Shown in pieces: positions 1 to 64,000 of a stretch of DNA of 64,000 nucleotides. The notes under the pieces are model-generated. The model was not told the origin of the DNA, did not search any database, and saw only the letters and a program-made list of their open reading frames with translations. Numbering within the stretch: position 1 is the stretch's first letter; each line of letters begins with the position of its first letter. The position numbers and the translations under genes are program-made. The DNA is from Bacillota bacterium. GTDB taxonomy: Bacteria; Actinomycetota; Aquicultoria; Aquicultorales; Aquicultoraceae. The DNA lies in contig JAIMBH010000006.1 of NCBI GenBank assembly GCA_023511485.1, forward strand, positions 1-64,000, given 5' to 3'.

Positions 1-1146
1 GAGTATATGATGACGCCAGGGCCCACACCGGTTCCGGCAGAGGTTTTATTGTCGCAGGCAAGACCGATGTTCCATCATCGCACGCCGAAATTCTCAGAGC
101 TTCTTGCCTTTGTTGAAGACGGTTTGAAGTATATATTCGAGACCAAAAATGACGTGCTCATTTTCTCGTCATCGGGGACCGGCGTTATGGAATCGTCGGT
201 GGTAAATCTTTTGTCTGCTGGGGATAAGGTCATCTGTTGCTCCAATGGCAAGTTTGGGGATCGGCTGGTCAAATTAAATGAAACCTACGGCATGAATGTA
301 ATCAAGCTCGAGTATCCTTGGGAGCAAGTCGTAAACCCCGAGGATATCAAGCGTGAGCTTGATGCGAACCCGGATGTTAAGGCGGTCTTTGTTGTGCAAA
401 GCGAAACATCGACCGGCGTCTTAAACGATGTTAAGTCGATTGGCGAGATAGTCAAAAATTACGATGCTGTTCTGGTAGTAGATTCGATTACCGGTATCGG
501 GGCAGTTGAATGCAAGACAGATGAGTGGAATCTCGATGTTGTTATGACCGGCTCTCAGAAGGGCCTTATGATGCCGCCAGGGTTGGCCGCTGTGTCGGTT
601 AGCGAGAAGGCATGGGCCGCAACTGAGAAGTCTACGCTTCCAAAGTTTTATTTTAGCTGGAAGAAATCGGCCGATTCGCTGCATAAGGCGGAGCCGACGA
701 CGCCATTTACACCTCCGGTATCGCTTATTGTTGGGCTTGGAGAAGCTATTAATTTGATGCGCAGTGAAGGCCTTGAAAATATAATCAGGCGTCATGCGGT
801 TCTTGCTGAGGCGACAAGGGCGGGAGTCCAGGCAATGGGCTTAAAGCTGTTTGCTCCGCCTGAGGGTAGGGGCAATGCTGTAACGCCTGTTTGGGTGCCC
901 AAGGGCATCGACGGCGGAAAGCTTGTGAAAGGCCTCAAAAACAAATACGGCATAACGATTGCAGGCGGTCAGGACCATCTTAAAGGAAAGATATTTAGAA
1001 TAGGCCACCTGGGATATTTCGATAGATTTGATATTATGACTACGCTGGCCGGAACAGAGATGGTACTCTCTGATTTGGGCTATCCGGTAGCATTGGGCGT
1101 TGGAGTCCAGGCTGCCGAGAAGGTCTTTATGGAAAATCCATTCTAG
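1..1146 (+). CDS. Class-V aminotransferase (alanine-glyoxylate / serine-pyruvate type), 5' partial
   Basis: A PLP-dependent fold-type I transaminase of the serine-pyruvate/alanine-glyoxylate family. The first ATG in the window is at 7, but the frame is open to base 1 (E-Y-M-M-T-P-G-P) and relatives have a few residues before the conserved TPGPTPVP motif, so the true start probably lies just outside. Numbered from the ATG at 7, SETSTG is at about 132-137, the PLP-binding Asp in VVDS at about 159, and the Schiff-base Lys in TGSQKG at about 185. It stands just before serA, so the likely role is amino-group transfer in the phosphoserine route or glyoxylate/serine interconversion; substrate specificity cannot be read from sequence. 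Family assignment is firm, substrate is not. Confidence 0.9.
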   Translation, partial: EYMMTPGPTPVPAEVLLSQARPMFHHRTPKFSELLAFVEDGLKYIFETKNDVLIFSSSGTGVMESSVVNLLSAGDKVICCSNGKFGDRLVKLNETYGMNVIKLEYPWEQVVNPEDIKRELDANPDVKAVFVVQSETSTGVLNDVKSIGEIVKNYDAVLVVDSITGIGAVECKTDEWNLDVVMTGSQKGLMMPPGLAAVSVSEKAWAATEKSTLPKFYFSWKKSADSLHKAEPTTPFTPPVSLIVGLGEAINLMRSEGLENIIRRHAVLAEATRAGVQAMGLKLFAPPEGRGNAVTPVWVPKGIDGGKLVKGLKNKYGITIAGGQDHLKGKIFRIGHLGYFDRFDIMTTLAGTEMVLSDLGYPVALGVGVQAAEKVFMENPF

Positions 1147-1293
1147 AAACTAGATACTAGAAACTAGATATTAGAAACTAGACTGTGAAGGTCTAGGGTG
1201 AGGGCCATAGGGTCTTTAGCTTCTAGAAGGTGGAGTTGAAAAAAGATTTTATCTAGTCTCTAGTTGGCCCGGTGGGCGACATGGTTTCTAGTT
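1143..1293. repeat. CTAG-rich intergenic repeat tract
   Basis: The gap between the aminotransferase and serA holds several imperfect copies of an 11-14 nt unit of the form ACTAGATA / TAGAAACTAG, in both orientations. It begins right at the stop codon and ends just before the serA start. It has no coding potential I can support and can fold into many alternative short stems. It resembles other short palindromic intergenic repeats in this window in style but not in sequence. Confidence 0.6.
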
Positions 1294-1294
1294 T

Positions 1295-2899
1295 ATGATT
1301 GGGGAGGGAATTAAAATTAAAGTTCTGGTTAAAGAGAAGATTGCTCAGGCAGGAATAGATAAGTTGAAAGCCGCCGGTTTTAAAGTTGACGTGAAAACCG
1401 ATATGTCGGCGGATGAGCTGCTTGATGAGATAGGCAAATATGATGCACTGGTTATTAGGAGTGCGACCAAAGTAACTGAGGATGTTATTGAACGCGCCGA
1501 TAAGCTGAAAGTCATCGGTCGGGCCGGAATCGGTGTCGACAACGTTGATCTTGAAGCAGCAACAAAACGGGGCATCATCGTTGCTAACGCACCGCAGAGC
1601 AATATTATATCTGCGGCAGAGCATACAATTGCCTTGATGATGGCTTGCGCCAGGAATATCCCCCAGGCAAATGCATCTGTGAAGATGGGCAAGTGGGAGA
1701 GAAACAAGTTTCAGGGCGTTGAGGTTTATGAGAAGGTCTTGGGCATCATTGGCCTTGGCCGCATCGGAACCTTGGTAGCAACCAGAGCACTTGGTCTTGG
1801 TATGAGGGTGCTGGCTTACGACCCGTACGTGTCAAAAGAGAGATTTGCTCAACTGGGCATTGAAAGAGCCGGCACAGTAGATGACGTGCTTAAAGAGGCT
1901 GATTTTTTAACGGTTCACCTCCCGAAAACAAAAGAGACGATCGGCATGATCGGTGATCGTGAGTTTGCCATGATGAAAGACGGCATCAGGCTTGTTAATA
2001 CGGCCAGGGGCGGCATTTATCAGCTCGAGCCTTTGGTTAATGCGATAAAGACAGGAAAAGTTGCGGCTATTGGCGTGGATGTTTTTGATGAGGAGCCACC
2101 TGTTGGCAACCCGCTGCTTGAGTTTGATCAGGTGATTTGCACGCCTCACCTCGGAGCATCCACTGTTGAAGCGCAGGATAGGGCGGGCACCCAGATTGCC
2201 GAACAGGTAATCGCGGGTCTAAAAGGCGAGTTTGTAAGTAATGCGGTCAATATCCCGCTTGTATCGGTTGAGGCGATGGAGGCGGTGAAGCCTTTCCTGC
2301 CGCTTGCTGAAAAATTAGGCAAGATGTTCAACAAACTTGCCGAGGAAGGGATCCACTCGCTGGATGTTGAGTATGTAGGCCCGATATCTAAATACGATAC
2401 CAAGCTCTTGACCATAGCTGTTCTCAAAGGGGTCTTTGATGGCGTTGTTGAAGAGCAGGTTAACTATGTAAATGCGCCGGTTTTTGCTGAGGAGCGGGGC
2501 ATTGAGGTCAATGAGAGCAAAAAATCTTCCTCTCAGGATTACATCAATGTAATCCGGTTGAAAGGACGTGATGGCGGCGACGATGTAATGGTCGCCGGTA
2601 CGCTAGTTGGCAAGAAAAATCAGGAGCGATTCATTAATATCTATAAATTTGATATAGATATGGTTCCATCCAAGTATATGGCGTTCTTCAGGTATGAGGA
2701 TGTCCCCGGCATGATCGGAAAGGTTGGAACAATACTTGGCCAGCATAACATCAACATCGCAAATATGCAGGTTGGCCGAAAGAAACTCGGCGGCGAGGCT
2801 CTGATGGGTGTAAATGTTGATACCCCAATACCCGATGAAGTTATCGAAGAAATAAAGATAGCCGCCGGCATTAGTTTCGCAAAGTTTATGGTGCTATAA
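1295..2899 (+). CDS. serA: D-3-phosphoglycerate dehydrogenase
   Basis: First step of phosphorylated serine synthesis: oxidises 3-phosphoglycerate to 3-phosphohydroxypyruvate with NAD+. At 534 residues it is the long bacterial form. The N-terminal substrate domain is followed by an NAD-binding GLGRIG motif at about 153-158, the catalytic-region Arg in NTARGG, a His in CTPHLG, an intervening domain, and a C-terminal ACT domain (about 462-534, starting near FFRYEDVPGMIG) that usually binds serine for feedback control. The ATG at 1295 has no convincing ribosome site. A strong GGGGAGGG lies inside the predicted N-terminus at 1301-1308 and would serve an ATT start at 1316, giving the typical opening I/M-K-V-L-V-K-E. 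It follows the aminotransferase and precedes leuA, so serine and leucine genes are neighbours here. Confidence 0.97.
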   Translation: MIGEGIKIKVLVKEKIAQAGIDKLKAAGFKVDVKTDMSADELLDEIGKYDALVIRSATKVTEDVIERADKLKVIGRAGIGVDNVDLEAATKRGIIVANAPQSNIISAAEHTIALMMACARNIPQANASVKMGKWERNKFQGVEVYEKVLGIIGLGRIGTLVATRALGLGMRVLAYDPYVSKERFAQLGIERAGTVDDVLKEADFLTVHLPKTKETIGMIGDREFAMMKDGIRLVNTARGGIYQLEPLVNAIKTGKVAAIGVDVFDEEPPVGNPLLEFDQVICTPHLGASTVEAQDRAGTQIAEQVIAGLKGEFVSNAVNIPLVSVEAMEAVKPFLPLAEKLGKMFNKLAEEGIHSLDVEYVGPISKYDTKLLTIAVLKGVFDGVVEEQVNYVNAPVFAEERGIEVNESKKSSSQDYINVIRLKGRDGGDDVMVAGTLVGKKNQERFINIYKFDIDMVPSKYMAFFRYEDVPGMIGKVGTILGQHNINIANMQVGRKKLGGEALMGVNVDTPIPDEVIEEIKIAAGISFAKFMVL

Positions 2900-2924
2900 A
2901 GTAGGTCTAGAATTTGGGGCAAGC

Positions 2925-2994
2925 GGTTAGCTCTCAGCTTTTTGAGTTATTCGTCTTTAAGTTGATGGCTAAAAGCTGAGAGCTATTAAGCAAT
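2925..2994. repeat. AGCT-type intergenic palindromic repeat
   Basis: The serA-leuA gap contains GTTAGCTCTCAGCTTTT and, 30 nt later, the inverted counterpart AAAAGCTGAGAGCTATTAA, forming a long imperfect hairpin. The same AGCT/CAGCT/GCTGA vocabulary recurs in at least seven other gaps of this window. No run of T follows, so a simple terminator is unlikely. Confidence 0.6.
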
Positions 2995-3026
2995 TTTGCA
3001 TTTATCCTGTAAGGTGGTAGTGTCTT

Positions 3027-4541
3027 ATGACTATAGATAAAAATCGCATATACCTTTTCGATACAACTTTACGAGATGGTGAGCAATCTCCAGGAATAAG
3101 CTTGAGCACCAGGGAGAAGCTAGAGATAGCTGACCAGTTAGCTAAACTTGGCATAGATGTCATAGAGGCGGGGTTTCCAATAACTTCTCCAGGAGATTTT
3201 GAGGCGGTAAGTGCTATCGCTGAGAAGGTGCGTAAACCGGTAATCGCCGCACTGGCAAGAGTCATTGATGCCGATATAGACAGGGCTGCAGAAGCTTTAA
3301 AGAAGGCTGAGCGTCCGCGTATCCACACCTTTGTTATGTCTTCAGATATACAAATAGAGCGTCAGCTTAGGAAAACGAGAGAAGAAGTGCTCAAGATGGC
3401 GGTGGCGGCTGTTAAGCGGGCAAAGTCTTATTTCGAAGATGTTGAGTTTTCGCCGATGGACGCAACCCGCGCCGACTTTAATTTTCTCTGCAAGCTTGTC
3501 GAGGCGACCATTGAAAGCGGGGCGACAGTTATAAATATACCTGATACGGTTGGATATGCGACACCTGACGAGTTCGGGAGGCTAATAGCCGATCTTTTCA
3601 AAGCGGTCCCCGCATTGAACGATGTCATAGTTAGCGTACATTGCCATAATGACCTTGGTATGGCGACTGCAAATGCGCTAGCCGCTATTATAAACGGGGC
3701 TACGCAAGTTGAAGGTACGATCAATGGCATTGGGGAGCGTGCAGGGAATACCGCACTTGAGGAAATTACGATGATACTTGATACGAGACGCCAAACTCTC
3801 GGCAAGTATACGAACATAAAAACAGAGGAAATCGCAAAAACAAGTCGTCTGGTAAGCAGTCTAACCGGGTATCAAGTGCAGTTTAACAAAGCGATTGTCG
3901 GCAAAAACGCGTTTGCTCACTCCTCTGGCATTCACCAGGACGGCGTGCTTAAAGAACGCGCAACATTTGAGATCATCGACCCCAAGAAGGTCGGCATAAG
4001 CGAGAGCGCGCTTGTTCTTGGCAAAACGTCGGGAAGACACGCGTTCAGAAAGCATCTGGAATCCTTGGGATATCAGCTTGCCGATGATGAGCTTGAAAAG
4101 GCATTCGAGCGGTTTAAAGACCTGGCCGACAAGAAGGCAGAAATAACTGATATCGATTTAGCGGCGATACTGGCCGATGAGGTCAGGACTGCCTCGGATG
4201 TATACACACTTGAGTATATCCACGTTTGTAGTGGCACCGATACCACGCCTACTGCGACTGTTCGGCTTCGAAAAAATGGTGAGGTAATTGAGAAAACCTC
4301 CATTGGCGATGGCCAGGTTGACGCAGCTTGCAAAGCGATTAAGCGGGCGACCGGTGTAAGGGGCGAGCTCATTAGCTACAATGTTAACTCAATTACTGAG
4401 GGTCTTGACGCTCAGGGTGATGTTACCATCCAACTGGAGATTAATGGCAAATCTGTGCTAGGTAGGGGTGTTAGCACAGACATTATTGAAGCCAGCGCCA
4501 GAGCCTATCTTAACGCAATCAATAAAGCATTGAGTAGTTAA
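3027..4541 (+). CDS. leuA: 2-isopropylmalate synthase
   Basis: Condenses acetyl-CoA with 2-ketoisovalerate, the committed step to leucine. At 504 residues it is of the bacterial LeuA type. The HMGL-like TIM barrel opens with the metal and substrate motif TTLRDGEQSPG (about 13-23) and carries the metal-ligand HCHND motif near 203. A GNTALEE segment and a linker lead to the C-terminal LeuA dimerisation/regulatory domain (from about 370), which normally binds leucine for feedback inhibition. GGTGG precedes the ATG by about 9 nt. It differs from the CimA paralogue at 8886 by its regulatory domain and by motif detail. It begins the leuA-leuC-leuD-leuB run. Confidence 0.97.
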   Translation: MTIDKNRIYLFDTTLRDGEQSPGISLSTREKLEIADQLAKLGIDVIEAGFPITSPGDFEAVSAIAEKVRKPVIAALARVIDADIDRAAEALKKAERPRIHTFVMSSDIQIERQLRKTREEVLKMAVAAVKRAKSYFEDVEFSPMDATRADFNFLCKLVEATIESGATVINIPDTVGYATPDEFGRLIADLFKAVPALNDVIVSVHCHNDLGMATANALAAIINGATQVEGTINGIGERAGNTALEEITMILDTRRQTLGKYTNIKTEEIAKTSRLVSSLTGYQVQFNKAIVGKNAFAHSSGIHQDGVLKERATFEIIDPKKVGISESALVLGKTSGRHAFRKHLESLGYQLADDELEKAFERFKDLADKKAEITDIDLAAILADEVRTASDVYTLEYIHVCSGTDTTPTATVRLRKNGEVIEKTSIGDGQVDAACKAIKRATGVRGELISYNVNSITEGLDAQGDVTIQLEINGKSVLGRGVSTDIIEASARAYLNAINKALSS

Positions 4542-4544
4542 GAA

Positions 4545-4612
4545 ACAATTAGCAATTAGCTTTAAATAGTCTGACTACTGAAAGCTGACAGCTGTCAGTA
4601 GTCAGTTAATAC
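4545..4612. repeat. AGCT-type intergenic palindromic repeat
   Basis: The leuA-leuC gap holds an inverted repeat built from TTAGCAATTAGC, CTGACTACTGAAAGCTGAC and AGCTGTCAGTAGTCAG. The central part (ACTACTGA... with TCAGTAGT) can form a stable stem. It belongs to the same family as the element after serA. Confidence 0.6.
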
Positions 4613-4684
4613 CATTGCAGAAATGACCATCATTGGTCGATATTAGAGCGATAGCAAGTAAGCAAAAGAAACGGAGTAGCGAAT

Positions 4685-5944
4685 ATGGGGATGACTATAA
4701 CTGAGAAAATTCTTGCAGCCCATGCAGGAAAAGACAAGGTAAGTCCCGGCGACTTGGTTAATATACGGTTAGATCTTGTTCTGAGCAATGACATAACGGC
4801 TCCAATTGCGATAAAGCAGTTTAAAGAGATAGGTGTCGAAGAAGTTTTTGATAAGGATAAAGTGGTTATGGTACCCGATCACTTTGCGCCTAATAAAGAT
4901 ATCGATTCGGCTGAGCAGTGCAAGATGGTAAGGATGTTTGCCCATGAGCAAGATCTTACCAACTACTTTGAAGTAGGAAGGATGGGTATTGAGCACGCAC
5001 TTCTTCCTGAGCAGGGCCTTGTTCTGCCAGGAGATGCAGTTATAGGTGCGGATTCTCATACTTGCACCTATGGTGGCCTTGGTGCGTTCTCAACTGGGAT
5101 GGGAAGTACCGACATTGCAGCTGCTATGGCAACGGGAGAGACATGGCTTAAAGTCCCGTCGACAATCAAGTTTGTTTTTAACGGTACGCTTAACCCGTGG
5201 GTTTCGGGGAAAGACCTTATTCTTTATACAATAGGTCAAATTGGGGTAGATGGCGCGCTCTATCAGGCGATGGAGTTTACCGGAGAGGCGATATCTGCTC
5301 TCTCGATGGACAGCAGGTTTTCCATGTGCAATATGGCGATCGAGGCGGGCGGCAAATCAGGCATTATCGAGCCTGATCAAAAAACACTTGAGTATATACA
5401 AGGTCGCTCAAACCGTGAGCACTCTATCTATAAGAGCGATAACGACGCCGAGTATGCAGGCGTATATGAGTGGGATGCCCGCAACATCGAGCTGCAGGTC
5501 GCATTCCCACATCTACCATCAAATACTCGCGGCATAAGCGAAGTTGGGGAGATTATTATTGACCAGGTAGTTATCGGTTCATGCACGAACGGTAGACTCG
5601 AAGATTTAAGAATCGCAGCACAAATTCTTAAAGGTCGTGAAGTGAATAAGAAGGTTCGCTGTATTATTATTCCTGCCACTCAGGAGATCTATCGCCAGGC
5701 TATGAGAGAAGGTCTGCTGGATATATTTATTGAAGCCAAAGCGGCCGTAAGTACGCCGACATGTGGTCCCTGCCTTGGTGGGCATATGGGTATTCTTGCA
5801 AAAGGCGAGAGAGCCCTCGCAACCACCAACAGGAACTTTGTTGGCCGTATGGGCCATCCGGAGAGCGAAGTTTACTTAAGCGGTCCCGCAGTTGCAGCGG
5901 CTTCGGCAATAGCAGGCAAGATTATTGGCCCAGAACAGCTGTAG
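4685..5944 (+). CDS. leuC: 3-isopropylmalate dehydratase, large subunit
   Basis: The aconitase-type subunit that, with LeuD, isomerises 2-isopropylmalate to 3-isopropylmalate; with CimA it can also act on citramalate. The 419-residue length is the compact archaeal/actinobacterial-type LeuC. Three Cys expected to hold the [4Fe-4S] cluster are visible: one in IGSCTNGR and two in [10 protein letters not shown]. The substrate motif DSHTCTYGG lies near residue 123. CGGAG sits 8 nt before the ATG, supporting this start; a second ATG lies two codons in. The partner leuD follows after a 120-nt gap that carries a CTCCC repeat. Confidence 0.96.
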
Positions 5945-5982
5945 GGTTGAAGGACTGCAGTTCGGGGGTCAGGGTGAAGAAG

Positions 5983-6028
5983 TTCCCCTCCCTTAAGAGG
6001 AGGGGTTAGAGGAGGGTAAGACCCGCGT
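5983..6028. repeat. CTCCC/GGGAGG intergenic repeat, copy 1
   Basis: Between leuC and leuD lies a 45-nt element of the form TTCCCCTCCCTTAAGAGGAG followed by GGGTTAGAGGAGGGT. The CCCCTCCCTTAAGAGGAGGGG part folds into a hairpin. A close relative lies at 7737-7780, before ilvE. Similar CCTCCCTT...GGGGAGGG elements occur between genes in many unrelated bacteria, which suggests a widespread repeat rather than a gene-specific regulator. Confidence 0.55.
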
Positions 6029-6066
6029 CTCTAGTCCTCATACCATAAACTAAACCGGAGGTTTTG

Positions 6067-6576
6067 ATGAATTATAAAGGCAAAGCTTGGAAATTCGGGA
6101 GAGATATCGATACAGATTTAATAATACCTGCGCGTTACTTGAAAACTAGCGATCCGGCGGAACTTGGCAAGCACGCTATGGAAGATGCCGACCCCGAGTT
6201 TGTTAGCAAGATAAGCATAGGCGACATTATTGTAGCCGAGGAGAACTTTGGCTGCGGCTCATCAAGGGAGCACGCGCCGATTGCAATTAAGGCAGCTGGT
6301 ATATCCTGCGTAATTGCCAAATCTTTTGCTAGGATATTTTATCGCAATGCGATTAATATGGGTCTTCCTATCCTGGAGAGCCCAGAGGCAGTAGACGGTA
6401 TTAATCCTGGAGATGAAGTTCAGGTTGATACAGATAAAGGCGAGATAGCCAATCTTACAACCGGCGAAGTATACCAGGCAAAGCCTTTTCCAGAGTTTAT
6501 TAGCAATATCATCCGTCAGGGCGGACTGATAAATTACGTAAAAGATAAGGTAAAAAGCAAGCCGGCAGCCCTATAA
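6067..6576 (+). CDS. leuD: 3-isopropylmalate dehydratase, small subunit
   Basis: Swivel-domain subunit that completes the LeuCD isomerase. The family motif [12 protein letters not shown] lies near residues 59-70, and the N-terminus ([17 protein letters not shown]) is typical. The length of 169 residues matches the short-chain LeuD that pairs with the compact LeuC. The ATG at 6067 is preferred over a TTG one codon earlier because GGAGG ends 5 nt before the ATG. It is followed by leuB after 62 nt, within the same leucine cluster. Confidence 0.96.
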
Positions 6577-6638
6577 GCCAGAGAGTAGAGTGTTAGGTTA
6601 CAAGCCGATTAAGATTATAAAAAGGTGGAGGAGATAAA

Positions 6639-7697
6639 TTGTATAAGATTGGAGTTATGCCCGGTGATGGAACCGGTCCTGAAGTCATAAGGGAAGCATT
6701 AAAAGTTTTAGAGGCGGCAAGCGAGGTCGCGGGCTTTAGCTACGAGCTAGTTCACTACGATTTTGGTGGTGACAGGTATTTGGCAACCGGCGAGATTCTG
6801 CCCGATTCTGCAATCGAGGAATTCCGTCAGCTGGATGCAATCCTGCTTGGTGCAATTGGTCATCCAGATGTCAAACCAGGAATTCTTGAGAAAGGCATTC
6901 TTTTAAGGACAAGGTTTGAGCTTGACCAGTATATAAACTTAAGGCCGGTAAAACTCTATCCGGGCGTTTACACGCCGATCAAAGATAAAGGTCCTGAAGA
7001 CATAGATTTTGTTGTAGTGCGTGAAAATACAGAGGGTCTTTATGCCGGTGCGGGTGGTTTTTTAAAAAAAGGAACACCTGATGAAGTGGCCGTGCAGGAG
7101 AGCATAAACACGCGCAAAGGTGCGGAGCGCTGCATCCGCTATGCCTTCAACTACGCCCGAGAGCGTAACAAAGAAAAAAAACTCACCCTTTGCGGTAAGA
7201 CCAACGTTTTAACGTATGCATTTGACCTCTGGGAGCGTGCATTCTACGATGTAGCGAAGGAATACCCGGATATTAAGACAGATTATGCGCATGTTGATGC
7301 AATCTGCATGTGGTTTGTTAAAAACCCGGAGTGGTTTGATGTCGTTGTGACAGACAACATGTTTGGTGATATTATCACGGACCTTGGTGCGATGATTCAA
7401 GGCGGTATGGGAATTGCTGCAGGCGGAAATATCAACCCTGAAGGCGTTTCGATGTTTGAGCCTATCGGCGGCTCTGCCCCGAAATATACGGGCATGAACA
7501 TAATAAATCCGCTGGCTGCAATCTCGGCCGCTCAGCTAATGCTTGAGCATCTTGGCCAGAAGGATGTCGCAAAGAAGATCGAAGCAGCCGTTATGAAGGT
7601 CACAGGCGAGAAACTAAAGAGCCTTGCCGCTGGCCAGATGGGATATAGCACGTCCGAGGTCGGCGATATGGTCGCTAATTTTGTGAGAGAAGGATAG
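6639..7697 (+). CDS. leuB: 3-isopropylmalate dehydrogenase
   Basis: NAD-dependent oxidative decarboxylation of 3-isopropylmalate, or of 3-methylmalate in the citramalate route. The start is TTG, supported by GGTGGAGGAG 5-8 nt upstream. At 352 residues it is a normal isocitrate/isopropylmalate dehydrogenase family member. GDGTGPEV lies at the N-terminus, [10 protein letters not shown] near residue 126, and the metal/substrate motif [12 protein letters not shown] near 236. The C-terminal GSAPKYTG nucleotide-binding region is present. Close relatives include isocitrate and tartrate dehydrogenases, but position beside leuC and leuD makes LeuB by far the best reading. Confidence 0.94.
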
Positions 7698-7736
7698 TTA
7701 ATTTAGAATTACGAATTTCGAATGTCGAAATAAAAT

Positions 7737-7828
7737 CTCCTCCCTTGAGGGGAGGGGCTAGGGGAGGGTGAAGCCCACGTTACTTACCCTCATCCTAAGA
7801 GCTAGCGGCTAGGAGCTCAGAGCTAATT
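7737..7828. repeat. Composite intergenic repeat: CTCCC element copy 2 plus AGCT element
   Basis: The leuB-ilvE gap contains CTCCTCCCTTGAGGGGAGGG followed by GCTAGGGGAGGGTG, closely matching the element between leuC and leuD. It is followed at about 7798-7828 by AGCTAGCGGCTAGGAGCTCA and AGAGCTAA of the AGCT family. A GAATTTCGAATGTCGAAAT palindromic stretch precedes both. No gene is visible. Confidence 0.55.
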
Positions 7829-7843
7829 GGGAGGTAAAGCAAT

Positions 7844-8785
7844 ATGCCTATTGAGAAAGTTGATAAGATATGGCTAAACGGAGAGTTTGTGGACTGGGAC
7901 AAAGCGCAGGTACACGTATTGACCCATGCCTTACATTATGGGTCGGGCGTATTTGAGGGCATTAGGGCGTATGAAACTCCCAGAGGCACTGCGGTGTTTC
8001 GTCTAACTGAGCATATCAAGAGGCTTCATGACTCAGCGAAAGTATATATGATGCCGGTGCCGTATTCGGTTGAGGAGCTTGTCAAGGCCACAAAAGAGCT
8101 CGTAAGCATCAATGGGCTTAAGAGCTGCTATATTCGACCAATTGTTTATAGAGGTTACGGCGAGATGGGTTTAAACCCTCTTAACGCACCGGTCGATGTT
8201 GCCATTGCGATGTGGTCCTGGGGAACCTACCTTGGTGACGACGGGCTCAAAAATGGTATAAGAGCGATGATCTCCTCATTCAGAAGGATAGATCCGAACT
8301 CTCTGCCGCCCGCCGCAAAAGCCACAGGGCAATATATAAACTCAATTCTTGCTAAACTGGAGGCTATCTACAGCAACTACGAAGAGGCAATCATGCTTGA
8401 TTCCAGGGGGTTTGTTTCAGAAGGAACCGGCGAGAATATATTCGTGGTCAAAAACGGCGTTATCCATACGCCATCGACTGCATCGAGCATACTGGAAGGT
8501 ATAACCAGAGATACTGTGATGGAGCTGGCAAGAGATATGGGCTTTGAAGTGGTCGAGCGCGATCTTGTAAGGTCTGACCTCTTCTTAGCCGATGAGATAT
8601 TCGTAACTGGAACTGCAGCTGAGATAACGCCTATTAGAGAGGTAGACAAGCGGGAGATAGGCAAACCCGGCCCGGTTACGGTTGCGCTTCAGGAAAAATT
8701 CTTTGCGGTGGTAAAGGGCGAAGATGAGAAATATTCTCACTGGCTAGAGCATATAGAAGTGGAGGAAAAATCCCCCGCTTTTTAA
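7844..8785 (+). CDS. ilvE: Branched-chain amino acid aminotransferase
   Basis: Fold-type IV PLP enzyme making leucine, isoleucine and valine from their 2-keto acids. At 313 residues it has the usual length. LTHALHYGSGVFEGIRAYET near residues 27-46 is diagnostic of IlvE. The PLP Lys is in AAKATGQYINS, and the conserved EGTGENIFVV follows. GGGAGG lies about 10 nt before the ATG. It ends the leucine block and stands before cimA, completing a branched-chain set that lacks only ilvBN, ilvC and ilvD in this window. Confidence 0.96.
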   Translation: MPIEKVDKIWLNGEFVDWDKAQVHVLTHALHYGSGVFEGIRAYETPRGTAVFRLTEHIKRLHDSAKVYMMPVPYSVEELVKATKELVSINGLKSCYIRPIVYRGYGEMGLNPLNAPVDVAIAMWSWGTYLGDDGLKNGIRAMISSFRRIDPNSLPPAAKATGQYINSILAKLEAIYSNYEEAIMLDSRGFVSEGTGENIFVVKNGVIHTPSTASSILEGITRDTVMELARDMGFEVVERDLVRSDLFLADEIFVTGTAAEITPIREVDKREIGKPGPVTVALQEKFFAVVKGEDEKYSHWLEHIEVEEKSPAF

Positions 8786-8862
8786 CTATCAGCCTTCAGC
8801 TTTCAGCTGCCGCTTAAAGATAAAGGAATTAAAAGCTGATGGCTGAGTGTTGCTAGCTGATA
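8785..8862. repeat. AGCT-type intergenic palindromic repeat
   Basis: ATCAGCCTTCAGCTTTCAGC follows ilvE directly, and the complementary AAAAGCTGATGGCTGAGT and GCTAGCTGAT lie 40 nt on, giving a long imperfect hairpin. It is the same family as the elements at 2925, 4545, 29698 and 43217. Confidence 0.6.
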
Positions 8863-8885
8863 ACTTTTTCGAGGAACGAGGAATC

Positions 8886-10484
8886 ATGGCAGAAGTCAAA
8901 CTATACGACACAACACTAAGAGATGGTTCGCAGCGCGAGAGGATATCGTTTTCCGTAACGGATAAACTGAAAATTACTCGCGAGCTAGATAAGCTTGGTA
9001 TTCACTATATTGAAGGCGGTTGGCCAGGTTCCAATCCAAAGGATACCGAGTATTTCCAGCGTGTGCGCGATTTGCGGCTTAATAATGCAAAGATAATTGC
9101 GTTTGGAAGCACCCGGAGAAAAGATATAAGAGCTGAAGACGATTCCAATTTGAAAGCACTTGTCGCTAGCGGCGCTGCCGGTGCATGTATAGTTGGCAAA
9201 TGCTGGCATATCCATGTTGAGAAGGCTTTAAGAACCACACGCGAAGAGAATCTCAATATGATCTTTGATTCAGTTGCTTATCTAAAGAAAAATGGTCTTG
9301 AGGTGTTTTTTGACGCCGAGCACTTTTTTGATGGATTTAAAGACGACCCGGATTATGCGCTCTCTGCACTAAAGGCAGCGGAGGATGCCGGCGCCGATTG
9401 GCTGGTTCTTTGCGATACAAACGGCGGTACGATGCCCTTCGAAATCAAGGATATTATCGAGGCGGTGATGCAAAAAGCCAAAGCTCCAATCGGAATACAC
9501 ACGCATAACGATTCGGAATGTGCAGTCGCAAACTCGATAATCGCTGTGCAGGCGGGGGCAACCCAGGTGCAGGGCACCATCAATGGCTATGGCGAGCGCT
9601 GCGGTAATGCAAATCTGTGCTCAATAATACCGGCGCTTCAATTGAAGCTTGGCATCGAAGTTGTTTCAGCTGAGCAGCTAAAGCTGCTGACTGAAGTATC
9701 GAACTTCGTAAGCGAGATTGCCAATCTAAGTCCTTACCCACATCAGGCCTACGTTGGCCAGAGTGCTTTTGCACATAAGGCGGGACTTCATACAAGCGCA
9801 GTCGAACGTGAAGAGAAGGGTTATGCACATATCGACCCAAGTCTGGTCGGAAATATCCAGAGAGTCATTGTTTCTGAACTTGCCGGAAGAAGCACCATTG
9901 TTCTTAAAGCCCAGGAACTGGGCATTGACCTTTCCGGCGAGCCGCACAAAGTAAACGATATCCTTAACCGCATAAAGGGCTTAGAGCATGTCGGATACCA
10001 CTTCGAGGCGGCTGACGCGTCTCTTGAGATATTTCTGCGGAAATCATTGGGCATTCATCCCCAGTTCTTTAAACTTGAACGATTTAGGGTAATCATGGAG
10101 AAGCGCGAAGACGGCAAAGTGGCAACTGAGGCTACAATCAAGCTTCAAGTTAGCGGTAAGACGGTTATCGAGACTGCAGAGGGAAATGGCCCTGTAAACG
10201 CGCTTGATGGTGCCTTAAGAAAAGCTATACAGTCAGTTTACCCGGCGCTTGCTGACATCGAACTTAACGATTTTAAGGTCCGCGTACTTGACGAAAAGAA
10301 GGGCACAGGTGCAGTTACCAGGGTTCTTATCGAGAGCGGTGATGGCAAAAAAACCTGGGGCACTATCGGCGTATCGGAGAATATTATCGAGGCGAGCTGG
10401 CAAGCCCTGGTTGACAGTATCGAGTACGGGCTAATGCATAAGAGGGTGCACGAAGAGAACGGACTTAATGGTCTCGGTGCATAA
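8886..10484 (+). CDS. cimA: (R)-citramalate synthase
   Basis: Condenses pyruvate and acetyl-CoA to citramalate, the entry to threonine-independent isoleucine synthesis; LeuCD and LeuB then yield 2-oxobutyrate. The protein (532 residues) is of the long bacterial CimA type, related to LeuA. YDTTLRDGSQRERISFSV is at the N-terminus, HTHND is present, and a C-terminal LeuA dimerisation domain follows. The ATG at 8886 is chosen over one at 8847 because it follows GAGGAACGAGGAATC and gives the canonical opening MAEVKLYDTTLRDG. Re-homocitrate or 2-isopropylmalate synthase activity is possible, but a full LeuA is already present upstream and the R-E-R-I-S-F signature favours citramalate synthase. Confidence 0.92.
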   Translation: MAEVKLYDTTLRDGSQRERISFSVTDKLKITRELDKLGIHYIEGGWPGSNPKDTEYFQRVRDLRLNNAKIIAFGSTRRKDIRAEDDSNLKALVASGAAGACIVGKCWHIHVEKALRTTREENLNMIFDSVAYLKKNGLEVFFDAEHFFDGFKDDPDYALSALKAAEDAGADWLVLCDTNGGTMPFEIKDIIEAVMQKAKAPIGIHTHNDSECAVANSIIAVQAGATQVQGTINGYGERCGNANLCSIIPALQLKLGIEVVSAEQLKLLTEVSNFVSEIANLSPYPHQAYVGQSAFAHKAGLHTSAVEREEKGYAHIDPSLVGNIQRVIVSELAGRSTIVLKAQELGIDLSGEPHKVNDILNRIKGLEHVGYHFEAADASLEIFLRKSLGIHPQFFKLERFRVIMEKREDGKVATEATIKLQVSGKTVIETAEGNGPVNALDGALRKAIQSVYPALADIELNDFKVRVLDEKKGTGAVTRVLIESGDGKKTWGTIGVSENIIEASWQALVDSIEYGLMHKRVHEENGLNGLGA

Positions 10485-10487
10485 GAT

Positions 10488-10512
10488 GGTGAACGATATT
10501 CTCGCGTTCACC
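10488..10512 (+). other. RNA hairpin after cimA
   Basis: GGTGAACG and CGTTCACC form a perfect 8-bp stem with a 9-nt loop four bases after the cimA stop. No T-run follows, so it is more likely an mRNA 3'-end stabiliser or weak terminator than a standard intrinsic terminator. Confidence 0.5.
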
Positions 10513-10597
10513 TTGGCATAAAACCGTTCATTTACCCTGTTACAGTTATTAGGGCATAAGAGTAGCGCATAAGAGTTATGTTTCGAAGGAGGACGTT

Positions 10598-11356
10598 TTG
10601 AAATACGTTCGGTTCTCATATGGTGGGCCGGTTTATTATGGGATTTTAGAGGGCGATACCGTCAGGCAAATCGATGGAACTCCTTTTCGACCTTTCATAC
10701 CAACTGAGAAAATATATCCGCTTGAAAAGGTGAGGCTTTTTGAGCCAACTATCCCATCAAAAGTAGTAGCGGTTGGCCTAAATTATACTGATCATGCGCA
10801 TGAACTCGGCATGGAGATTCCTGATGAGCCGCTGATTTTCCTTAAGCCTCCATCGTCGGTAATTGGAACCGACGAGTCAATTATTTATCCCAGCATGAGC
10901 AAGCATGTTGAGTATGAGGCTGAGCTTGCAATTGTAATGAAAGAGGTAGCGCGGCATGTGGCGCCTACCAAGGCCCTTGATTACATCCTTGGGTTTGCTT
11001 GTGCAAATGATGTGACCGCGCGCGATCTTCAGAAGAAAGATGGTCAATGGACAAGGGCAAAGGGTTTCGACACGTTTTGTCCACTTGGCCCTTGCATAGT
11101 AAGTGATATAGATCCACACCACCTCAGTATTGAGCTGAAAGTAAACGGTGAGACCAAGCAGTCATCCAACACAATGAATATGATTTTTAGACCCGAAACT
11201 CTTATTTCCTTTATCTCTCACGTTATGACTCTCTGCCCGGGAGACGTTATATTAACAGGGACTCCACCCGGTGTTGGGCCGATAACTCCTGGCGATGAGG
11301 TCGAAGTTACGATTCAAGAGATAGGCACGCTAAAGAATAAGGTTATCAAGTTGTAA
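10598..11356 (+). CDS. Fumarylacetoacetate hydrolase-family protein
   Basis: A 252-residue single-domain FAH-fold enzyme, of the kind annotated as 2-keto-4-pentenoate hydratase, acylpyruvase or 5-oxopent-3-ene-tricarboxylate decarboxylase. It starts at TTG with AAGGAGGACG upstream. The acidic metal ligands expected of the family lie in YEAELA and in FACANDVTARDLQ; GTPPGVGP near the C-terminus is also typical. The N-terminal 50 residues match the short leader domain of actinobacterial and archaeal members. The substrate cannot be told. It may process a C4-C5 keto acid linked to central metabolism, because it sits between amino-acid genes and another hydrolase. Confidence 0.88.
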   Translation: MKYVRFSYGGPVYYGILEGDTVRQIDGTPFRPFIPTEKIYPLEKVRLFEPTIPSKVVAVGLNYTDHAHELGMEIPDEPLIFLKPPSSVIGTDESIIYPSMSKHVEYEAELAIVMKEVARHVAPTKALDYILGFACANDVTARDLQKKDGQWTRAKGFDTFCPLGPCIVSDIDPHHLSIELKVNGETKQSSNTMNMIFRPETLISFISHVMTLCPGDVILTGTPPGVGPITPGDEVEVTIQEIGTLKNKVIKL

Positions 11357-11422
11357 TTTATTAAGTTGTAATAGCCGATAGCTGAAGGCTTAGACATCGC
11401 TTATTAAGGTAAGAGGTATCTT

Positions 11423-12322
11423 ATGCCGGAATTGATACAAATCAAAGAGAACATCTACTACCTAACTGATTCCCACCACACAAATATTGGAATCGTCGAG
11501 ATAGGCGACAACCGGACCGTTGCCGTAGATAGCGGTATGAATGATGCCGATGGCCAGATGATTTTAGCAGCACTAGAATCCAAAGGGCTTGGGCTTGCTG
11601 CAATAATCAATACGCACTCTCATGCCGACCACTACGGTGGCAATAACTATCTAGTCGGTGAGACCGCGTGCAAGGTTTATGCGCCGCCTATCGAAGCGGC
11701 CATAATGGCCAACCCATCCCTTGAGTCTTTTTATCTCTACGGTGCCTATCCGCCAGCAGAGCTTCGCCAGCCTTTCTTAATGGCAAAAGTATCTCCTGTT
11801 GATGTGCTACTAGATGAGCCTGCTGTAAAGATAGGTGACATGACCTTTGATATAGTTACACTTAAGGGGCACTCTCCGAATCAGATTGGAGTCGTTGTCG
11901 ACGGCGTATTTTTTTGTAGCGACAGCGTATTTTCTTCCAGGGCATGGGAGCGCTTGGTTCTGGTTTATGCAATGGACATTGGTGAGACGATTAAGTCCAT
12001 TGAGAAGTTAAAGAAAGTGCAAGCTGAGAGCTTTGTACCATCTCATGATGTGCCAACAGGCGATATTACAGAGCTGGTTGATTTAAATCTAGCCTGGGTT
12101 CAGTCGATTATCGATAGTCTTCTTAAAATCATCCGCATGCCGAATGATACTGCGACCATTCTGCGAGAAATATGCGACAAATACGGCCTTAAAATTCGCA
12201 ATCTGCAGCAATACTATCTTTGTTTAGACACCTTAAAAGCGTACCTTAGCTTTCTCTTGGAAAAAGGTCTGGCCACTTACGAATTTGCCGCAAACCGCCT
12301 CATATGGCGATCTGTAGGGTAA
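11423..12322 (+). CDS. Metallo-beta-lactamase-fold hydrolase
   Basis: A 299-residue MBL-fold protein with the di-metal motif THSHADHYGG near residues 67-76, a metal Asp in FFCSDSVFSS and a distal His in VPSHDVP. AVDSGMNDADG gives the typical N-terminal beta sandwich. The last ~70 residues are helical, with a winged-helix flavour (ILREICDKYGLK), as in some RNase-Z-like or hydroxyacylglutathione hydrolase-like subfamilies. RBS AAGGTAAGAGG precedes the ATG. The substrate is unknown. It lies 66 nt after the FAH-family gene and may share its transcript. Confidence 0.88.
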   Translation: MPELIQIKENIYYLTDSHHTNIGIVEIGDNRTVAVDSGMNDADGQMILAALESKGLGLAAIINTHSHADHYGGNNYLVGETACKVYAPPIEAAIMANPSLESFYLYGAYPPAELRQPFLMAKVSPVDVLLDEPAVKIGDMTFDIVTLKGHSPNQIGVVVDGVFFCSDSVFSSRAWERLVLVYAMDIGETIKSIEKLKKVQAESFVPSHDVPTGDITELVDLNLAWVQSIIDSLLKIIRMPNDTATILREICDKYGLKIRNLQQYYLCLDTLKAYLSFLLEKGLATYEFAANRLIWRSVG

Positions 12323-12442
12323 TGCTGCATATTGCAATTAAGCAAGACATGAACCAAGGCTATGCCGCTTCAATGCTTTTTTATGTTAAAATATTAAAGA
12401 CTTATTTAAACTGTCGGTTGGTCTATGCTTGGGGGAATATAA

Positions 12443-12739
12443 GTGGCGCTTGATGAGAAGTTAAAAACAGAGCAGGTTGACGACCTCTTTGATGCCATCT
12501 TGAAACTCAAAACCAGGCAGGAAGCATACCGGTTCTTTGAGGATTTATGCACGGTAGCCGAGATAAGGTCAATGGCACAGCGCTGGGCTGTTGCACGGAA
12601 ACTCGATAGCGGTGAAACCTATATCGACATAGCGGCTGAAACCGGTGCTAGCACTGCTACTATAAGCAGGGTAAAAAGGTATCTAGAATACGGCGCCGAC
12701 GGCTATAGGCTTGTCCTCGACCGTATGAAGGAAAAATAG
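12443..12739 (+). CDS. YerC/YecD-family TrpR-like DNA-binding protein
   Basis: A 98-residue all-helical protein of the TrpR/YerC/YecD family. It starts at GTG, preceded by GGGGGAA. The helix-turn-helix is in the segment YIDIAAETGASTATISRVKR (about 59-78), and the domain opens with the family's DLFDAILKL and FFEDLCTVAEI. YerC-type proteins bind DNA as dimers; their effectors are mostly unknown, and TrpR itself senses tryptophan. It lies far from the trp genes of this window, which carry a T-box instead, so a role in trp control is not implied. Confidence 0.93.
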   Translation: MALDEKLKTEQVDDLFDAILKLKTRQEAYRFFEDLCTVAEIRSMAQRWAVARKLDSGETYIDIAAETGASTATISRVKRYLEYGADGYRLVLDRMKEK

Positions 12740-12775
12740 GTCGTATAAGTTGAGACTTGATTAGCCAGGGGCAGG

Positions 12776-13708
12776 ATGATGAGAGCAAAGACGGTTACGG
12801 TGTTTTTGGTGATAGTCGCCTTAGCCCTAACGGCTGTAGGTTGTGGCCGGCAATCATCCGATGAAGACACCGCACCGGTGGCCCGAACGCAAAGCACGAA
12901 AAGGAATATTGAGATATCGCCCAGCGTTCCTTCTTCCGAGACGGGAGGGCCTGCTACTAGGGGCTCATCGGTAATAACATTTGAAAGCGACCCTGCAACT
13001 ATTCGGCCCAACAAAATAGTTCTCTTCGACAATGCCCATAAAGAACTTTTTACTCCATATGGAACCGGACAAACAGGATACTCCGAGATGCAGGCCATAC
13101 TCAATAAATACGGCTACAATGTCCGTATGAACACCGGGCCCATCACTGATCTGGTCTTAAAGGATGTGGATGCGGTCGTAATTGCCGGGCCGATGGCAGA
13201 TTTTACAGTGCAAGAGATAGATGCCCTTGCTCGTTTTGCTGAACTAGGCGGGGATATCTTGATAACCACGCATATCTCAGATACTGTTGAAGCCCTGGCA
13301 CAGCGCTTTGGAATCCAATTATCAAATGCTGTAATAGCGCAGTCCCATGATACTATAGAAAACAGGCCCAAGTGGTTTATAACCAGAAACATTGCAGATA
13401 GCCCAATAAACAATAACGTAACCAGCTTTGCTGTACTTGCCTCATGGGCTCTCAGGCCGAGGGGCGAGCATGCGATGGTTATCATATCAAGCGAGAAAGA
13501 TTCCTGGGCCGATTTGGAGGCCGATGATATATATAGGGTGGGAGAGCCTGTGGGGGCATATGGTCTGGCAGCTATTTCAAGTTACGGAAGGGGTAGAGTA
13601 GCTTTTTTTGGCGATGATGCGGTGTTTACCAATAGGGCACTGTCACTAGCAAGTAATCGCACCCTTTGCGAGAACATATTAAAGTGGTTCGAGGGCTCAA
13701 AAAAATAG
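12776..13708 (+). CDS. Lipoprotein with a DUF4350/glutamine-amidotransferase-like domain
   Basis: A 310-residue exported lipoprotein. The signal peptide VFLVIVALALTAVGC ends in a lipobox with Cys at about residue 23, followed by a polar linker (about 24-70). The rest is an alpha/beta domain: KIVLFDNAHKELF starts it, VDAVVIAGP and GGDILITTHISD are central strands, and GRVAFFGDDAVFTN lies near the end, as in DUF4350 and related ThuA/GATase-like sensor domains. No catalytic Cys is seen, so binding rather than catalysis is likely. It follows the YerC-like gene by 36 nt. The function is unknown. Confidence 0.75.
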   Translation: MMRAKTVTVFLVIVALALTAVGCGRQSSDEDTAPVARTQSTKRNIEISPSVPSSETGGPATRGSSVITFESDPATIRPNKIVLFDNAHKELFTPYGTGQTGYSEMQAILNKYGYNVRMNTGPITDLVLKDVDAVVIAGPMADFTVQEIDALARFAELGGDILITTHISDTVEALAQRFGIQLSNAVIAQSHDTIENRPKWFITRNIADSPINNNVTSFAVLASWALRPRGEHAMVIISSEKDSWADLEADDIYRVGEPVGAYGLAAISSYGRGRVAFFGDDAVFTNRALSLASNRTLCENILKWFEGSKK

Positions 13709-13844
13709 GAATTTTGACCCAAAATACCGCTAGATGTATGTTTTACTTTTCGTTCTCAGGGTATAATAGCATTTTAGAAGTCGCAACCTTTATGATTTAT
13801 AGCCTCGGCTACTTAGCAAAATAACTAATTCTACGAATTTTATG

Positions 13845-13869
13845 GTAATAGCTTGACAATAGCTATTAC
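13845..13869. promoter_or_regulatory. Inverted-repeat operator enclosing the -35 box of the seleno-SQR promoter
   Basis: GTAATAGC (13845-13852) and GCTATTAC (13862-13869) are perfect 8-bp inverted arms separated by 9 nt, and the spacer contains the TTGACA -35 hexamer. A dimeric repressor bound here would occlude RNA polymerase. The regulator is not identifiable; ArsR-type or other thiol/sulfide sensors are plausible from context only. Confidence 0.65.
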
Positions 13870-13881
13870 GGTTGATACATT
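13853..13881 (+). promoter_or_regulatory. Sigma-70-type promoter for the SQR/DUF1641 operon
   Basis: TTGACA at 13853-13858 and TACATT at 13876-13881, separated by 17 nt, make a good vegetative-type promoter. The next gene on this strand starts at 14212, so the transcript would have a leader of about 325 nt. A second candidate -10, TATAAT at 13762-13767, lies upstream without a well-spaced -35. Confidence 0.6.
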
Positions 13882-13889
13882 GTTAAATA

Positions 13890-13914
13890 ATATCCTAGTA
13901 TTCATCTAGGATAT
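13890..13914. promoter_or_regulatory. Second inverted repeat at the transcription start of the SQR operon
   Basis: ATATCCTAG (13890-13898) and CTAGGATAT (13906-13914) form a perfect 9-bp inverted repeat with a 7-nt centre. It lies immediately downstream of the -10 box, over the expected transcription start. It could be a second operator or an RNA hairpin at the 5' end of the leader. Its sequence differs from the -35 operator, so two regulators are possible. Confidence 0.6.
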
Positions 13915-14010
13915 AGTGAGATTATTCTCAGGGGATTTCAGCAGTAGGTTTGACTTTTACACCTCATCAAAAACTAAGATAAAGTAGCGGGTAAAAGGGT
14001 TTTCTGGCTT

Positions 14011-14063
14011 GTTACTAAAGCAGTCAGTAACCGGTTTTTAAAACTACTGTTAAAAGCCGGTTA
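14011..14063 (+). promoter_or_regulatory. Leader hairpins with attenuator-like mutually exclusive pairing
   Basis: TAACCGGTTTTTAA (14028-14041) pairs with TTAAAAGCCGGTTA (14050-14063): 14 bp with one G-U and an 8-nt loop, followed by TTTATAT. Just upstream, GTTACT (14011-14016) can pair with AGTAAC (14026-14031), which overlaps the left arm of the first stem. The two structures exclude each other, as in attenuators. The T-tract is weak, so termination is uncertain. The rest of the 13709-14211 gap holds no gene I can support; another short inverted repeat (ACGTTAG...CTAACGT) lies near 14161-14187. Confidence 0.45.
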
Positions 14064-14211
14064 TTTATATAGATTAGTGTATTTCAAGTCTTTTTTTCCA
14101 GGCATTGTTTTAGGAATATCGTTATAGGGTTTTCCTAAGGCCATGTTTGGCAACCAGGCACGTTAGTCGATAAACGGGCACGCTAACGTCTAATCAAACG
14201 GAGGGATGAGT

Positions 14212-15363
14212 ATGAGTAGAATTGTAATTGTTGGTGGCGGCAGCGCCGGTATCATGTCTGCCGCAAGACTTCGCAACACGCTCTCAATGAGCGAAGCGGA
14301 GATCACGATTATTGACCCGAGCGACAAACACATCTATCAGCCGGCTTTTACCCTGATAGCATTTGGCCTCGACGAGCCCGAGAATGTCGTAAGGCCGATG
14401 TCTAGTGTTATACCGGCCGGTTGCACCTTCATCAACGACGAGGTTGCCTCAATCAACTACGATGACCAGCAGGTTGAGACAAAAGGCGGCAGGAAGTTGG
14501 AGTATGACTACTTAATCCTTGCAACCGGTGCTACTTATAACTGGGATGAAATCGAAGGCTTAAAAGATAACTTAGGCAAAGATGGCGTCCACACATTCTA
14601 CACGCTTGAGGGCGCGATTGCAGTCAAGAAGGCCATTGAGGAGTTCGAGGGCGGCGACTTCACCGTTGTACAGCCGCCGATGCCGTTTAAATGCCCGGGC
14701 GCACCGATCAAGATGACGCTTATGGCAGAGGATTATTTCAGAAGGAAAGGCATTAGGAATAAAACTAACGTTACCTTAACAACAGCACTTCCATCAGTCT
14801 TCTCCCGCGAGCCCTATGCGACCAAACTGAATGAAATCGTTGAGGCTCGCAACATCAATGTTGTTCCCGGCTTTAACCCTGGTAAAGTAGATGTCGAGAA
14901 CAAAATTGTTAAGTCCTGGGAGGGTAAAGAGGTCAAATACGATCTAGCCGTTGTTATCCCCCATAATGAGGGCGAGGGCATCCATGAGGATACACCTGTT
15001 GCCGATCCAAGCAATTTTATCAAAGCAGATAAGCATAAATTGGTATCTGAGGCCTATGATAATGTCTATGCGGTCGGCGATTGCGCAAATTATCCTACCT
15101 CAAAAACTGGAGCCGGCGCAAGGAAACAGGCTGAGGTATTGGCAACTAACCTGGCTGCGAGGATAAGAGGACAGGAGGGTAAAGCTTATTACACAGGCCA
15201 CATTATATGACCGATCCTTACAAGGTTCGGGAAAGCCTTGTTCGCAGAATTTGACTATGAGAAGTCAATCTCTCCGGCGGAGGAAATGTGGTCAAACTGG
15301 ATGATGAAGGTCTATATGTTAAGACCTCTATACTGGAGTCTAATGCTTAGAGGGAGGCTCTAA
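14212..15363 (+). CDS. sqr: Selenocysteine-containing sulfide:quinone oxidoreductase-like flavoprotein (TGA at 15208 read as Sec)
   Basis: FAD-dependent disulfide-oxidoreductase-superfamily protein of the SQR branch, 383 residues if TGA 15208-15210 is decoded as Sec. The FAD dinucleotide motif VGGGSAG is at 7-13, the second FAD motif VGDCANYPTSKTG at 288-300, and the active-site cysteine Cys161 sits in PFKCPGAPIK, matching the essential Cys160 of acidophile SQR. In SQRs the partner cysteine lies near the C-terminus in a GH/GY-x-x-C-P/F-x-x-T-x-x-GK-x-L-x-x-F-x-Y block; here the block reads GHII-(TGA)-PILTRFGKALFAEFDY, so Sec333 replaces that cysteine. The frame then continues, without any shift, to TAA at 15361 through a tail (Y-W-S-L-M-L-R-G-R-L) typical of membrane-associated SQR/NDH-2 proteins. 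The start is ATG 14212, 6 nt after GGAGGG; ATG 14206 touches the RBS. The likely role is oxidation of sulfide to polysulfide with electrons to quinone. SQR family: firm; Sec: strong inference. Confidence 0.9.
15208..15241 (+). promoter_or_regulatory. UGA-Sec codon and bacterial-type SECIS hairpin in the SQR gene
   Basis: After TGA 15208-15210, bases 15220-15227 (ACAAGGTT) pair with 15234-15241 (AGCCTTGT): 8 bp with one G-U, closing a 6-nt loop CGGGAA whose second base is G. The loop begins 17 nt after the TGA. Bacterial SECIS elements are stem-loops directly 3' of UGA, inside the reading frame, with a G in the first two loop positions and about 16-37 nt to the loop; all of these are met. Confidence 0.82.
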
Positions 15364-15368
15364 AGCCT

Positions 15369-16658
15369 ATGGTGGACAATATCATGGAAGAAGAGGAGGT
15401 CATGCTAAGCGATAAGGCCGTTGCAATCGTCAATCAAGATTTGGTCTCCTTCGTGGAAACATTAAAAGATCTTGTGGGCCAGTTAGAGCCGCAGCTCAAG
15501 AAGCTCTCAAAAGAAGTGTCACCGGCGCTTAACAAACTCAAAACAAGCGTCGACAAAGAAGAGACGCTTGTGCTTCTTAATAAGCTCACAGCCAATACCG
15601 GCACTTTGCTTGAGTTAATCTCTTACCTTGAGGCTTTGACTGATCTAAAGAACCAGCTGGAGCCTCAGCTTAAAAGTATCGTAAAAGAAGTGCAGCCGGT
15701 AACAAATGCCCTTAAATCGAATTTGGATAAGGATGAAACTATTCTGCTGATAGAGCGGATGTCCTCAAATACCGGAACGCTGCTTGAGCTGGTGTCTTAC
15801 CTTGAGGCTTTGACTGATCTAAAGAACCAGCTAGAGCCCCAGCTTAAGGGAATCATGAAAGAGGTCTCTCCAGTCCTTAACAAAATCAAAACCAATATTG
15901 ACGCAGATGAGACACTGGTTCTTTTAGAAAGGCTTACGGCAAATACTGGAACATTACTTGAGCTGGTCTCGTTAATGGAAGCGTTTAATGACTTGCGCAA
16001 TCAGCTCGAACCTCAGCTTAAGGGAATGGCGAAAGAGGTCTCTCCAGTTCTTAACAAGATCAAAGCCAATATAGATAAGGACGAAACGCTTCTGCTTCTT
16101 GAGAAACTCACATCGAGCATGGGCACGATGATCGAGCTCATGTCGTACATGGAGGCTTTGACTGATCTAAAGAACCAGCTGGAGCCCCAGCTTAAGAAAA
16201 TGATGGCCGAAATCAGTCCGGCAGTGACCGCACTCCGCACGTTTGCGGAGGACGAAAAGACTGTAAAAATGGCGGTTGGCATGTTTAACACTTTGAAAGA
16301 TTTTGCAGCAGACGAGGAACTTCAAAGTGTTATAGCCCGGGCAAACAGCCTTAAAGGGCCAATCACCCAATTTATGGGCTGCATGTGCAGCAGGGTGAGC
16401 GAAGACGGCGAGGACGATACGACCACTGCTGAAGCGTCTCTGAACTCACTTATGAAGCTTACCCAAATCGCAAGCACACCGCTGGCTCAGAATATGGTAA
16501 ATACTATAGCAACTACCATGAAAGAAACGACCGATGCCGATATAAAACCGGTGTCACCGGTTAAGATGCTATCGGCATTTAGAGACCCGGATGTCCAGAG
16601 AGCCACGGGATTCCTGATCCACTTCCTAAAGAAACTTGGTCAGGGTTTAAAAGCTTAA
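15369..16658 (+). CDS. DUF1641-family protein with five tandem 58-residue repeats
   Basis: A 429-residue, largely helical, acidic protein beginning 5 nt after the SQR stop, so certainly cotranscribed. From about residue 29 it contains four full 58-residue repeats and a fifth, diverging one (29-86, 87-144, 145-202, 203-260, 261 on). The core is EALTDLKNQLEPQL, then KEVSPVLNKIK, then DETLxLLExLTxNTGTLLELVS. The C-terminal part (about 300-429) is the DUF1641 region, with MGCMCS and LSAFRDPDVQRATGFLIHFLK. DUF1641 proteins are often encoded beside SQR or formate dehydrogenase genes; their biochemical role is unknown. I infer a scaffold, or a membrane or partner-protein adaptor, for the flavoprotein. 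GGGAGG lies 11 nt before the ATG. Confidence 0.85.
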   Translation: MVDNIMEEEEVMLSDKAVAIVNQDLVSFVETLKDLVGQLEPQLKKLSKEVSPALNKLKTSVDKEETLVLLNKLTANTGTLLELISYLEALTDLKNQLEPQLKSIVKEVQPVTNALKSNLDKDETILLIERMSSNTGTLLELVSYLEALTDLKNQLEPQLKGIMKEVSPVLNKIKTNIDADETLVLLERLTANTGTLLELVSLMEAFNDLRNQLEPQLKGMAKEVSPVLNKIKANIDKDETLLLLEKLTSSMGTMIELMSYMEALTDLKNQLEPQLKKMMAEISPAVTALRTFAEDEKTVKMAVGMFNTLKDFAADEELQSVIARANSLKGPITQFMGCMCSRVSEDGEDDTTTAEASLNSLMKLTQIASTPLAQNMVNTIATTMKETTDADIKPVSPVKMLSAFRDPDVQRATGFLIHFLKKLGQGLKA

Positions 16659-16736
16659 TAAAAGCCGAGCATCGACACCGGGCGACACCGGGGACGTTTC
16701 TGAAAAACTGAATAACTGTAACGCTAAGTGTAAATG

Positions 16737-16805
16737 GGGTCAGGTCTTTAATCTTTGAATTTTAGACTATCAATGACTAAAATTCAAAGATTAAAGACCT
16801 GACCC
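16737..16805. repeat. Perfect 29-bp inverted repeat (REP/REPIN-like element)
   Basis: Arms 16737-16765 and 16777-16805 are exact reverse complements, with an 11-nt loop. The arm begins GGGTCAGGTCTTTAATC. GGGTCAGGTCTTTAAT-like palindromes are familiar as REP elements mobilised by REP-associated tyrosine (IS200-like) transposases in other bacteria. Just upstream, CGACACCGGGCGACACCGGG is a short direct repeat that may be a remnant of a second repeat family. The gap from 16659 to 17020 contains no gene. The element could also serve as a transcription terminator, though no T-run follows. Confidence 0.7.
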
Positions 16806-17020
16806 TTTACCTGCCTGATCCTCTACCTGTTAACCTTGATAACCTTATTTCATTCAAAATAATTTCTATTAATAATTAATTAGATAATCAAACCAATCGT
16901 TACTTTAGGCACTAAGCTACAAACTCTATCTAATCTATGTTATTGCCATAAATTACCTTAATTTTAGCCCTCTAAGGGTATACAATGAGTAATCATATTA
17001 TTGTATTCCAAGGAGCAACA

Positions 17021-20000
17021 TTGTCGGAGTTTGTCCACTTACATACACACTCAGAGTTCTCTTTGCTTGATGGTGCCTCAAGGATAAAAGACTTGGTAAT
17101 AAAAGCAAAAGACCTTGGCATGCACGCCATTGCATTAACAGACCATGGCGTGATGTACGGCATTATCGATTTTTATAAAGAGGCTATCAGGCAAGGGGTT
17201 AAGCCGATTATCGGCTGCGAGGTCTATGTCGCCCCAGGCAGTCGCTTTGATAAAACCAAGAGCGAGGAATCCTATACTCACCTGGTGCTTTTGGCTGAGA
17301 ACGAGCAGGGTTATCGCAACCTGATGCGACTCGTCACCCTAAGCTTTTTTGATGGGTTTTACTATAAACCTCGGGTGGACAAAGAAATACTTAAGAAGCA
17401 TCATGAAGGAATTATCGCAACAAGCGCCTGCCTTGCTGGACAGATTGCACGGCATCTTATGCAGGATAACTATGAAGCGGCAAAACAAGAGGCACTCGAG
17501 CTAAATAGGATTTTCGGCGAGGGTAACTTCTTCTTAGAGGTACAAGACCATGGTCTCAAAGAGCAAAAAGTGGTAAACGAGGGCATGTGGAGGCTCTCGG
17601 AAGAGACCGGCATTCCAATTATCGCGACAAATGATATCCATTATACAAACCAGGAGGATGCCCCGGCGCACGACGTCCTTCTCTGTATCCAAACTGGGTC
17701 AACGCTTGCCGATAAGACCAGGATGAAATTTGATACCGACCAGTTTTACCTCAAATCGGCAGCCGAGATGCGAGAGCTGTTCCCCAACAGGCCGGATGTA
17801 CTTGAGAATACCGTAAAGATAGCCGAGCGATGTAATGTCGAGATAAAGTTTGGCGAATACCTGCTTCCAAACTATGAGATACCGGAGGGGTACACGCTTG
17901 ACTCCTACTTTGAAAAGCTGTGCCGTGAGGGATTTGCAAAGCGATACCCCAAGCCGACACAGCAGCACAAGGATCGTCTGGAATACGAAATTGAGATGAT
18001 CAAGCAGATGGGGTTCCCGGGATACTTTCTCGTGGTGCAAGACTTTGTTAAGTATGCGAAGTCTAAAGGAATAAAGGTTGGTCCAGGAAGGGGCTCGGCA
18101 GCGGGAAGCATTGTCGCCTACTGTCTTGAGATCACTAACATCGACCCCATAACATACGATTTGCTTTTTGAGCGGTTCTTAAATCCAGAGCGTATAAGCA
18201 TGCCCGATATTGATATAGACTTTTGCTTCGAACGCCGCCCCGAAGTCATAGAGTATGTTACTCGAAAGTACGGCGAAGATAAGGTCGCGCAGATCATAAC
18301 TTTTGGCACAATGGCTGCAAGGGCAGCTATCCGTGATGCCGGTCGAGTCTTTGACATTCCGTATAGTAGGGTGGACAAAATCGCCAAACTGATTCCCGAA
18401 GGTTTTAACGAGGGCAAACCCTGGACGATAGATGCTGCGCTTGCCCTCGTTCCCGAGCTTAAAGAGGCTTATGAGAACGATGCTGAGATAACAAAGTCAA
18501 TTATTGACATGGCCAGGAATCTTGAGGGGCTGGTAAGACAGGATTCTATTCATGCTGCTGGAGTTGTTATCGCTGACCAGGAGCTCACTAACCGCACCCC
18601 GGTGCAGAAGAAGGGTGACGCTGAAATTGTAACCCAGTACGACATGGGAGCAATACAGAAAATCGGCCTTCTTAAGATGGACTTTTTGGGCTTGCGCACG
18701 CTTACCGTTATAGACAACGCCGTAAAAAATATAAAGAAAAACCATGGTATCGACATCGATATTGATGCAATACCGCTTGATGACCCCAAGACTTATGAGA
18801 TGCTTCAGAGGGGCGAGAGCATCGGCGTGTTCCAGCTTGAGAGTTCCGGCATGCGGGCGCTGCTGCGCGACTTGCAGCCGACCGTGTTTTCGGATATCAT
18901 TGCTCTTCTTGCCCTGTTCAGACCGGGTCCGCTTGGCTCAGGTATGGTCAAAGATTTTGTCGAACGCAAGCATGGCAAAAAACCGATAAGCTATCTACAT
19001 GATTCGCTGGCAGAGATCCTTAAAGAGACATACGGTGTTATTGTCTACCAGGAGCAAGTCATGCGTATTGCCTCAACCATGGCAGGCTTTAGTATGGGTG
19101 AGGCTGATATTTTGAGAAAAGCCATGTCCAAGAAAGAGCCTGAAGCGCTTGCAAAGCAAAAAGAAAAATTTATTAGCGGCTCAGTAAAAAACGGCGTTGA
19201 AGCAGCAATTGCCAGCAAGATATTTGACCTGATCGCGCACTTTGCTGGATATGGATTTAATAAATCACATTCGACGGCTTATGCATTTATTTCTTACCAA
19301 ACCGCATGGCTTAAGGCAAATTATCCAGTTGAGTTCATGGCGGCTTTACTCACCAGCATCATGAGCAACAAAGACAAAGTTGCCCAGTATATCAGCGAGT
19401 GCAGGCGCATGGGTATAGAGATACTGCCGCCAGATGTTAATGAGAGCTACCATGACTTTACGATTGTCGGTCAATCGATTCGCTTTGGTCTCTCTGCCGT
19501 TAGAAATGTGGGTGACGGGGCAATCGATAGCATCATAAGCGAGCGCGAGCACGGAGGCCCGTTTAAATCAATCTATGATTTCTGCAAACGGGTCGATATG
19601 GGCGCGCTTAACAAACGAACCATCGAGAGTTTAATCAAGGCCGGTGCATTTGACTCATGCAAAGTAAGCCGCAGGCAGCTTCTCTTAACCTATGAGAAGG
19701 CAGTCGAGCTAGGAATCCGTAGTCAAAAAGACAAGGCTGCTGGCCAGTTCACTATATTTGATCTTGGCAACGAGGAAGATGCGGGTTTAGCTTCGCGGGT
19801 AGAAGAGCCGAAAGACGAGAAAGTTCCCGAGTTCGAAAAGCACGAGTTGCTTGCATACGAGAAGGAGATGCTTGGGCTTTATGTATCCGACCACCCGCTA
19901 TTTGGTATAGAAGAAGCGCTCCTAAGCCAAATCGAGTTCTCAACAGCTGAACTAAAAGAGCAAAAGGACGGAACTGTCGGATGGATTGGCGGAATTATTG

Positions 20001-20614
20001 CCGGCATAAAGAAGATAAACACCAAGAAGGGCGACCTAATGCTCTTCTTATCCATCGAGGATTTGGACGGCACTGTCGAGGTTGTTGCATTCCCTTCCAT
20101 TGTTGATAAATACAAAGGACTGATTGTGGAAGATAAAATAGTGCTTGTCAAGGGCAGGCTCGATATCAAAGAAGATGAAGTAAAAATGCTTGCCCAGGAG
20201 ATCAAGGAATTTGATGCCAAGGCCGGGAATACCGGCAACGGTAAGCATAAAACCAAACCGAACAGCACCTCAAATGAAATTGGCGCTAATAATAAGTTTA
20301 ACGGTAACAACATTAAAGCAAATGCAGCCAATGGAAGCAAAATCAACAGTGCGGAAACTATTGAAAATCCTGTATTGGTCATTACGGTCAATAAATCCAT
20401 GATGACAACAGCGTTTATCAATCGGCTGAAAGAAGTATTAAGGTCTCACCCAGGCAATATCCCTGTTTACCTTAAGATAGAAAATGGCAGGCCTATATTG
20501 ATGTCTCTTGCAGAAGGATACAACGTAGCGGTTAGAAACGGTCTTTTTGCCGAGCTCAAAGCTCTTGCTGGAGAAAAAGCCATTGAACTGTTATCGGTGC
20601 CTGTCACCGCGTAG
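17021..20614 (+). CDS. dnaE: DNA polymerase III alpha subunit
   Basis: Replicative polymerase catalytic subunit, about 1197 residues, DnaE type. The N-terminal PHP domain opens FVHLHTHSEFSLLDGA. The palm contains PDIDIDF, with catalytic Asp residues, and GPGRGSAAGS. A helix-hairpin-helix and an OB-fold (VEVVAFPS...KGRLDIKEDEVKM) follow, then an Asn/Lys-rich linker (about 1060-1100) and a short C-terminal domain. I choose TTG 17021 because AGGAG lies 5 nt before it and it gives the family N-terminus; an in-frame ATG at 16985 would add 12 residues. The PHP metal-ligand pattern HTH...D..H looks intact, so proofreading by this domain is possible. Confidence 0.96.
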   Translation: MSEFVHLHTHSEFSLLDGASRIKDLVIKAKDLGMHAIALTDHGVMYGIIDFYKEAIRQGVKPIIGCEVYVAPGSRFDKTKSEESYTHLVLLAENEQGYRNLMRLVTLSFFDGFYYKPRVDKEILKKHHEGIIATSACLAGQIARHLMQDNYEAAKQEALELNRIFGEGNFFLEVQDHGLKEQKVVNEGMWRLSEETGIPIIATNDIHYTNQEDAPAHDVLLCIQTGSTLADKTRMKFDTDQFYLKSAAEMRELFPNRPDVLENTVKIAERCNVEIKFGEYLLPNYEIPEGYTLDSYFEKLCREGFAKRYPKPTQQHKDRLEYEIEMIKQMGFPGYFLVVQDFVKYAKSKGIKVGPGRGSAAGSIVAYCLEITNIDPITYDLLFERFLNPERISMPDIDIDFCFERRPEVIEYVTRKYGEDKVAQIITFGTMAARAAIRDAGRVFDIPYSRVDKIAKLIPEGFNEGKPWTIDAALALVPELKEAYENDAEITKSIIDMARNLEGLVRQDSIHAAGVVIADQELTNRTPVQKKGDAEIVTQYDMGAIQKIGLLKMDFLGLRTLTVIDNAVKNIKKNHGIDIDIDAIPLDDPKTYEMLQRGESIGVFQLESSGMRALLRDLQPTVFSDIIALLALFRPGPLGSGMVKDFVERKHGKKPISYLHDSLAEILKETYGVIVYQEQVMRIASTMAGFSMGEADILRKAMSKKEPEALAKQKEKFISGSVKNGVEAAIASKIFDLIAHFAGYGFNKSHSTAYAFISYQTAWLKANYPVEFMAALLTSIMSNKDKVAQYISECRRMGIEILPPDVNESYHDFTIVGQSIRFGLSAVRNVGDGAIDSIISEREHGGPFKSIYDFCKRVDMGALNKRTIESLIKAGAFDSCKVSRRQLLLTYEKAVELGIRSQKDKAAGQFTIFDLGNEEDAGLASRVEEPKDEKVPEFEKHELLAYEKEMLGLYVSDHPLFGIEEALLSQIEFSTAELKEQKDGTVGWIGGIIAGIKKINTKKGDLMLFLSIEDLDGTVEVVAFPSIVDKYKGLIVEDKIVLVKGRLDIKEDEVKMLAQEIKEFDAKAGNTGNGKHKTKPNSTSNEIGANNKFNGNNIKANAANGSKINSAETIENPVLVITVNKSMMTTAFINRLKEVLRSHPGNIPVYLKIENGRPILMSLAEGYNVAVRNGLFAELKALAGEKAIELLSVPVTA

Positions 20615-20664
20615 GCTTAGGTTTCAGTCCTTTATTTCACGTGGCTAGAATGCTGGTAGATGTT

Positions 20665-21921
20665 TTATGCACATTCATGTTCCCTGCCGCCAAATAGCTT
20701 TAAGCAGGCATCTACTACCTGAGCATCATAAAGCTTACCCCTATTGTTTGATATTTCTTGCAGGGCAGCCTCTAGGCTGCAGGCAGGGCGATAAGGCCGG
20801 TGAGATATCATTGCATCGATAACATCGGCAACAGCCAGGATTCTTGCCTCAAGAAGAATGTCATCGCCGCTTAAACCAGAAGGGTAACCGGAGCCATCGA
20901 GCCTCTCATGATGCTGAAGCACAATATAAGCTATCGGCCAGGGAAACTCTATCGGTTTTAATACCTCAAATCCATGCCGTGGGTGATTTTTGATTATACT
21001 ATACTCCAATTCAGCCAACTTGCTCGGCTTACTTAATATCTCCGCAGGTACCGATACCTTTCCGATATCGTGCAGCAAACCGGCAACGCGAACACCTTCA
21101 ATTTGGTCATCAGGTAAACCCATAACCTTGGCAATAGAGCTAGCTAGCTCAGCGACACGTTGCTGGTGCCCGGCTGTATAAGGGTCTCTTTTCTCAGAGG
21201 TGGATGCGAGGGCTTGGACGGTTTCCTGAAATGTTCTCTGCAGTTTCTCGAGGCTGTGCTTGAGTTCTTCATCTATCCGTTTGCGCTCCGCGTGTTCTGC
21301 CATAAAAGCAGACATCTTCTCCTTAATTCTTTCCTCAAGATTGTTGTTGATCGCCTTTAACTCTTCCTGCGCTTTGATCAAGTCGCGGTTTCTTTGAATC
21401 GCTATTTCGTACGCAAATAAAAGGTTATCGATGATTTGCTGGCGTGCTAAATTGATGCGGTATCGTTGGTGCCCGTAAAAGACCTCAGCGCCTCCGTCTT
21501 TATCCTCAAGCTGCCGGGGATTCCAGTTTTCTAGAATATATTGGATGCGAGCCAGAATATATCTTTCTTCGCATGGTTTGGTTATGAAATAATCGGCTCC
21601 GCATCCCAGACCTTTCAAGATATCTCTTGGGTCATCAAGCAGGGTCAAGAGTATAACTGGGATATTCTTAAGGCCGGGGTCTGTTTTAATGTGGCGACAG
21701 AGCTCATAGCCATCCATTTCAGGCATCATGATATCACTAATGATAATAGTTGGCTTTTTCTTGGATATCTCAGCCAAGGCTTGTTTGCCGTTGTACGCAA
21801 CCGAAACACAGTAACCATTATCTTTAAGAACGGATTGAAGCCAAAAAGCTTGAGCCTGACTGTCCTCAACAATTAAAATTCTGGGGTCTTCAATTTTAGG
21901 AACTGCCCTTAATCTGACCAT
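20665..21921 (-). CDS. Response regulator with HD-GYP phosphodiesterase domain
   Basis: About 418 residues. The N-terminal receiver domain (DPRILIVEDSQAQ, phosphoacceptor Asp in IIISDIMMPEMDG, Lys in FITKPC) is followed by a coiled coil (about 165-230) and an HD-GYP domain: HDIGK, a later HHERLDGSGYP and ARILAVADVIDAM. HD-GYP domains hydrolyse cyclic di-GMP, and all key motifs are present, so it is probably active and controlled by phosphorylation. The start is ATG 21921; a TTG two codons earlier is possible, and no clear RBS is visible. It converges on dnaE and has no adjacent kinase gene. Confidence 0.92.
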   Translation of the reverse strand: MVRLRAVPKIEDPRILIVEDSQAQAFWLQSVLKDNGYCVSVAYNGKQALAEISKKKPTIIISDIMMPEMDGYELCRHIKTDPGLKNIPVILLTLLDDPRDILKGLGCGADYFITKPCEERYILARIQYILENWNPRQLEDKDGGAEVFYGHQRYRINLARQQIIDNLLFAYEIAIQRNRDLIKAQEELKAINNNLEERIKEKMSAFMAEHAERKRIDEELKHSLEKLQRTFQETVQALASTSEKRDPYTAGHQQRVAELASSIAKVMGLPDDQIEGVRVAGLLHDIGKVSVPAEILSKPSKLAELEYSIIKNHPRHGFEVLKPIEFPWPIAYIVLQHHERLDGSGYPSGLSGDDILLEARILAVADVIDAMISHRPYRPACSLEAALQEISNNRGKLYDAQVVDACLKLFGGREHECA

Positions 21922-21942
21922 AAGCAAAGGTTGGCCGAACGA

Positions 21943-21962
21943 TTAACGTTAGATTAACGTTA
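21943..21962. promoter_or_regulatory. Tandem TTAACGTTA palindromes upstream of the HD-GYP gene
   Basis: TTAACGTTA occurs at 21943-21951 and again at 21954-21962. Each copy contains the perfect 8-bp palindrome TAACGTTA, and the two are 11 bp apart, one helical turn. They lie 20-40 bp upstream of the minus-strand response-regulator start, a position suited to operator sites. Confidence 0.5.
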
Positions 21963-22095
21963 AAAAATGCTAGGGAACAGTACTATATTTTATATATTAA
22001 ATATCGGATAGCCAAGAGGTTTCCTTGAGCGCTTTCGAGAAGAGATATTGCATATAACCCGGTAAACCAGTAGGTTTAGTAAATTAACGCATTAC

Positions 22096-22124
22096 TTTAC
22101 TAAAGTTCGCCTGCAGTGTATAAT
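22096..22124 (+). promoter_or_regulatory. Promoter for the his operon
   Basis: TTTACT (22096-22101) and a consensus TATAAT (22119-22124) are 17 nt apart. The expected transcript starts near 22131 and has a 260-nt leader before hisD. I see no T-box or convincing His-codon leader peptide in it. The remaining gap 21928-22389 carries no other gene. Confidence 0.65.
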
Positions 22125-22389
22125 AGCCCTTGATAGGGCATAGAAAGGTGTCATTTGGCGATGTTTAAGTTTATGGGATTGTAAGATTTACGGGTTGTGA
22201 GAGATTGGATTGTTTCTATATCTCTTAGCGTAACTGGCACTATTTGGTAGTGTTTAAATTTACGTGTTATAGTCAGTTTTAGCGGTTTTTTAGTCGATAT
22301 AAGTAGTTAAATGGATTTCAATATTGTTCAGGCAAATATTTGCTGGATAGCGGATAGATTTGGTAGATGGTGAATAAATACTTGGATGA

Positions 22390-23685
22390 GTGATTATATT
22401 GTTACCACAAATTAAATTAAGTGCAGGCTTTAGTGACGAAGAAGCGCGAAAGTATATAGCGAAGCCGCTTTTCGAAAAACCAGAAGTTGAAGCAGCCGTA
22501 TACGAAATAGTAAATAACGTAAGGCGTAACGGCGACAAGGCGCTTTTCGAATATACGGAGAAGTTTGACAAGATATCGCTTACTCCTGAAACAATAAAAG
22601 TTACTCAGGAGGAGTTTGATGCTGCGTATTCGCTGATAGAAGCCGATCTTTTGGGTGCCATAAAGGATGCCATAAGAAGGATTACCGCTTTTCACGCAAA
22701 GCAGAAGGAGAACTCCTGGTTTACAACTGGAAACGGGGCGTTTCTTGGCCAGCTGGTCAGGCCGGTGGAAAGAGCCGGTATATATGTGCCCGGTGGGAGA
22801 GCTGCATATCCATCATCGGTGTTAATGAATGCGATTCCTGCAAAAGTAGCCGGAGTTCCTGAAATAGTAATGGTAGTTCCAGGAGCCATTCGTGCCGAGG
22901 TTTTAGTTGCTGCTGCCGAGGTTGGCGTAAACGAAGTCTACAAGATCGGTGGAGCCCAGGCGATAGCGGCGCTTGCATTTGGAACTGAGTCGGTGCCAAA
23001 AGTCGATGTCATATCAGGCCCAGGCAATATCTATGTTACCCTCGCAAAGAAGATGGTCGTTGGCAGCGTAAATATAGATATGTTGGCAGGCCCCAGTGAA
23101 ATTGTAGTAATTGCCGATGCAAAGGCAAACCCAACCTATATAGCCGCCGATATGCTTGCACAAGCTGAGCACGATCCTGATGCCACCGCGATACTTATAA
23201 CCGACTCGCAACGTATAGCTAAAGAGGTGGCGGTAGCGCTTGACCTGCAGATCAGCCGGTTAGAGCGCAAAGAAATAGCCGAGCAATCCATCAAAGATAA
23301 CGGTAAGATATTCGTAGTCGAGTCGATTGCCGATGCAATACGGCTTGCAAATATAATAGCTCCTGAGCACCTTGAGCTAATGATAGAAAATCCGCTTGAG
23401 TCTTTGGGATCGGTCAGAAACGCAGGAGCGATATTTTTGGGTGCATATGCGCCCGAGGCGATAGGAGACTACATAGCTGGGCCAAACCATATCTTGCCGA
23501 CCAGTGGGACAGCTCGCTTTTACTCCCCGCTTGGCGTTTATAATTTCTTGAAGAGGTCAAGCGTGTTAAGTTTTTCAAGGCAATCTTTTACAGATGTTGC
23601 TGATTCTGCCATCAGCATAGCCAATAGCGAGGGACTGTCTGGGCATGCAAAGTCGGTGAGATATAGGCTTGAGAGCGGCGATTGA
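22390..23685 (+). CDS. hisD: Histidinol dehydrogenase
   Basis: Catalyses the last two NAD-dependent oxidations to histidine. The 431 residues match the family. ERAGIYVPGGRAAYPSSV, the ISGPGNIYV segment, GPSEIVVIAD and AQAEHDPDA (zinc and substrate residues) are all present, and GPNHILPTSGTAR gives a conserved His. The start is taken as GTG 22390; a TTG three codons on is possible and the RBS is weak. It heads the his gene run hisD-hisC-hisB-hisH-hisA-hisF-(small gene)-hisI. Confidence 0.96.
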   Translation: MIILLPQIKLSAGFSDEEARKYIAKPLFEKPEVEAAVYEIVNNVRRNGDKALFEYTEKFDKISLTPETIKVTQEEFDAAYSLIEADLLGAIKDAIRRITAFHAKQKENSWFTTGNGAFLGQLVRPVERAGIYVPGGRAAYPSSVLMNAIPAKVAGVPEIVMVVPGAIRAEVLVAAAEVGVNEVYKIGGAQAIAALAFGTESVPKVDVISGPGNIYVTLAKKMVVGSVNIDMLAGPSEIVVIADAKANPTYIAADMLAQAEHDPDATAILITDSQRIAKEVAVALDLQISRLERKEIAEQSIKDNGKIFVVESIADAIRLANIIAPEHLELMIENPLESLGSVRNAGAIFLGAYAPEAIGDYIAGPNHILPTSGTARFYSPLGVYNFLKRSSVLSFSRQSFTDVADSAISIANSEGLSGHAKSVRYRLESGD

Positions 23686-23757
23686 AGGTCCTATTTGCTG
23701 GCAACGTTGATTTAATGTTAACCTTAAATATTTATTTTGAGGCGCGTGAGAACTATT

Positions 23758-24807
23758 ATGATCGGTCCGAGGCCGCAGGTTGCGGCGACAAAACCATACC
23801 ACATACCAGATGTTAAGGCGGATATATTCATGTCTGCAAACGAGAGCCCGTACAACTTACCTGAGGCGATTCTTGAACAAATCAAAGATGCGCTTGACGA
23901 TATAGCATACAATAGGTATCCAGATCCACAATCGCTTGAGCTGAGGGAGCTTATCAGTTCACATTTTGGCTTAGAAGCTGGTAACGTATTTGTTGGTAAT
24001 GGTGGTGATGAGGTCATACAGAATCTCTATCTCGCATACGGCGGTTCCGGCAGAAAAGCGGTCACCTTTGAGCCCATGTTTGAGGTTTACGGGATAACGG
24101 GTCGCATGACCGATACCGAGATAGTTTCTATTTTGCGTAACCCCGACGACCTTAAAGCAGACGATTCTATAAAGCAGGCCTACGGGATAGACGCAGCACT
24201 CATATTTTTATGTAACCCTAACAACCCAACCGGCGATACCGTGCCCATAGATAGAATTGAAGAGCTTCTGCAAAACACAGAGGCCTTAGTGGTGATAGAT
24301 GAGGCGTATGGCGAGTTTAGCGGTGAGACTGCACTGCCACTTCTTGCAAAGTACGAAAACCTGGCGATTTTAAAGACGTTTTCAAAAGCGTTCTCTCTGG
24401 CAGGCTTAAGAGCAGGGTATTTGCTTGCAAGCGAAGAGGTTGTCGGGAACCTTATGAAGGTAAAGCTATTCTTTAATTTTAGCAAGCTATCACAGGCAAT
24501 AGCAAAAATAGCTTTTGCAAATCGAGCGGTATTTGATAAACAAATACAGGTGATTTTGAGGGATAGAGATAAGCTCTTTGCCGAGATGTCTAAGATTGAG
24601 GGGATAAAAGTTTTTCCAAGCCGCTCGAATTTTATCTTGTTTAGAACAAACAAGCCGGCAACCGATGTATGGCAGTCTATATTGGATAAGGGAATCCTTA
24701 TCCGAAATTGCAGCAATCTGGTGCTTCTTGAGAACTGCCTGCGCGTGACGGTTGGAACGCCGGAGGAAAACCGGGCATTTCTAGATGCATTGCGAGAGAG
24801 CGTATAG
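23758..24807 (+). CDS. hisC: Histidinol-phosphate aminotransferase
   Basis: PLP-dependent fold-type I transaminase, about 349 residues. NESPYNLP lies near residue 30, GNGGDEVIQ marks the cofactor pocket, FLCNPNNPTGD and VIDEAYGEFSG follow, and the Schiff-base Lys is in TFSKAFSLAGLRAGY. The start at ATG 23758 gives the family opening MIGPRPQVAATKPY; an in-frame TTG at 23737 would add seven residues. It lies 72 nt after hisD. Other aromatic or aspartate transaminases share the fold, but the context is decisive. Confidence 0.94.
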   Translation: MIGPRPQVAATKPYHIPDVKADIFMSANESPYNLPEAILEQIKDALDDIAYNRYPDPQSLELRELISSHFGLEAGNVFVGNGGDEVIQNLYLAYGGSGRKAVTFEPMFEVYGITGRMTDTEIVSILRNPDDLKADDSIKQAYGIDAALIFLCNPNNPTGDTVPIDRIEELLQNTEALVVIDEAYGEFSGETALPLLAKYENLAILKTFSKAFSLAGLRAGYLLASEEVVGNLMKVKLFFNFSKLSQAIAKIAFANRAVFDKQIQVILRDRDKLFAEMSKIEGIKVFPSRSNFILFRTNKPATDVWQSILDKGILIRNCSNLVLLENCLRVTVGTPEENRAFLDALRESV

Positions 24808-24902
24808 CAGTGTTTGACCGCCGGTTGCGGCGTGCACTTAAGAAAGAACTTATTTAATATTTAAGGTTGTACCGTTTTTACCGGGTGTAACTGGAGGACA
24901 AA

Positions 24903-25499
24903 TTGGATAGGGTATCTAAAGTAGCAAGGAAAACCAAGGAAACGGATATTCGGGTCGAATTGAGCCTGGATGGGCAGGGTAACACTGAAATAAACACGGG
25001 CATCCCGTTCTTTAACCACATGCTATCCGCGTTGGGTAAGCACGGCATTCTTGATCTAAAAGTAATAGCCAAAGGGGACCTTGAGGTAGATGGCCACCAT
25101 ACTGTTGAAGACGTTGGGATATGCCTGGGCCAGGCGTTAAAAGAAGCCCTGGGTGACAAAAGAGGGATAAGGCGCTACGGAAGCGCTGTTATACCTATGG
25201 ATGAGTCTCTCGCGCTTGTTGCGATGGATATAAGCGGTAGGCCATACCTTGTCTATGATGTTAATTTGCCGGTTGAGACAATAGGGACGTATGATACAAA
25301 TCTAACAGTCGAGTTCTTACAGGCATTTGTAGCCAGCGCAGGAGTAACTCTACATGTTAAGATGTTATCAGGCAGAAACGCACACCATATGGTTGAAGCC
25401 ATATTTAAAGGATTGGCGCTGGCACTGCAGGCCGCAGTTGAAATCAATCCAAGAGTAGCGGAAATGGTGCCTTCAACAAAAGACATGATTGAAGGATAA
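24903..25499 (+). CDS. hisB: Imidazoleglycerol-phosphate dehydratase
   Basis: Manganese-dependent dehydratase making imidazole acetol phosphate. The single-function form (198 residues) starts at TTG with GGAGG 6-7 nt upstream. The duplicated metal-binding half-domains are clear: FFNHMLSALGKHG and DGHHTVEDVGICLG in the first, and GRNAHHMVEAIFKGLA in the second. No phosphatase domain is fused, so histidinol-phosphate phosphatase must be elsewhere. Confidence 0.96.
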   Translation: MDRVSKVARKTKETDIRVELSLDGQGNTEINTGIPFFNHMLSALGKHGILDLKVIAKGDLEVDGHHTVEDVGICLGQALKEALGDKRGIRRYGSAVIPMDESLALVAMDISGRPYLVYDVNLPVETIGTYDTNLTVEFLQAFVASAGVTLHVKMLSGRNAHHMVEAIFKGLALALQAAVEINPRVAEMVPSTKDMIEG

Positions 25500-25561
25500 A
25501 GTGTTGGCGCTATAACGCAAGTTTTAGTTAAGAATTAAAATAGTAAATTGCAACGCAAAAC

Positions 25562-25583
25562 TCAGAGCCCTGAGGGGCTCTGA
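25562..25583 (+). other. RNA hairpin in the hisB-hisH gap
   Basis: TCAGAGCCC and GGGCTCTGA form a perfect 9-bp stem with a 4-nt loop. There is no T-run, so full termination is unlikely; it may set polarity or mRNA stability between hisB and hisH. Confidence 0.5.
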
Positions 25584-25626
25584 ATGGGCCGCAGTCTAAG
25601 CAAAGCGGAGAAGGACTCTGGATAGG

Positions 25627-26244
25627 GTGAGACAAAATTTGATAGCCATAATCGACTATGGAATGGGGAATTTGCGAAGCGTTGAGAAGGCTTTTGAGAA
25701 GCTAGGCTTTGAAGTTGCGATATCGAGCGATCCTGGCTTCATTAGCCGGGCTGATGGCGTTATACTGCCTGGCGTCGGTGCATTCGCTGACTGCATGGCA
25801 AATCTTCTCTCAGCCGGTATGGAAAGAGCTGTTAGGGATAGTATAGCAAGCGGCAAACCGTTTCTCGGTATCTGCCTTGGTCTGCAGCTTCTCTTTAGAC
25901 AGAGCGAGGAAGACGGCCTGCACGATGGACTTGCTATTTTTGATGGCAGAGTAAGAAGGCTTCCTGAGGGTCAAAAAATCCCTCATATGGGATGGAACCA
26001 GGTAAGATATACAAAGCGAGCACCTATTTTCGAGGGCGTTCCTGAGGGGTCCAATTTTTACTTTGTCCATTCCTATTATGTGGACCCGGATGATAAAGGG
26101 ATTATAGCTACGACTACGGATTACGGCTTGGAATTTACATCCAGTGTGTGGAGTGAGAATATATTTGCCGTCCAGTTTCATCCGGAAAAAAGCGGTGAAG
26201 TTGGCCTAAAAGTATTGGCAAATTTTGGGAGGTTATGCAAGTGA
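25627..26244 (+). CDS. hisH: Imidazole glycerol phosphate synthase, glutamine amidotransferase subunit
   Basis: Class-I glutamine amidotransferase that feeds ammonia to HisF. At 205 residues it has normal length. IIDYGMGNLRS opens the protein, the nucleophile Cys is in FLGICLGLQLLF, and the His-Glu pair is in VQFHPEKSG. The start is GTG 25627; a TTG at 25639 is an alternative. Its end overlaps the start of hisA by 10 nt, indicating translational coupling. Confidence 0.95.
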   Translation: MRQNLIAIIDYGMGNLRSVEKAFEKLGFEVAISSDPGFISRADGVILPGVGAFADCMANLLSAGMERAVRDSIASGKPFLGICLGLQLLFRQSEEDGLHDGLAIFDGRVRRLPEGQKIPHMGWNQVRYTKRAPIFEGVPEGSNFYFVHSYYVDPDDKGIIATTTDYGLEFTSSVWSENIFAVQFHPEKSGEVGLKVLANFGRLCK

Positions 26245-26981
26245 TAATTTACCCGGCCATCGATATCATGGATGGTAAATGCGTGCGGTTGTATCAGGGA
26301 CGTGCAGATAAGGTCACCGTGTATGCGGATGAGCCAGCCGATATGGCTTTGAGATGGCAGAGCGAAGGCGCCGAATTTTTGCACTTAGTTGACCTTAATG
26401 GTGCCTTCGAGGGCTCGCTACGAAATCTGGCCGCTGTTGAAAATATCGTAAATGCCGTAAACATCCCGGTTCAGTTGGGCGGCGGCTTAAGAACTTTAGA
26501 AGACCTGGATAAGGTCTTCAGCGTTGGTATTTCCAGGGCGATACTTGGTACCTCTGTTATCACAAACCCTGAGCTTGTTAAAGCGGCCTGTTCAAAGTAT
26601 CCGGGTAAAATAGTTGCCGGAATCGACGCTCGGGACGGCAGAGTTTCTATCAAAGGCTGGGTCGAGGATACCGATATCTTTGCCTCCGACTTAGCTATGC
26701 AGCTTGAGCTGTATGGTATCAGCCGAATCGTATATACTGATATACTGTCAGACGGCACGCAAAAAGGGGTAAACATTTTTGCCACAGAGGAGCTTGCTGA
26801 GAATATAAACATACCTGTTATAGCGTCGGGTGGCGTATCCACTATAAGTGATATCCATCAACTAAAACCACTGCAGGCCTCCGGGGTCGAAGGTGTGATA
26901 ATTGGACGCGCTCTCTATGAGGGAAAATTTACCTTGGCCGAGGCAATAGAGGCCGCGAGGTGGGATCATGCTAACCGTTAG
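26235..26981 (+). CDS. hisA: ProFAR isomerase (phosphoribosylformimino-5-aminoimidazole carboxamide ribotide isomerase)
   Basis: A TIM-barrel Amadori isomerase of 248 residues. The N-terminal catalytic Asp is in [17 protein letters not shown], phosphate loops are in VQLGGGLRT and VIASGGVS, and the second acid lies in the [12 protein letters not shown] region. In Actinobacteria the homologue PriA also does the TrpF reaction, but a dedicated trpF exists at 39362, so dual activity is not needed here. It overlaps hisH by 10 nt and hisF by 14 nt. Confidence 0.95.
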
Positions 26982-27726
26982 GGTAATCCCCTGCCTTGAT
27001 GTGCATGCGGGGCGTGTTGTAAAAGGCGTAAACTTTGTGAATCTGCGCGATGCCGGCGATCCGGTTGAGCTTGCCTCGGCCTACGACAAAGAAGGAGCAG
27101 ATGAACTAGTCTTTCTGGACATAACCGCCTCCCATGAAGGGCGCGATACTATCTTTGATGTCGCCTCACGCACAGCCGAGGAAGTGTTCATTCCCTACAC
27201 CGTTGGCGGCGGCATTAAGTCGAGCGATGATATAAGGCGTATGTTAAGCACGGGTGCAGATAAAATCTCGATGAATAGCGCAGCCGTTAGAAATCCTGAA
27301 CTAATCAGGGAAACGTCCCGCCGGTTTGGCTCGCAGTGTATAGTTGTTGCGATCGATGCAAGAAAAGTAGGGCCGGATAAATGGGAGGTCTACGTAAATG
27401 GTGGGCGTGTGCCAGTCGGCCTCGACGCAGTCGAATGGGCCAGAAAAGTTGAGGAGCTTGGAGCTGGCGAGATTCTTTTGACTAGTATGGATTGTGATGG
27501 CACAAAAGACGGTTACGACCTGCCGCTTACCAGGGCGATAGTTAATGCGGTCAACATTCCGGTTATCGCATCTGGAGGTGCCGGAAAACTTGAACATTTC
27601 GCGGAAGTTATTGTTGAGACAGGAGCCGACGCCGTACTTGCTGCTTCCCTGTTCCACTATGGCGAGCTATCCATCCGCGAAGTAAAAGAGTATATGGCTA
27701 AGCAGGGAATTCCGGTGAGGATGTAG
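26968..27726 (+). CDS. hisF: Imidazole glycerol phosphate synthase, cyclase subunit
   Basis: TIM-barrel cyclase partner of HisH, 252 residues. [14 protein letters not shown] contains the first catalytic Asp. [10 protein letters not shown] and [12 protein letters not shown] are the phosphate-binding loops, and the second catalytic Asp is in [13 protein letters not shown]. The ATG start overlaps the 3' end of hisA, as is usual in his operons. Confidence 0.96.
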
Positions 27727-27827
27727 GCCTGGGAGAAAAGGGTCCATGGTTAGTCCATGAACCTTAAACTATTATGGGTATCATCTCTAATGTCGTAATA
27801 TAGTAAATATCGGGGGAGATGGTACGC

Positions 27828-28025
27828 ATGCTGGAGAGCGATGTCGGAAGGGCTCATATAAAAAGCATTATTGATAAGCATCTGGTTGAGGCGGGATTTG
27901 ATCCGTACGAGGGCGAAATGGCAAGAATAATCGATGCTGTTAGCCGGGCGGTTCAAGATATACTAAAGGAGTTTGCTGTGTCGCTTGCAGAACAGGTCAG
28001 GCCCAACCAACCTGGCGGTTTTTAG
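27828..28025 (+). CDS. Small helical protein of unknown function between hisF and hisI
   Basis: A 65-residue acidic protein beginning MLESDVGRAHIKSIIDKHL and ending QPGGF. I do not recognise it. It has two predicted amphipathic helices and no Cys, signal or membrane segment. The ATG at 27828 is chosen because GGGGGAG ends 9 nt before it; an ATG at 27819 abuts that site. It sits 102 nt after hisF and 31 nt before hisI on the same strand, the place where other genomes may have hisE, but it lacks recognisable phosphoribosyl-ATP pyrophosphatase motifs. The real RBS and operon position support a true gene. Confidence 0.6.
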   Translation: MLESDVGRAHIKSIIDKHLVEAGFDPYEGEMARIIDAVSRAVQDILKEFAVSLAEQVRPNQPGGF

Positions 28026-28056
28026 CAAAAAATCAAGAATGTAAAGGAGAGCGTGA

Positions 28057-28404
28057 GTGCAAGTATTAGATGAGCTGAAATTTGACGACAAAGGGCTTAT
28101 ACCCGCTGTTATTCAGGAGGTAGGGACTAACGAAGTGTTAATGGTTGCCTATATGGATAAAGAGGCGGTCAAGAGAACTGTTGAATCAGGAAGAACCTGG
28201 TTTTGGAGCAGGAGCCGCCAGGAGTACTGGTGCAAAGGGGAAACGTCTGGAAATATTCAAAACGTCAAAGAAATCCGCTATGATTGCGATCTTGATTGCC
28301 TTCTCGTTCTGGTAGAACAAATTGGCGTTGCCTGCCACACCGGCAACAAAACCTGTTTCTTTCGCGCGATCGATAAGAAAACTGGCGAAAGCATCGATCT
28401 TTAG
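28057..28404 (+). CDS. hisI: Phosphoribosyl-AMP cyclohydrolase
   Basis: Opens the purine ring of PR-AMP in histidine synthesis. It has 115 residues, so it is the single-domain form without HisE. WFWSRSRQEYWCKGETSGN is the family signature; the Zn and Mg ligands are visible as YDCDLDCLL and ACHTGNKTCFF. The start is GTG 28057 with AAAGGAGAG upstream. It ends the his run; hisG and hisE are not in this window. Confidence 0.95.
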   Translation: MQVLDELKFDDKGLIPAVIQEVGTNEVLMVAYMDKEAVKRTVESGRTWFWSRSRQEYWCKGETSGNIQNVKEIRYDCDLDCLLVLVEQIGVACHTGNKTCFFRAIDKKTGESIDL

Positions 28405-28710
28405 TTGGTATAGTTGGTCGCCTGCCAATTGAAATTACCAATCATACTGCTAGCCAATAGTGTATGTATTTAGCCTAAACTAAATTAGCCTAAACAAAAC
28501 AATCAAATCATCTGCAATAACCTGTGATTAGAACTCAGATACTTCTCTAAAATCGCAAATGGATTTTCCAAGCATAAAAGCAGTACTTGGTTTTGTTTAC
28601 GTATTGTGCTTGATGGCGGATTTTTACCCAACCTTAACGCTAAAAAGAGGATACGGGGGTAAAAATACGTATGGGTAGAGCTAAGGCTTATAAATCTGGA
28701 GGGATTCAAG
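28405..28710. other. Intergenic region after hisI
   Basis: There is no gene I can support. It contains a 10-bp inverted repeat, ATTTTTACCC near 28619 and GGGTAAAAAT near 28657, close upstream of the next gene. It could be an operator or a leader stem for that gene. Confidence 0.4.
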
Positions 28711-29274
28711 ATGGCCGATATGATGAATAAAACGGTGCTGTTCTTAGCAGTTAATGGATTTGAGGCAAGGGCATTTGAGACGCTATGGAGCTGCTTTGGA
28801 AATCTTAACGCATCCACGCGCATTGCCAGTTTTAACGCTGATGACGAGATAAGGAGTGTTGACGGTATTGTCAACACTCGCAGCGACATGTCGTTTAATG
28901 ATGCCGCTGTGCGGATGCCCGGCGATCAACCGTTCCCCGATGTTGTTGTTATAGCGGATAATAAGACAGCTGAGGCAATTATGAATGATGATGATGCGTT
29001 AACTATTATAAGGGATGCAAACGACCGTGGGGCGGCAGTTGTAGCAATCGATGATGGCGTGAAAGCTCTTATCGCCGCAGATGTTATAAGCGGGCGAACG
29101 GTTGCAGCACCACGGGAACTAAGCGATGAACTGCAGAAAGTGGGCGCAAAGCTCTCAGAAGTGCCCCTTGCGGTAAGCGATAACATCTTCACGGCGATTT
29201 CAGAAGGTGATTTGATGGCTTTATGTAATCTGGTTTCTGATTACATCACGGGGCTGGAAGAGGAGGTAGCGTAG
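28711..29274 (+). CDS. DJ-1/PfpI-like protein lacking the usual nucleophilic cysteine
   Basis: A 187-residue alpha/beta protein with the layout of the DJ-1/ThiJ/PfpI superfamily: KTVLFLAVNGFEARAFETLW at the start, a central PDVVVIADN strand, and AAVVAIDDGVKALIAADVISG, where family enzymes have A-I-C-x-G-x-x-x-L-A-x-A-G-L-L-x-G. The nucleophile-elbow Cys is replaced by Asp, so protease or deglycase chemistry of the usual kind is unlikely. GGAGG lies 7 nt before the ATG. It stands alone between hisI and the trp T-box. The family call is moderate and the function unknown. Confidence 0.65.
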   Translation: MADMMNKTVLFLAVNGFEARAFETLWSCFGNLNASTRIASFNADDEIRSVDGIVNTRSDMSFNDAAVRMPGDQPFPDVVVIADNKTAEAIMNDDDALTIIRDANDRGAAVVAIDDGVKALIAADVISGRTVAAPRELSDELQKVGAKLSEVPLAVSDNIFTAISEGDLMALCNLVSDYITGLEEEVA

Positions 29275-29292
29275 GCTCAAAGCGCATTAAGC

Positions 29293-29832
29293 AAATTGAC
29301 ACCCCTTCCCCCATGTGATAACCTGATACTAAATAAATAGCTTAAAGCCATAGATGGGGAAAGTAGGCTAGAGAAGAAGGTAATAAGCGAGCCGGGTTTG
29401 GTGAAAGCCGGTACCGGAAGACTAGCTGAGTGGGCCCCGGAGGCGCAAGGGCGAAATTAGAAATTAGAAAGTAAAAGCTAATATCTAAGAGTAGTCCTGC
29501 CGGAGTCTTCACCGTTAAAAGAAGAGGGATATAAATAGCCTTAAAAGCTATCGTATCCTAAAAGAGGCAGAGTAAAAGATGTTAGAGATTGTTTTTAGAT
29601 TCTAATATCTGGTCTCTGTAAAGTTGGGTGGCACCACGAGAGAGATAACCCTCGTCCCATGATAGGGATTTGAGGGTTTTTTTATTTTTATAACTTTTTA
29701 GCTATCAGCAGTTAGCTAAAGAAGAATAAAAACTAATAGCTGCGAGCTGAAAGCTGAGAGCTAGTAGCTAATAGAGAAAATAGAGCGTTATTAATTAAAA
29801 ATGACCGATATAAAACAGGCGGAGGATTAGCA
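29293..29832 (+). repeat. 540-bp perfect direct repeat, copy 1 (trpE leader)
   Basis: Bases 29293-29832 are identical by eye to 34921-35460 (offset 5628). The unit spans a promoter-like TTGACA, the entire T-box riboswitch with terminator, an AGCT-type repeat and the ribosome-binding site GCGGAGG, ending at the first base of the trpE start codon. The perfect identity implies a recent duplication or continuing gene conversion. Confidence 0.95.
29330..29683 (+). ncRNA. T-box riboswitch controlling trpE (tRNA-Trp type)
   Basis: The conserved T-box sequence TGGGTGGCACCACG is at 29625-29638. It is followed by the terminator: AACCCTC (29647-29653) pairs with GAGGGTT (29672-29678), with inner pairing TCCC/GGGA and T7 at 29677-29683. 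Upstream lie the Stem I features AAGGTAATAAGCGAGCCGGG and GGTGAAAGCCGGTACCGG. A TGG at 29431-29433, in GCTGAGTGGGCC, sits where the specifier codon is expected, consistent with uncharged tRNA-Trp sensing. Uncharged tRNA-Trp would stabilise the antiterminator and switch on trpE. Confidence 0.93.
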
Positions 29833-31307
29833 TGTATACACCATCCAGAAGCGAGTTTAAGAAGCTGGCATCAGAGCACAACCTTATTCCGGTTTACAGG
29901 GAAATTATCGCCGATATGGATACGCCCGTTTCCGCGTTTAATAAGCTGGGGGATGAAGTCGGATCGTTTTTGCTTGAAAGTGTTGTTGGTGGAGATCAGC
30001 TCGGCAGGTATTCATTTTTGGGCAGCGATCCTTATCTGATAATTACTGCGCGCGGGAATAGAGTAACGATTGAAGGCAAGGAAGAGGCTCAGCTGGATAA
30101 CGTAGATGACCCATTAAAAATAGTTGAGGAGAAGGTGCTCGCGTTTAACGCAGCGCAAGTAAACGGCCTTCCCCCTTTTTTTGGTGGTGCTGTCGGGTAT
30201 ATCGGGTACGATGCTGTTAGATATTTCGAGCGCATACCTAAAACTGCGGTCGATGATTTAAAAATCCCAGAGATGGTATTTCTTTTTACCGATACCGTTA
30301 TCGCCTTCGATCACATTAAGCACAAAATAAAGGTGATCGCCAACATGCGAATCAACGGCGGTGATATCAATAAGCTTTACAGCAAAGCTATAGAAAAAAT
30401 TGATCATATAATAAAGAAACTGAGAAATCCACATACTTCCACCCAGCTGGTTGAAATGGCAAGGTATAAAACCAAAGAATTCTCATCCAATGTTTCCGAG
30501 GAGCAATTTATCGAAATGGTTAAAAAGGCAAAGGAATATATTCACAGCGGCCATATATTTCAGGTGGTTCTGTCGCAGAGGTTCTCAACGCCTTTAAAAA
30601 TCCCCCCGTTTGATGTGTACCGTGTCCTGCGGACAATCAATCCATCGCCTTACATGATCTACCTTAAGCTAAAAGATTGCACAATCGCGGGTGCCTCACC
30701 TGAACCTTTGATCCAGGTGCAGGACGGCGCCGTAACGACAAGGCCAATTGCTGGAACGAGGCCAAGGGGAAAGACTACAGAAGAGGAGCAAAAGCTGGAG
30801 CAGGACCTTTTGGCGGATGAGAAGGAAAAGGCCGAGCACGTCATGCTTGTTGATCTTGGGAGAAACGATATTGGAAGGGTCTGTAGAGCTGGAACAGTCA
30901 AGGTGGATGACTTGATGTATGTCGAAAGATATTCACACGTGATGCACATTGTTTCCACTGTAAGTGGAAAACTGGCTGAGGGCAAAAGTGCATTTGATGC
31001 GCTACGAGCTACATTTCCGGCAGGTACCGTGTCGGGTGCTCCTAAAATTAGGGCGATGGAGATAATCGACGAGCTTGAGCCGACTGCAAGGGGACCTTAC
31101 GCAGGAATTTACGGTTACTTTGGGTTTAATGGAAGCCTTGATTGTGGAATAACTATAAGAACGATAGTTGTGAAGGACGGACGGGCCTATATTCAGGCCG
31201 GTGCCGGAATTGTGGCTGATTCGGTTCCTGAAAAAGAATACATAGAGACCAAAAACAAAGCCAGGGCACTTTTTGCTGCTGTTGACCAGGCTGGGTATAT
31301 GATGTAA
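29832..31307 (+). CDS. trpE: Anthranilate synthase component I
   Basis: Makes anthranilate from chorismate, with ammonia from TrpG. At 491 residues it is full length. The tryptophan-binding element SFLLESVVGG near residue 47 suggests feedback inhibition. The chorismate-binding domain carries TRPIAGTRPRGKT, VDLGRNDIGRV, the FPAGTVSGAPK segment and a C-terminal GAGIVADSVPEKEY. GGAGG lies 8 nt before the ATG, within the duplicated leader. Its normal partner trpG is over 4 kb away, behind a second copy of the leader. Confidence 0.97.
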   Translation: MYTPSRSEFKKLASEHNLIPVYREIIADMDTPVSAFNKLGDEVGSFLLESVVGGDQLGRYSFLGSDPYLIITARGNRVTIEGKEEAQLDNVDDPLKIVEEKVLAFNAAQVNGLPPFFGGAVGYIGYDAVRYFERIPKTAVDDLKIPEMVFLFTDTVIAFDHIKHKIKVIANMRINGGDINKLYSKAIEKIDHIIKKLRNPHTSTQLVEMARYKTKEFSSNVSEEQFIEMVKKAKEYIHSGHIFQVVLSQRFSTPLKIPPFDVYRVLRTINPSPYMIYLKLKDCTIAGASPEPLIQVQDGAVTTRPIAGTRPRGKTTEEEQKLEQDLLADEKEKAEHVMLVDLGRNDIGRVCRAGTVKVDDLMYVERYSHVMHIVSTVSGKLAEGKSAFDALRATFPAGTVSGAPKIRAMEIIDELEPTARGPYAGIYGYFGFNGSLDCGITIRTIVVKDGRAYIQAGAGIVADSVPEKEYIETKNKARALFAAVDQAGYMM

Positions 31308-31381
31308 ATAATAAGTATGTCAAAAGTATATCGATTAGTATTCAGGTTGATTTGCTTGTTAAGTTAGCTAACGCTTTGCTG

Positions 31382-31410
31382 TTGACGTTACCTCTACATG
31401 CCCATAAAAT
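31382..31410 (+). promoter_or_regulatory. Sigma-70-type promoter before the anti-sigma kinase gene
   Basis: TTGACG (31382-31387), a 17-nt spacer and TAAAAT (31405-31410) make a good promoter about 165 nt before the next start. It shows that the genes after trpE form a separate unit. A small hairpin, TAAAGCCT with AGGCTTTA, lies near 31540-31558. Confidence 0.6.
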
Positions 31411-31577
31411 CAAAGTCGGAATGGTGTCAAAGTTGGAATACTATAAACAGAATAATTTGGAAGACTTCTAAATTACCCTGTTAAAGTCTAAGCATATAGC
31501 TACGTTTATCTCTCCGAACTGCTCTAGGCTGGTTTAGCATAAAGCCTTTTAGGCTTTACAGAAGGGGATTGAATCTT

Positions 31578-32060
31578 TTGCAAAAGCAAAGACTTAAAGG
31601 TAGGCAAAAGAAGTGTGCGGGTTGCGCACTGCATAAGAGCGAGAAAGAGATCGCCATAAGAAGCGAATCCGTAAACCTAGCCACAGTGAGAAATCATATT
31701 AGGGAAATAGGCGAAAGCTGCAATCTCAGTGAAAGACAAATCTTTGATCTTCAAGTCGCAGTCGGTGAGGCGACTGCAAATGCTATTGAACATGGATCTC
31801 CGGTTGGTCCCGATAACATTGTGCTGATTAAGGCACGCTGTGATGGCAAAGCTCTGGTCATAGTAGTCAAGGATCAGGGGAAGTTTAAGCGCCGTATGCC
31901 TGACCCTGGTATAGAACAAACCAACTTCCGAGGGCGTGGCATTCCGTTGATGCTTGCCCTTATGGATCGAGTCACCATTGATGAGGGCAAGGAAGGCACA
32001 AGCGTTATATTGATGAAAAAGATTGTCAACGATGATAGCAATGGCGTTGCTAACGAATAA
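31578..32060 (+). CDS. RsbW/SpoIIAB-type ATP-binding anti-sigma regulatory protein
   Basis: A protein of about 160 residues with a GHKL ATPase domain of the serine-kinase anti-sigma class. The N box is in VAVGEATANAIEHGS, G1 is VKDQGKF, and G2 is NFRGRGIPLMLALMD. The N-terminal 25 residues are basic, with a CAGC pair, and are unusual for the family. TTG 31578 is preferred over TTG 31569, which abuts GGGG. Such proteins bind a sigma factor or phosphorylate an STAS antagonist. A SpoIIE-type phosphatase is encoded at 45567 and could oppose it, but no STAS gene is seen. Confidence 0.85.
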   Translation: MQKQRLKGRQKKCAGCALHKSEKEIAIRSESVNLATVRNHIREIGESCNLSERQIFDLQVAVGEATANAIEHGSPVGPDNIVLIKARCDGKALVIVVKDQGKFKRRMPDPGIEQTNFRGRGIPLMLALMDRVTIDEGKEGTSVILMKKIVNDDSNGVANE

Positions 32061-32097
32061 ATAAAAAGACCCGATTGACTATCGGGTCTTTTTATTT
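32059..32097. terminator. Bidirectional intrinsic terminator
   Basis: A perfect 17-bp inverted repeat, 32059-32075 against 32081-32097, has GACCCGAT / ATCGGGTC at its core, a 5-nt loop and A/T-rich flanks that give a T-run on both strands. It separates the convergent genes ending at 32060 (+) and 32160 (-). Confidence 0.9.
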
Positions 32098-32159
32098 ATG
32101 GTGCGCTGGTTGCTTAGATCGTGCTCCTTGCTCTTTAGGCTACCTACTTATTCTCATCC

Positions 32160-32837
32160 TTAGAAACCTGCGGTTGAGCTCTCTGTTATTGTGCTGCTCG
32201 TCTCGATTGTTCCACTGGTCTCTACCGTACCGCTGGTTTCAGCTGTACCTGTTGTTTCAGTGCCGCCCCCGGTATTATTACCAATATCGGTGTATACAGG
32301 GCCGAGGCCAAGCCATGAGGCGAATTTGTTCACAACGGTTTTTAGAGCATCTACTGCGCTGATCGTTCCATTGGCAATTTTTCTCTCAATATTTCGCATG
32401 ATTTTGCTCATCGCTTTGGCAATACCCTTGCCCCTGTGCGTGCCACCATTGGCACTTTCGCTATCTTCAGCGCTCGCGTTAATTCTTTTGTTCTCTTTAA
32501 TCTCTTTTATCTTTTTGTGCTCGTTTGCCTTCTCCTTGCCCCATGCTTTGTTCTCAGCAGTATCGCTATCGTTATTAGTGTCCTCTGCCTCTTTGATACC
32601 TTTTTCCTTGAACTCTTTGCTTTTCTCTTTCTTTTCTCTGTGCTTTATCCGGGCTGCGGCGTTATTGCCAGCGTTATCTGCTTCACTTTGCCCAATGTCC
32701 TCATTAGCATCTGCGTCCTGTTCGCTATAGACCTGTGTTTGAGATTGCCCGGAAAATCCCCGCTCGTTTTTTGCAAGTACAGTAGCAGGCGCTACAAGCA
32801 TTGCTACTATTAGTAGGGCCAAAAGTTTCTTTAACAT
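32160..32837 (-). CDS. Secreted, highly charged protein with Thr/Ser/Glu C-terminal repeats
   Basis: A 225-residue exported protein. MLKKLLALLIVAMLVAPATVLA is a clear signal peptide of 22 residues with an A-x-A type cleavage site. The middle (about 35-150) is rich in Lys, Glu, Asp and Asn and probably disordered or helical; a short hydrophobic segment FASWLGLGPVY follows. The tail repeats T-x-E-T-S-G-T units, and the last 50 residues have no Lys. GGAGGAAT precedes the ATG. It is divergent from the sigma-factor gene, so it may be a target or surface partner of that system. No known family. Confidence 0.75.
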   Translation of the reverse strand: MLKKLLALLIVAMLVAPATVLAKNERGFSGQSQTQVYSEQDADANEDIGQSEADNAGNNAAARIKHREKKEKSKEFKEKGIKEAEDTNNDSDTAENKAWGKEKANEHKKIKEIKENKRINASAEDSESANGGTHRGKGIAKAMSKIMRNIERKIANGTISAVDALKTVVNKFASWLGLGPVYTDIGNNTGGGTETTGTAETSGTVETSGTIETSSTITESSTAGF

Positions 32838-32895
32838 GTTTATTCCTCCTCATATTCAGAAATTTAACCTGATAAAGCAAGTTTTCGTACCAATT

Positions 32896-32925
32896 GCTTT
32901 TAAGGGATTTTTAATCCTTAAAAGC
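32896..32925. promoter_or_regulatory. Inverted repeat between the divergent secreted-protein and sigma-factor genes
   Basis: GCTTTTAAGG (32896-32905) and CCTTAAAAGC (32916-32925) are perfect 10-bp arms separated by 10 nt, about 60-90 bp upstream of the minus-strand start. It could be an operator for the divergent region 32838-33210, which holds no other gene. Confidence 0.45.
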
Positions 32926-33210
32926 GTTTGCCGCAGCAGCTTTCAATATCTAAAACGGAGATAGTCTTTCGGAGTTACGGCTAAATTTAAAATTGCTTAT
33001 AGATATTCCTATTGTTAATTATCATGGCGGTAATTACCTTAGTTTTGGCCTGTTTGTGGTTTATATCGGAATAAAGTTAAAATAAAAAGAGTAATCTATA
33101 ATCTATAGAGCTGGCGCAAATTATTAAGTAAGAGCAAGCCGGTTCCTTTTCCTTTTGGGCGATATTTAGCGGTTTTGCGTTACCTTAGGATTGTTTTTCC
33201 GTTTATATAA

Positions 33211-33789
33211 ATGAAAGCACTAGAGGCTATGGATAACAATGAGCATTTAAAACAGTTAGTAGAGCGAGCTAAGAATTACGATTCTGAGGCCTTTGGGCAA
33301 CTGTACGATATGTACTTTGACAAGGTGTTTGGATATGCCTACTACAAAGTAGGTAATCGTTATGAGGCTGAGGACATAGCTGAACAGGTGTTTTTGAGAG
33401 CCTTGGAGAGCATATCGGGGTTCGAATGGAGAGGTATTCCGTTTTCAGCCTGGCTGTTCAGGATAGCATCCAACCTGGTTGTCGACTACTACAGGTCAAA
33501 CAAGTACAAGATGGTTGACATTGGGGAGGAAGCAGACCTTGCGCTAGATGATAGTCACGACCCAGAGCACACGGTGCTGAAGGAATTGGACCGCAAAGAG
33601 GTTGTAAGTGCGATACGCAGTTTAACCGACGAGCAACAACAGGTGATTATCCTGCGATTTATCGTTGGGCTATCAAACGAAGAGGTTGCCAAGGCCATCA
33701 ATAAAAATATTGGTGCGGTTAAGGCTCTGCAGCATCGGGCAATTGGGGCCCTAGGCAGAATACTGGATGGGATTAGCGATGAAGCCTAA
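33211..33789 (+). CDS. ECF-type RNA polymerase sigma factor
   Basis: A 192-residue sigma-70-family protein with only regions 2 and 4. Region 2 contains YDMYFDKVFGYAYYKVG and EDIAEQVFLRALE. Region 4 is a helix-turn-helix in LRFIVGLSNEEVAKAINKN and GAVKALQHRAI. This Y-R-x-A-E-D variant is typical of ECF groups paired with membrane anti-sigma factors having a DUF5667-like domain. No clear RBS supports the ATG at 33211; ATG 33229 is an alternative. Its end overlaps the anti-sigma start. Confidence 0.9.
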   Translation: MKALEAMDNNEHLKQLVERAKNYDSEAFGQLYDMYFDKVFGYAYYKVGNRYEAEDIAEQVFLRALESISGFEWRGIPFSAWLFRIASNLVVDYYRSNKYKMVDIGEEADLALDDSHDPEHTVLKELDRKEVVSAIRSLTDEQQQVIILRFIVGLSNEEVAKAINKNIGAVKALQHRAIGALGRILDGISDEA

Positions 33790-34774
33790 CATTAATGAGA
33801 TATTCGATAAGTGCATAGAGGCGATAGAGGGCGGGCAAAGTACGGTTGAGGATTGCTTGAGCACGTACTCTGAAATCCGGGCAGAACTCGAACCCATGTT
33901 AGCTGCTGTCATCAAGCTTAACAAAGCGGGCAGAATTGCACCTGATGCAAGGAGAAAACAGGATGCCAGGGCTAGGCTGATGGAAGCAGTAGAGCAGAAA
34001 CGCTGGGAAGCAGGGGTCGAACGCAAAGCGGTGCCAACAGGCTTAAAGCGTTTATCCAAGTGGCGGACTGGGTTTGCCCGGCTGGTTGCAATTACGGCTA
34101 TTTTTATGCTATTAAGCGGCACAACGCTAGCTTTTGCGAGAGAAAGCATGCCTGGGAGCATTTTATATCCGGTTAAAATTGCATTTGAGAAGGCAAAAAT
34201 TGGCCTGACAATGGATAGGGTTGCAAAGAGCAAACTTTATCTTAGCGCAGCGCAGGAGAGGATATCCGAGCTAAAGAGGCTTAAAGACGACGATGCGCAT
34301 TACGAAGAGCTAGTAGCGGCTGTTGCTGAAAACATTCAAAAAGCTGGCCAGACTTGGGGCCGAGACCATTCGGAAGAATTTGAGGACGTCTTAGCAGATA
34401 TGGCAGGTAAAAACAAAGAGGTCTTAAAAAACATACTCGATAAAGTACCACCAAGCGCGAAGCCTGCACTCGAGCGTGCCATTGAAAACTCAGAAAAAGC
34501 AAGCGAAAAACCAGGCAAAGTTGATAAGGATACGCAGGTAGATACCCCTGTGAAGCCAAAGACCGAGCAAAAACCAAAACGTGACAACGGTAATAAGAAT
34601 AGTAATAGTAACGGCAATAGAGGGCGTTCTTACGGTACGACACCTTCAACAAACCAGGAGCGCGAGAATTATCGGAATGATTCTTACGATAGAGATTCTG
34701 ATGAAGAGGGCCTCAATAAAGAGGGTCAAGATAGAAGAACTGAAAGCTCGAATACCAAAGGTTATAAGATGTAA
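33779..34774 (+). CDS. Membrane anti-sigma factor with DUF5667-like extracytoplasmic domain
   Basis: About 331 residues. The cytoplasmic N-terminus (1-95), with an EDCLSTYSEIRAELEPML helix, probably binds the sigma factor. One transmembrane helix lies at about 101-120 (LVAITAIFMLLSGTTLAFA), followed by the DUF5667 signature MPGSILYPVKIAFEKAKI. A helical region and an Asn/Arg/Glu-rich disordered tail (about 245-331) end the protein. ATG 33779 overlaps the sigma stop, indicating coupling. By analogy, an envelope signal would release the sigma factor. Confidence 0.85.
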   Translation: MKPNINEIFDKCIEAIEGGQSTVEDCLSTYSEIRAELEPMLAAVIKLNKAGRIAPDARRKQDARARLMEAVEQKRWEAGVERKAVPTGLKRLSKWRTGFARLVAITAIFMLLSGTTLAFARESMPGSILYPVKIAFEKAKIGLTMDRVAKSKLYLSAAQERISELKRLKDDDAHYEELVAAVAENIQKAGQTWGRDHSEEFEDVLADMAGKNKEVLKNILDKVPPSAKPALERAIENSEKASEKPGKVDKDTQVDTPVKPKTEQKPKRDNGNKNSNSNGNRGRSYGTTPSTNQERENYRNDSYDRDSDEEGLNKEGQDRRTESSNTKGYKM

Positions 34775-34839
34775 GATGCCATCTACCCTGCCTCCCCCAT
34801 CGAGCGTTATATTTTCTATTTCTCGGGCAGTGAATTATT

Positions 34840-34866
34840 CAATGCCGCTACCAGGTAGCGGCATTG
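34840..34866. terminator. Strong hairpin after the anti-sigma gene
   Basis: CAATGCCGCTACC and GGTAGCGGCATTG are perfect 13-bp arms around a single central A. There is no clean T-run, so it may act as a weak terminator or an mRNA end. It separates the sigma operon from the second trp leader. Confidence 0.5.
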
Positions 34867-34920
34867 GCATGTTTGGAGCCAGGGCAAAGGCTAAAATATC
34901 CAAAATAATACCAAGATAAT

Positions 34921-35460
34921 AAATTGACACCCCTTCCCCCATGTGATAACCTGATACTAAATAAATAGCTTAAAGCCATAGATGGGGAAAGTAGGCTAGA
35001 GAAGAAGGTAATAAGCGAGCCGGGTTTGGTGAAAGCCGGTACCGGAAGACTAGCTGAGTGGGCCCCGGAGGCGCAAGGGCGAAATTAGAAATTAGAAAGT
35101 AAAAGCTAATATCTAAGAGTAGTCCTGCCGGAGTCTTCACCGTTAAAAGAAGAGGGATATAAATAGCCTTAAAAGCTATCGTATCCTAAAAGAGGCAGAG
35201 TAAAAGATGTTAGAGATTGTTTTTAGATTCTAATATCTGGTCTCTGTAAAGTTGGGTGGCACCACGAGAGAGATAACCCTCGTCCCATGATAGGGATTTG
35301 AGGGTTTTTTTATTTTTATAACTTTTTAGCTATCAGCAGTTAGCTAAAGAAGAATAAAAACTAATAGCTGCGAGCTGAAAGCTGAGAGCTAGTAGCTAAT
35401 AGAGAAAATAGAGCGTTATTAATTAAAAATGACCGATATAAAACAGGCGGAGGATTAGCA
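34921..35460 (+). repeat. 540-bp perfect direct repeat, copy 2 (trpG leader)
   Basis: Identical by eye to 29293-29832. It ends one base before the trpG start codon; the two copies diverge exactly at the start codons of their genes (trpE and trpG). The genes between the copies are trpE, an anti-sigma kinase, a secreted protein, a sigma factor and its anti-sigma protein. Confidence 0.95.
34958..35311 (+). ncRNA. T-box riboswitch controlling trpGDC-trpB2-trpF-trpS-trpBA (tRNA-Trp type)
   Basis: Second copy of the trpE T-box. The T-box sequence is at 35253-35266, the terminator at 35275-35311, and the presumed TGG specifier at 35059-35061. It lets the distal trp genes respond to uncharged tRNA-Trp exactly as trpE does, although they are a separate transcript. 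Confidence 0.93.
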
Positions 35461-35461
35461 A

Positions 35462-36052
35462 ATGATCGTTATGATCGATAACTACGATTCATTTACGTTT
35501 AATTTGGTGCAGTATCTCTCGGAGATGGGCGAGAGGCTTATGGTTTTTAGAAATGATGAAGTGTCGGTCAAAGATGTTATAGCGATGCAGCCGGATAAGA
35601 TTGTAATATCACCAGGTCCAGGAAGACCTGATGATGCTGGCATCTCGGTTGATTTGATAAAGGAAGCGGCAGGAAAAGTGCCAGTGCTTGGTGTGTGCCT
35701 TGGCCACCAGTCTATAGGGCAGGCTTTTGGTGGAAGAATTGTACATGCCGGTACATTGGTTCACGGCAAAACATCGCAAATATACCATGACAGAAAAACA
35801 ATATTCCAAGACATACCAAACCCGTTTGTTGCAACGCGGTACCATTCGCTGGTGATCGAGAGAGAATCGCTTCCTGCATGCCTTGAGATATCGGCAGAGA
35901 CGCAGGATGGCTTGATAATGGCAATAAGGCATCGCGAGCTGCCTATCGAGGGCGTCCAGTTCCATCCTGAATCAATACTTACAAAAGAGGGAAAGGCGAT
36001 TCTAAGGAATTTCTTAAAAACAAACCAGCCAAAGAGGGTGGCTATCGGATAG
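35462..36052 (+). CDS. trpG: Anthranilate synthase component II (glutamine amidotransferase)
   Basis: Class-I amidotransferase of 196 residues supplying ammonia to Trp[17 protein letters not shown] opens it, the nucleophile Cys is in [12 protein letters not shown], and His-Glu are in VQFHPESIL. In many bacteria TrpG also serves as PabA for folate synthesis. The RBS GGAGG is inside the duplicated leader, 9 nt before the ATG. The first gene of the second trp transcript. Confidence 0.97.
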
Positions 36053-36069
36053 GAGTGAGGAGGAAGGGT

Positions 36070-37101
36070 ATGATAACTCAAGCTATACAAACGGTTATTG
36101 AAAATAAGCACCTGACGATGGAAGAGGCAGAGCGCGTAATGGATGTCATAATGAGCGGGGACGCTACGCCAGCTCAAATAGCTTCGCTCATAACCGCTTT
36201 GAGAATGAAAGGCGAAACGGTTGATGAAATTTCCGGTTTTGCAAAAACTATGCGTGAAAAAGCTAGCCGGATAAGTCCGGAAGTTGTGGATATTGTAGAC
36301 ACCTGCGGCACAGGCGGTGATCAGCTGCACACGTTTAACATCTCAACAACCTCAGCTTTTGTCGTAGCGGGAGCCGGGGTACCTGTAGCAAAACATGGCA
36401 ATCGTTCGGTGTCGAGCAAAAGCGGAAGCGCCGATGTTCTAGAGGCATTAGGAGTGCGCATTGACCTGCCCCCCGAAGATGTAAAAAGCTGTATCGAGGA
36501 GATTGGTATTGGGTTTATGTTTGCCCCCAACTTTCATAGCGCAATGAAACATGCGATCGGCCCAAGGCGTGAGATCGGTGTGCGCACTGTATTTAATATT
36601 CTTGGCCCACTAACCAATCCCGCTAATGCGACAGCCCAGCTTTTGGGCGTATATGACCCTTCCTTAACTGCAGTTATGGCTCTTGTACTTGGAAACCTTG
36701 GTGTAAAACACGCTCTTGTCGTTCATGGTGATGGTGGGCTTGATGAACTGTCAAACACGGGCGAGAGTATAATCGCCGAGCTAAAAGATGGTCAGGTTAA
36801 CACTTATACCATTAAACCTGAAGATTGCGGGGTTAGTCGCGCAACTATCGAGGATTTGAAAGGCGGAACAGCAAAGGAGAATGCGGCAATAACACTCGAC
36901 ATCTTAAGAGGCGAAAAAGGTCCGAAAAGAGACATTGTTTTGATGAATGCGGCGGCCGCGCTTATAGCAGCCGATAGGGCCGTGTCCTTTAAAGATGGGA
37001 TGAAGAAAGCGGCAGAATCAATTGATAGCGGCAGCGCACTTGCCAAACTAGAGGCCCTGCGTAATTTCAAAGTAAAACCTGGCGTAGAAGAACTAAAATG
37101 A
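36070..37101 (+). CDS. trpD: Anthranilate phosphoribosyltransferase
   Basis: Transfers phosphoribosyl from PRPP to anthranilate. 343 residues. The PRPP loop DTCGTGGD lies near residue 79, [18 protein letters not shown] is the catalytic segment, and [21 protein letters not shown] is present. The ATG at 36070 is chosen because AGGAGG ends 6 nt before it; a GTG at 36055 overlaps that site. It overlaps trpC by 4 nt (ATGA). Confidence 0.96.
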
Positions 37102-37895
37102 TACTTGACCAAATCGTTGCCGACAAGAAAATATACGTTGAAGAGGCCAAAACAAAAAGGTCCGTTGAGGCATTGATATCCGCAAGCAGGGATAACAAGC
37201 GCAGTCTTATTGGTTCTATAAAGGCGCGAAAGCCGGCTATTATAGCGGAGATTAAGAAGCGCTCACCTTCAGGCGGAGAGATGAATTCGGGCTATGGTCT
37301 GGCTGAACTTGCCTCGATATATGAAGCCAACGGTGCCGCAGGCATATCGGTCTTAACCGACGAGAAATATTTTGGCGGCAAACCTGAGGATATGCTTAAA
37401 GTAAGGGAGGTGGTATCGCTCCCTATTCTGCGGAAGGATTTTATCATTGATGAGTACCAGATCTATGAGGCTAAGGCCTTTGGAGCTGATGCTATACTTC
37501 TGATAACTGCAATTCTTGATGATGGCACGATTGATCGGTTTATCACTCTTGCGCACGAGTTAGGACTTGAGGTCTTGCTTGAATCCCACACCGAGGATGA
37601 AATCAGGCGGTCGGTAACTACCGGGACCAAGCTGCTGGGGATAAATAACCGCAACCTGCATACGCTGCAAACCGATTTAAGAACTTCTGTTGATTTACTG
37701 AGGTTTATCCCGGATGATAGGATTGCAATAAGCGAGAGCGGTATTTCGAGCAGTTCAGATATCAGGAGACTATTTGATGCTGGAGCCGACGGATTTCTAA
37801 TTGGGGAGGCGCTATTAAAAAGCGGCAACCCAGGCCGGCAATTGGCCGAGTTTATTAGCGGGGTTCAGGATATAGAGGTCAGTAGCCGGGATTAA
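37098..37895 (+). CDS. trpC: Indole-3-glycerol phosphate synthase
   Basis: TIM-barrel enzyme closing the indole ring, 265 residues. [15 protein letters not shown] carries the first catalytic Lys and Glu, [11 protein letters not shown] the second Lys, and LLGINNRNL plus [11 protein letters not shown] complete the active site. It is monofunctional, since trpF is a separate gene downstream. Translationally coupled to trpD. Confidence 0.97.
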
Positions 37896-37977
37896 TAGAC
37901 TTAACAACTAGTAACTTGGCAGCTAAAGCTAAAAACTTAATGGATAAGTTTTAAATAAAACAAAGGAGTGAATCGAT

Positions 37978-39312
37978 TTGGAAACAACAAAATTTATTCT
38001 AAGCGAAAAGGAGATGCCTACCGCGTGGTATAACATCCTGGCCGATCTGCCTTATCCACCGGAGCCTTATCTTCACCCGGTGACGAAAGAGCCGATTGGT
38101 CCAGATGATTTGGCCCCGCTTTTCCCGATGGCACTGATTGCCCAGGAGGTCAGCACCGAGCGGTATATCGAGATTCCGGATGAGGTGCTCGCTGTCTATA
38201 ATCTCTATAGACCGGGAACATTATTTAGAGCACGCAGGCTTGAGAAAATACTCGATACTCCTGCAAAGATCTACTACAAATACGAAGGCGGAAATGCAAC
38301 AGGTAGTCACAAGCCAAATACAGCTATCGCGCAGGCGTATTATAACAAACAGGAAGGTATAAAGAGACTTACAACCGAGACTGGCGCGGGCCAATGGGGC
38401 AGTGCGCTATCGATGGCGTGCAGTTTCTTCGGCATGGAATGCGTGGTTTATATGGTTAAAGTGAGCTACAACCAAAAACCATATCGGCGTTCATTGATGG
38501 AGGTCTATGGCGCGACGGTTTACGCAAGCCCGACAACTAATACTCAGGCGGGACGTAAGATACTTGAGGCCGATCCGGATTCCCCCGGTAGCTTGGGTAT
38601 TGCAATTAGCGAGGCGGTTGAGGAGGCCGCAACGAGAGACGATACCCATTATTCTTTGGGAAGTGTACTAAACCATGTGCTCTTGCACCAAACGGTTATA
38701 GGTCTTGAGGCCAAGAAACAGATGGAAATGGCCGGAGATTATCCGGACATTATTATCGGATGTTGTGGAGGCGGCAGTAATTTTGCTGGACTTACCTTCC
38801 CATTCCTTCAGGATAAATTCGCCGGCAGGGATATGAGGGTGATTGCTGTAGAACCAAAAGCTTGCCCAACCTTGACAGAGGGTGAATACAGATACGATTT
38901 TGGCGACACCGCCGGTATGACACCGCTTACCAAAATGTATACGCTTGGGCACGATTTTGTTCCAGCCGGCATTCATGCAGGTGGTTTGAGATACCATGGT
39001 GACTCGCCCATTGTAAGCTTATTGTACGAGAAGGGTGTAATCGAAGCGGTTGCATATCACCAGACAAGTGTGTTTGAGGCCGCGCTTCAATTTGCAAGAG
39101 CAGAAGGGATTGTACCGGCACCTGAGAGCTCGCATGCAATCCGTGCTGCTATCGACGAAGCCCTGAAGGCTAAAGAAGCTGGTGAGGAAAAGGTAATTCT
39201 CTTCGGTCTGAGCGGAAACGGTTACTTTGATATGACGGCTTACGATAGCTATCTAAAGGAAGGACTCAAAGACTACGATTTCGCGCTCGCCTGCAGCGAA
39301 GAAGATAGATAA
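37978..39312 (+). CDS. trpB2: Tryptophan synthase beta-like protein, TrpB2 type
   Basis: A 444-residue PLP enzyme of the TrpB2 (long) subfamily. It starts at TTG with AAAGGAG upstream. The Schiff-base Lys is in [24 protein letters not shown] replaces the TrpB1 motif ETGAGQHG, and [10 protein letters not shown] binds the phosphate. TrpB2 proteins make tryptophan from indole and serine (some from phosphoserine) and pair poorly with TrpA. A canonical TrpB1 is encoded at 41201 in the same operon, so both forms may be made together; TrpB2 may salvage free indole. Confidence 0.93.
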
Positions 39313-39361
39313 AGCGCTACGAGACCGGGAGACCGGGCAGTGTAAGGAGCAAGGCAATAAA

Positions 39362-40018
39362 TTGGTAAAAGTAAAAATATGCGGTATCACCAACATAGAA
39401 GATGCCCTTATAGCCGTGGATTTGGGAGCAGATGCTCTTGGATTTGTCTTTGCAGAAAGCCCACGGAAGGTCACTCCCGAACAGGCTGCTAAGATTATTG
39501 GCGAGCTACCGCCGTTTGTGACGACGGTTGGGGTTTTTGTTAACCGTCCCTATGACGAGGTCAAAATGATAGCCGATTTTTGTGGGTTAGATGCTTTGCA
39601 GTTTCATGGTGAGGAAAATACGTCGTATTGCCGGCTATTCAACCAAAAGGTTATTAAAGCTTTTAGAATGCGCAACTATACCGAAATTGAAGAGTGGATA
39701 TTTCAGGAGAACGAGTACGAGGCAAATACATTACTGGATCCAACTAGCAACGTTGTGGCCTTCCTGGTTGATGCGTATGCACGGGGCAAGCATGGTGGAA
39801 CCGGAATTCATCTTAACTGGGATCTGGTTCGGAACTTGGAATCAAGAAAGCCATTGATTCTTGCCGGAGGTCTAAACCACAAAAATGTTGCACTTGCCAT
39901 AAAGGTTGTAAAACCGTATGCAGTTGATGTTAGTAGTGGAGTTGAATTAAAACCGGGTAAAAAGGATAGGTACAAGTTGCGTGAATTCATGAAAGTTGTT
40001 AAGGAATGCGATAGATAG
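39362..40018 (+). CDS. trpF: Phosphoribosylanthranilate isomerase
   Basis: TIM-barrel isomerase of 218 residues. The catalytic Cys is in VKICGITN, and GADALGFVFAESPRKV, LQFHGEE and ILAGGLNHKNV are family motifs. It starts at TTG, with AAGGAG 14 nt upstream. Placed between trpB2 and trpS, under the second T-box. Confidence 0.95.
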   Translation: MVKVKICGITNIEDALIAVDLGADALGFVFAESPRKVTPEQAAKIIGELPPFVTTVGVFVNRPYDEVKMIADFCGLDALQFHGEENTSYCRLFNQKVIKAFRMRNYTEIEEWIFQENEYEANTLLDPTSNVVAFLVDAYARGKHGGTGIHLNWDLVRNLESRKPLILAGGLNHKNVALAIKVVKPYAVDVSSGVELKPGKKDRYKLREFMKVVKECDR

Positions 40019-40134
40019 CAGCGCGTACTGCAAGAAGTGCTAGAAGCTAATGTAATGTAATGATTGGGGGCCGGATAAGCTGAGCGCAAAATGCTTCTAA
40101 AAACAGGCAAATTGGCTTTCAGCTGTAAATAATC

Positions 40135-41127
40135 ATGAGAGAGCGGTATTTTAGCGGGATACAGCCCACAGGGGCGTTACATATCGGCAATTACCTTGGG
40201 GCTATCAAGAGCTGGATTGACCTGCAGGATAACTATGAGGGAATATTTGGCATAGTTGATTACCACGCCATAACCGAGCCATATAAACCGGAGGACATGG
40301 CAAGAAGGGTTATCGACGCGGCTCTCGATTATCTGGCGGCTGGACTTGACCCAAACAAAAGCATAATTATGATACAGTCCCTGGTTCCCGAACATACCGA
40401 GATGGCCTGGCTGTTAAACACAGTGACTCCGGTCTCATGGGTTGAGAGAGTGCCGACCTATAAGGAGAAAGCCAAGCGGCTTCGCGTGAGCGTAAATATG
40501 GGGCTTTTAAGTTATCCAGTTTTGATGGCGGCCGATATTGTGCTGTACAAGAGCACAATAGTGCCGGTAGGCGAGGATCAGATTCCGCACCTGGAACTAG
40601 CAAGAGAGATCGTAAGGGCTTTTAACAGTAAGTTTGGAGATATCTTCCCTGAGCCGGTACCCTATTTAGGCACAGGATCGAAAATAATGTCGCTTACTGA
40701 GCCAACCAAGAAGATGAGCAAGAGTCTTGGCCCGCAAAACTACATAGCAATAGCCGATCCTCCTGATGTCATCCGCGCAAAATTAGCAAAGGCAGTAACC
40801 GATATAGGGCCGAGGGGCGAAGAGATGAGCCCTGGAGTAAAAAATCTGTTCCAGTTGATGAAAATCTTCTCGTCGGAGGCGACATACAAGCATTTCATGG
40901 GGCTGTATGAGGAGGGGAAAATCCGCTACTTCGATATGAAAGAGAAGCTGGCGGATGACGTAATTAGCGCTCTTGGACCGATAAGAGATCGCAGGCAGGA
41001 GTTAGCACTAAGGCCGGATTACGTAAGAGACCTCCTAATTGAGGGAAGCCGAAAAGCAAGAGAGATTGCCAGACAAACCCTTTTAGAGGCAAAGACTAAC
41101 ATGGGTCTGAATTATTATATGGACTAA
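40135..41127 (+). CDS. trpS: Tryptophanyl-tRNA synthetase
   Basis: Class-I aminoacyl-tRNA synthetase charging tRNA-Trp, 330 residues. The ATP motifs are intact: [10 protein letters not shown] (HIGH) at 16-25 and KKMSKSLG (KMSKS) near 196. Its place inside the trp operon below a Trp T-box means uncharged tRNA-Trp raises both the amino acid supply and the charging enzyme. ATG at 40135 without a strong RBS. Confidence 0.97.
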
Positions 41128-41200
41128 AACACTGCATTGCGAGTTATCAGCCAGGAACCCAAAGCTAAGTAATATAGAGCTAAATTTAAGGAGTAAAGCG

Positions 41201-42394
41201 ATGCAACGCGTGTTACCGGATGAGCGAGGCCATTTCGGTGAGTTTGGCGGCAGATACGTGCCGGAGACCTTAATGACCGCACTTGAAGAGCTGGAGATGG
41301 CATATGCCAGGTATAAAGATGATGAGGAATTCAAAGCCGAGCTGGAATTCTACTTTAAAAACTATATCGGCAGACCAACTTTGCTTTATTATGCTGAAAG
41401 ATTAACGAAGCACTACGCCCGTGCCAAGATCTACCTCAAGCGTGAAGACCTGTGCCACGGCGGCGCACACAAGATGAACAATACAATCGGGCAGGCTCTT
41501 CTAGCTAAAAGGATGGGCAAGAAAAGGGTCATTGCCGAAACCGGTGCAGGCCAGCACGGGGTTGCAACTGCGACTGCGGCCGCTCTATTTGAAATGGAGT
41601 GTCAGGTCTACATGGGCGAAGAAGATACAAGACGCCAATCTCTAAATGTCTTCAGGATGAATCTTCTCGGCGCTGAAGTAATACCGGTAACAAGCGGTAC
41701 TAAAACATTAAAGGATGCCATGAATGAGGCCATCCGTGATTGGGTTACCAATGTTGAGACGACCTATTATATAATCGGCTCAGTTGCTGGGCCCCATCCA
41801 TATCCGATGATGGTAAGAGATTTTCAAAGCATCATAGGGGTTGAGACAAAATACCAGATGCAGGAGGCGGAGGGACGCAATCCTGATGTGATAATCGCTT
41901 GTGTAGGCGGCGGCAGTAACGCCATGGGTATCTTCTATCCATTTATAGGTACTGGCGTAAGACTAATAGGTGTTGAGCCGGCGGGGCTTGGTATTGAAAC
42001 AGGCCAGCACGGAGCGCCGCTAACAAAGGGCTACAAAGGCGTTCTTCACGGTTCGCTCAGCTATCTTTTACAGGACGAGTTCGGGCAGATATTGCCGGCT
42101 CATTCAATATCCGCAGGTTTGGATTATCCGGGTGTTGGCCCCGAGCATAGTTACCTCAGAGATAACGGCCTTGCAGAATACGATTCTGTAACTGATGACG
42201 AGGCACTGGCAGCATTTAAGCTTCTCTGCCGGACTGAGGGCATACTGCCTGCGCTTGAGAGCTCGCATGCCGTTGCTTACCTAGAGAAAATCATGCCGGA
42301 GCTTTCAAAAGACGACATCGTAGTTGTGAATGTATCGGGTCGCGGTGACAAAGATGTCCAGGTTGCCGCAAACGCTCTGGGGGTAAAGCTATGA
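41201..42394 (+). CDS. trpB: Tryptophan synthase beta chain (TrpB1)
   Basis: Canonical TrpB of 397 residues. [15 protein letters not shown] opens it, the PLP Lys is in [25 protein letters not shown] and [10 protein letters not shown] follow, and GRGDKD lies near the end. AAGGAG is 9 nt before the ATG. It overlaps trpA by 4 nt, consistent with a TrpA2B2 complex. Confidence 0.97.
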
Positions 42395-43197
42395 TTACGA
42401 CAAAGTTAAATCGCATAGATGAACTGTTTATCCGACTCAAGAAAGACAATAAGACTGCTTTGATGCCTTACCTGATGGCTGGTTTCCCAGATATTGAAAC
42501 ATCCCTAAATTTGCTGATAGCTGTTGCGGAGGCCGGTGCAGATTTAGTGGAGTTTGGTATCCCGTATTCCGATCCGTTGGCCGATGGACCGACCATCCAG
42601 GCGGCCGCTGAAAGAGCCCTAAGAAACAATATCAACACGGATATTGTCTTTGATCTGGTTAAGAGGGCCAGAGAAAAGACCGATATACCTGTCGTTATAA
42701 TGACCTACTATAATACAATATACCGATATGGGCTTGAGCGTTTTGCTAATAACGCGGCCGGTGCCGGTGTAGACGGCGTTATAGTACCTGATTTACCCCC
42801 AGAAGAGGCCGCTCCATGGAGGGAGGCTGCTATAAAGTACAGTCTGGCTACAGTTATGCTTGCAGCTCCTACCAGCACAGATGAAAGGCTCAAAAAGGTA
42901 ACCGAAGCTTCCGAGGGGTTTGTGTATTGCGTATCCCTGACCGGTGTTACTGGTGCCAGGGCTAATCTACCCTCAAATTTGACCGATTTTATTAATAGGG
43001 TGAAAAGAGTTACCGATAAGCCTCTAGCCGTCGGCTTTGGAATTTCTCGTCCCGAGCAGGCCAAACAAATATCACAGGTTGCAGATGGTGTTATTATCGG
43101 TAGCGCTTTAGTAAATCTTATTGCAGATACTGGAGCTCGCTGCATAGAAGCGGCGAAGAAGTACATCTTTGAAATAAAAGCGTCAATGGACAGTTAA
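42391..43197 (+). CDS. trpA: Tryptophan synthase alpha chain
   Basis: Retro-aldol TIM barrel releasing indole, 268 residues. The catalytic Glu is in [16 protein letters not shown] and the catalytic Asp in [10 protein letters not shown]; the [11 protein letters not shown] and GFGISRPEQ phosphate loops are present. The last trp gene; accD follows after 149 nt with an AGCT-type repeat in the gap. Confidence 0.97.
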
Positions 43198-43216
43198 GCT
43201 GCAAAGCGATATACTA

Positions 43217-43290
43217 TATAAGCTATCAGCCATTAGCCATCAGCTATCAGCTTGAATTTTAAAGGCTGACAGCTGATGGCTGAAAGTTTT
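43217..43290. repeat. AGCT-type intergenic palindromic repeat
   Basis: TAAGCTATCAGCCATTAGCC, ATCAGCTATCAGCTTGAA and the complementary GGCTGACAGCTGATGGCTGA form a long imperfect hairpin between trpA and accD. It is among the best-conserved members of the family in this window. Confidence 0.6.
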
Positions 43291-43346
43291 ATTTTGCAGT
43301 TGTTTCAGCATCAAAGTTAGAGCCAAACGTTGTTTTATGGAGCAAT

Positions 43347-44219
43347 ATGCCGATAGGTGAATGGTTTAGCAAGCAAAAGAAGAAACCGTCCGAGGACCCC
43401 ATGGTGGTGAAAAGGGCGGTACCTGATGGTGTTTGGGAAAAATGCAAGGGCTGCAACGAGCCCATTTATATTAAAGAGCTAGAAAGAAACTACAAGGTCT
43501 GCCCAAAATGCGGATATCACTTTCCTATCTCTGCTTTTGAGCGGATTACTTATCTTACCGATCCCGGTAGCTTTAATGAGCTATGGTCCGATTTAAGCTC
43601 GGGAGACCCGCTGGCGTTTGTTGCGGGCAGAGCTTATACGGATCTGCTTTCTGCCGCAAAGGCAAGAACTGGATTAAACGATGCTGTGATTTGCGGTACC
43701 GGCAAGATAAATTTACACGACGTGGCGGTTGCCGCAATGGATTTTAGTTTTATTGGCGGCAGTATGGGCTCAGTTGTTGGTGAGAAAATAGCTCGGTTAA
43801 CCGAACTAGCAACCGGTGAACAATTGCCACTTATTATAATAAGCAGCTCAGGCGGGGCAAGGATGCAAGAAGGGATGGTATCCCTTATGCAAATGGCAAA
43901 AACAAGCGCAGCGGTGGCGCGCCACCATAAGCGCGGACTTCCATATATATCGGTTCAGGCGCACCCAACAAGCGGCGGCGTGACCGCGAGCTTCGCTACT
44001 CTGGCTGACGTCATTATCGCCGAACCGAATGCTTTTATTGGTTTTACTGGACCACGGGTTATTGAGCAGACGATAAAACAAAAGCTTCCAAAGGGTTTCC
44101 AGACAGCCGAGTTTAACCTTGAGCACGGCATGGTTGATATGGTTGTCGGCAGGCTGGAAATGAAACATACAATATCTAAGCTACTAGATTATCTTGCGGT
44201 TAAAGGTGTAGCAAGATGA
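43347..44219 (+). CDS. accD: Acetyl-CoA carboxylase carboxyltransferase, beta subunit
   Basis: Forms malonyl-CoA with AccA. 290 residues. The N-terminal zinc ribbon is intact (two CxxC pairs, CKGCNEP and CPKCGYHF), followed by the crotonase-like carboxyltransferase fold with SSSGGARMQEGM and ISVQAHPTSGGVTAS. No good RBS is seen before the ATG. It overlaps accA by 4 nt (ATGA). The separate accA/accD arrangement is of the bacterial multi-subunit kind rather than the fused actinobacterial kind. Confidence 0.96.
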   Translation: MPIGEWFSKQKKKPSEDPMVVKRAVPDGVWEKCKGCNEPIYIKELERNYKVCPKCGYHFPISAFERITYLTDPGSFNELWSDLSSGDPLAFVAGRAYTDLLSAAKARTGLNDAVICGTGKINLHDVAVAAMDFSFIGGSMGSVVGEKIARLTELATGEQLPLIIISSSGGARMQEGMVSLMQMAKTSAAVARHHKRGLPYISVQAHPTSGGVTASFATLADVIIAEPNAFIGFTGPRVIEQTIKQKLPKGFQTAEFNLEHGMVDMVVGRLEMKHTISKLLDYLAVKGVAR

Positions 44220-45220
44220 AGCGTTTTGCATTTGACTTTGAGAGACCGTTAATAGAGCTTGAGACCAAACTTGATGAACTCAAGCGGCTACAGCCCGCCG
44301 AAAAAGCGGATATTGCAGCCGAGATCAGATACCTGGAAGAACAGATCCAGAAGCTGCGCATACGAACGTACTCGAACCTTACTCCCTGGCAAAAGGTACA
44401 AATTGCCAGGCATCCTGATAGGCCCCGAACGAGCGATTATATAGAAGCGATATTTACCGATTTCATAGAGCTTCATGGCGATAGGACGTACAGGGACGAC
44501 CCTGCGATAATCGGAGGTCTGGCACGCCTTGCAGGCGAGAAGGTGATGGTTATCGGCCACCAGAAGGGTCGCAATACTAAAGAGAACATTGCGCGAAATT
44601 TCGGAATGCCTCATCCTGAGGGTTACCGCAAAGCAAGGCGGCTAATGAAGATGGCAAATAAATTTGGCTTGCCATTGATTACTTTTGTTGACACCCAGGG
44701 TGCGTATCCCGGTATCGGGGCGGAAGAAAGAGGCCAGGCTGTGGCAATAGCCGAGAATTTGATGGAGCTTAGTGTACTTGAAGTGCCAGTTATTGTGACG
44801 GTCATCGGCGAAGGTGGCAGCGGTGGTGCTCTTGCTATTGGGTTTGGTGACCGGATAATAATGCTTGAGAATGCCTACTATTCGGTTATAACCCCTGAAG
44901 GTTGTGCAAGTATTCTTTGGGATGGCGGAGGAGGGGCGGATAAAGCTGCCGAAGCGCTGGGTCTTACCGCCGAAAGGTTGCTCGAGCTTAAGATCATTGA
45001 TGTTGTGGTAAAAGAACCCCTGGGCGGAGCACATCATGCTCCCGCACTTGTTGCACGCGATGTTAAAAAAGAGCTTGAAAAAGCACTAGCAGATCTAAAA
45101 AATGTTGATCCAAAGCAACTCGTTGAAAAAAGATATGCAAGATTGCGAAACATCGGAGTGTACACCCAAACAGATCCCAAAGCTATCAACTTAAACACCG
45201 GTGAAATGGTCAACCACTAA
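44216..45220 (+). CDS. accA: Acetyl-CoA carboxylase carboxyltransferase, alpha subunit
   Basis: Partner of AccD, 334 residues, of usual length. The N-terminal helical region (LETKLDELKRLQ) precedes a crotonase fold with FGMPHPEGYRKA, DTQGAYPGIGAEERGQ and the GEGGSGGALAIG oxyanion loop. Translationally coupled to accD. Biotin carboxylase and carrier genes are not in this window. Confidence 0.97.
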   Translation: MKRFAFDFERPLIELETKLDELKRLQPAEKADIAAEIRYLEEQIQKLRIRTYSNLTPWQKVQIARHPDRPRTSDYIEAIFTDFIELHGDRTYRDDPAIIGGLARLAGEKVMVIGHQKGRNTKENIARNFGMPHPEGYRKARRLMKMANKFGLPLITFVDTQGAYPGIGAEERGQAVAIAENLMELSVLEVPVIVTVIGEGGSGGALAIGFGDRIIMLENAYYSVITPEGCASILWDGGGGADKAAEALGLTAERLLELKIIDVVVKEPLGGAHHAPALVARDVKKELEKALADLKNVDPKQLVEKRYARLRNIGVYTQTDPKAINLNTGEMVNH

Positions 45221-45383
45221 AACTCAACCACTAAAACAATCCTGAATTTCAAATTGTAAATGGGCTTACTCTCACCCTTTAGGGGTAAATCAATAATTTT
45301 CGGATTACGGTATGGTGCTTATAGCGCTTAGCTGTTATAATTAATTTGTGATTTCGTGAATCACAAATACACGATTGTGAAGC

Positions 45384-45452
45384 TAAAAGGCAAGACGAAA
45401 AAAATTAGAAACCCTAGGAAGGGCTTCTGCAGCGTGGCAATCGCCTTGCCTG
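45384..45452. repeat. Degenerate intergenic repeat upstream of the SpoIIE-type phosphatase gene
   Basis: On the minus strand this stretch reads GGCAAGGCGATTGCCACG, then CTGCAGAAGCCCTTCC. GCGATTGCCACG-like cores belong to short intergenic repeats seen across many bacterial genomes. The outer AAGGCAAG and CTTGCC arms can pair. The gap 45221-45566 has no gene I can support. Confidence 0.35.
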
Positions 45453-45459
45453 ACAAAAA

Positions 45460-45486
45460 AGCCTCCCCATAGTTTGGAGAGGCTTC
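45460..45486. terminator. Hairpin terminator, strongest on the minus strand
   Basis: AGCCTCCCCA and TTGGAGAGGCT pair with one mismatch. On the minus strand the stem is followed by TTTTTTGTC, a standard intrinsic terminator; on the plus strand the T-tract is poor. No minus-strand gene is evident nearby, so its role is unclear. Confidence 0.55.
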
Positions 45487-45566
45487 TATACTTTTAAATA
45501 TATTATTCTGGCCGACCAACGCAGTTACTAGGCAAAACAGGCCTTGAAATGGCCTAAGAAAGGCCA

Positions 45567-48494
45567 ATGAGCATGCTCCCGGCTGCTTTTGACTTAAATA
45601 CCGGCGACAATGATAATCAATATATGAGCATATTGGGCGTATTTAGGTCTCGGAAAGGTATCAGGAAAAAGCTTCTCTTAAGTTATCTTGTGATAACCAT
45701 ACCTTTAATCTTCGCGATCGTCTTTGCGAACTATAGTTATTACAATGATAAGCGCCAGGCCATCATGACTGCAAGAGTTGCTTTTGCCCGCAATATCGCA
45801 AGCAACTTTGATCACTTTATAAAAGAGGTTTCGACTACCGAAAAGGCCGTGGGTATTGCGATTACGGAAAATAATTATACGAGCACCGATGCAAGCGGGT
45901 ATCTAGCAAGAATAGCAAGTAGATACCCGGTATTTAGCATGGACTATGTAGGGCTTGATGGCCAAATCTATGCATCATCCGACCCCGCTCTTATAGGACA
46001 TAAAGAGACGCATAACAGGTTTGATATCAACTCATTAAGCAGTGGCAGAGAATGGGCTGTAACCCCGATTCATCTCCATGAAAACGGGGGGATTGGTTTC
46101 GACGTTGTTACTGGAATATGGCATAACGGGAAGCTAGCCGCTGTTATGGTTGCCTCAATCGATTCTACGAGACTGAATGAAATAATTACCGTTGAAGTTC
46201 CCGGCGGTGGGTATAACATTACAGACAGCAACGGAATGCTTGTTTATCAGAACCAGTATCCCAACAAACCTATGTCTGAGCGTGACTGGAGCAACTATAA
46301 CTTTGTTAAAGTGGCACAATCGGGCAAGGAATATACCTCAGACGGATTGATATTTCCGGTAGATGATTCATACCGGATGGGTGCGCAGGTTCCGATACGA
46401 AGCATAGGCTGGAGTGCGGGTTCCTTCGTGCCGGTTGAGGAAATCCTGGCACCGATTAGGGATGATGTTCTAAGAAGTGCCGTAGCAACAAGTTTAGTTG
46501 CTCTGTTGGCAGTGACCCTTGGTTTTTGGATTAGCGGAAGAATGGTAAAGCCAATGGTTAAGCTTGCAAGTAAAGCACATGCGATCGCCAGGGGCAATTT
46601 TGATGAGGAAATTGGGCCAATTATAACCGGCGACGAGATTGAAGACCTTGCAGAGAGCTTTGACGCGATGCGGGTTAACTTAAAAGAATACGTGGAAGAA
46701 CTAAGCGGTTTGGTTAAGGTTGGCGAGCGGATAAACTTAGCACTTAACATCCCATTTGTTGAAAATGCAATTGTCAACGCACTTAAAACCTATTTTAAAG
46801 CGGAGGCAGTCTGGGTCGCGCTCTATGAGGAAAGCACAAAGAGTATAGTTATTGATCACTTCTGGAGCGAGAAGAACGTCAATTTTGCAGGTACAAGGTT
46901 AATGGCTGGGCAGGGAGAGATCGGTAAGGTGCTCATGACGGGCAAACCGTCTATAGTAAGAGATCAGGCTGCGACCGATTTTATTCCAAAAGATGATGCA
47001 GTTGATATCGGCATAAATACGGCGATAACACTTCCTCTTATATCGGGTAGCGGAGCTTTGGGTGCGATAGGGCTTTATACTCCGTTGCTTAGCCAGGACA
47101 AAATTACCGAAAAAGAAATGGGTCTACTTATGGCTTTGGCAAATCAGGCGGCTGTAGCGATAGAGAATGCACGCCTGTATGAGGAGACGCGCCAATCCGA
47201 ACTTAAACTCAAGGCCTCAAATGAGGATTTGAGAATCTTAAATAAAATCGCTCTGGATATATCATCCGGCTTGGACCTTACCGAGCTTCTTGAAAAGACC
47301 GTTAAGAATGTGGTAGAGCTGGTTGGTGCGGACTTAGGGTCAATCGGGCTCTGTGATGATGAAGAGGGCGGGAAGGTTAAGTGCAGGTATAAGATTATTG
47401 CAAACCAGCCTGTTGCAAGCGCGAAGTTACCGGAAGATCTAGGTTTGGCTGAATCTGCGGTTAGATTTAAGAAGTCGGTGTTTACCAACGACTACAGGCA
47501 TGACCCCAGGGCATCTGCAGATGCGATTGCACTGGGAATAAATGCGGTTGCTGTATCGCCTCTTTTAATCGGGAATCGCATTCTCGGAACAATTCAAGTT
47601 GCGATGATGGGAAGTAAGATATTTACCGAGGCCGACATATCGCTGCTTGAGGCTGTCGCTAGCCAGGCATCCGTTGCAATTGAAAACGCAAACCTATACA
47701 GCAGAGAGCGAGATGTTGCAGAAACTCTGCAAAATGCTCTTCTAGCTGTGCCGGATAACCTCATGGGTATCAATATTGGCCTGCTTTACCGCGCAGCGAC
47801 CAATAAATCCAAAGTCGGCGGAGATTTCTATGATTTCATAGAGTTTATGGATGGCAAAATCGGCATCGTGCTAGGTGATGTGTCGGGTAAAGGCTTGGAG
47901 GCTGCAACAGCCACTGCCCTAGCCAAGATGACTATAAAAGCTTTTGCATATGAGTGCGATTCTCCTGCGGAGGTCCTGGCGCGTGCCAACAGGGTTATAA
48001 GCTCTCAGCTTGCGCCGGGTCATTTTATTACTATAGCTTACATTGTTATCGACCCAAGGACAGGGAAATTGCGTTATGCGATCGCAGGGCATCCGTCGCC
48101 AATCATTATAAATTATGAGACACTGGCAGTACGGCAGCTCAGTATTGGTTCAACCCCTCTCGGCGTATTGATCGGCGCCGATTATGACGACTTTACCGAT
48201 TTGTTGTCACCCGATGAAGTCATACTTCTTTATACCGATGGGTTACTTGAGGCAAGAAAAGGTGCCGACAATTTCTTTGGCGAGGAAGGAATAATCAACA
48301 CGTCACTAAGTGTTGCCCGGCCTAATGTACGAGAGATTCCTGGTATGCTGCTTGAAGCTGCCCAAGAATACTCAGGCGGGAAGCTAAACGACGACGTTGC
48401 AATAATTGCTGTAAGCTTGGATGGCAAGTTCAAAGCTTCTTCAGAGGAAAGTGAAGCAAAATCCAAGGGCTTTATTAGCGATTGGGTTATCTAG
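45567..48494 (+). CDS. Membrane sensor PP2C phosphatase (Cache-HAMP-GAF-GAF-SpoIIE)
   Basis: A 975-residue signalling protein. The first transmembrane helix is at about 37-56 and the second at about 305-325, enclosing an extracytoplasmic Cache-like sensor (YNDKRQAIMTARVAF onward). A HAMP domain follows (about 325-377), then two GAF domains (about 395-545 and 560-715), each ending in a QAAVAIENARLYEE-type helix. The C-terminal SpoIIE/RsbU PP2C domain (about 735-955) carries VGGDFYDF, GDVSGKGLEAA, AGHPSP and LYTDGLLEAR. Such phosphatases dephosphorylate STAS anti-anti-sigma factors, opposing RsbW-type kinases such as that at 31578. Confidence 0.93.
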   Translation: MSMLPAAFDLNTGDNDNQYMSILGVFRSRKGIRKKLLLSYLVITIPLIFAIVFANYSYYNDKRQAIMTARVAFARNIASNFDHFIKEVSTTEKAVGIAITENNYTSTDASGYLARIASRYPVFSMDYVGLDGQIYASSDPALIGHKETHNRFDINSLSSGREWAVTPIHLHENGGIGFDVVTGIWHNGKLAAVMVASIDSTRLNEIITVEVPGGGYNITDSNGMLVYQNQYPNKPMSERDWSNYNFVKVAQSGKEYTSDGLIFPVDDSYRMGAQVPIRSIGWSAGSFVPVEEILAPIRDDVLRSAVATSLVALLAVTLGFWISGRMVKPMVKLASKAHAIARGNFDEEIGPIITGDEIEDLAESFDAMRVNLKEYVEELSGLVKVGERINLALNIPFVENAIVNALKTYFKAEAVWVALYEESTKSIVIDHFWSEKNVNFAGTRLMAGQGEIGKVLMTGKPSIVRDQAATDFIPKDDAVDIGINTAITLPLISGSGALGAIGLYTPLLSQDKITEKEMGLLMALANQAAVAIENARLYEETRQSELKLKASNEDLRILNKIALDISSGLDLTELLEKTVKNVVELVGADLGSIGLCDDEEGGKVKCRYKIIANQPVASAKLPEDLGLAESAVRFKKSVFTNDYRHDPRASADAIALGINAVAVSPLLIGNRILGTIQVAMMGSKIFTEADISLLEAVASQASVAIENANLYSRERDVAETLQNALLAVPDNLMGINIGLLYRAATNKSKVGGDFYDFIEFMDGKIGIVLGDVSGKGLEAATATALAKMTIKAFAYECDSPAEVLARANRVISSQLAPGHFITIAYIVIDPRTGKLRYAIAGHPSPIIINYETLAVRQLSIGSTPLGVLIGADYDDFTDLLSPDEVILLYTDGLLEARKGADNFFGEEGIINTSLSVARPNVREIPGMLLEAAQEYSGGKLNDDVAIIAVSLDGKFKASSEESEAKSKGFISDWVI

Positions 48495-48647
48495 GAAATT
48501 TCGATTTACGATTTAAGATCGCCGATTGATAGATTTAATTGCAGTGAATCGCAGCGCAAAGTTTTAGCCAACAGAAAAGTAGCGCAGGACTTTAGCCTGC
48601 TTACCTATGCCTATTAAAGGTGAGTTGTTATGCGGGCGATAGGTAAT

Positions 48648-48677
48648 AAAAAAGACCCGATCCTACGGGTCTTTTTT
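48648..48677. terminator. Bidirectional intrinsic terminator beside tRNA-Leu
   Basis: AAAAAAGACCCG (48648-48659) pairs with CGGGTCTTTTTT (48666-48677) around a 6-nt loop. It directly follows the 3' end of the minus-strand tRNA and gives T-runs on both strands. Confidence 0.88.
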
Positions 48678-48679
48678 TG

Positions 48680-48763
48680 TGCCGAAGGCCGGGATCGAAC
48701 CGGCATGAGGTTGCCCTCACTGGTTTTTGAGACCAGCGCGTCTGCCAATTCCGCCACTTCGGC
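48680..48763 (-). tRNA. tRNA-Leu (anticodon CAA)
   Basis: An 84-nt class-II tRNA on the minus strand. The acceptor stem is GCCGAAG / CTTCGGC with discriminator A. The anticodon stem-loop is CTGGT-CTCAAAA-ACCAG, giving CAA, which reads UUG. The long variable arm TGAGGGCAACCTCA is typical of leucine tRNA, and the T arm contains GGTTCGATCC. CCA is not encoded. Confidence 0.97.
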
Positions 48764-48902
48764 AGGTGACCTTATCTATTTTAAATTTAAAGAATATTTT
48801 TGTCTAGCTGATGAGTTGAGTCTGTGATTATACCACTAAGTTTCTAATCGATAACAAGAGCGCTGCTTTGGGGTGCTACGCAGTCCAACTCACGGTGGTG
48901 AA

Positions 48903-49424
48903 ATGCTTACTACACTTATTATTCTGGCAACTATTTTCTCAGGGTGTGCGCCAACAACGACAACTACAACGACGGCAACACAAAGAGAGCGTATAAGGCG
49001 AACAACAACTACACAGGCGAGAACTACAACTACGCAAGCAACAACCACAACGACACTGCCTACGACCACGACCCAGGCGCCAACCACTACGACAACTCAA
49101 CCCGCATCAACTACTACTCAGGCTCCAGCTGCACAACTAACACTTGATATAGTTTCTGTTACATCGCCGGTTTCACGTGGTAATGCTGTAACATTGGTAG
49201 CAAAGACGACGCCGGGTGCAACTTGCAGTATTGTGGTCATGTATAAGAGTGGACCCAGCCGTGCTCAGGGGCTTGGAACCAAAGTAGCCGATGCAAATGG
49301 TTATGTTTCATGGACGTGGATAGTTGGGACAAGGACAACACTTGGAACTTGGCCAATTACTGTAACCGCATCGATGGGTGGCAAAAGTGTTAGCCGAAGC
49401 ACGAGCTTTACTGTAGTGGAGTAA
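48903..49424 (+). CDS. Thr-rich lipoprotein with Ig-like C-terminal domain
   Basis: A 173-residue exported protein. MLTTLIILATIFSGC is a short lipoprotein signal peptide with the lipidated Cys at residue 15. Residues about 17-80 are a Thr/Gln/Ala/Pro linker (TTTTQA-like repeats). The C-terminal ~95 residues, with PGATCSIVVMYKSGPSRAQG and GYVSWTWIVGTRTTLGTWPI, resemble an Ig-like domain common in actinobacterial and clostridial surface proteins. The ATG at 48903 is preferred because it gives a proper signal peptide. It probably projects a binding domain through the wall. Confidence 0.75.
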   Translation: MLTTLIILATIFSGCAPTTTTTTTATQRERIRRTTTTQARTTTTQATTTTTLPTTTTQAPTTTTTQPASTTTQAPAAQLTLDIVSVTSPVSRGNAVTLVAKTTPGATCSIVVMYKSGPSRAQGLGTKVADANGYVSWTWIVGTRTTLGTWPITVTASMGGKSVSRSTSFTVVE

Positions 49425-49646
49425 AGGAAATAACGGAAAAACGACTCTTAGCGATAAACTGCAGCAACCACTTGAAAGTATCTACAACAGAAATGCTTAT
49501 AACTGCTGTAACCTATTTGGGTACACAAAAAAACGGCCGCTATCAACCAGGGTAAATCTGTATTGGGGGTTTGCAGATTTAATCACATAAATAACGATTG
49601 TTAAGGATCAAATTTCTATGATGGTTAAGGAGGGATAGAAGCGCAT

Positions 49647-50402
49647 ATGTTAAAAGAGCGTGTATATGAGATTATAGAAGTATCACCTCCAGGGGATTTA
49701 ACCAGCAGGGTTTTTGTCGTTTTTATAATGACTTTGATTATAGCAAGCACAATTGCGGTAATGTTTGAGACGGTTGAGAGCATCTCATCTCGATATAGAA
49801 GCTTCTTTGTATTATTTGATGCATTTTCGGTGGCAATTTTTACGATTGAATATATCCTAAGGCTATGGACCATCACCGCTAGTGAAAAATACAGAAGACC
49901 TATCTTAGGAAGGCTAAGATATGCTATCACACCGCTGGCTATTGTAGATTTAGTTGCTATTCTGCCGTTCTATATTCCTGCGGTACTGATTGATTTAAGG
50001 TTCGTGAGGGTGCTGCGCCTTTTTAGAATCTTTCGTGTGTTTAAATTAGGTAGGTATTCTGAATCGTTGATGACTCTTGGAAGGGTAATGAGGGCTAAAA
50101 GTGCAGAGCTTGCAATAATCTTATTTGTAATTGCTGTTTTGCTAGTATTTTCCTCAAGCTTGATTTACTACGCTGAACATGATGCTCAGCCTAAGGCTTT
50201 TCCAAATATCCCTGCCTCTATGTGGTGGGGAGTAGTTACTCTTACGACTATCGGCTACGGTGATGTGTATCCTATTACCCCTTTAGGAAAAATCTTTGGA
50301 GCCATAGTGGCAATCCTTGGAATCGGCATGTTTGCATTGCCAGCGGGTATTCTTGCCTCTGGGTTTTCTGAGGAGATTCGGAGGAAGCAGGAAAACATAT
50401 AG
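49647..50402 (+). CDS. Voltage-gated potassium channel (Kv-type ion transporter)
   Basis: A 251-residue six-helix channel. S1 lies at about 19-38, S4 is recognisable by regularly spaced Arg residues (DLRFVRVLRLFRIFRVFK), and the selectivity filter TIGYGDVYP lies between S5 and S6, confirming K+ selectivity. The C-terminus is short, with no ligand domain. TAAGGAGGGA lies about 10 nt before the ATG. Family assignment is firm; it stands alone between a lipoprotein gene and a convergent peptidase gene. Confidence 0.93.
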   Translation: MLKERVYEIIEVSPPGDLTSRVFVVFIMTLIIASTIAVMFETVESISSRYRSFFVLFDAFSVAIFTIEYILRLWTITASEKYRRPILGRLRYAITPLAIVDLVAILPFYIPAVLIDLRFVRVLRLFRIFRVFKLGRYSESLMTLGRVMRAKSAELAIILFVIAVLLVFSSSLIYYAEHDAQPKAFPNIPASMWWGVVTLTTIGYGDVYPITPLGKIFGAIVAILGIGMFALPAGILASGFSEEIRRKQENI

Positions 50403-50489
50403 ATGTAAAACATACAGATGTAAATTAGCAGGTGGGGAGGTGCTGAGGGCAGGAAAAGTCGTTGAATTAGTCAATCCTACCATTTCTGC

Positions 50490-51626
50490 CTATGCGCTTT
50501 TCAATTTAAGCTTGCTTGCGAAGTCAATGAGCAGCCAGGGTTGGTAGATTTCACTGTAGGAGTTGTAGTTTGGGTTGGAGATATATTTATGCAAAGTTGC
50601 GTTTATGCCGGGTAGCCCGTTGTTTGAGTTGCGGATGGTCGACTGCAGGAATAACGGCACAGAATGGCGAGATTTCTCAACCTGGTCTGCGGCATAGGCG
50701 ATGAATAGAAATGCTGCACCGTAGTTATTGTTTGAATAGGAGAAGCTGTTTGCCAGCTTAACGTTAGGGTTGTTTTTAAAATCGTTTACATAAAGTTTTG
50801 GATAACCGCCATTTAGGTACTCGGCGTAGACCGCCATGCCCTCATCAAGCCAGGCGATATCTGCACCGCCGCCGACATAATAAAGCAAATGCTCAAACTC
50901 ATGAGCAAGCGTGTTATATGCCTCAGAGGGCTCGTTTTTGACAACCTTTGAGTTGAGGTAAAGCATTGTTGTTTGATTCTGGCTGGCAATATCGTTTGGG
51001 TCGAAGTAGCCATCCATCTCTCCTAAATTGGTGATAAGTATACTTATGTGTGAAGCCCGTTTTGCAGCTGTTTCACTTGCAAAGTAGCTGATGTTCTTGG
51101 AATAAATACGCTCGTCAAAGTGATCCAGGAGGGCAGTTACTGATTTGTTTGGGATTGGAGTTACCTGGTCTATCCATATATCGGTATGTTTTCCCACAGC
51201 GACTAAACTTGCTTTTAGTGTTCTAATTTTGCTCCTTGTGTTGAATTTATATATGCTGAATGAGCGTACTTGTCCAACACGGGCGGTATTTGGGATTGTC
51301 TGGGCCGTGGCAGAAAGATTTGCAGCTGGCTTTGAGATTGCTGCTGTGCTTGATTTGCCATTGCTGGTTGCGGCAATGGCGTTGCTTTTTTCGGCGGATT
51401 TTGTGTTTATAGTCAGTATAGTTGTGTTTCTTGCGGCAAGTTTTATCTGGTTGTGGTCTGCAGCGTTTCTGCTGCCTGCCTGGTGTAAGGCCGGCCATGC
51501 ACAGCCAACTACCACTTTATCTATCGCATATATTGAAACGACTAGTGCTACGATAAGCAGTAAGTCAATGAGCTTAGAATACCGCTTATAGCTGCTTGAT
51601 GATGCCATAAACACTCGTATGTACAC
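50490..51626 (-). CDS. Membrane-anchored HExxH zinc metallopeptidase-like protein
   Basis: A 378-residue protein. The N-terminal transmembrane segment LIDLLLIVALVVSIYAI (about 19-35) is followed by a Ser/Ala/Asn-rich linker (about 50-115). The catalytic-type domain has HEFEH (HExxH) near residue 242 and, 18 residues on, WLDEGMAVYAEY, supplying the third zinc ligand Glu, as in M30/hyicolysin-like and gluzincin peptidases. Probably anchored outside the membrane and processing surface proteins or peptides. It may contain a functional zinc site, but the substrate is unknown. Confidence 0.78.
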   Translation of the reverse strand: MYIRVFMASSSSYKRYSKLIDLLLIVALVVSIYAIDKVVVGCAWPALHQAGSRNAADHNQIKLAARNTTILTINTKSAEKSNAIAATSNGKSSTAAISKPAANLSATAQTIPNTARVGQVRSFSIYKFNTRSKIRTLKASLVAVGKHTDIWIDQVTPIPNKSVTALLDHFDERIYSKNISYFASETAAKRASHISILITNLGEMDGYFDPNDIASQNQTTMLYLNSKVVKNEPSEAYNTLAHEFEHLLYYVGGGADIAWLDEGMAVYAEYLNGGYPKLYVNDFKNNPNVKLANSFSYSNNNYGAAFLFIAYAADQVEKSRHSVPLFLQSTIRNSNNGLPGINATLHKYISNPNYNSYSEIYQPWLLIDFASKLKLKSA

Positions 51627-51826
51627 CTACCGAACTATAGGTTGTCATGAACCAGTATACTGGTTTACTCAGCTCAGAGCAATGACATGCGTAAGCTGTA
51701 TTGCAGGCCATATAGTAAGAAGGAGAGAGTCAAATCAATGCATCTGCATGAAAGACATGATAAAATCAAATCAACGATAGGGCTGTTCTTGGATGCAAGT
51801 TCCCAGCTCTATGTGGGGGAAATAGT

Positions 51827-53257
51827 TTGCAAACAGCAGATCCATACCGCAAGGTGGCTAATTTAGGTGGTCAGGAAATAGAAAAGATCGAAGCGGTAGG
51901 CAGAAATATCCAGCTTATCGCTGACTTAAGCTATTCGGATATTATCATATATTGTCCGGTAGGCAACGGCCAGATGGCTGTCGTAGCTGCAGCTAAACCC
52001 AACACTTCAATATCGTTGAGGCCCGATATTGCAGTTGGCCAGATCATTAAAAAACCACCGAAAGCAGTGCTTGAAGCTTTTTCTGATGGCAAACGAGTTG
52101 AGGCAGATGGCAAAGATCCAAATGGTACTCCCATCCGGATTTACGCAATCCCTATAAAGTCTGGCGAACAAGTCATAGCTGTTATGACCAGCGAGCGCCG
52201 CTCACCTGACGAATGGCGACCGAGTGAAATGGAAAAAATGTATATGGCCTCAGCAGATGACCTAATCCACATGATAGAAGAAGGAGTTGACGTTGGAATC
52301 AACTTCTCGCCTTCAAAAGAAGCAGGCGACGGCCTACTCCGTGTGGATTTTAACGGCAATATTACCTATGCGAGCCCAAATGCCGTCACGATTTATCGGC
52401 GGCTTGGCGTTCAGGATTCGCTGGTAGGTAGCTCGATATATAAACTTGGGCTTGATGAGACACCGATATCGAGCGCTCTAGAGGATCGCAAGGCAATCAG
52501 GCGCGAGGTAGTTGAAAAGGGTGTTACATTAATCAAGCGAGCAATTCCTTTAATTGAAAAAGACAGAGTAAAAGGGGTTGTTGCAATTGTGCGGGATATT
52601 ACCGATGTGCGTGCTCGAGAGCAGCAACTCAAGATAAAAGAGGCTACTATCAGAGAGATACACCATCGTGTTAAGAATAATCTTCAAACGATTGCAAGTC
52701 TTTTAAGGCTGCAATCGCGCAGGATGACATCGCCGGAGGCTCGCCAAGCTCTTTTAGAAAGTGTCGGGCGCATCTCAAGCATAGCCGTTGTGCATGAGGT
52801 TTTATCGCAAAGCAGGAGCGGCACTTTAGATTTTAAAGAGATTGCTGACAACATTAACGCCATGATTCAAAGCAGTCTGGTTCATCCTGAGAAAAAGATA
52901 AGTATTATTACCAAAGGGATGGGTGGACAAATACCGGCTCCTGTTGCTACTGCCCTTGCCCTTGTTTTAACCGAGTTAGTTCAAAACGCTGTTGAGCATG
53001 GGTATGAAAAAAGAAAGGCCGGAAAGATTGTTATTGACCTTATGCGGCGCGGTAAATCGCTTACCATGACTGTTAGCGATGATGGGAACGGGCTACCAAA
53101 GGGTTTCAATATATCTAAAAACAGCAACCTAGGATTGCAAATAGTGCATACACTTGTTTCCGATGAACTTGGTGGTAGCTGGGATATGCAAAGCAACGGT
53201 GGGACAAAAGTTATAGTGAAGGTACCGGTACCGGATGAGCAAAGTCAGATTCTTTAA
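51827..53257 (+). CDS. pdtaS: Sensor histidine kinase, PdtaS-like (GAF-PAS-HisKA_2)
   Basis: A cytosolic kinase of 476 residues, starting at TTG with GGGGGAA upstream. A GAF-like domain (about 10-150) precedes a PAS domain (about 165-270, with VDFNGNITYASPNA). The HisKA_2 dimerisation helix contains the phospho-His in EIHHRVKNNLQTIASLLRLQ, and the HATPase_c domain has ELVQNAVEHGYEK, DDGNGLP and NSNLGLQIV. It matches the mycobacterial PdtaS family, whose partner is the ANTAR regulator PdtaR, encoded here 18 nt downstream. No transmembrane segment is seen. Confidence 0.92.
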   Translation: MQTADPYRKVANLGGQEIEKIEAVGRNIQLIADLSYSDIIIYCPVGNGQMAVVAAAKPNTSISLRPDIAVGQIIKKPPKAVLEAFSDGKRVEADGKDPNGTPIRIYAIPIKSGEQVIAVMTSERRSPDEWRPSEMEKMYMASADDLIHMIEEGVDVGINFSPSKEAGDGLLRVDFNGNITYASPNAVTIYRRLGVQDSLVGSSIYKLGLDETPISSALEDRKAIRREVVEKGVTLIKRAIPLIEKDRVKGVVAIVRDITDVRAREQQLKIKEATIREIHHRVKNNLQTIASLLRLQSRRMTSPEARQALLESVGRISSIAVVHEVLSQSRSGTLDFKEIADNINAMIQSSLVHPEKKISIITKGMGGQIPAPVATALALVLTELVQNAVEHGYEKRKAGKIVIDLMRRGKSLTMTVSDDGNGLPKGFNISKNSNLGLQIVHTLVSDELGGSWDMQSNGGTKVIVKVPVPDEQSQIL

Positions 53258-53275
53258 TCAAGTGAAGGGGTATAT

Positions 53276-53854
53276 ATGTCGAGGCTCAGGGTATTAATTG
53301 CTGAAGATGAAGCGATAATTCGTCTCGATTTAAAAGAGATTCTCGAGGAACTTGGGCATATAGTAGTTGGCGAGGCTTGGGATGGGGAGACGGCGCTAGA
53401 GCTGGCCGAAACATTGAAGCCCGACCTGGCAATTTTGGATATCAAGATGCCGGGGATGAACGGAATTGAGGTTGCACGATTGATAACCGCCGCAGGGATT
53501 TGTCCTGTTGTGATGCTTACGGCATATAGTCAGAAGTCTCTTATTGATGAGGCGATTAAGGCTGGAGCAATGGCTTATCTAGTTAAACCTTTTAACAAAT
53601 CAGATTTGCTGCCCGCTATCGAAGTTGCGCGCAGCCGGTTTTTGGAGATGCAGGAGCTTGAAAAGCAAGTTAGAAACCTGGAAGACAGGCTTGAAACACG
53701 TAAATTGGTTGAGCGCGCAAAAGGCACGCTTATGAAAAAGCTCGACCTTGATGAAGCGAGTGCATTCAGGCAATTGCAGAAGTGGAGTATGGATAAGCAG
53801 CTATCACTAAAGCAAGTTGCAGAGTCGATATTGAAGGCAGAAGAACAAATATAG
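53276..53854 (+). CDS. pdtaR: Response regulator with ANTAR RNA-binding domain, PdtaR-like
   Basis: 192 residues. The receiver domain (1-120) has Asp55 in ILDIKMPG, acidic residues in IAEDEA and Lys in YLVKPFN. The ANTAR domain (about 131-190) carries RKLVERAKGTLMKKLDLDEA and FRQLQKWSMDKQLSLKQVA. ANTAR proteins bind paired hexaloop hairpins in nascent RNA to prevent termination. Directly downstream of its kinase, so an antitermination two-component pair is very likely. Target RNAs are not identified in this window. Confidence 0.95.
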   Translation: MSRLRVLIAEDEAIIRLDLKEILEELGHIVVGEAWDGETALELAETLKPDLAILDIKMPGMNGIEVARLITAAGICPVVMLTAYSQKSLIDEAIKAGAMAYLVKPFNKSDLLPAIEVARSRFLEMQELEKQVRNLEDRLETRKLVERAKGTLMKKLDLDEASAFRQLQKWSMDKQLSLKQVAESILKAEEQI

Positions 53855-53900
53855 GGTTCAGGACCCTGGCTTCTGACCCCTAGTAAGGAAGGTACTCTAG

Positions 53901-54428
53901 TTGAAGAAAAGTTTTTGGAGTTCTGTAGCAGAGTTTTTAGTCTTGCTTCTTGTTGCATATGTTTTAGCATTGGGAATCCGAATGTTTGTAGCAGAAAGAA
54001 GAGATGTACCGACAGGTTCCATGGAGCCTACAATTCATGCAGGTGATTCACTTTTTACCGTAAAAGCCCTATATTACTTTAAAAATCCTGAACGTGGCGA
54101 TATCGTTGTTTTTAATGTTCCAAAGAGTGTCGATCCGAAAGCAACGTTTCCCTGGGTTAAAAGAGTAATCGGATTACCTGGAGATACCGTTGAAATTCGT
54201 GATGGTAAGGTTTATGTGAACGGTAAAGTGTATAATGTTCCCGGAGCCAGTAAACCGAAGTACTCGTATGGTCCGGTAAGGGTCGAAGATAATATGCTCT
54301 TTGTGTTGGGAGATAACCGCAACCATAGCTTTGACGGTCACTACTGGGGTCAGCTCCCAAGAGAAAATGTTATTGCTAAGGCTGTTTTTGTCTTCTGGCC
54401 ACCAAAAGACGCAAAATTGTTAAAGTAA
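53901..54428 (+). CDS. lepB: Signal peptidase I
   Basis: Cleaves signal peptides of exported proteins. 175 residues. One N-terminal transmembrane helix (about 11-29) is followed by the catalytic Ser40 in PTGSMEPTI, Lys87 in FPWVKRVIGLPGD, and the GDNRNHSFDGHYWG box. It starts at TTG with AAGGAAGG upstream. It lies just before hypF with only 17 nt between, so it may share a transcript with the hydrogenase maturation genes, although a functional link is not obvious. Confidence 0.95.
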   Translation: MKKSFWSSVAEFLVLLLVAYVLALGIRMFVAERRDVPTGSMEPTIHAGDSLFTVKALYYFKNPERGDIVVFNVPKSVDPKATFPWVKRVIGLPGDTVEIRDGKVYVNGKVYNVPGASKPKYSYGPVRVEDNMLFVLGDNRNHSFDGHYWGQLPRENVIAKAVFVFWPPKDAKLLK

Positions 54429-54445
54429 GAGCAATGGAGTAACTC

Positions 54446-56725
54446 ATGGTGCGCTTAGCCCATGAAGAAAGGGCAGTAGAGATTCGCGTTACGGGCATTG
54501 TACAAGGTGTCGGCTTTCGTCCTCATGTTTATAAATCTGCCGTTTCCCTTGGGTTAAACGGTTGGGTGATAAACACTACGGCAGGTGTTACCATAAGGCT
54601 CGAAGGCGAAGCTAGAAAGGTAGCGCAATTTATTGATGATCTCCGTGAGTTTCCGCCACCACTGTCTCGCATCGAGAGACTATCGGTAAAAGATGTAGAG
54701 CTGGAGGGATTTAGCACATTTTTTATCCACGAGAGTCAAAGCGTCTCCGACACCGATGTATCCATCCCTCCCGATGTCGGAACCTGTCCGGATTGCCTGC
54801 GCGAGTTTTGGAATGCAAAAGACCGCCGGTACGGCTATCCATTCATTAATTGCGTCAATTGCGGACCGCGTTTTTCTATAACCCGCGCCGCACCATACGA
54901 CCGTAAAAATACGTCTATGCAGGCTTTTAAGATGTGTAAGGACTGCGCTGCCGAGTACAGAGATCCCACCGACCGTCGGTTCCATGCGGAGCCAAATGCC
55001 TGTCCGGCCTGCGGTCCGCAACTGATGCTAACATCTGCAGATGGAGCACCTATTAATGAAGATATCCGCGCTCTTTTAAAGATGGGATACATCTTAGCTA
55101 TCAAGGGAATTGGTGGGTATCACCTTGCCTGCAACGCGCACAATTCTCGCGCGGTGCGTCTACTTCGCGAGAGGAAGAGGCGTCATGCAAAGCCTTTTGC
55201 ACTGATGTGCCGAGATTTGGAGACTGTTCGTAGGTATTGCAGGCTATCAGCTCGCGAAGAAGAGGTTTTAACGTCTCCGGCGCGGCCAATTGTGCTTCTT
55301 GAGAGAAGACTCTCAAGCGAACTCTGCGAGGATATAGCCCCGGGTCTTGATACGCTTGGCGTAATGCTTCCGTACACCGCTCTTCACTACGGGCTTTTTG
55401 ATGAAGAGCTTTCTATACTGGTAATGACAAGCGCCAATATCAGCGGTGACCCACTCATCATAACCGAAGAAGATGCCTACGCGCACTTAAGCGACCTGGC
55501 GGATGCATTTGTCATACACAAGCGTGAGATAGTAAACAGGGCCGACGATTCGGTTGTCATGCTATTTGATAAAAATCCCTACTTAATACGGCGCTCGCGG
55601 GGGTATGTGCCCCAGGGTATACGGCTTCCCCTTACCGTGTCTGCAGTTTTTGCGGCAGGTGGCGACCTGAAAAGCGTGTTTGCCTACGCCCAAAAAGACA
55701 AGGCAATTTTAAGCCAGTACTTTGGGGACCTAGATAATCTTAAGAATCTTGACGCGTATAAAAAAGGTGCCCAGTTTTTTAGCGAGTTTTTAAAAATCAG
55801 GCCCGAGAAAGTTGTCTGCGACCTGCATCCCGACTATGTGAGTGCCAAGTTTGCCCAAGCATATGCCCAAGACCTTAATATGCCGCTTATAAAGGTGCAG
55901 CATCACAAGGCGCATTTTGCATCAGCCATGGCTGATAACAATTTAAACGAAAAGGTCTTAGGTATTGTCTGCGACGGCACGGGCTATGGAGAAGACGGCA
56001 CCGTTTGGGGCTTTGAGTTTTTCTACGGCGATTATTACGGTATTGAGAGGGTTGGCTCACTTATGCCTTTCATCCAGCCTCGGGGTGACGGTGTTATCAA
56101 GAACCCTCTTCAGATGGCCGCAGTTTTGCTTTTTGATATGTGGGAAGATAAAGACAAGGTTCTTGAAGTATTGCCAGACAGCGGTGGGCTTTTGCCCTTT
56201 GTCGAAGCTCAGATAAAAAGCGATTCTTTAGGTATAGCCTCATCAAGCTGCGGCAGGCTCTTTGATGCTGCTGCCGCACTATGCGGTTTTACAGGCAGAG
56301 TGACTTACGAGGGAGAAGCTGCCATGCGCATGGAAGCTATGGCACATAGAGCTTCTGAAGCCAAACCATACGGTTACGAGATAATAGAAGACAAGATGCT
56401 TTACTTATCTTGGAGCTTTGTAAGAGACATGGCTGAGGACAAACTAAGAGGTACCAACGCTGACATGCTTGCAGCGCGTTTTCACCAAACAATCGCAACA
56501 GCAATCTGCGATATGATAAAAAGACTTGCCGCCCGTTACAGGACAGACAAAGTAGTTTTTTCGGGAGGTACTTTTCAAAATCGCTTTATTGCAAGCAGAT
56601 TAGCCAAAGCTCTTCCCAGGTATAGCATAGAGCCCTACTTTCACCGTCAGGTACCAACGAACGATGGCGGAATAGCGCTGGGACAGCTTTTGTTAGCTGC
56701 TGGCGACAACAGTACAGGGCTTTAG
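54446..56725 (+). CDS. hypF: Hydrogenase maturation carbamoyltransferase HypF
   Basis: Makes the thiocarbamate that becomes the CN- ligands of the Ni-Fe centre. 759 residues. The N-terminal acylphosphatase-like domain (GIVQGVGFRPHVYK) is followed by two zinc-finger pairs (CPDCLREFW, CVNCGPRF, CKDCAAEY, CPACGP). The YrdC-like domain has KGIGGYHLACNA, and the Kae1-like C-terminal domain has the HHKAHFASAMADN and VFSGGTFQNR motifs. All domains are complete. The extreme C-terminus runs into a CAGGGCTTTAGCCCTG palindrome, so the last residues may come from an intergenic repeat. First of hypF-C-D-E. Confidence 0.97.
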   Translation: MVRLAHEERAVEIRVTGIVQGVGFRPHVYKSAVSLGLNGWVINTTAGVTIRLEGEARKVAQFIDDLREFPPPLSRIERLSVKDVELEGFSTFFIHESQSVSDTDVSIPPDVGTCPDCLREFWNAKDRRYGYPFINCVNCGPRFSITRAAPYDRKNTSMQAFKMCKDCAAEYRDPTDRRFHAEPNACPACGPQLMLTSADGAPINEDIRALLKMGYILAIKGIGGYHLACNAHNSRAVRLLRERKRRHAKPFALMCRDLETVRRYCRLSAREEEVLTSPARPIVLLERRLSSELCEDIAPGLDTLGVMLPYTALHYGLFDEELSILVMTSANISGDPLIITEEDAYAHLSDLADAFVIHKREIVNRADDSVVMLFDKNPYLIRRSRGYVPQGIRLPLTVSAVFAAGGDLKSVFAYAQKDKAILSQYFGDLDNLKNLDAYKKGAQFFSEFLKIRPEKVVCDLHPDYVSAKFAQAYAQDLNMPLIKVQHHKAHFASAMADNNLNEKVLGIVCDGTGYGEDGTVWGFEFFYGDYYGIERVGSLMPFIQPRGDGVIKNPLQMAAVLLFDMWEDKDKVLEVLPDSGGLLPFVEAQIKSDSLGIASSSCGRLFDAAAALCGFTGRVTYEGEAAMRMEAMAHRASEAKPYGYEIIEDKMLYLSWSFVRDMAEDKLRGTNADMLAARFHQTIATAICDMIKRLAARYRTDKVVFSGGTFQNRFIASRLAKALPRYSIEPYFHRQVPTNDGGIALGQLLLAAGDNSTGL

Positions 56726-56730
56726 CCCTG
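56715..56730. repeat. CAGGGCTTTAGCCCTG palindrome at the hypF end
   Basis: A near-perfect 16-bp palindrome overlaps the hypF stop codon. A similar sequence, GCAGGACTTTAGCCTGC, occurs at about 48584-48600 between other genes. Elements with a CTTTAGCC core are common intergenic repeats in bacteria. Confidence 0.45.
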
Positions 56731-56877
56731 TTTAGCAGTCGTAAGGTTGTAAAGGGCTGTACTACTTTTTGTTTGGTGCCTAAAGGGCAGCACTACGGCT
56801 TTTAATTTCTTGCCAGGTTGGGTATTAACATAGCGCAAGTGCATAACTTTCTAATTAAACCAGGAGGATTACAGCGC

Positions 56878-57108
56878 ATGTGTCTTGCCGTTCCATCAAA
56901 GATCGTCTCGATAGACGAGGGTGGTTTTACCGCCGATGTTGATGTCTTAGGAAACATAAAGAAGGTGGGTATTATCCTTGTTCCAAATGCAAGCGTTGGA
57001 AATTGGGTACTAGTTCATGCTGGGCAGGCGATTAGTGTAGTTTCAGAGGAAGAGGCAAGTGCTTCACTTGAGACGTGGGAGGAAGTACTCCGTGATTACG
57101 AAGCTTGA
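56878..57108 (+). CDS. hypC: Hydrogenase maturation chaperone HypC
   Basis: Small chaperone (76 residues) that carries the Fe(CN)2CO unit with HypD and docks on the large subunit. The start is fixed by the essential MCLAVP N-terminus, Cys2 being the ligand; AGGAGGA lies 9 nt upstream. VGIILVPNASVGNWVLVHAGQAI is the family core. Its 3' end overlaps hypD by 17 nt. Confidence 0.96.
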   Translation: MCLAVPSKIVSIDEGGFTADVDVLGNIKKVGIILVPNASVGNWVLVHAGQAISVVSEEEASASLETWEEVLRDYEA

Positions 57109-58183
57109 TAAGAAAAGATATTTCCAGCTACTAACAGAGAAATTGCATGAGGTCGCAGCCCGCCCAGTTAAGCTGATGGAGGTATGTGGCACGCACACGA
57201 TGGCGATAGGCAAAGCTGGCATTAGAGGTGTGCTACCGCAGCAGGTCGAGCTTATCTCCGGGCCTGGATGTCCGGTTTGCGTGACCGCCGATGCCGATAT
57301 CGATGCCTTTATGCAACTAGCAGAGGATAATAGGGTAACCATTGCAACATATGGCGATATGATGCGTGTACCCGGCACTAAAGGGAGTCTGGCCGAGCTC
57401 AAGGCAAGGGGCGCGGATATAAGATTAGTCTACTCGGCACTGGAGGCGCTGTCATTTGCAAGGGCCGAGCCATCCCGTGAGATAGTATTTCTTGGGGTTG
57501 GTTTTGAGACAACTGCACCTGCTACCGCACATGCCGTTAAAGTGGCGAAGCAGGAAGGCTTAGCAAACTTTAGCATCTACAACCTTCATAAGACAGTACC
57601 TGAAGCTTTAAGGGTTCTGGTCCAAGATAAAGCGACAAGCATCGATGGATTTATACTTCCCGGTCATGTAAGCGTTATTATCGGAGAGGCTCCATACCAG
57701 TTTCTCGCTGAGGAATTCGGAGCGGTGGGGGCTATCGCTGGGTTTGAGCCGCCCGAGATAATGGTTGCGGTATTAAAGCTTGTAAAAGATATAAACGCGG
57801 GCAAGCCGGTAATAACGAATCTTTACCGCAAAGTCGTGCGCTCGGAAGGCAATATAGTTGCACAGCGGTTGCTTGATGAGGTCTTCAAAAAGTCGAGTGC
57901 CGAATGGCGCGGCCTTGGGGTGATTCCTGGTAGCGGTCTTGCACTTAGAGAAGAGTTTGAGCAGTTTGATGCAGCCCGGAAATTTGCAGTTGAACGAAGA
58001 AGCGTAAAATTTCACTCAGGGTGCCGCTGCGGCGAGATCTTAAAAGGCGTCATCAAACCAAAGCAATGCGCTCTGTTTGGCAGGCGCTGTACTCCTGATA
58101 ATCCAGTAGGTCCATGTATGGTGTCAAGCGAAGGAACATGTGCAGCTTATTATCTCTACCATGGGGGCGAAGAAGTTGTCTGA
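57092..58183 (+). CDS. hypD: Hydrogenase maturation protein HypD
   Basis: A [4Fe-4S] protein that assembles Fe(CN)2CO with HypC and HypE. 363 residues from GTG 57092, which has GGGAGGAAG 6-9 nt upstream. MEVCGTHTMAIGKAGIRGVLP gives the conserved Cys, GPGCPVCVT the redox pair, GFETTAPATA the central motif, and the C-terminal Cys residues (GCRCGEILKG, CALFGRRCTP, EGTCAAYY) the cluster. Overlaps hypC and probably hypE. Confidence 0.96.
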   Translation: MITKLDKKRYFQLLTEKLHEVAARPVKLMEVCGTHTMAIGKAGIRGVLPQQVELISGPGCPVCVTADADIDAFMQLAEDNRVTIATYGDMMRVPGTKGSLAELKARGADIRLVYSALEALSFARAEPSREIVFLGVGFETTAPATAHAVKVAKQEGLANFSIYNLHKTVPEALRVLVQDKATSIDGFILPGHVSVIIGEAPYQFLAEEFGAVGAIAGFEPPEIMVAVLKLVKDINAGKPVITNLYRKVVRSEGNIVAQRLLDEVFKKSSAEWRGLGVIPGSGLALREEFEQFDAARKFAVERRSVKFHSGCRCGEILKGVIKPKQCALFGRRCTPDNPVGPCMVSSEGTCAAYYLYHGGEEVV

Positions 58184-59174
58184 AAAGGTACGTTTAGCTC
58201 ATGGCAGTGGCGGTGAGATGACTGCGCGGCTTATCGAAGAAGTCTTTTATACTTATCTAGGCGGTGATCTAAAGAGTGCAAATGACTCGGCCATTTTAGA
58301 GCTCGGCGGCAGGGCCGCATTTACCACCGATTCATTTGTTATTAGTCCGCTCTTCTTTCCGGGAGGTGACATCGGAAAACTTGCCTTTTGTGGAACGGTA
58401 AATGACCTTGCTGCTGCTGGAGCCAAACCGGTTGCTCTATCCGCCTCGTTTATAATCGAAGAAGGGATGGATATTGCAGAGCTTAAGCTTATTGTAATGA
58501 GTATGGGTGAGATAGCTCGCCAGACCGGCATACCCGTAGTTGCTGGAGATACAAAAGTCGTCGATAGCGGGAGCGCGGACAAGCTATTCATTACCACATC
58601 CGGTATTGGAATAATCCCCGAGGGAGTTGACTATCACCCGCGCTATATCCAGCAAGGTGATAAGATAATTATAAGCGGCACCGTAGGTGATCATGGCTAT
58701 TGCATTACCACTATTCGTGAGGGTATTGATATCCAAAGCTCTGTTATGAGTGACTGCCAGCCACTGCACGGGCTTGTTTCGTTGCTGACTCACTTTGCAC
58801 GAGATGTGCGTGCGGTGCGCGATGCTACACGCGGGGGGCTAGGGACGGTCCTTAACGAGTGGGCTCAGCAAAGCAACCGGGGCATCCTTGTTTTTGAGAA
58901 TTTAATACCGGTAAAAGATGAGGTAAAAGGCGGATGTTCGCTTCTTGGCATTGAGCCCATATATCTTGCTAACGAAGGCAAGATGGTCTTCGCTGTTGCA
59001 CCTGAGATAGCCGGCCAAGTCATAGATATTTTAAGAAACCATCCCGCTGGAAGCGATGCCGCCATCATAGGTGAAGTTACTGCCGGAAATCCACAGGTAA
59101 TAATGGAAACTGAGTGGGGGACAAAAAGAATAGTGCCTGTACCTCGTGGCGAGATACTGCCAAGAATCTGTTAG
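58161..59174 (+). CDS. hypE: Hydrogenase maturation protein HypE
   Basis: Dehydrates the carbamoyl group on its C-terminal cysteine to cyanide for HypCD. About 337 residues. It is a PurM/SelD-like ATP-binding protein with LAHGSGGEMTARLI, NDSAILELGGRAAFTTDSF, ATRGGLGTVLNEWA and the essential C-terminal PRIC. It is not selenophosphate synthetase despite the shared fold. The start is uncertain: ATG 58161 lacks an RBS, and TTG 58176 overlapping the hypD stop is an alternative. hypA and hypB are not in this window. Confidence 0.95.
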   Translation: MGAKKLSEKVRLAHGSGGEMTARLIEEVFYTYLGGDLKSANDSAILELGGRAAFTTDSFVISPLFFPGGDIGKLAFCGTVNDLAAAGAKPVALSASFIIEEGMDIAELKLIVMSMGEIARQTGIPVVAGDTKVVDSGSADKLFITTSGIGIIPEGVDYHPRYIQQGDKIIISGTVGDHGYCITTIREGIDIQSSVMSDCQPLHGLVSLLTHFARDVRAVRDATRGGLGTVLNEWAQQSNRGILVFENLIPVKDEVKGGCSLLGIEPIYLANEGKMVFAVAPEIAGQVIDILRNHPAGSDAAIIGEVTAGNPQVIMETEWGTKRIVPVPRGEILPRIC

Positions 59175-59269
59175 GTTTAAAGACCATGTTGATAACAATC
59201 CACTCCTTGCCCACCTATTAGCCCAAAGAGGTGATGGCGCAATAAAGAGGTAATAGCGTAATCTTGGTT

Positions 59270-59287
59270 TTGAGAATTATTTCTCAA
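59270..59287. promoter_or_regulatory. Rex-like palindrome upstream of the hydrogenase operon
   Basis: TTGAGAA-TTAT-TTCTCAA is a perfect inverted repeat with 7-4-7 geometry. The redox repressor Rex binds TTGTGAA-N4-TTCACAA, which has the same geometry and differs at one base per arm. It lies 138 nt before hysB, in the only sizeable gap of the hyp-hydrogenase cluster, so a redox-responsive operator is plausible. Confidence 0.5.
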
Positions 59288-59424
59288 TGTTTTGGGTAAA
59301 TAACTTATTGATTAGTTAACTGAGTCAGAAAGGCGGTGGGGGTATAGGAAAAGCTTCGTTTTTCTCCAGACATGTCCTTTTGTAAAGCAAGACCATGGTG
59401 CATAAGGGGAGGTGTAGATGGTTT

Positions 59425-60510
59425 ATGCTTGAGCTAAGTGAGATCTTTGGAAAAAAGTTCAGCCGAAGGGATTTTCTAAAGTATAGCTCGACCATAGCTG
59501 TGTTATTAGGGCTGTCGGAAGCTTATGTACCGCGAATTGCCGATGCTTTAGAAACAATCACATCAAAGAAGCAGCCGGTGATTTGGCTAAACGGTTCAGG
59601 TTGCACCGGTTGCACAGTATCCTTCGCTAATAGCCGCTACCCCACGGTTTCTGAACTTGTTCTCGACACAATCTCGGTTAAATACAACGAAACACTTATG
59701 GCTGCAAGCGGGGAGGTAGCTGAGAAAGCCTTGGAAGATGCTGTTAACCAATTCAAAGGCAAGTATATCATGGTAGTAGAGGGGGCTATTCCCACGAAAG
59801 AAAACGGCATCTACTGCAAGAGCGGAGGAAAGACTTTCCTGGAAACAGTGAAGATGGTTGCCAAGGGTGCGGCATACAATGTGGCCGTGGGGACTTGTGC
59901 ATCTTTTGGTGGGATACCTGCAGCCCAGCCGAATCCCACTGGTTGTAAGGGACTAAAAGATGTTATCGGGGGTACGGTACTTAACATTCCTGGTTGCCCA
60001 CCGCATCCAGACTGGGTAGTAGGTTCTCTAGTTAATATCCTAATGTTCGGTAAAGTTCCTGCTTTAGATGAGCATGGCCGACCGGAGATGTTTTATGGGA
60101 AAGTCATCCATGAAAATTGCCCGCGCCGCGGAGCGTACGAGCAGGGCAGCTTCGTCAAGAACTTCGGAGTTGCGCTTACTAATATTGAGGGCTGTATGGG
60201 AGCCAAGGGGTGTCGTGGCCCAATCGCTCACGCCGACTGTCCGCAACGTCTGTGGAACAGCGGCGTGAATTTTTGTATTGGGGCCAGTGCTCCCTGTGCT
60301 GGATGTACAGAACCCGATTTCCCCAGAATGTTACTCTTTGAACCTATTCCAGAGGTGACTAAACAGATTGAAGCAGGCAAAGAGGGAGCCGTCGGTACTT
60401 TTGGAGCCAGCCTTGGCGGAGCGGTAGCCGGAGCAGCTGTAGCTGCCGGAGCCATGTATCTGGCCCGCGAGAAGAACAGGCAAAGCTCAGAAGGCAAAAA
60501 GGAGGTGTAG
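59425..60510 (+). CDS. hysB: [NiFeSe] hydrogenase small subunit (Tat-exported, membrane-tailed)
   Basis: The electron-transfer subunit with three iron-sulfur clusters, 361 residues. A twin-arginine signal KKFSRRDFLKYSS lies near residues 10-22. Cluster Cys are in NGSGCTGCTVSF, VGTCASFGGIP and IPGCPPHPDW (proximal), and in the C-terminal HENCPRRGAYEQG, IEGCMGAKGCRGP, NFCIGASAPCAGC region. The C-terminal segment ASLGGAVAGAAVAAGAMYLA is a Gly/Ala-rich membrane helix, as in HybO/HydA-type small subunits that dock to a membrane subunit. ATG 59425 is chosen to give a normal Tat signal; GGGGAGG lies 13 nt before. Followed by the large subunit after 3 nt. Confidence 0.94.
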   Translation: MLELSEIFGKKFSRRDFLKYSSTIAVLLGLSEAYVPRIADALETITSKKQPVIWLNGSGCTGCTVSFANSRYPTVSELVLDTISVKYNETLMAASGEVAEKALEDAVNQFKGKYIMVVEGAIPTKENGIYCKSGGKTFLETVKMVAKGAAYNVAVGTCASFGGIPAAQPNPTGCKGLKDVIGGTVLNIPGCPPHPDWVVGSLVNILMFGKVPALDEHGRPEMFYGKVIHENCPRRGAYEQGSFVKNFGVALTNIEGCMGAKGCRGPIAHADCPQRLWNSGVNFCIGASAPCAGCTEPDFPRMLLFEPIPEVTKQIEAGKEGAVGTFGASLGGAVAGAAVAAGAMYLAREKNRQSSEGKKEV

Positions 60511-60513
60511 TAA

Positions 60514-62061
60514 ATGGCGCAGAAAGTCGTTATTGACCCTATTAATAGAATAGAGGGGCATTTAAGCATCGAAGTAGATATCGACGGCGGGAAGGTAGTC
60601 GATGCCCGTGCATCAGGAACAATGTGGCGCGGCTTTGAGGTTATCTTAAGGGGAAGAGACCCGAGGGATGCCGCGGTTATTACCCAGCGTATCTGTGGTG
60701 TTTGTCCGGCAGAGCATGCGCATGCATCAACACAGAATCTTGATGCCGCATTTGGAGCGGAGGTGCCGGATAACGGGCGTATCATCCGCAACCTGGTGTG
60801 TGGTGCAAACTTTATCGCGTCCCACATTCTCCATTTCTATCACCTGTCTGCGCTCGATTATCTGGACATAATGGCCGTAGCCAGCTACACCGGAAATGAT
60901 CCAGCTTTGCTGCAGCTCAAAGACAAAATTGTTGCACTTGTAAAAGCAGGCGATACCTCACCGCTAACACCACGATACGAGCCTGACGAATTTAGCGTGA
61001 ACGATCCGGAGATAGTGACATCGGCCGTACACCATTACTTACAGGCCCTGGATATGCGTAGAAAAGCGCAAGAGATGCTGGCTATCTTCGGGGGCAAAAT
61101 GCCGCATCACGTGTCTTTTGTTGCGGGCGGGGTAACCGTTCAGCCAACTGCAGATAGCATCGCGGCATTTCGCAGCCGATTGTTAGAGTTGATCGACTTT
61201 ATTAACAATGTTTACCTCCAGGATGTCCTGACTCTGGGTACAGGACCGCTAAAGCCGATACACGACGCAAAGATAGGTTTCGGTCCTGGTAACTTCCTTG
61301 CGTTTGGCATGTTTGACCTTGGAAAGTCGGGAGATTACAAAAACCGGTTCCTTAAATCAGGGGCGATATTTGGTGGCAACATCAGTAAGGTAAACCCGCT
61401 TGACCCATCTAAAATCGAAGAGCAGGTAAAGTATTCCTGGTATGACGATAGCAACACCGGTAAGCATCCAAGTGAGGTTCAGACAAATCCAAGCCCAAAC
61501 AAAGAAGGTGCCTACTCGTGGGTTAAGGCCATGAGATATGATGGAAAACCAATGGAAGTAGGACCTTTGGCCAGGATGTTGGTAACTCAGGATAAGGGAT
61601 TTATGGATTTGGTATCCAAAATAGGGGCCTGGCCGTCGGCAGTGGCCCGCCACGCGGCACGTGCCTACGAGTGCAAGATGGTAGCAGAGGGCATGATGAG
61701 CTGGCTTGAACAATTGAAACCGGGCCAACCGGTATGCGATGAAAAGCCTGTTCCCCAGTCAGGCGAAGGCATGGGTTTAGTTGAGGCGGCTAGAGGTGTA
61801 CTGGGTCACTTTATGGAAATTGAAAACGGCAAGATCAAGCGTTACCAGTGCACACCGCCAACCAACTGGAATGCGGCGCCAATGGATGATAAGGGTGTAA
61901 AAGGTCCGATTGAGCAGGCCCTAATTGGAACGCCTGTGCCTGATCCAAAGAACCCTCTCAACGTTGTAAGGGTTGTCCGATCATATGACCCGTGAATGGG
62001 CTGTGCGATACATCTGATTCGGTCTGAATCAGACGAAGTCATGAAGTTCAGGGTCATATAG
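60514..62061 (+). CDS. hysA: [NiFeSe] hydrogenase large subunit (TGA at 61993 read as Sec)
   Basis: The catalytic Ni-Fe subunit. The first motif RICGVCPAEHAHAS holds Cys61 and Cys64. The frame then reaches SYDP-(TGA 61993-61995)-MGCAIH, exactly the DPUxxCxxH motif of [NiFeSe] hydrogenases, and goes on in the same frame to TAG at 62059, giving 515 residues. Sec494 and Cys497 complete the Ni site. The tail after His500 (15 residues, LIRSESDEVMKFRVI) is the expected peptide removed by the maturation protease encoded next. Stopping at TGA would delete two of four nickel ligands. [NiFeSe] enzymes are noted for fast H2 turnover and recovery from oxygen. Exported with HysB by hitchhiking on its Tat signal. 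Confidence 0.95.
61993..62033 (+). promoter_or_regulatory. UGA-Sec codon and SECIS hairpin in hysA
   Basis: After TGA 61993-61995, bases 62013-62020 (TCTGATTC) pair with 62026-62033 (GAATCAGA): a perfect 8-bp stem with the 5-nt loop GGTCT. The loop starts 25 nt after the TGA, and its first two bases are G. This fits the bacterial SECIS pattern and parallels the hairpin in the SQR gene. Confidence 0.88.
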
Positions 62062-62089
62062 AATTTGCGGGTAAAAGATAAGGTGGGTT

Positions 62090-62602
62090 ATGGCTGATAA
62101 TGGAAGGAATGAAGTTCTAGTTCTAGGCGTTGGCAATATTTTGCTTAAAGACGAGGGCATTGGAGTGCATGTGGTAAAAGCCATGCAGGACGTGCAATTG
62201 CCCGATAGCGTTACGCTGTTTGATGGAGGAGCTGGAGGGATTGACCTTCTTGAGCAAATAGAAAGGGCCGACCGCCTCATCATAATCGACGCCATCGATG
62301 CTGGAGACGAGCCGGGTACCGTATTTCGGTTTAAACCCGATGAAGTCAAAGCGTTATTGGATGAGCATAAAACATCTCTACATCAAGTCGATCTCTACGA
62401 CACGTTGAAACTTGCCAAATTCATCGGTTGCTATCCAGAAACGGTTATTATTGGAATACAGCCAAAAGAGATCGCCTGGGGAACTGAACCAACTCCTGAC
62501 ATATCTGCTCAGATACCTCGAGTAATCGACCTTGTAACCCGTGAAATACTAGCCATAAAGGGTGAACCTTACTGTGGAGGGAGTGATAAGCAATGGGTAT
62601 AA
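62090..62602 (+). CDS. hysD: Hydrogenase maturation protease
   Basis: Nickel-checking endopeptidase of the HybD/HoxM/HyaD family, 170 residues. It cuts the large subunit after the His of DPUxxCxxH. VLGVGNILLKDEGIGVHVV opens it. The metal-ligand trio by analogy with HybD is Glu22, Asp67 and His98, all present. AAGGTGGG precedes the ATG. It starts 28 nt after hysA and overlaps the next gene by 10 nt. Confidence 0.95.
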   Translation: MADNGRNEVLVLGVGNILLKDEGIGVHVVKAMQDVQLPDSVTLFDGGAGGIDLLEQIERADRLIIIDAIDAGDEPGTVFRFKPDEVKALLDEHKTSLHQVDLYDTLKLAKFIGCYPETVIIGIQPKEIAWGTEPTPDISAQIPRVIDLVTREILAIKGEPYCGGSDKQWV

Positions 62603-63465
62603 GCCGGAGAGACTTCATTAAAATTTCCGGTTTAACGGCTGCCGGTATTGCGGCGGGCGGTTTAAATGCAAGCACTCCTGCCCTGGCAGAAACAAGGGGG
62701 ATTTCGGGCGTCGCAGAAAAAGCTCTGCTTAACGATCCCTCGAAATGTATCGGTTGTTTAAGCTGTGCAATTGCCTGCAAGAAATCCAACGGTTTGCCAA
62801 ATGTTTATAAGTATTCATCATTTACCGACGGCAGTACTTGGACCACCGTCAAACTCAAGAACAGCAGCTTGCAGGGGCAACCAGCTAAATACAACCTAAA
62901 AGTTCAGTGCATGCATTGCAGCAAACCAAGTTGCGCCGCCGTATGTCCGACAGGAGCTATCTATAGGCGAGACGATGGAATTGTCGTTATCGATCAGGAA
63001 ACATGCGTTGGATGCAAGTATTGCGTTCAGGCGTGCCCTTTCAATGTGCCGGGGGTAAGTTCTCAAACAGGCACATCGCGAAAGTGTACGCTTTGTGAAA
63101 ATCGTTTAAGGGAAGGAAAAATCACTGCTTGCGCAGAAGCCTGCCCATTAGGAGCGATACAGTTTGGTGACCGCGAGGTCCTGCTAACCAAAGCGGAGGC
63201 ACGCGTAAATGAGTTAAAGTCAAGCGGTTATACAAACGCGGCTGTGTTTGGCAAGCATGAACTGGGCGGTCTAAAAGTTCTCTACATTTTGCCCGACACT
63301 CCAGAGACCGTTGGGTTGCCGGCAAATCCCAGACTGGCTACCAGCGATTCGCTTTTGAAGTGGGCCGCAGGATTGGCGATGGCCGGTTATTTGGCTGCGT
63401 TTCCGCTGAGAAAGTTATTCCAAGATGAAGGTGACAAGACCGAAAACGCCATGAGGAAGGGGTGA
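62593..63465 (+). CDS. HybA-like Tat-exported ferredoxin subunit of the hydrogenase
   Basis: 290 residues. The Tat signal MGISRRDFIKISG is at the N-terminus. Four cysteine groups follow (CIGCLSCAIACKK, CMHCSKPSCAAVCP, CVGCKYCVQACP, CTLCENRLREGKITACAEACP), enough for four [4Fe-4S] clusters. A single hydrophobic helix near the C-terminus (LLKWAAGLAMAGYLAAFPL) anchors it in the membrane. It probably passes electrons between HysB and the membrane protein encoded next. GGAGGGAG precedes the ATG. Confidence 0.93.
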   Translation: MGISRRDFIKISGLTAAGIAAGGLNASTPALAETRGISGVAEKALLNDPSKCIGCLSCAIACKKSNGLPNVYKYSSFTDGSTWTTVKLKNSSLQGQPAKYNLKVQCMHCSKPSCAAVCPTGAIYRRDDGIVVIDQETCVGCKYCVQACPFNVPGVSSQTGTSRKCTLCENRLREGKITACAEACPLGAIQFGDREVLLTKAEARVNELKSSGYTNAAVFGKHELGGLKVLYILPDTPETVGLPANPRLATSDSLLKWAAGLAMAGYLAAFPLRKLFQDEGDKTENAMRKG

Positions 63466-63471
63466 GGTAAA

Positions 63472-64000
63472 GTGTCTGAGGAGCTGAGATGGGGATTCCC
63501 GATAGCCCTGTACCTATTCGTTGGCGGAATGAGTGCCGCTGCCTATTATGTAGGTGTCTTTGCTGATTTAATTGGTAAAGATAGATACAAAGAGGTTGCC
63601 AGGATAGGGTCATATATAGTTCTTATCCCGATAATCATCGGATTGCTGATGCTGGTTGTTGACCTGGGCAGGCCTCTAAGGTTTTGGCACTTGATGCTGC
63701 AACTTGGTCCGGTCAACACGGGGATAATAATCAGACCGGGTTCAGTAATGTCGCTCGGCACATGGTTTCTGGTTGCATTTTCAGCAGTTTGCGGCGTAGC
63801 CTATCCGTTGATGTGGCTGGCGAAAGAAAGGTTCGCAAGTAACATTCCAGTGTTATCCGCATTAGCAGAAAAAGATGACATTCGACGGGCGGTCGGGGTG
63901 CTAGGATTACCCATTGCATTCCTGGTTGCAATCTATACAGGCGTGCTCTTAGCGGTATCATCAAGGCCGATCTGGGCAGATACCGTGCTATTGCCAGTAT
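63472..64000 (+). CDS. NrfD/HybB/PsrC-like integral membrane subunit, 3' partial
   Basis: At least 176 residues, running off the window end. It starts at GTG 63472, 6 nt after the preceding stop, with GAGG upstream. At least four transmembrane helices are visible: IALYLFVGGMSAAAYYVGVF, SYIVLIPIIIGLLMLVVDLG, TWFLVAFSAVCGVAYPLMWL and VGVLGLPIAFLVAIYTG. The V-D-L-G-R-P after the second helix is characteristic of the NrfD/PsrC family. Such subunits exchange electrons with quinones without heme. Together with the HybA-like protein it makes this a membrane-bound, quinone-linked [NiFeSe] hydrogenase. Confidence 0.9.
   Translation, partial: MSEELRWGFPIALYLFVGGMSAAAYYVGVFADLIGKDRYKEVARIGSYIVLIPIIIGLLMLVVDLGRPLRFWHLMLQLGPVNTGIIIRPGSVMSLGTWFLVAFSAVCGVAYPLMWLAKERFASNIPVLSALAEKDDIRRAVGVLGLPIAFLVAIYTGVLLAVSSRPIWADTVLLPV

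Follow-up and report, generated by a model that had tools for sequence, protein, structure and literature searches.

The gene at positions 14212 to 15363 (forward strand) of the 64,000-nucleotide stretch of DNA that was analysed, hereafter called the window, in all likelihood encodes a membrane-associated sulfide:quinone oxidoreductase (SQR) with selenocysteine (Sec) at its second redox position (U333), inserted by means of the sel genes of the genome and a hairpin, and it would belong to a clade that lies apart from NF049943, the Sec-SQR family already known, and that most likely acquired Sec separately. That the in-frame TGA at 15208 is truly recoded appears highly likely, and the support for Sec at position 333 is nearly as strong as sequence data without other evidence can give.

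A candidate selenoprotein with both redox positions of SQRs

Translation of the frame from 14212 gave only one internal stop, the TGA at 15208-15210 (predicted Sec333), which is followed by 50 further codons and the stop codon TAA at 15361-15363, resulting in a product of 383 residues. The ATG at 14212 is the likely start, since a ribosome-binding-site-like GGAGGG (14200-14205) lies 6 nt upstream, and since an alternative ATG at 14206, six bases upstream, is absent in the relatives G127 and G084. An open extension of 50 codons is unremarkable by itself, and it is the homology of the extension that is notable. The read-through protein scored over the cut-offs for PF07992 and PF21706 (FAD-binding Rossmann fold and SQR/FCSD domains) and matched human SQOR over residues 5-383 (E about 8e-69), which bears out the earlier proposal that the frame beyond the TGA encodes the C-terminal block of SQRs up to the TAA. 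This block of 50 codons (PILTRFGKALFAEFDY..., with a helical tail) is located at 15211-15360.

In the alignment with human SQOR, the TGA lies opposite the cysteine of 'TSCPLVTGYNRVILAEFDY' / 'TSCPLVTGYNR' (Cys379), and Cys161, the first redox cysteine (TGC codon at 14692-14694), lies opposite the cysteine of 'PVKCAGAP' (Cys201). Across 19 aligned SQR-like proteins 25 columns were invariant, and these include both Cys161 and the TGA/Cys column 333. Both redox-active positions of SQRs are thus kept, as Cys161 and a predicted Sec333, with Sec instead of Cys at the second, in agreement with the preliminary description, which had placed the TGA at the second redox cysteine opposite Cys161. Among solved enzymes human SQOR is the closest, rather than the acidophile enzyme used there as reference, whose alignment with the window protein breaks off near residue 318, ahead of the TGA. 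Human SQOR (PDB 6oi5, 6oi6 and 6mo6) is the best match both by sequence and by fold (E 6e-31 for 6oi6) and has the C-terminal block in common with the window protein; it differs in that it carries Cys instead of Sec, is about 31% identical, and is a mitochondrial CoQ enzyme. The AlphaFold model, made from six alignment rows, was good over the FAD part and unusable for the tail, with a pLDDT under 50 over residues 330-383 (the last 54 residues); the sequence of the tail, the part in which SQRs have amphipathic helices for membrane binding, does align with SQOR.

Conservation of the TGA codon and the downstream block

We searched 297 genomes of the phylum and all 12 available genomes of the order for homologues and found the window-type SQR gene in six genomes; a single scan of genome contigs gave six loci. 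Five genomes from two genera retain the TGA, i.e. the source genome G000, G127 (85% identity), G160, G352 and G020 (75%), so that it is not an assembly error. As the preliminary description had suggested looking for, Cys variants of the column were also present, with a TGC codon in the orthologue of G084 (82% identity) and in a paralogue of the source genome itself (G000:C1:22264-23415; 60% identity). The two Cys proteins share the domain and the tail with the window protein and differ from it by the TGC at the Sec column and a degraded hairpin. Downstream of the TGA, dN was 0.03-0.07 versus a dS of 0.7-1.7, and third positions carry most of the changes, so that purifying selection acts on the tail of 50 residues.

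TGA is not recoded genome-wide, since 6 of the 29 open reading frames of at least 300 codons in the window end in TGA as an ordinary stop. These cases, and a standard-code annotation that stops at TGA 15208, could suggest that translation simply ends at this codon in an SQR that is truncated or in decay, or that the TGA is a sequencing error, but this is hardly credible given that the TGA is retained in five genomes and two genera, that G084 has a Cys codon in its place, that a truncated form would be without one catalytic cysteine, and that the purifying selection on a tail with the SQR C-terminal block already contradicts it. Elsewhere in the window, the TGA at 63463, which also has a long open extension, was rejected as a recoding candidate: it marks the normal end of a gene for a 4Fe-4S protein, and the in-frame sequence behind it belongs to an NrfD-like gene with a GTG start (gene names were assigned by eye).

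In G084 (completeness 97%), selA, selB and tRNA-Sec were not detected, and together with the Cys version of the gene this would fit a switch from Sec to Cys upon loss of Sec decoding. However, the second SQR of this genome retains its TGA, which makes a missing contig just as likely, so that G084 (loci L010 and L096) represents either a recent Sec loss or an incomplete bin, the two being equally probable.

Selenocysteine machinery of the source genome

The source genome (2.37 Mb in 58 contigs, 100% complete) contains a tRNA-Sec gene (selC) with a TCA anticodon (76 bits) as well as selB (415 bits), selA (639 bits) and selD (368 bits). All four, for which a check of the genome had been proposed, are located on contig G000:C47, where they adjoin each other beside hypAB-like genes. 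None of the outcomes that the preliminary description had named as speaking against recoding occurred. The selD gene itself (L055:4260-5252, minus strand) also contains an in-frame TGA (HKSGUAAK), after which the standard open reading frame begins, and the SelD of the source genome is thereby a predicted selenoprotein too.

The source genome also carries a tRNA-Cys gene with a GCA anticodon (L002:1501-1593; G000:C21:40225-40313) that has an 8-bp acceptor stem and a long variable arm. It scored 57.4 bits in the tRNA-Sec search, above the gathering cut-off, and similar genes are found in G127 and G084; it resembles the selC-like tRNA-Cys genes of the literature.

A conserved hairpin downstream of the TGA codon

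Beginning 9 nt after the TGA there is a bSECIS-like hairpin at 15220-15241 (forward strand; ACAAGGUU-CGGGAA-AGCCUUGU) with a stem of 8 bp, a loop of 6 nt (CGGGAA, 15228-15233), a G at loop position 2, a distance from TGA to loop of 17 nt, and a minimum free energy (MFE) of -8.5 kcal/mol. The limits reported for bacterial SECIS elements are a distance from UGA to loop of 16-37 nt, a G within the first two loop positions, and an MFE of -7.5 or lower (PMC13188914). The hairpin is within these published limits, and the check for a bSECIS element that had been suggested before thus turned out in favour of recoding. This simple screen for a hairpin is passed by about 2.5% of all TGA triplets across the window, and the hairpin therefore counts only jointly with its conservation, which we chose as evidence since the folding z-scores of the hairpin alone were weak. 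A 12-codon window of synonymous conservation overshot the hairpin and diluted the signal, whereas a clear signal came from runs of nucleotides that are identical in all five genes with TGA. The longest run identical in all five genes is 23 nt and the next longest 12 nt, and the former (nt 1012-1034 of the frame from 14206) spans nearly all of the hairpin; of the degenerate codons with an invariant amino acid, only 26% keep one codon in all five genes. In the Cys gene of G084 three of the eight hairpin pairs are broken, and the corresponding region of the Cys paralogue on G000:C1 folds at -2.6 kcal/mol. In the genus g2 the loop is identical but the stem lacks its outer C-G pair, and folding of the isolated hairpin reaches only -4.5 kcal/mol, above the limit of -7.5.

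Whole-region folds of the g2 genus also contain an alternative hairpin nearer to the TGA (CCGA-UCC...GGU-UCGG), which is less favoured; we preferred the downstream hairpin because the alternative has a 4-nt loop without a G in the first two positions. An Rfam search at a lax threshold over positions 13700-15500 yielded no credible match.

Alternatively, a tRNA other than tRNA-Sec, such as a near-cognate one that inserts Cys or Trp, might decode the TGA and yield a mixture of truncated and full-length products. Read-through of UGA is a general phenomenon, and the tRNA-Cys with the long variable arm and the acceptor stem of 8 bp does score like a tRNA-Sec, but its GCA anticodon does not read UGA, the genome has a dedicated tRNA-Sec with a TCA anticodon in addition to selA, selB and selD, and the hairpin is conserved and lies at bSECIS distance, in keeping with insertion that depends on SelB. 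Together, these points make reading by such a tRNA very improbable.

Neighbourhood and likely function

Directly after the SQR gene, separated from it by 5 nt, lies a gene for a DUF1641 protein with tandem repeats of about 58 aa (15369-16658, forward strand), and this pair is conserved in relatives from both genera. The length of the DUF1641 protein varies between relatives (429, 370 and 196 aa), which suggests gain and loss of repeats. In the literature we found no paper that connects DUF1641 with SQR.

The gene product is predicted to be an SQR-family flavoprotein, for which SQR function is likely. The proteins of its clade stand apart from the characterised SQRs, with which they are 34-41% identical, the source genome already has two Cys-type SQR paralogues, and a DUF1641 protein of unknown function is always next downstream, so the recoded protein might be a member of the SQR superfamily that acts on another substrate, for instance as a polysulfide or selenide oxidoreductase or as a partner of DUF1641. 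Against this stand the retention of both redox positions and of the SQOR C-terminal block, and the fact that human SQOR matches far better than flavocytochrome c and NDH-2 by sequence as well as by fold; flavocytochrome c flavin subunits are not the closest match (E about 1e-22 versus 8e-69 for SQOR). We consider another substrate improbable, although clearly less so than reading by a near-cognate tRNA, and favour an SQR.

Relation to the known Sec-SQR family

The idea of a Sec-containing SQR is not new. A selenoprotein of COG1252 was predicted in Desulfosediminicola by deep-Sep in 2025 (PMC12013277), a 2026 review lists Sec-SQR with the motif HxxU after deep-Sep (PMC13188914), and NCBIfam contains the family NF049943, described as 'type III sulfide quinone reductase, selenoprotein subtype'. 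Consequently, the novelty considered in the preliminary description does not hold for Sec-SQRs as a kind of protein, but it may hold for the separate lineage to which the window protein appears to belong. The window protein scored 358.8 bits against NF049943 and its orthologues 352-358 bits, below the cut-off of 525 bits. A second TGA-containing SQR (GHATUFI...), which passes NF049943 with 556-607 bits, is carried by seven relatives from the bacterial family of the source genome and is absent from the genome of the window. The loci of this type in the relatives are L058:353-1576, L026, L095, L096, L024, L032 and L044, and where the flanks were read the gene lies in the vicinity of sulfur-relay genes, either DsrE and DsrH (L058) or TusA (L026).

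Both types are SQR-fold flavoproteins with a predicted Sec at the second redox cysteine, an HxxU motif, and a bSECIS-like hairpin after the TGA. However, the window protein is about 34-36% identical to the f1-family proteins that pass the cut-off, it has U-P where NF049943 has U-F after the Sec column, and it is located in another clade, apparently with a separate gain of Sec. In a tree of 44 proteins, calculated with the Sec letter left out and with the founding Sec-SQRs of Desulfosediminicola/Desulfobacterota not included, the two Sec groups were placed in separate clades, both of them well supported and both containing Cys relatives. This tree requires at least three changes, two gains and one reversal, and a single Sec clade was rejected by the AU test (p = 3e-70).

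A single origin of Sec would make the window protein merely a divergent member of NF049943, with Cys restored many times, and in its favour are the shared column, the shared HxxU spacing (GHIIU in the window protein and GHATU in the NF049943 type) and the occurrence of both types in the same bacterial family. The result of the AU test, the three changes on the tree, and a score of 359 bits against a cut-off of 525 argue against it, so that we regard a single origin as rather improbable, if slightly less so than another substrate. As the founding Desulfobacterota proteins stand outside the tree, independent gain is likely but unproven. Hence, the window protein would represent a second Sec-SQR lineage apart from NF049943, in which Sec was most likely gained on its own.

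Proposed mechanism and significance

Selenium is a better nucleophile and a better leaving group, and may resist irreversible oxidation. Insertion of Sec at position 333 would be carried out by the products of selC, selB, selA and selD together with the hairpin just 3' of the TGA. In human SQOR, Cys201 and Cys379 are joined by a trisulfide instead of a plain disulfide, and attack of sulfide on this trisulfide results in persulfides on both cysteines (PMC11039317). The outer sulfur then leaves Cys379 to an acceptor while Cys201 forms a charge-transfer complex with FAD, after which the freed Cys379 thiolate attacks the adduct, so that the bridge is rebuilt and FAD, and subsequently CoQ, are reduced (PMC11039317). 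By analogy, Cys161, next to FAD, and Sec333 would hold a sulfane-sulfur bridge that is attacked by sulfide, the outer sulfur would pass from Sec333 to an acceptor, and Cys161 would reduce FAD, with the resulting FADH2 reducing a quinone. In the role of Cys379, Sec333 could speed up the sulfur hand-off and the closure of the bridge, and it may withstand irreversible oxidation. The lower pKa and faster chemistry that had been attributed to a Cys/Sec pair may apply to such an enzyme.

On balance, we think it likely that one catalytic column of SQRs acquired Sec in two or more independent events, with both lineages present in one bacterial family and a Cys-S-S-Se or Cys-S-Se bridge at work, and that the natural Cys versions in close relatives allow a direct comparison. 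For annotation this means that genes of this kind will be called too short, ending ahead of a catalytic residue, unless exception models of the NCBI type are widened beyond NF049943. Electrons from sulfide reach quinone pools mainly by way of SQR, from bacteria to human mitochondria, and the chemistry of this enzyme relies on the very cysteine that appears to be replaced by Sec in the window protein. Natural Sec versions (G000 and G127) and a Cys version (G084) exist at 82-90% identity, so that the question 'why selenium?' can be tested in one enzyme, and the apparently repeated gain of Sec suggests that there is real selection on the second redox position.
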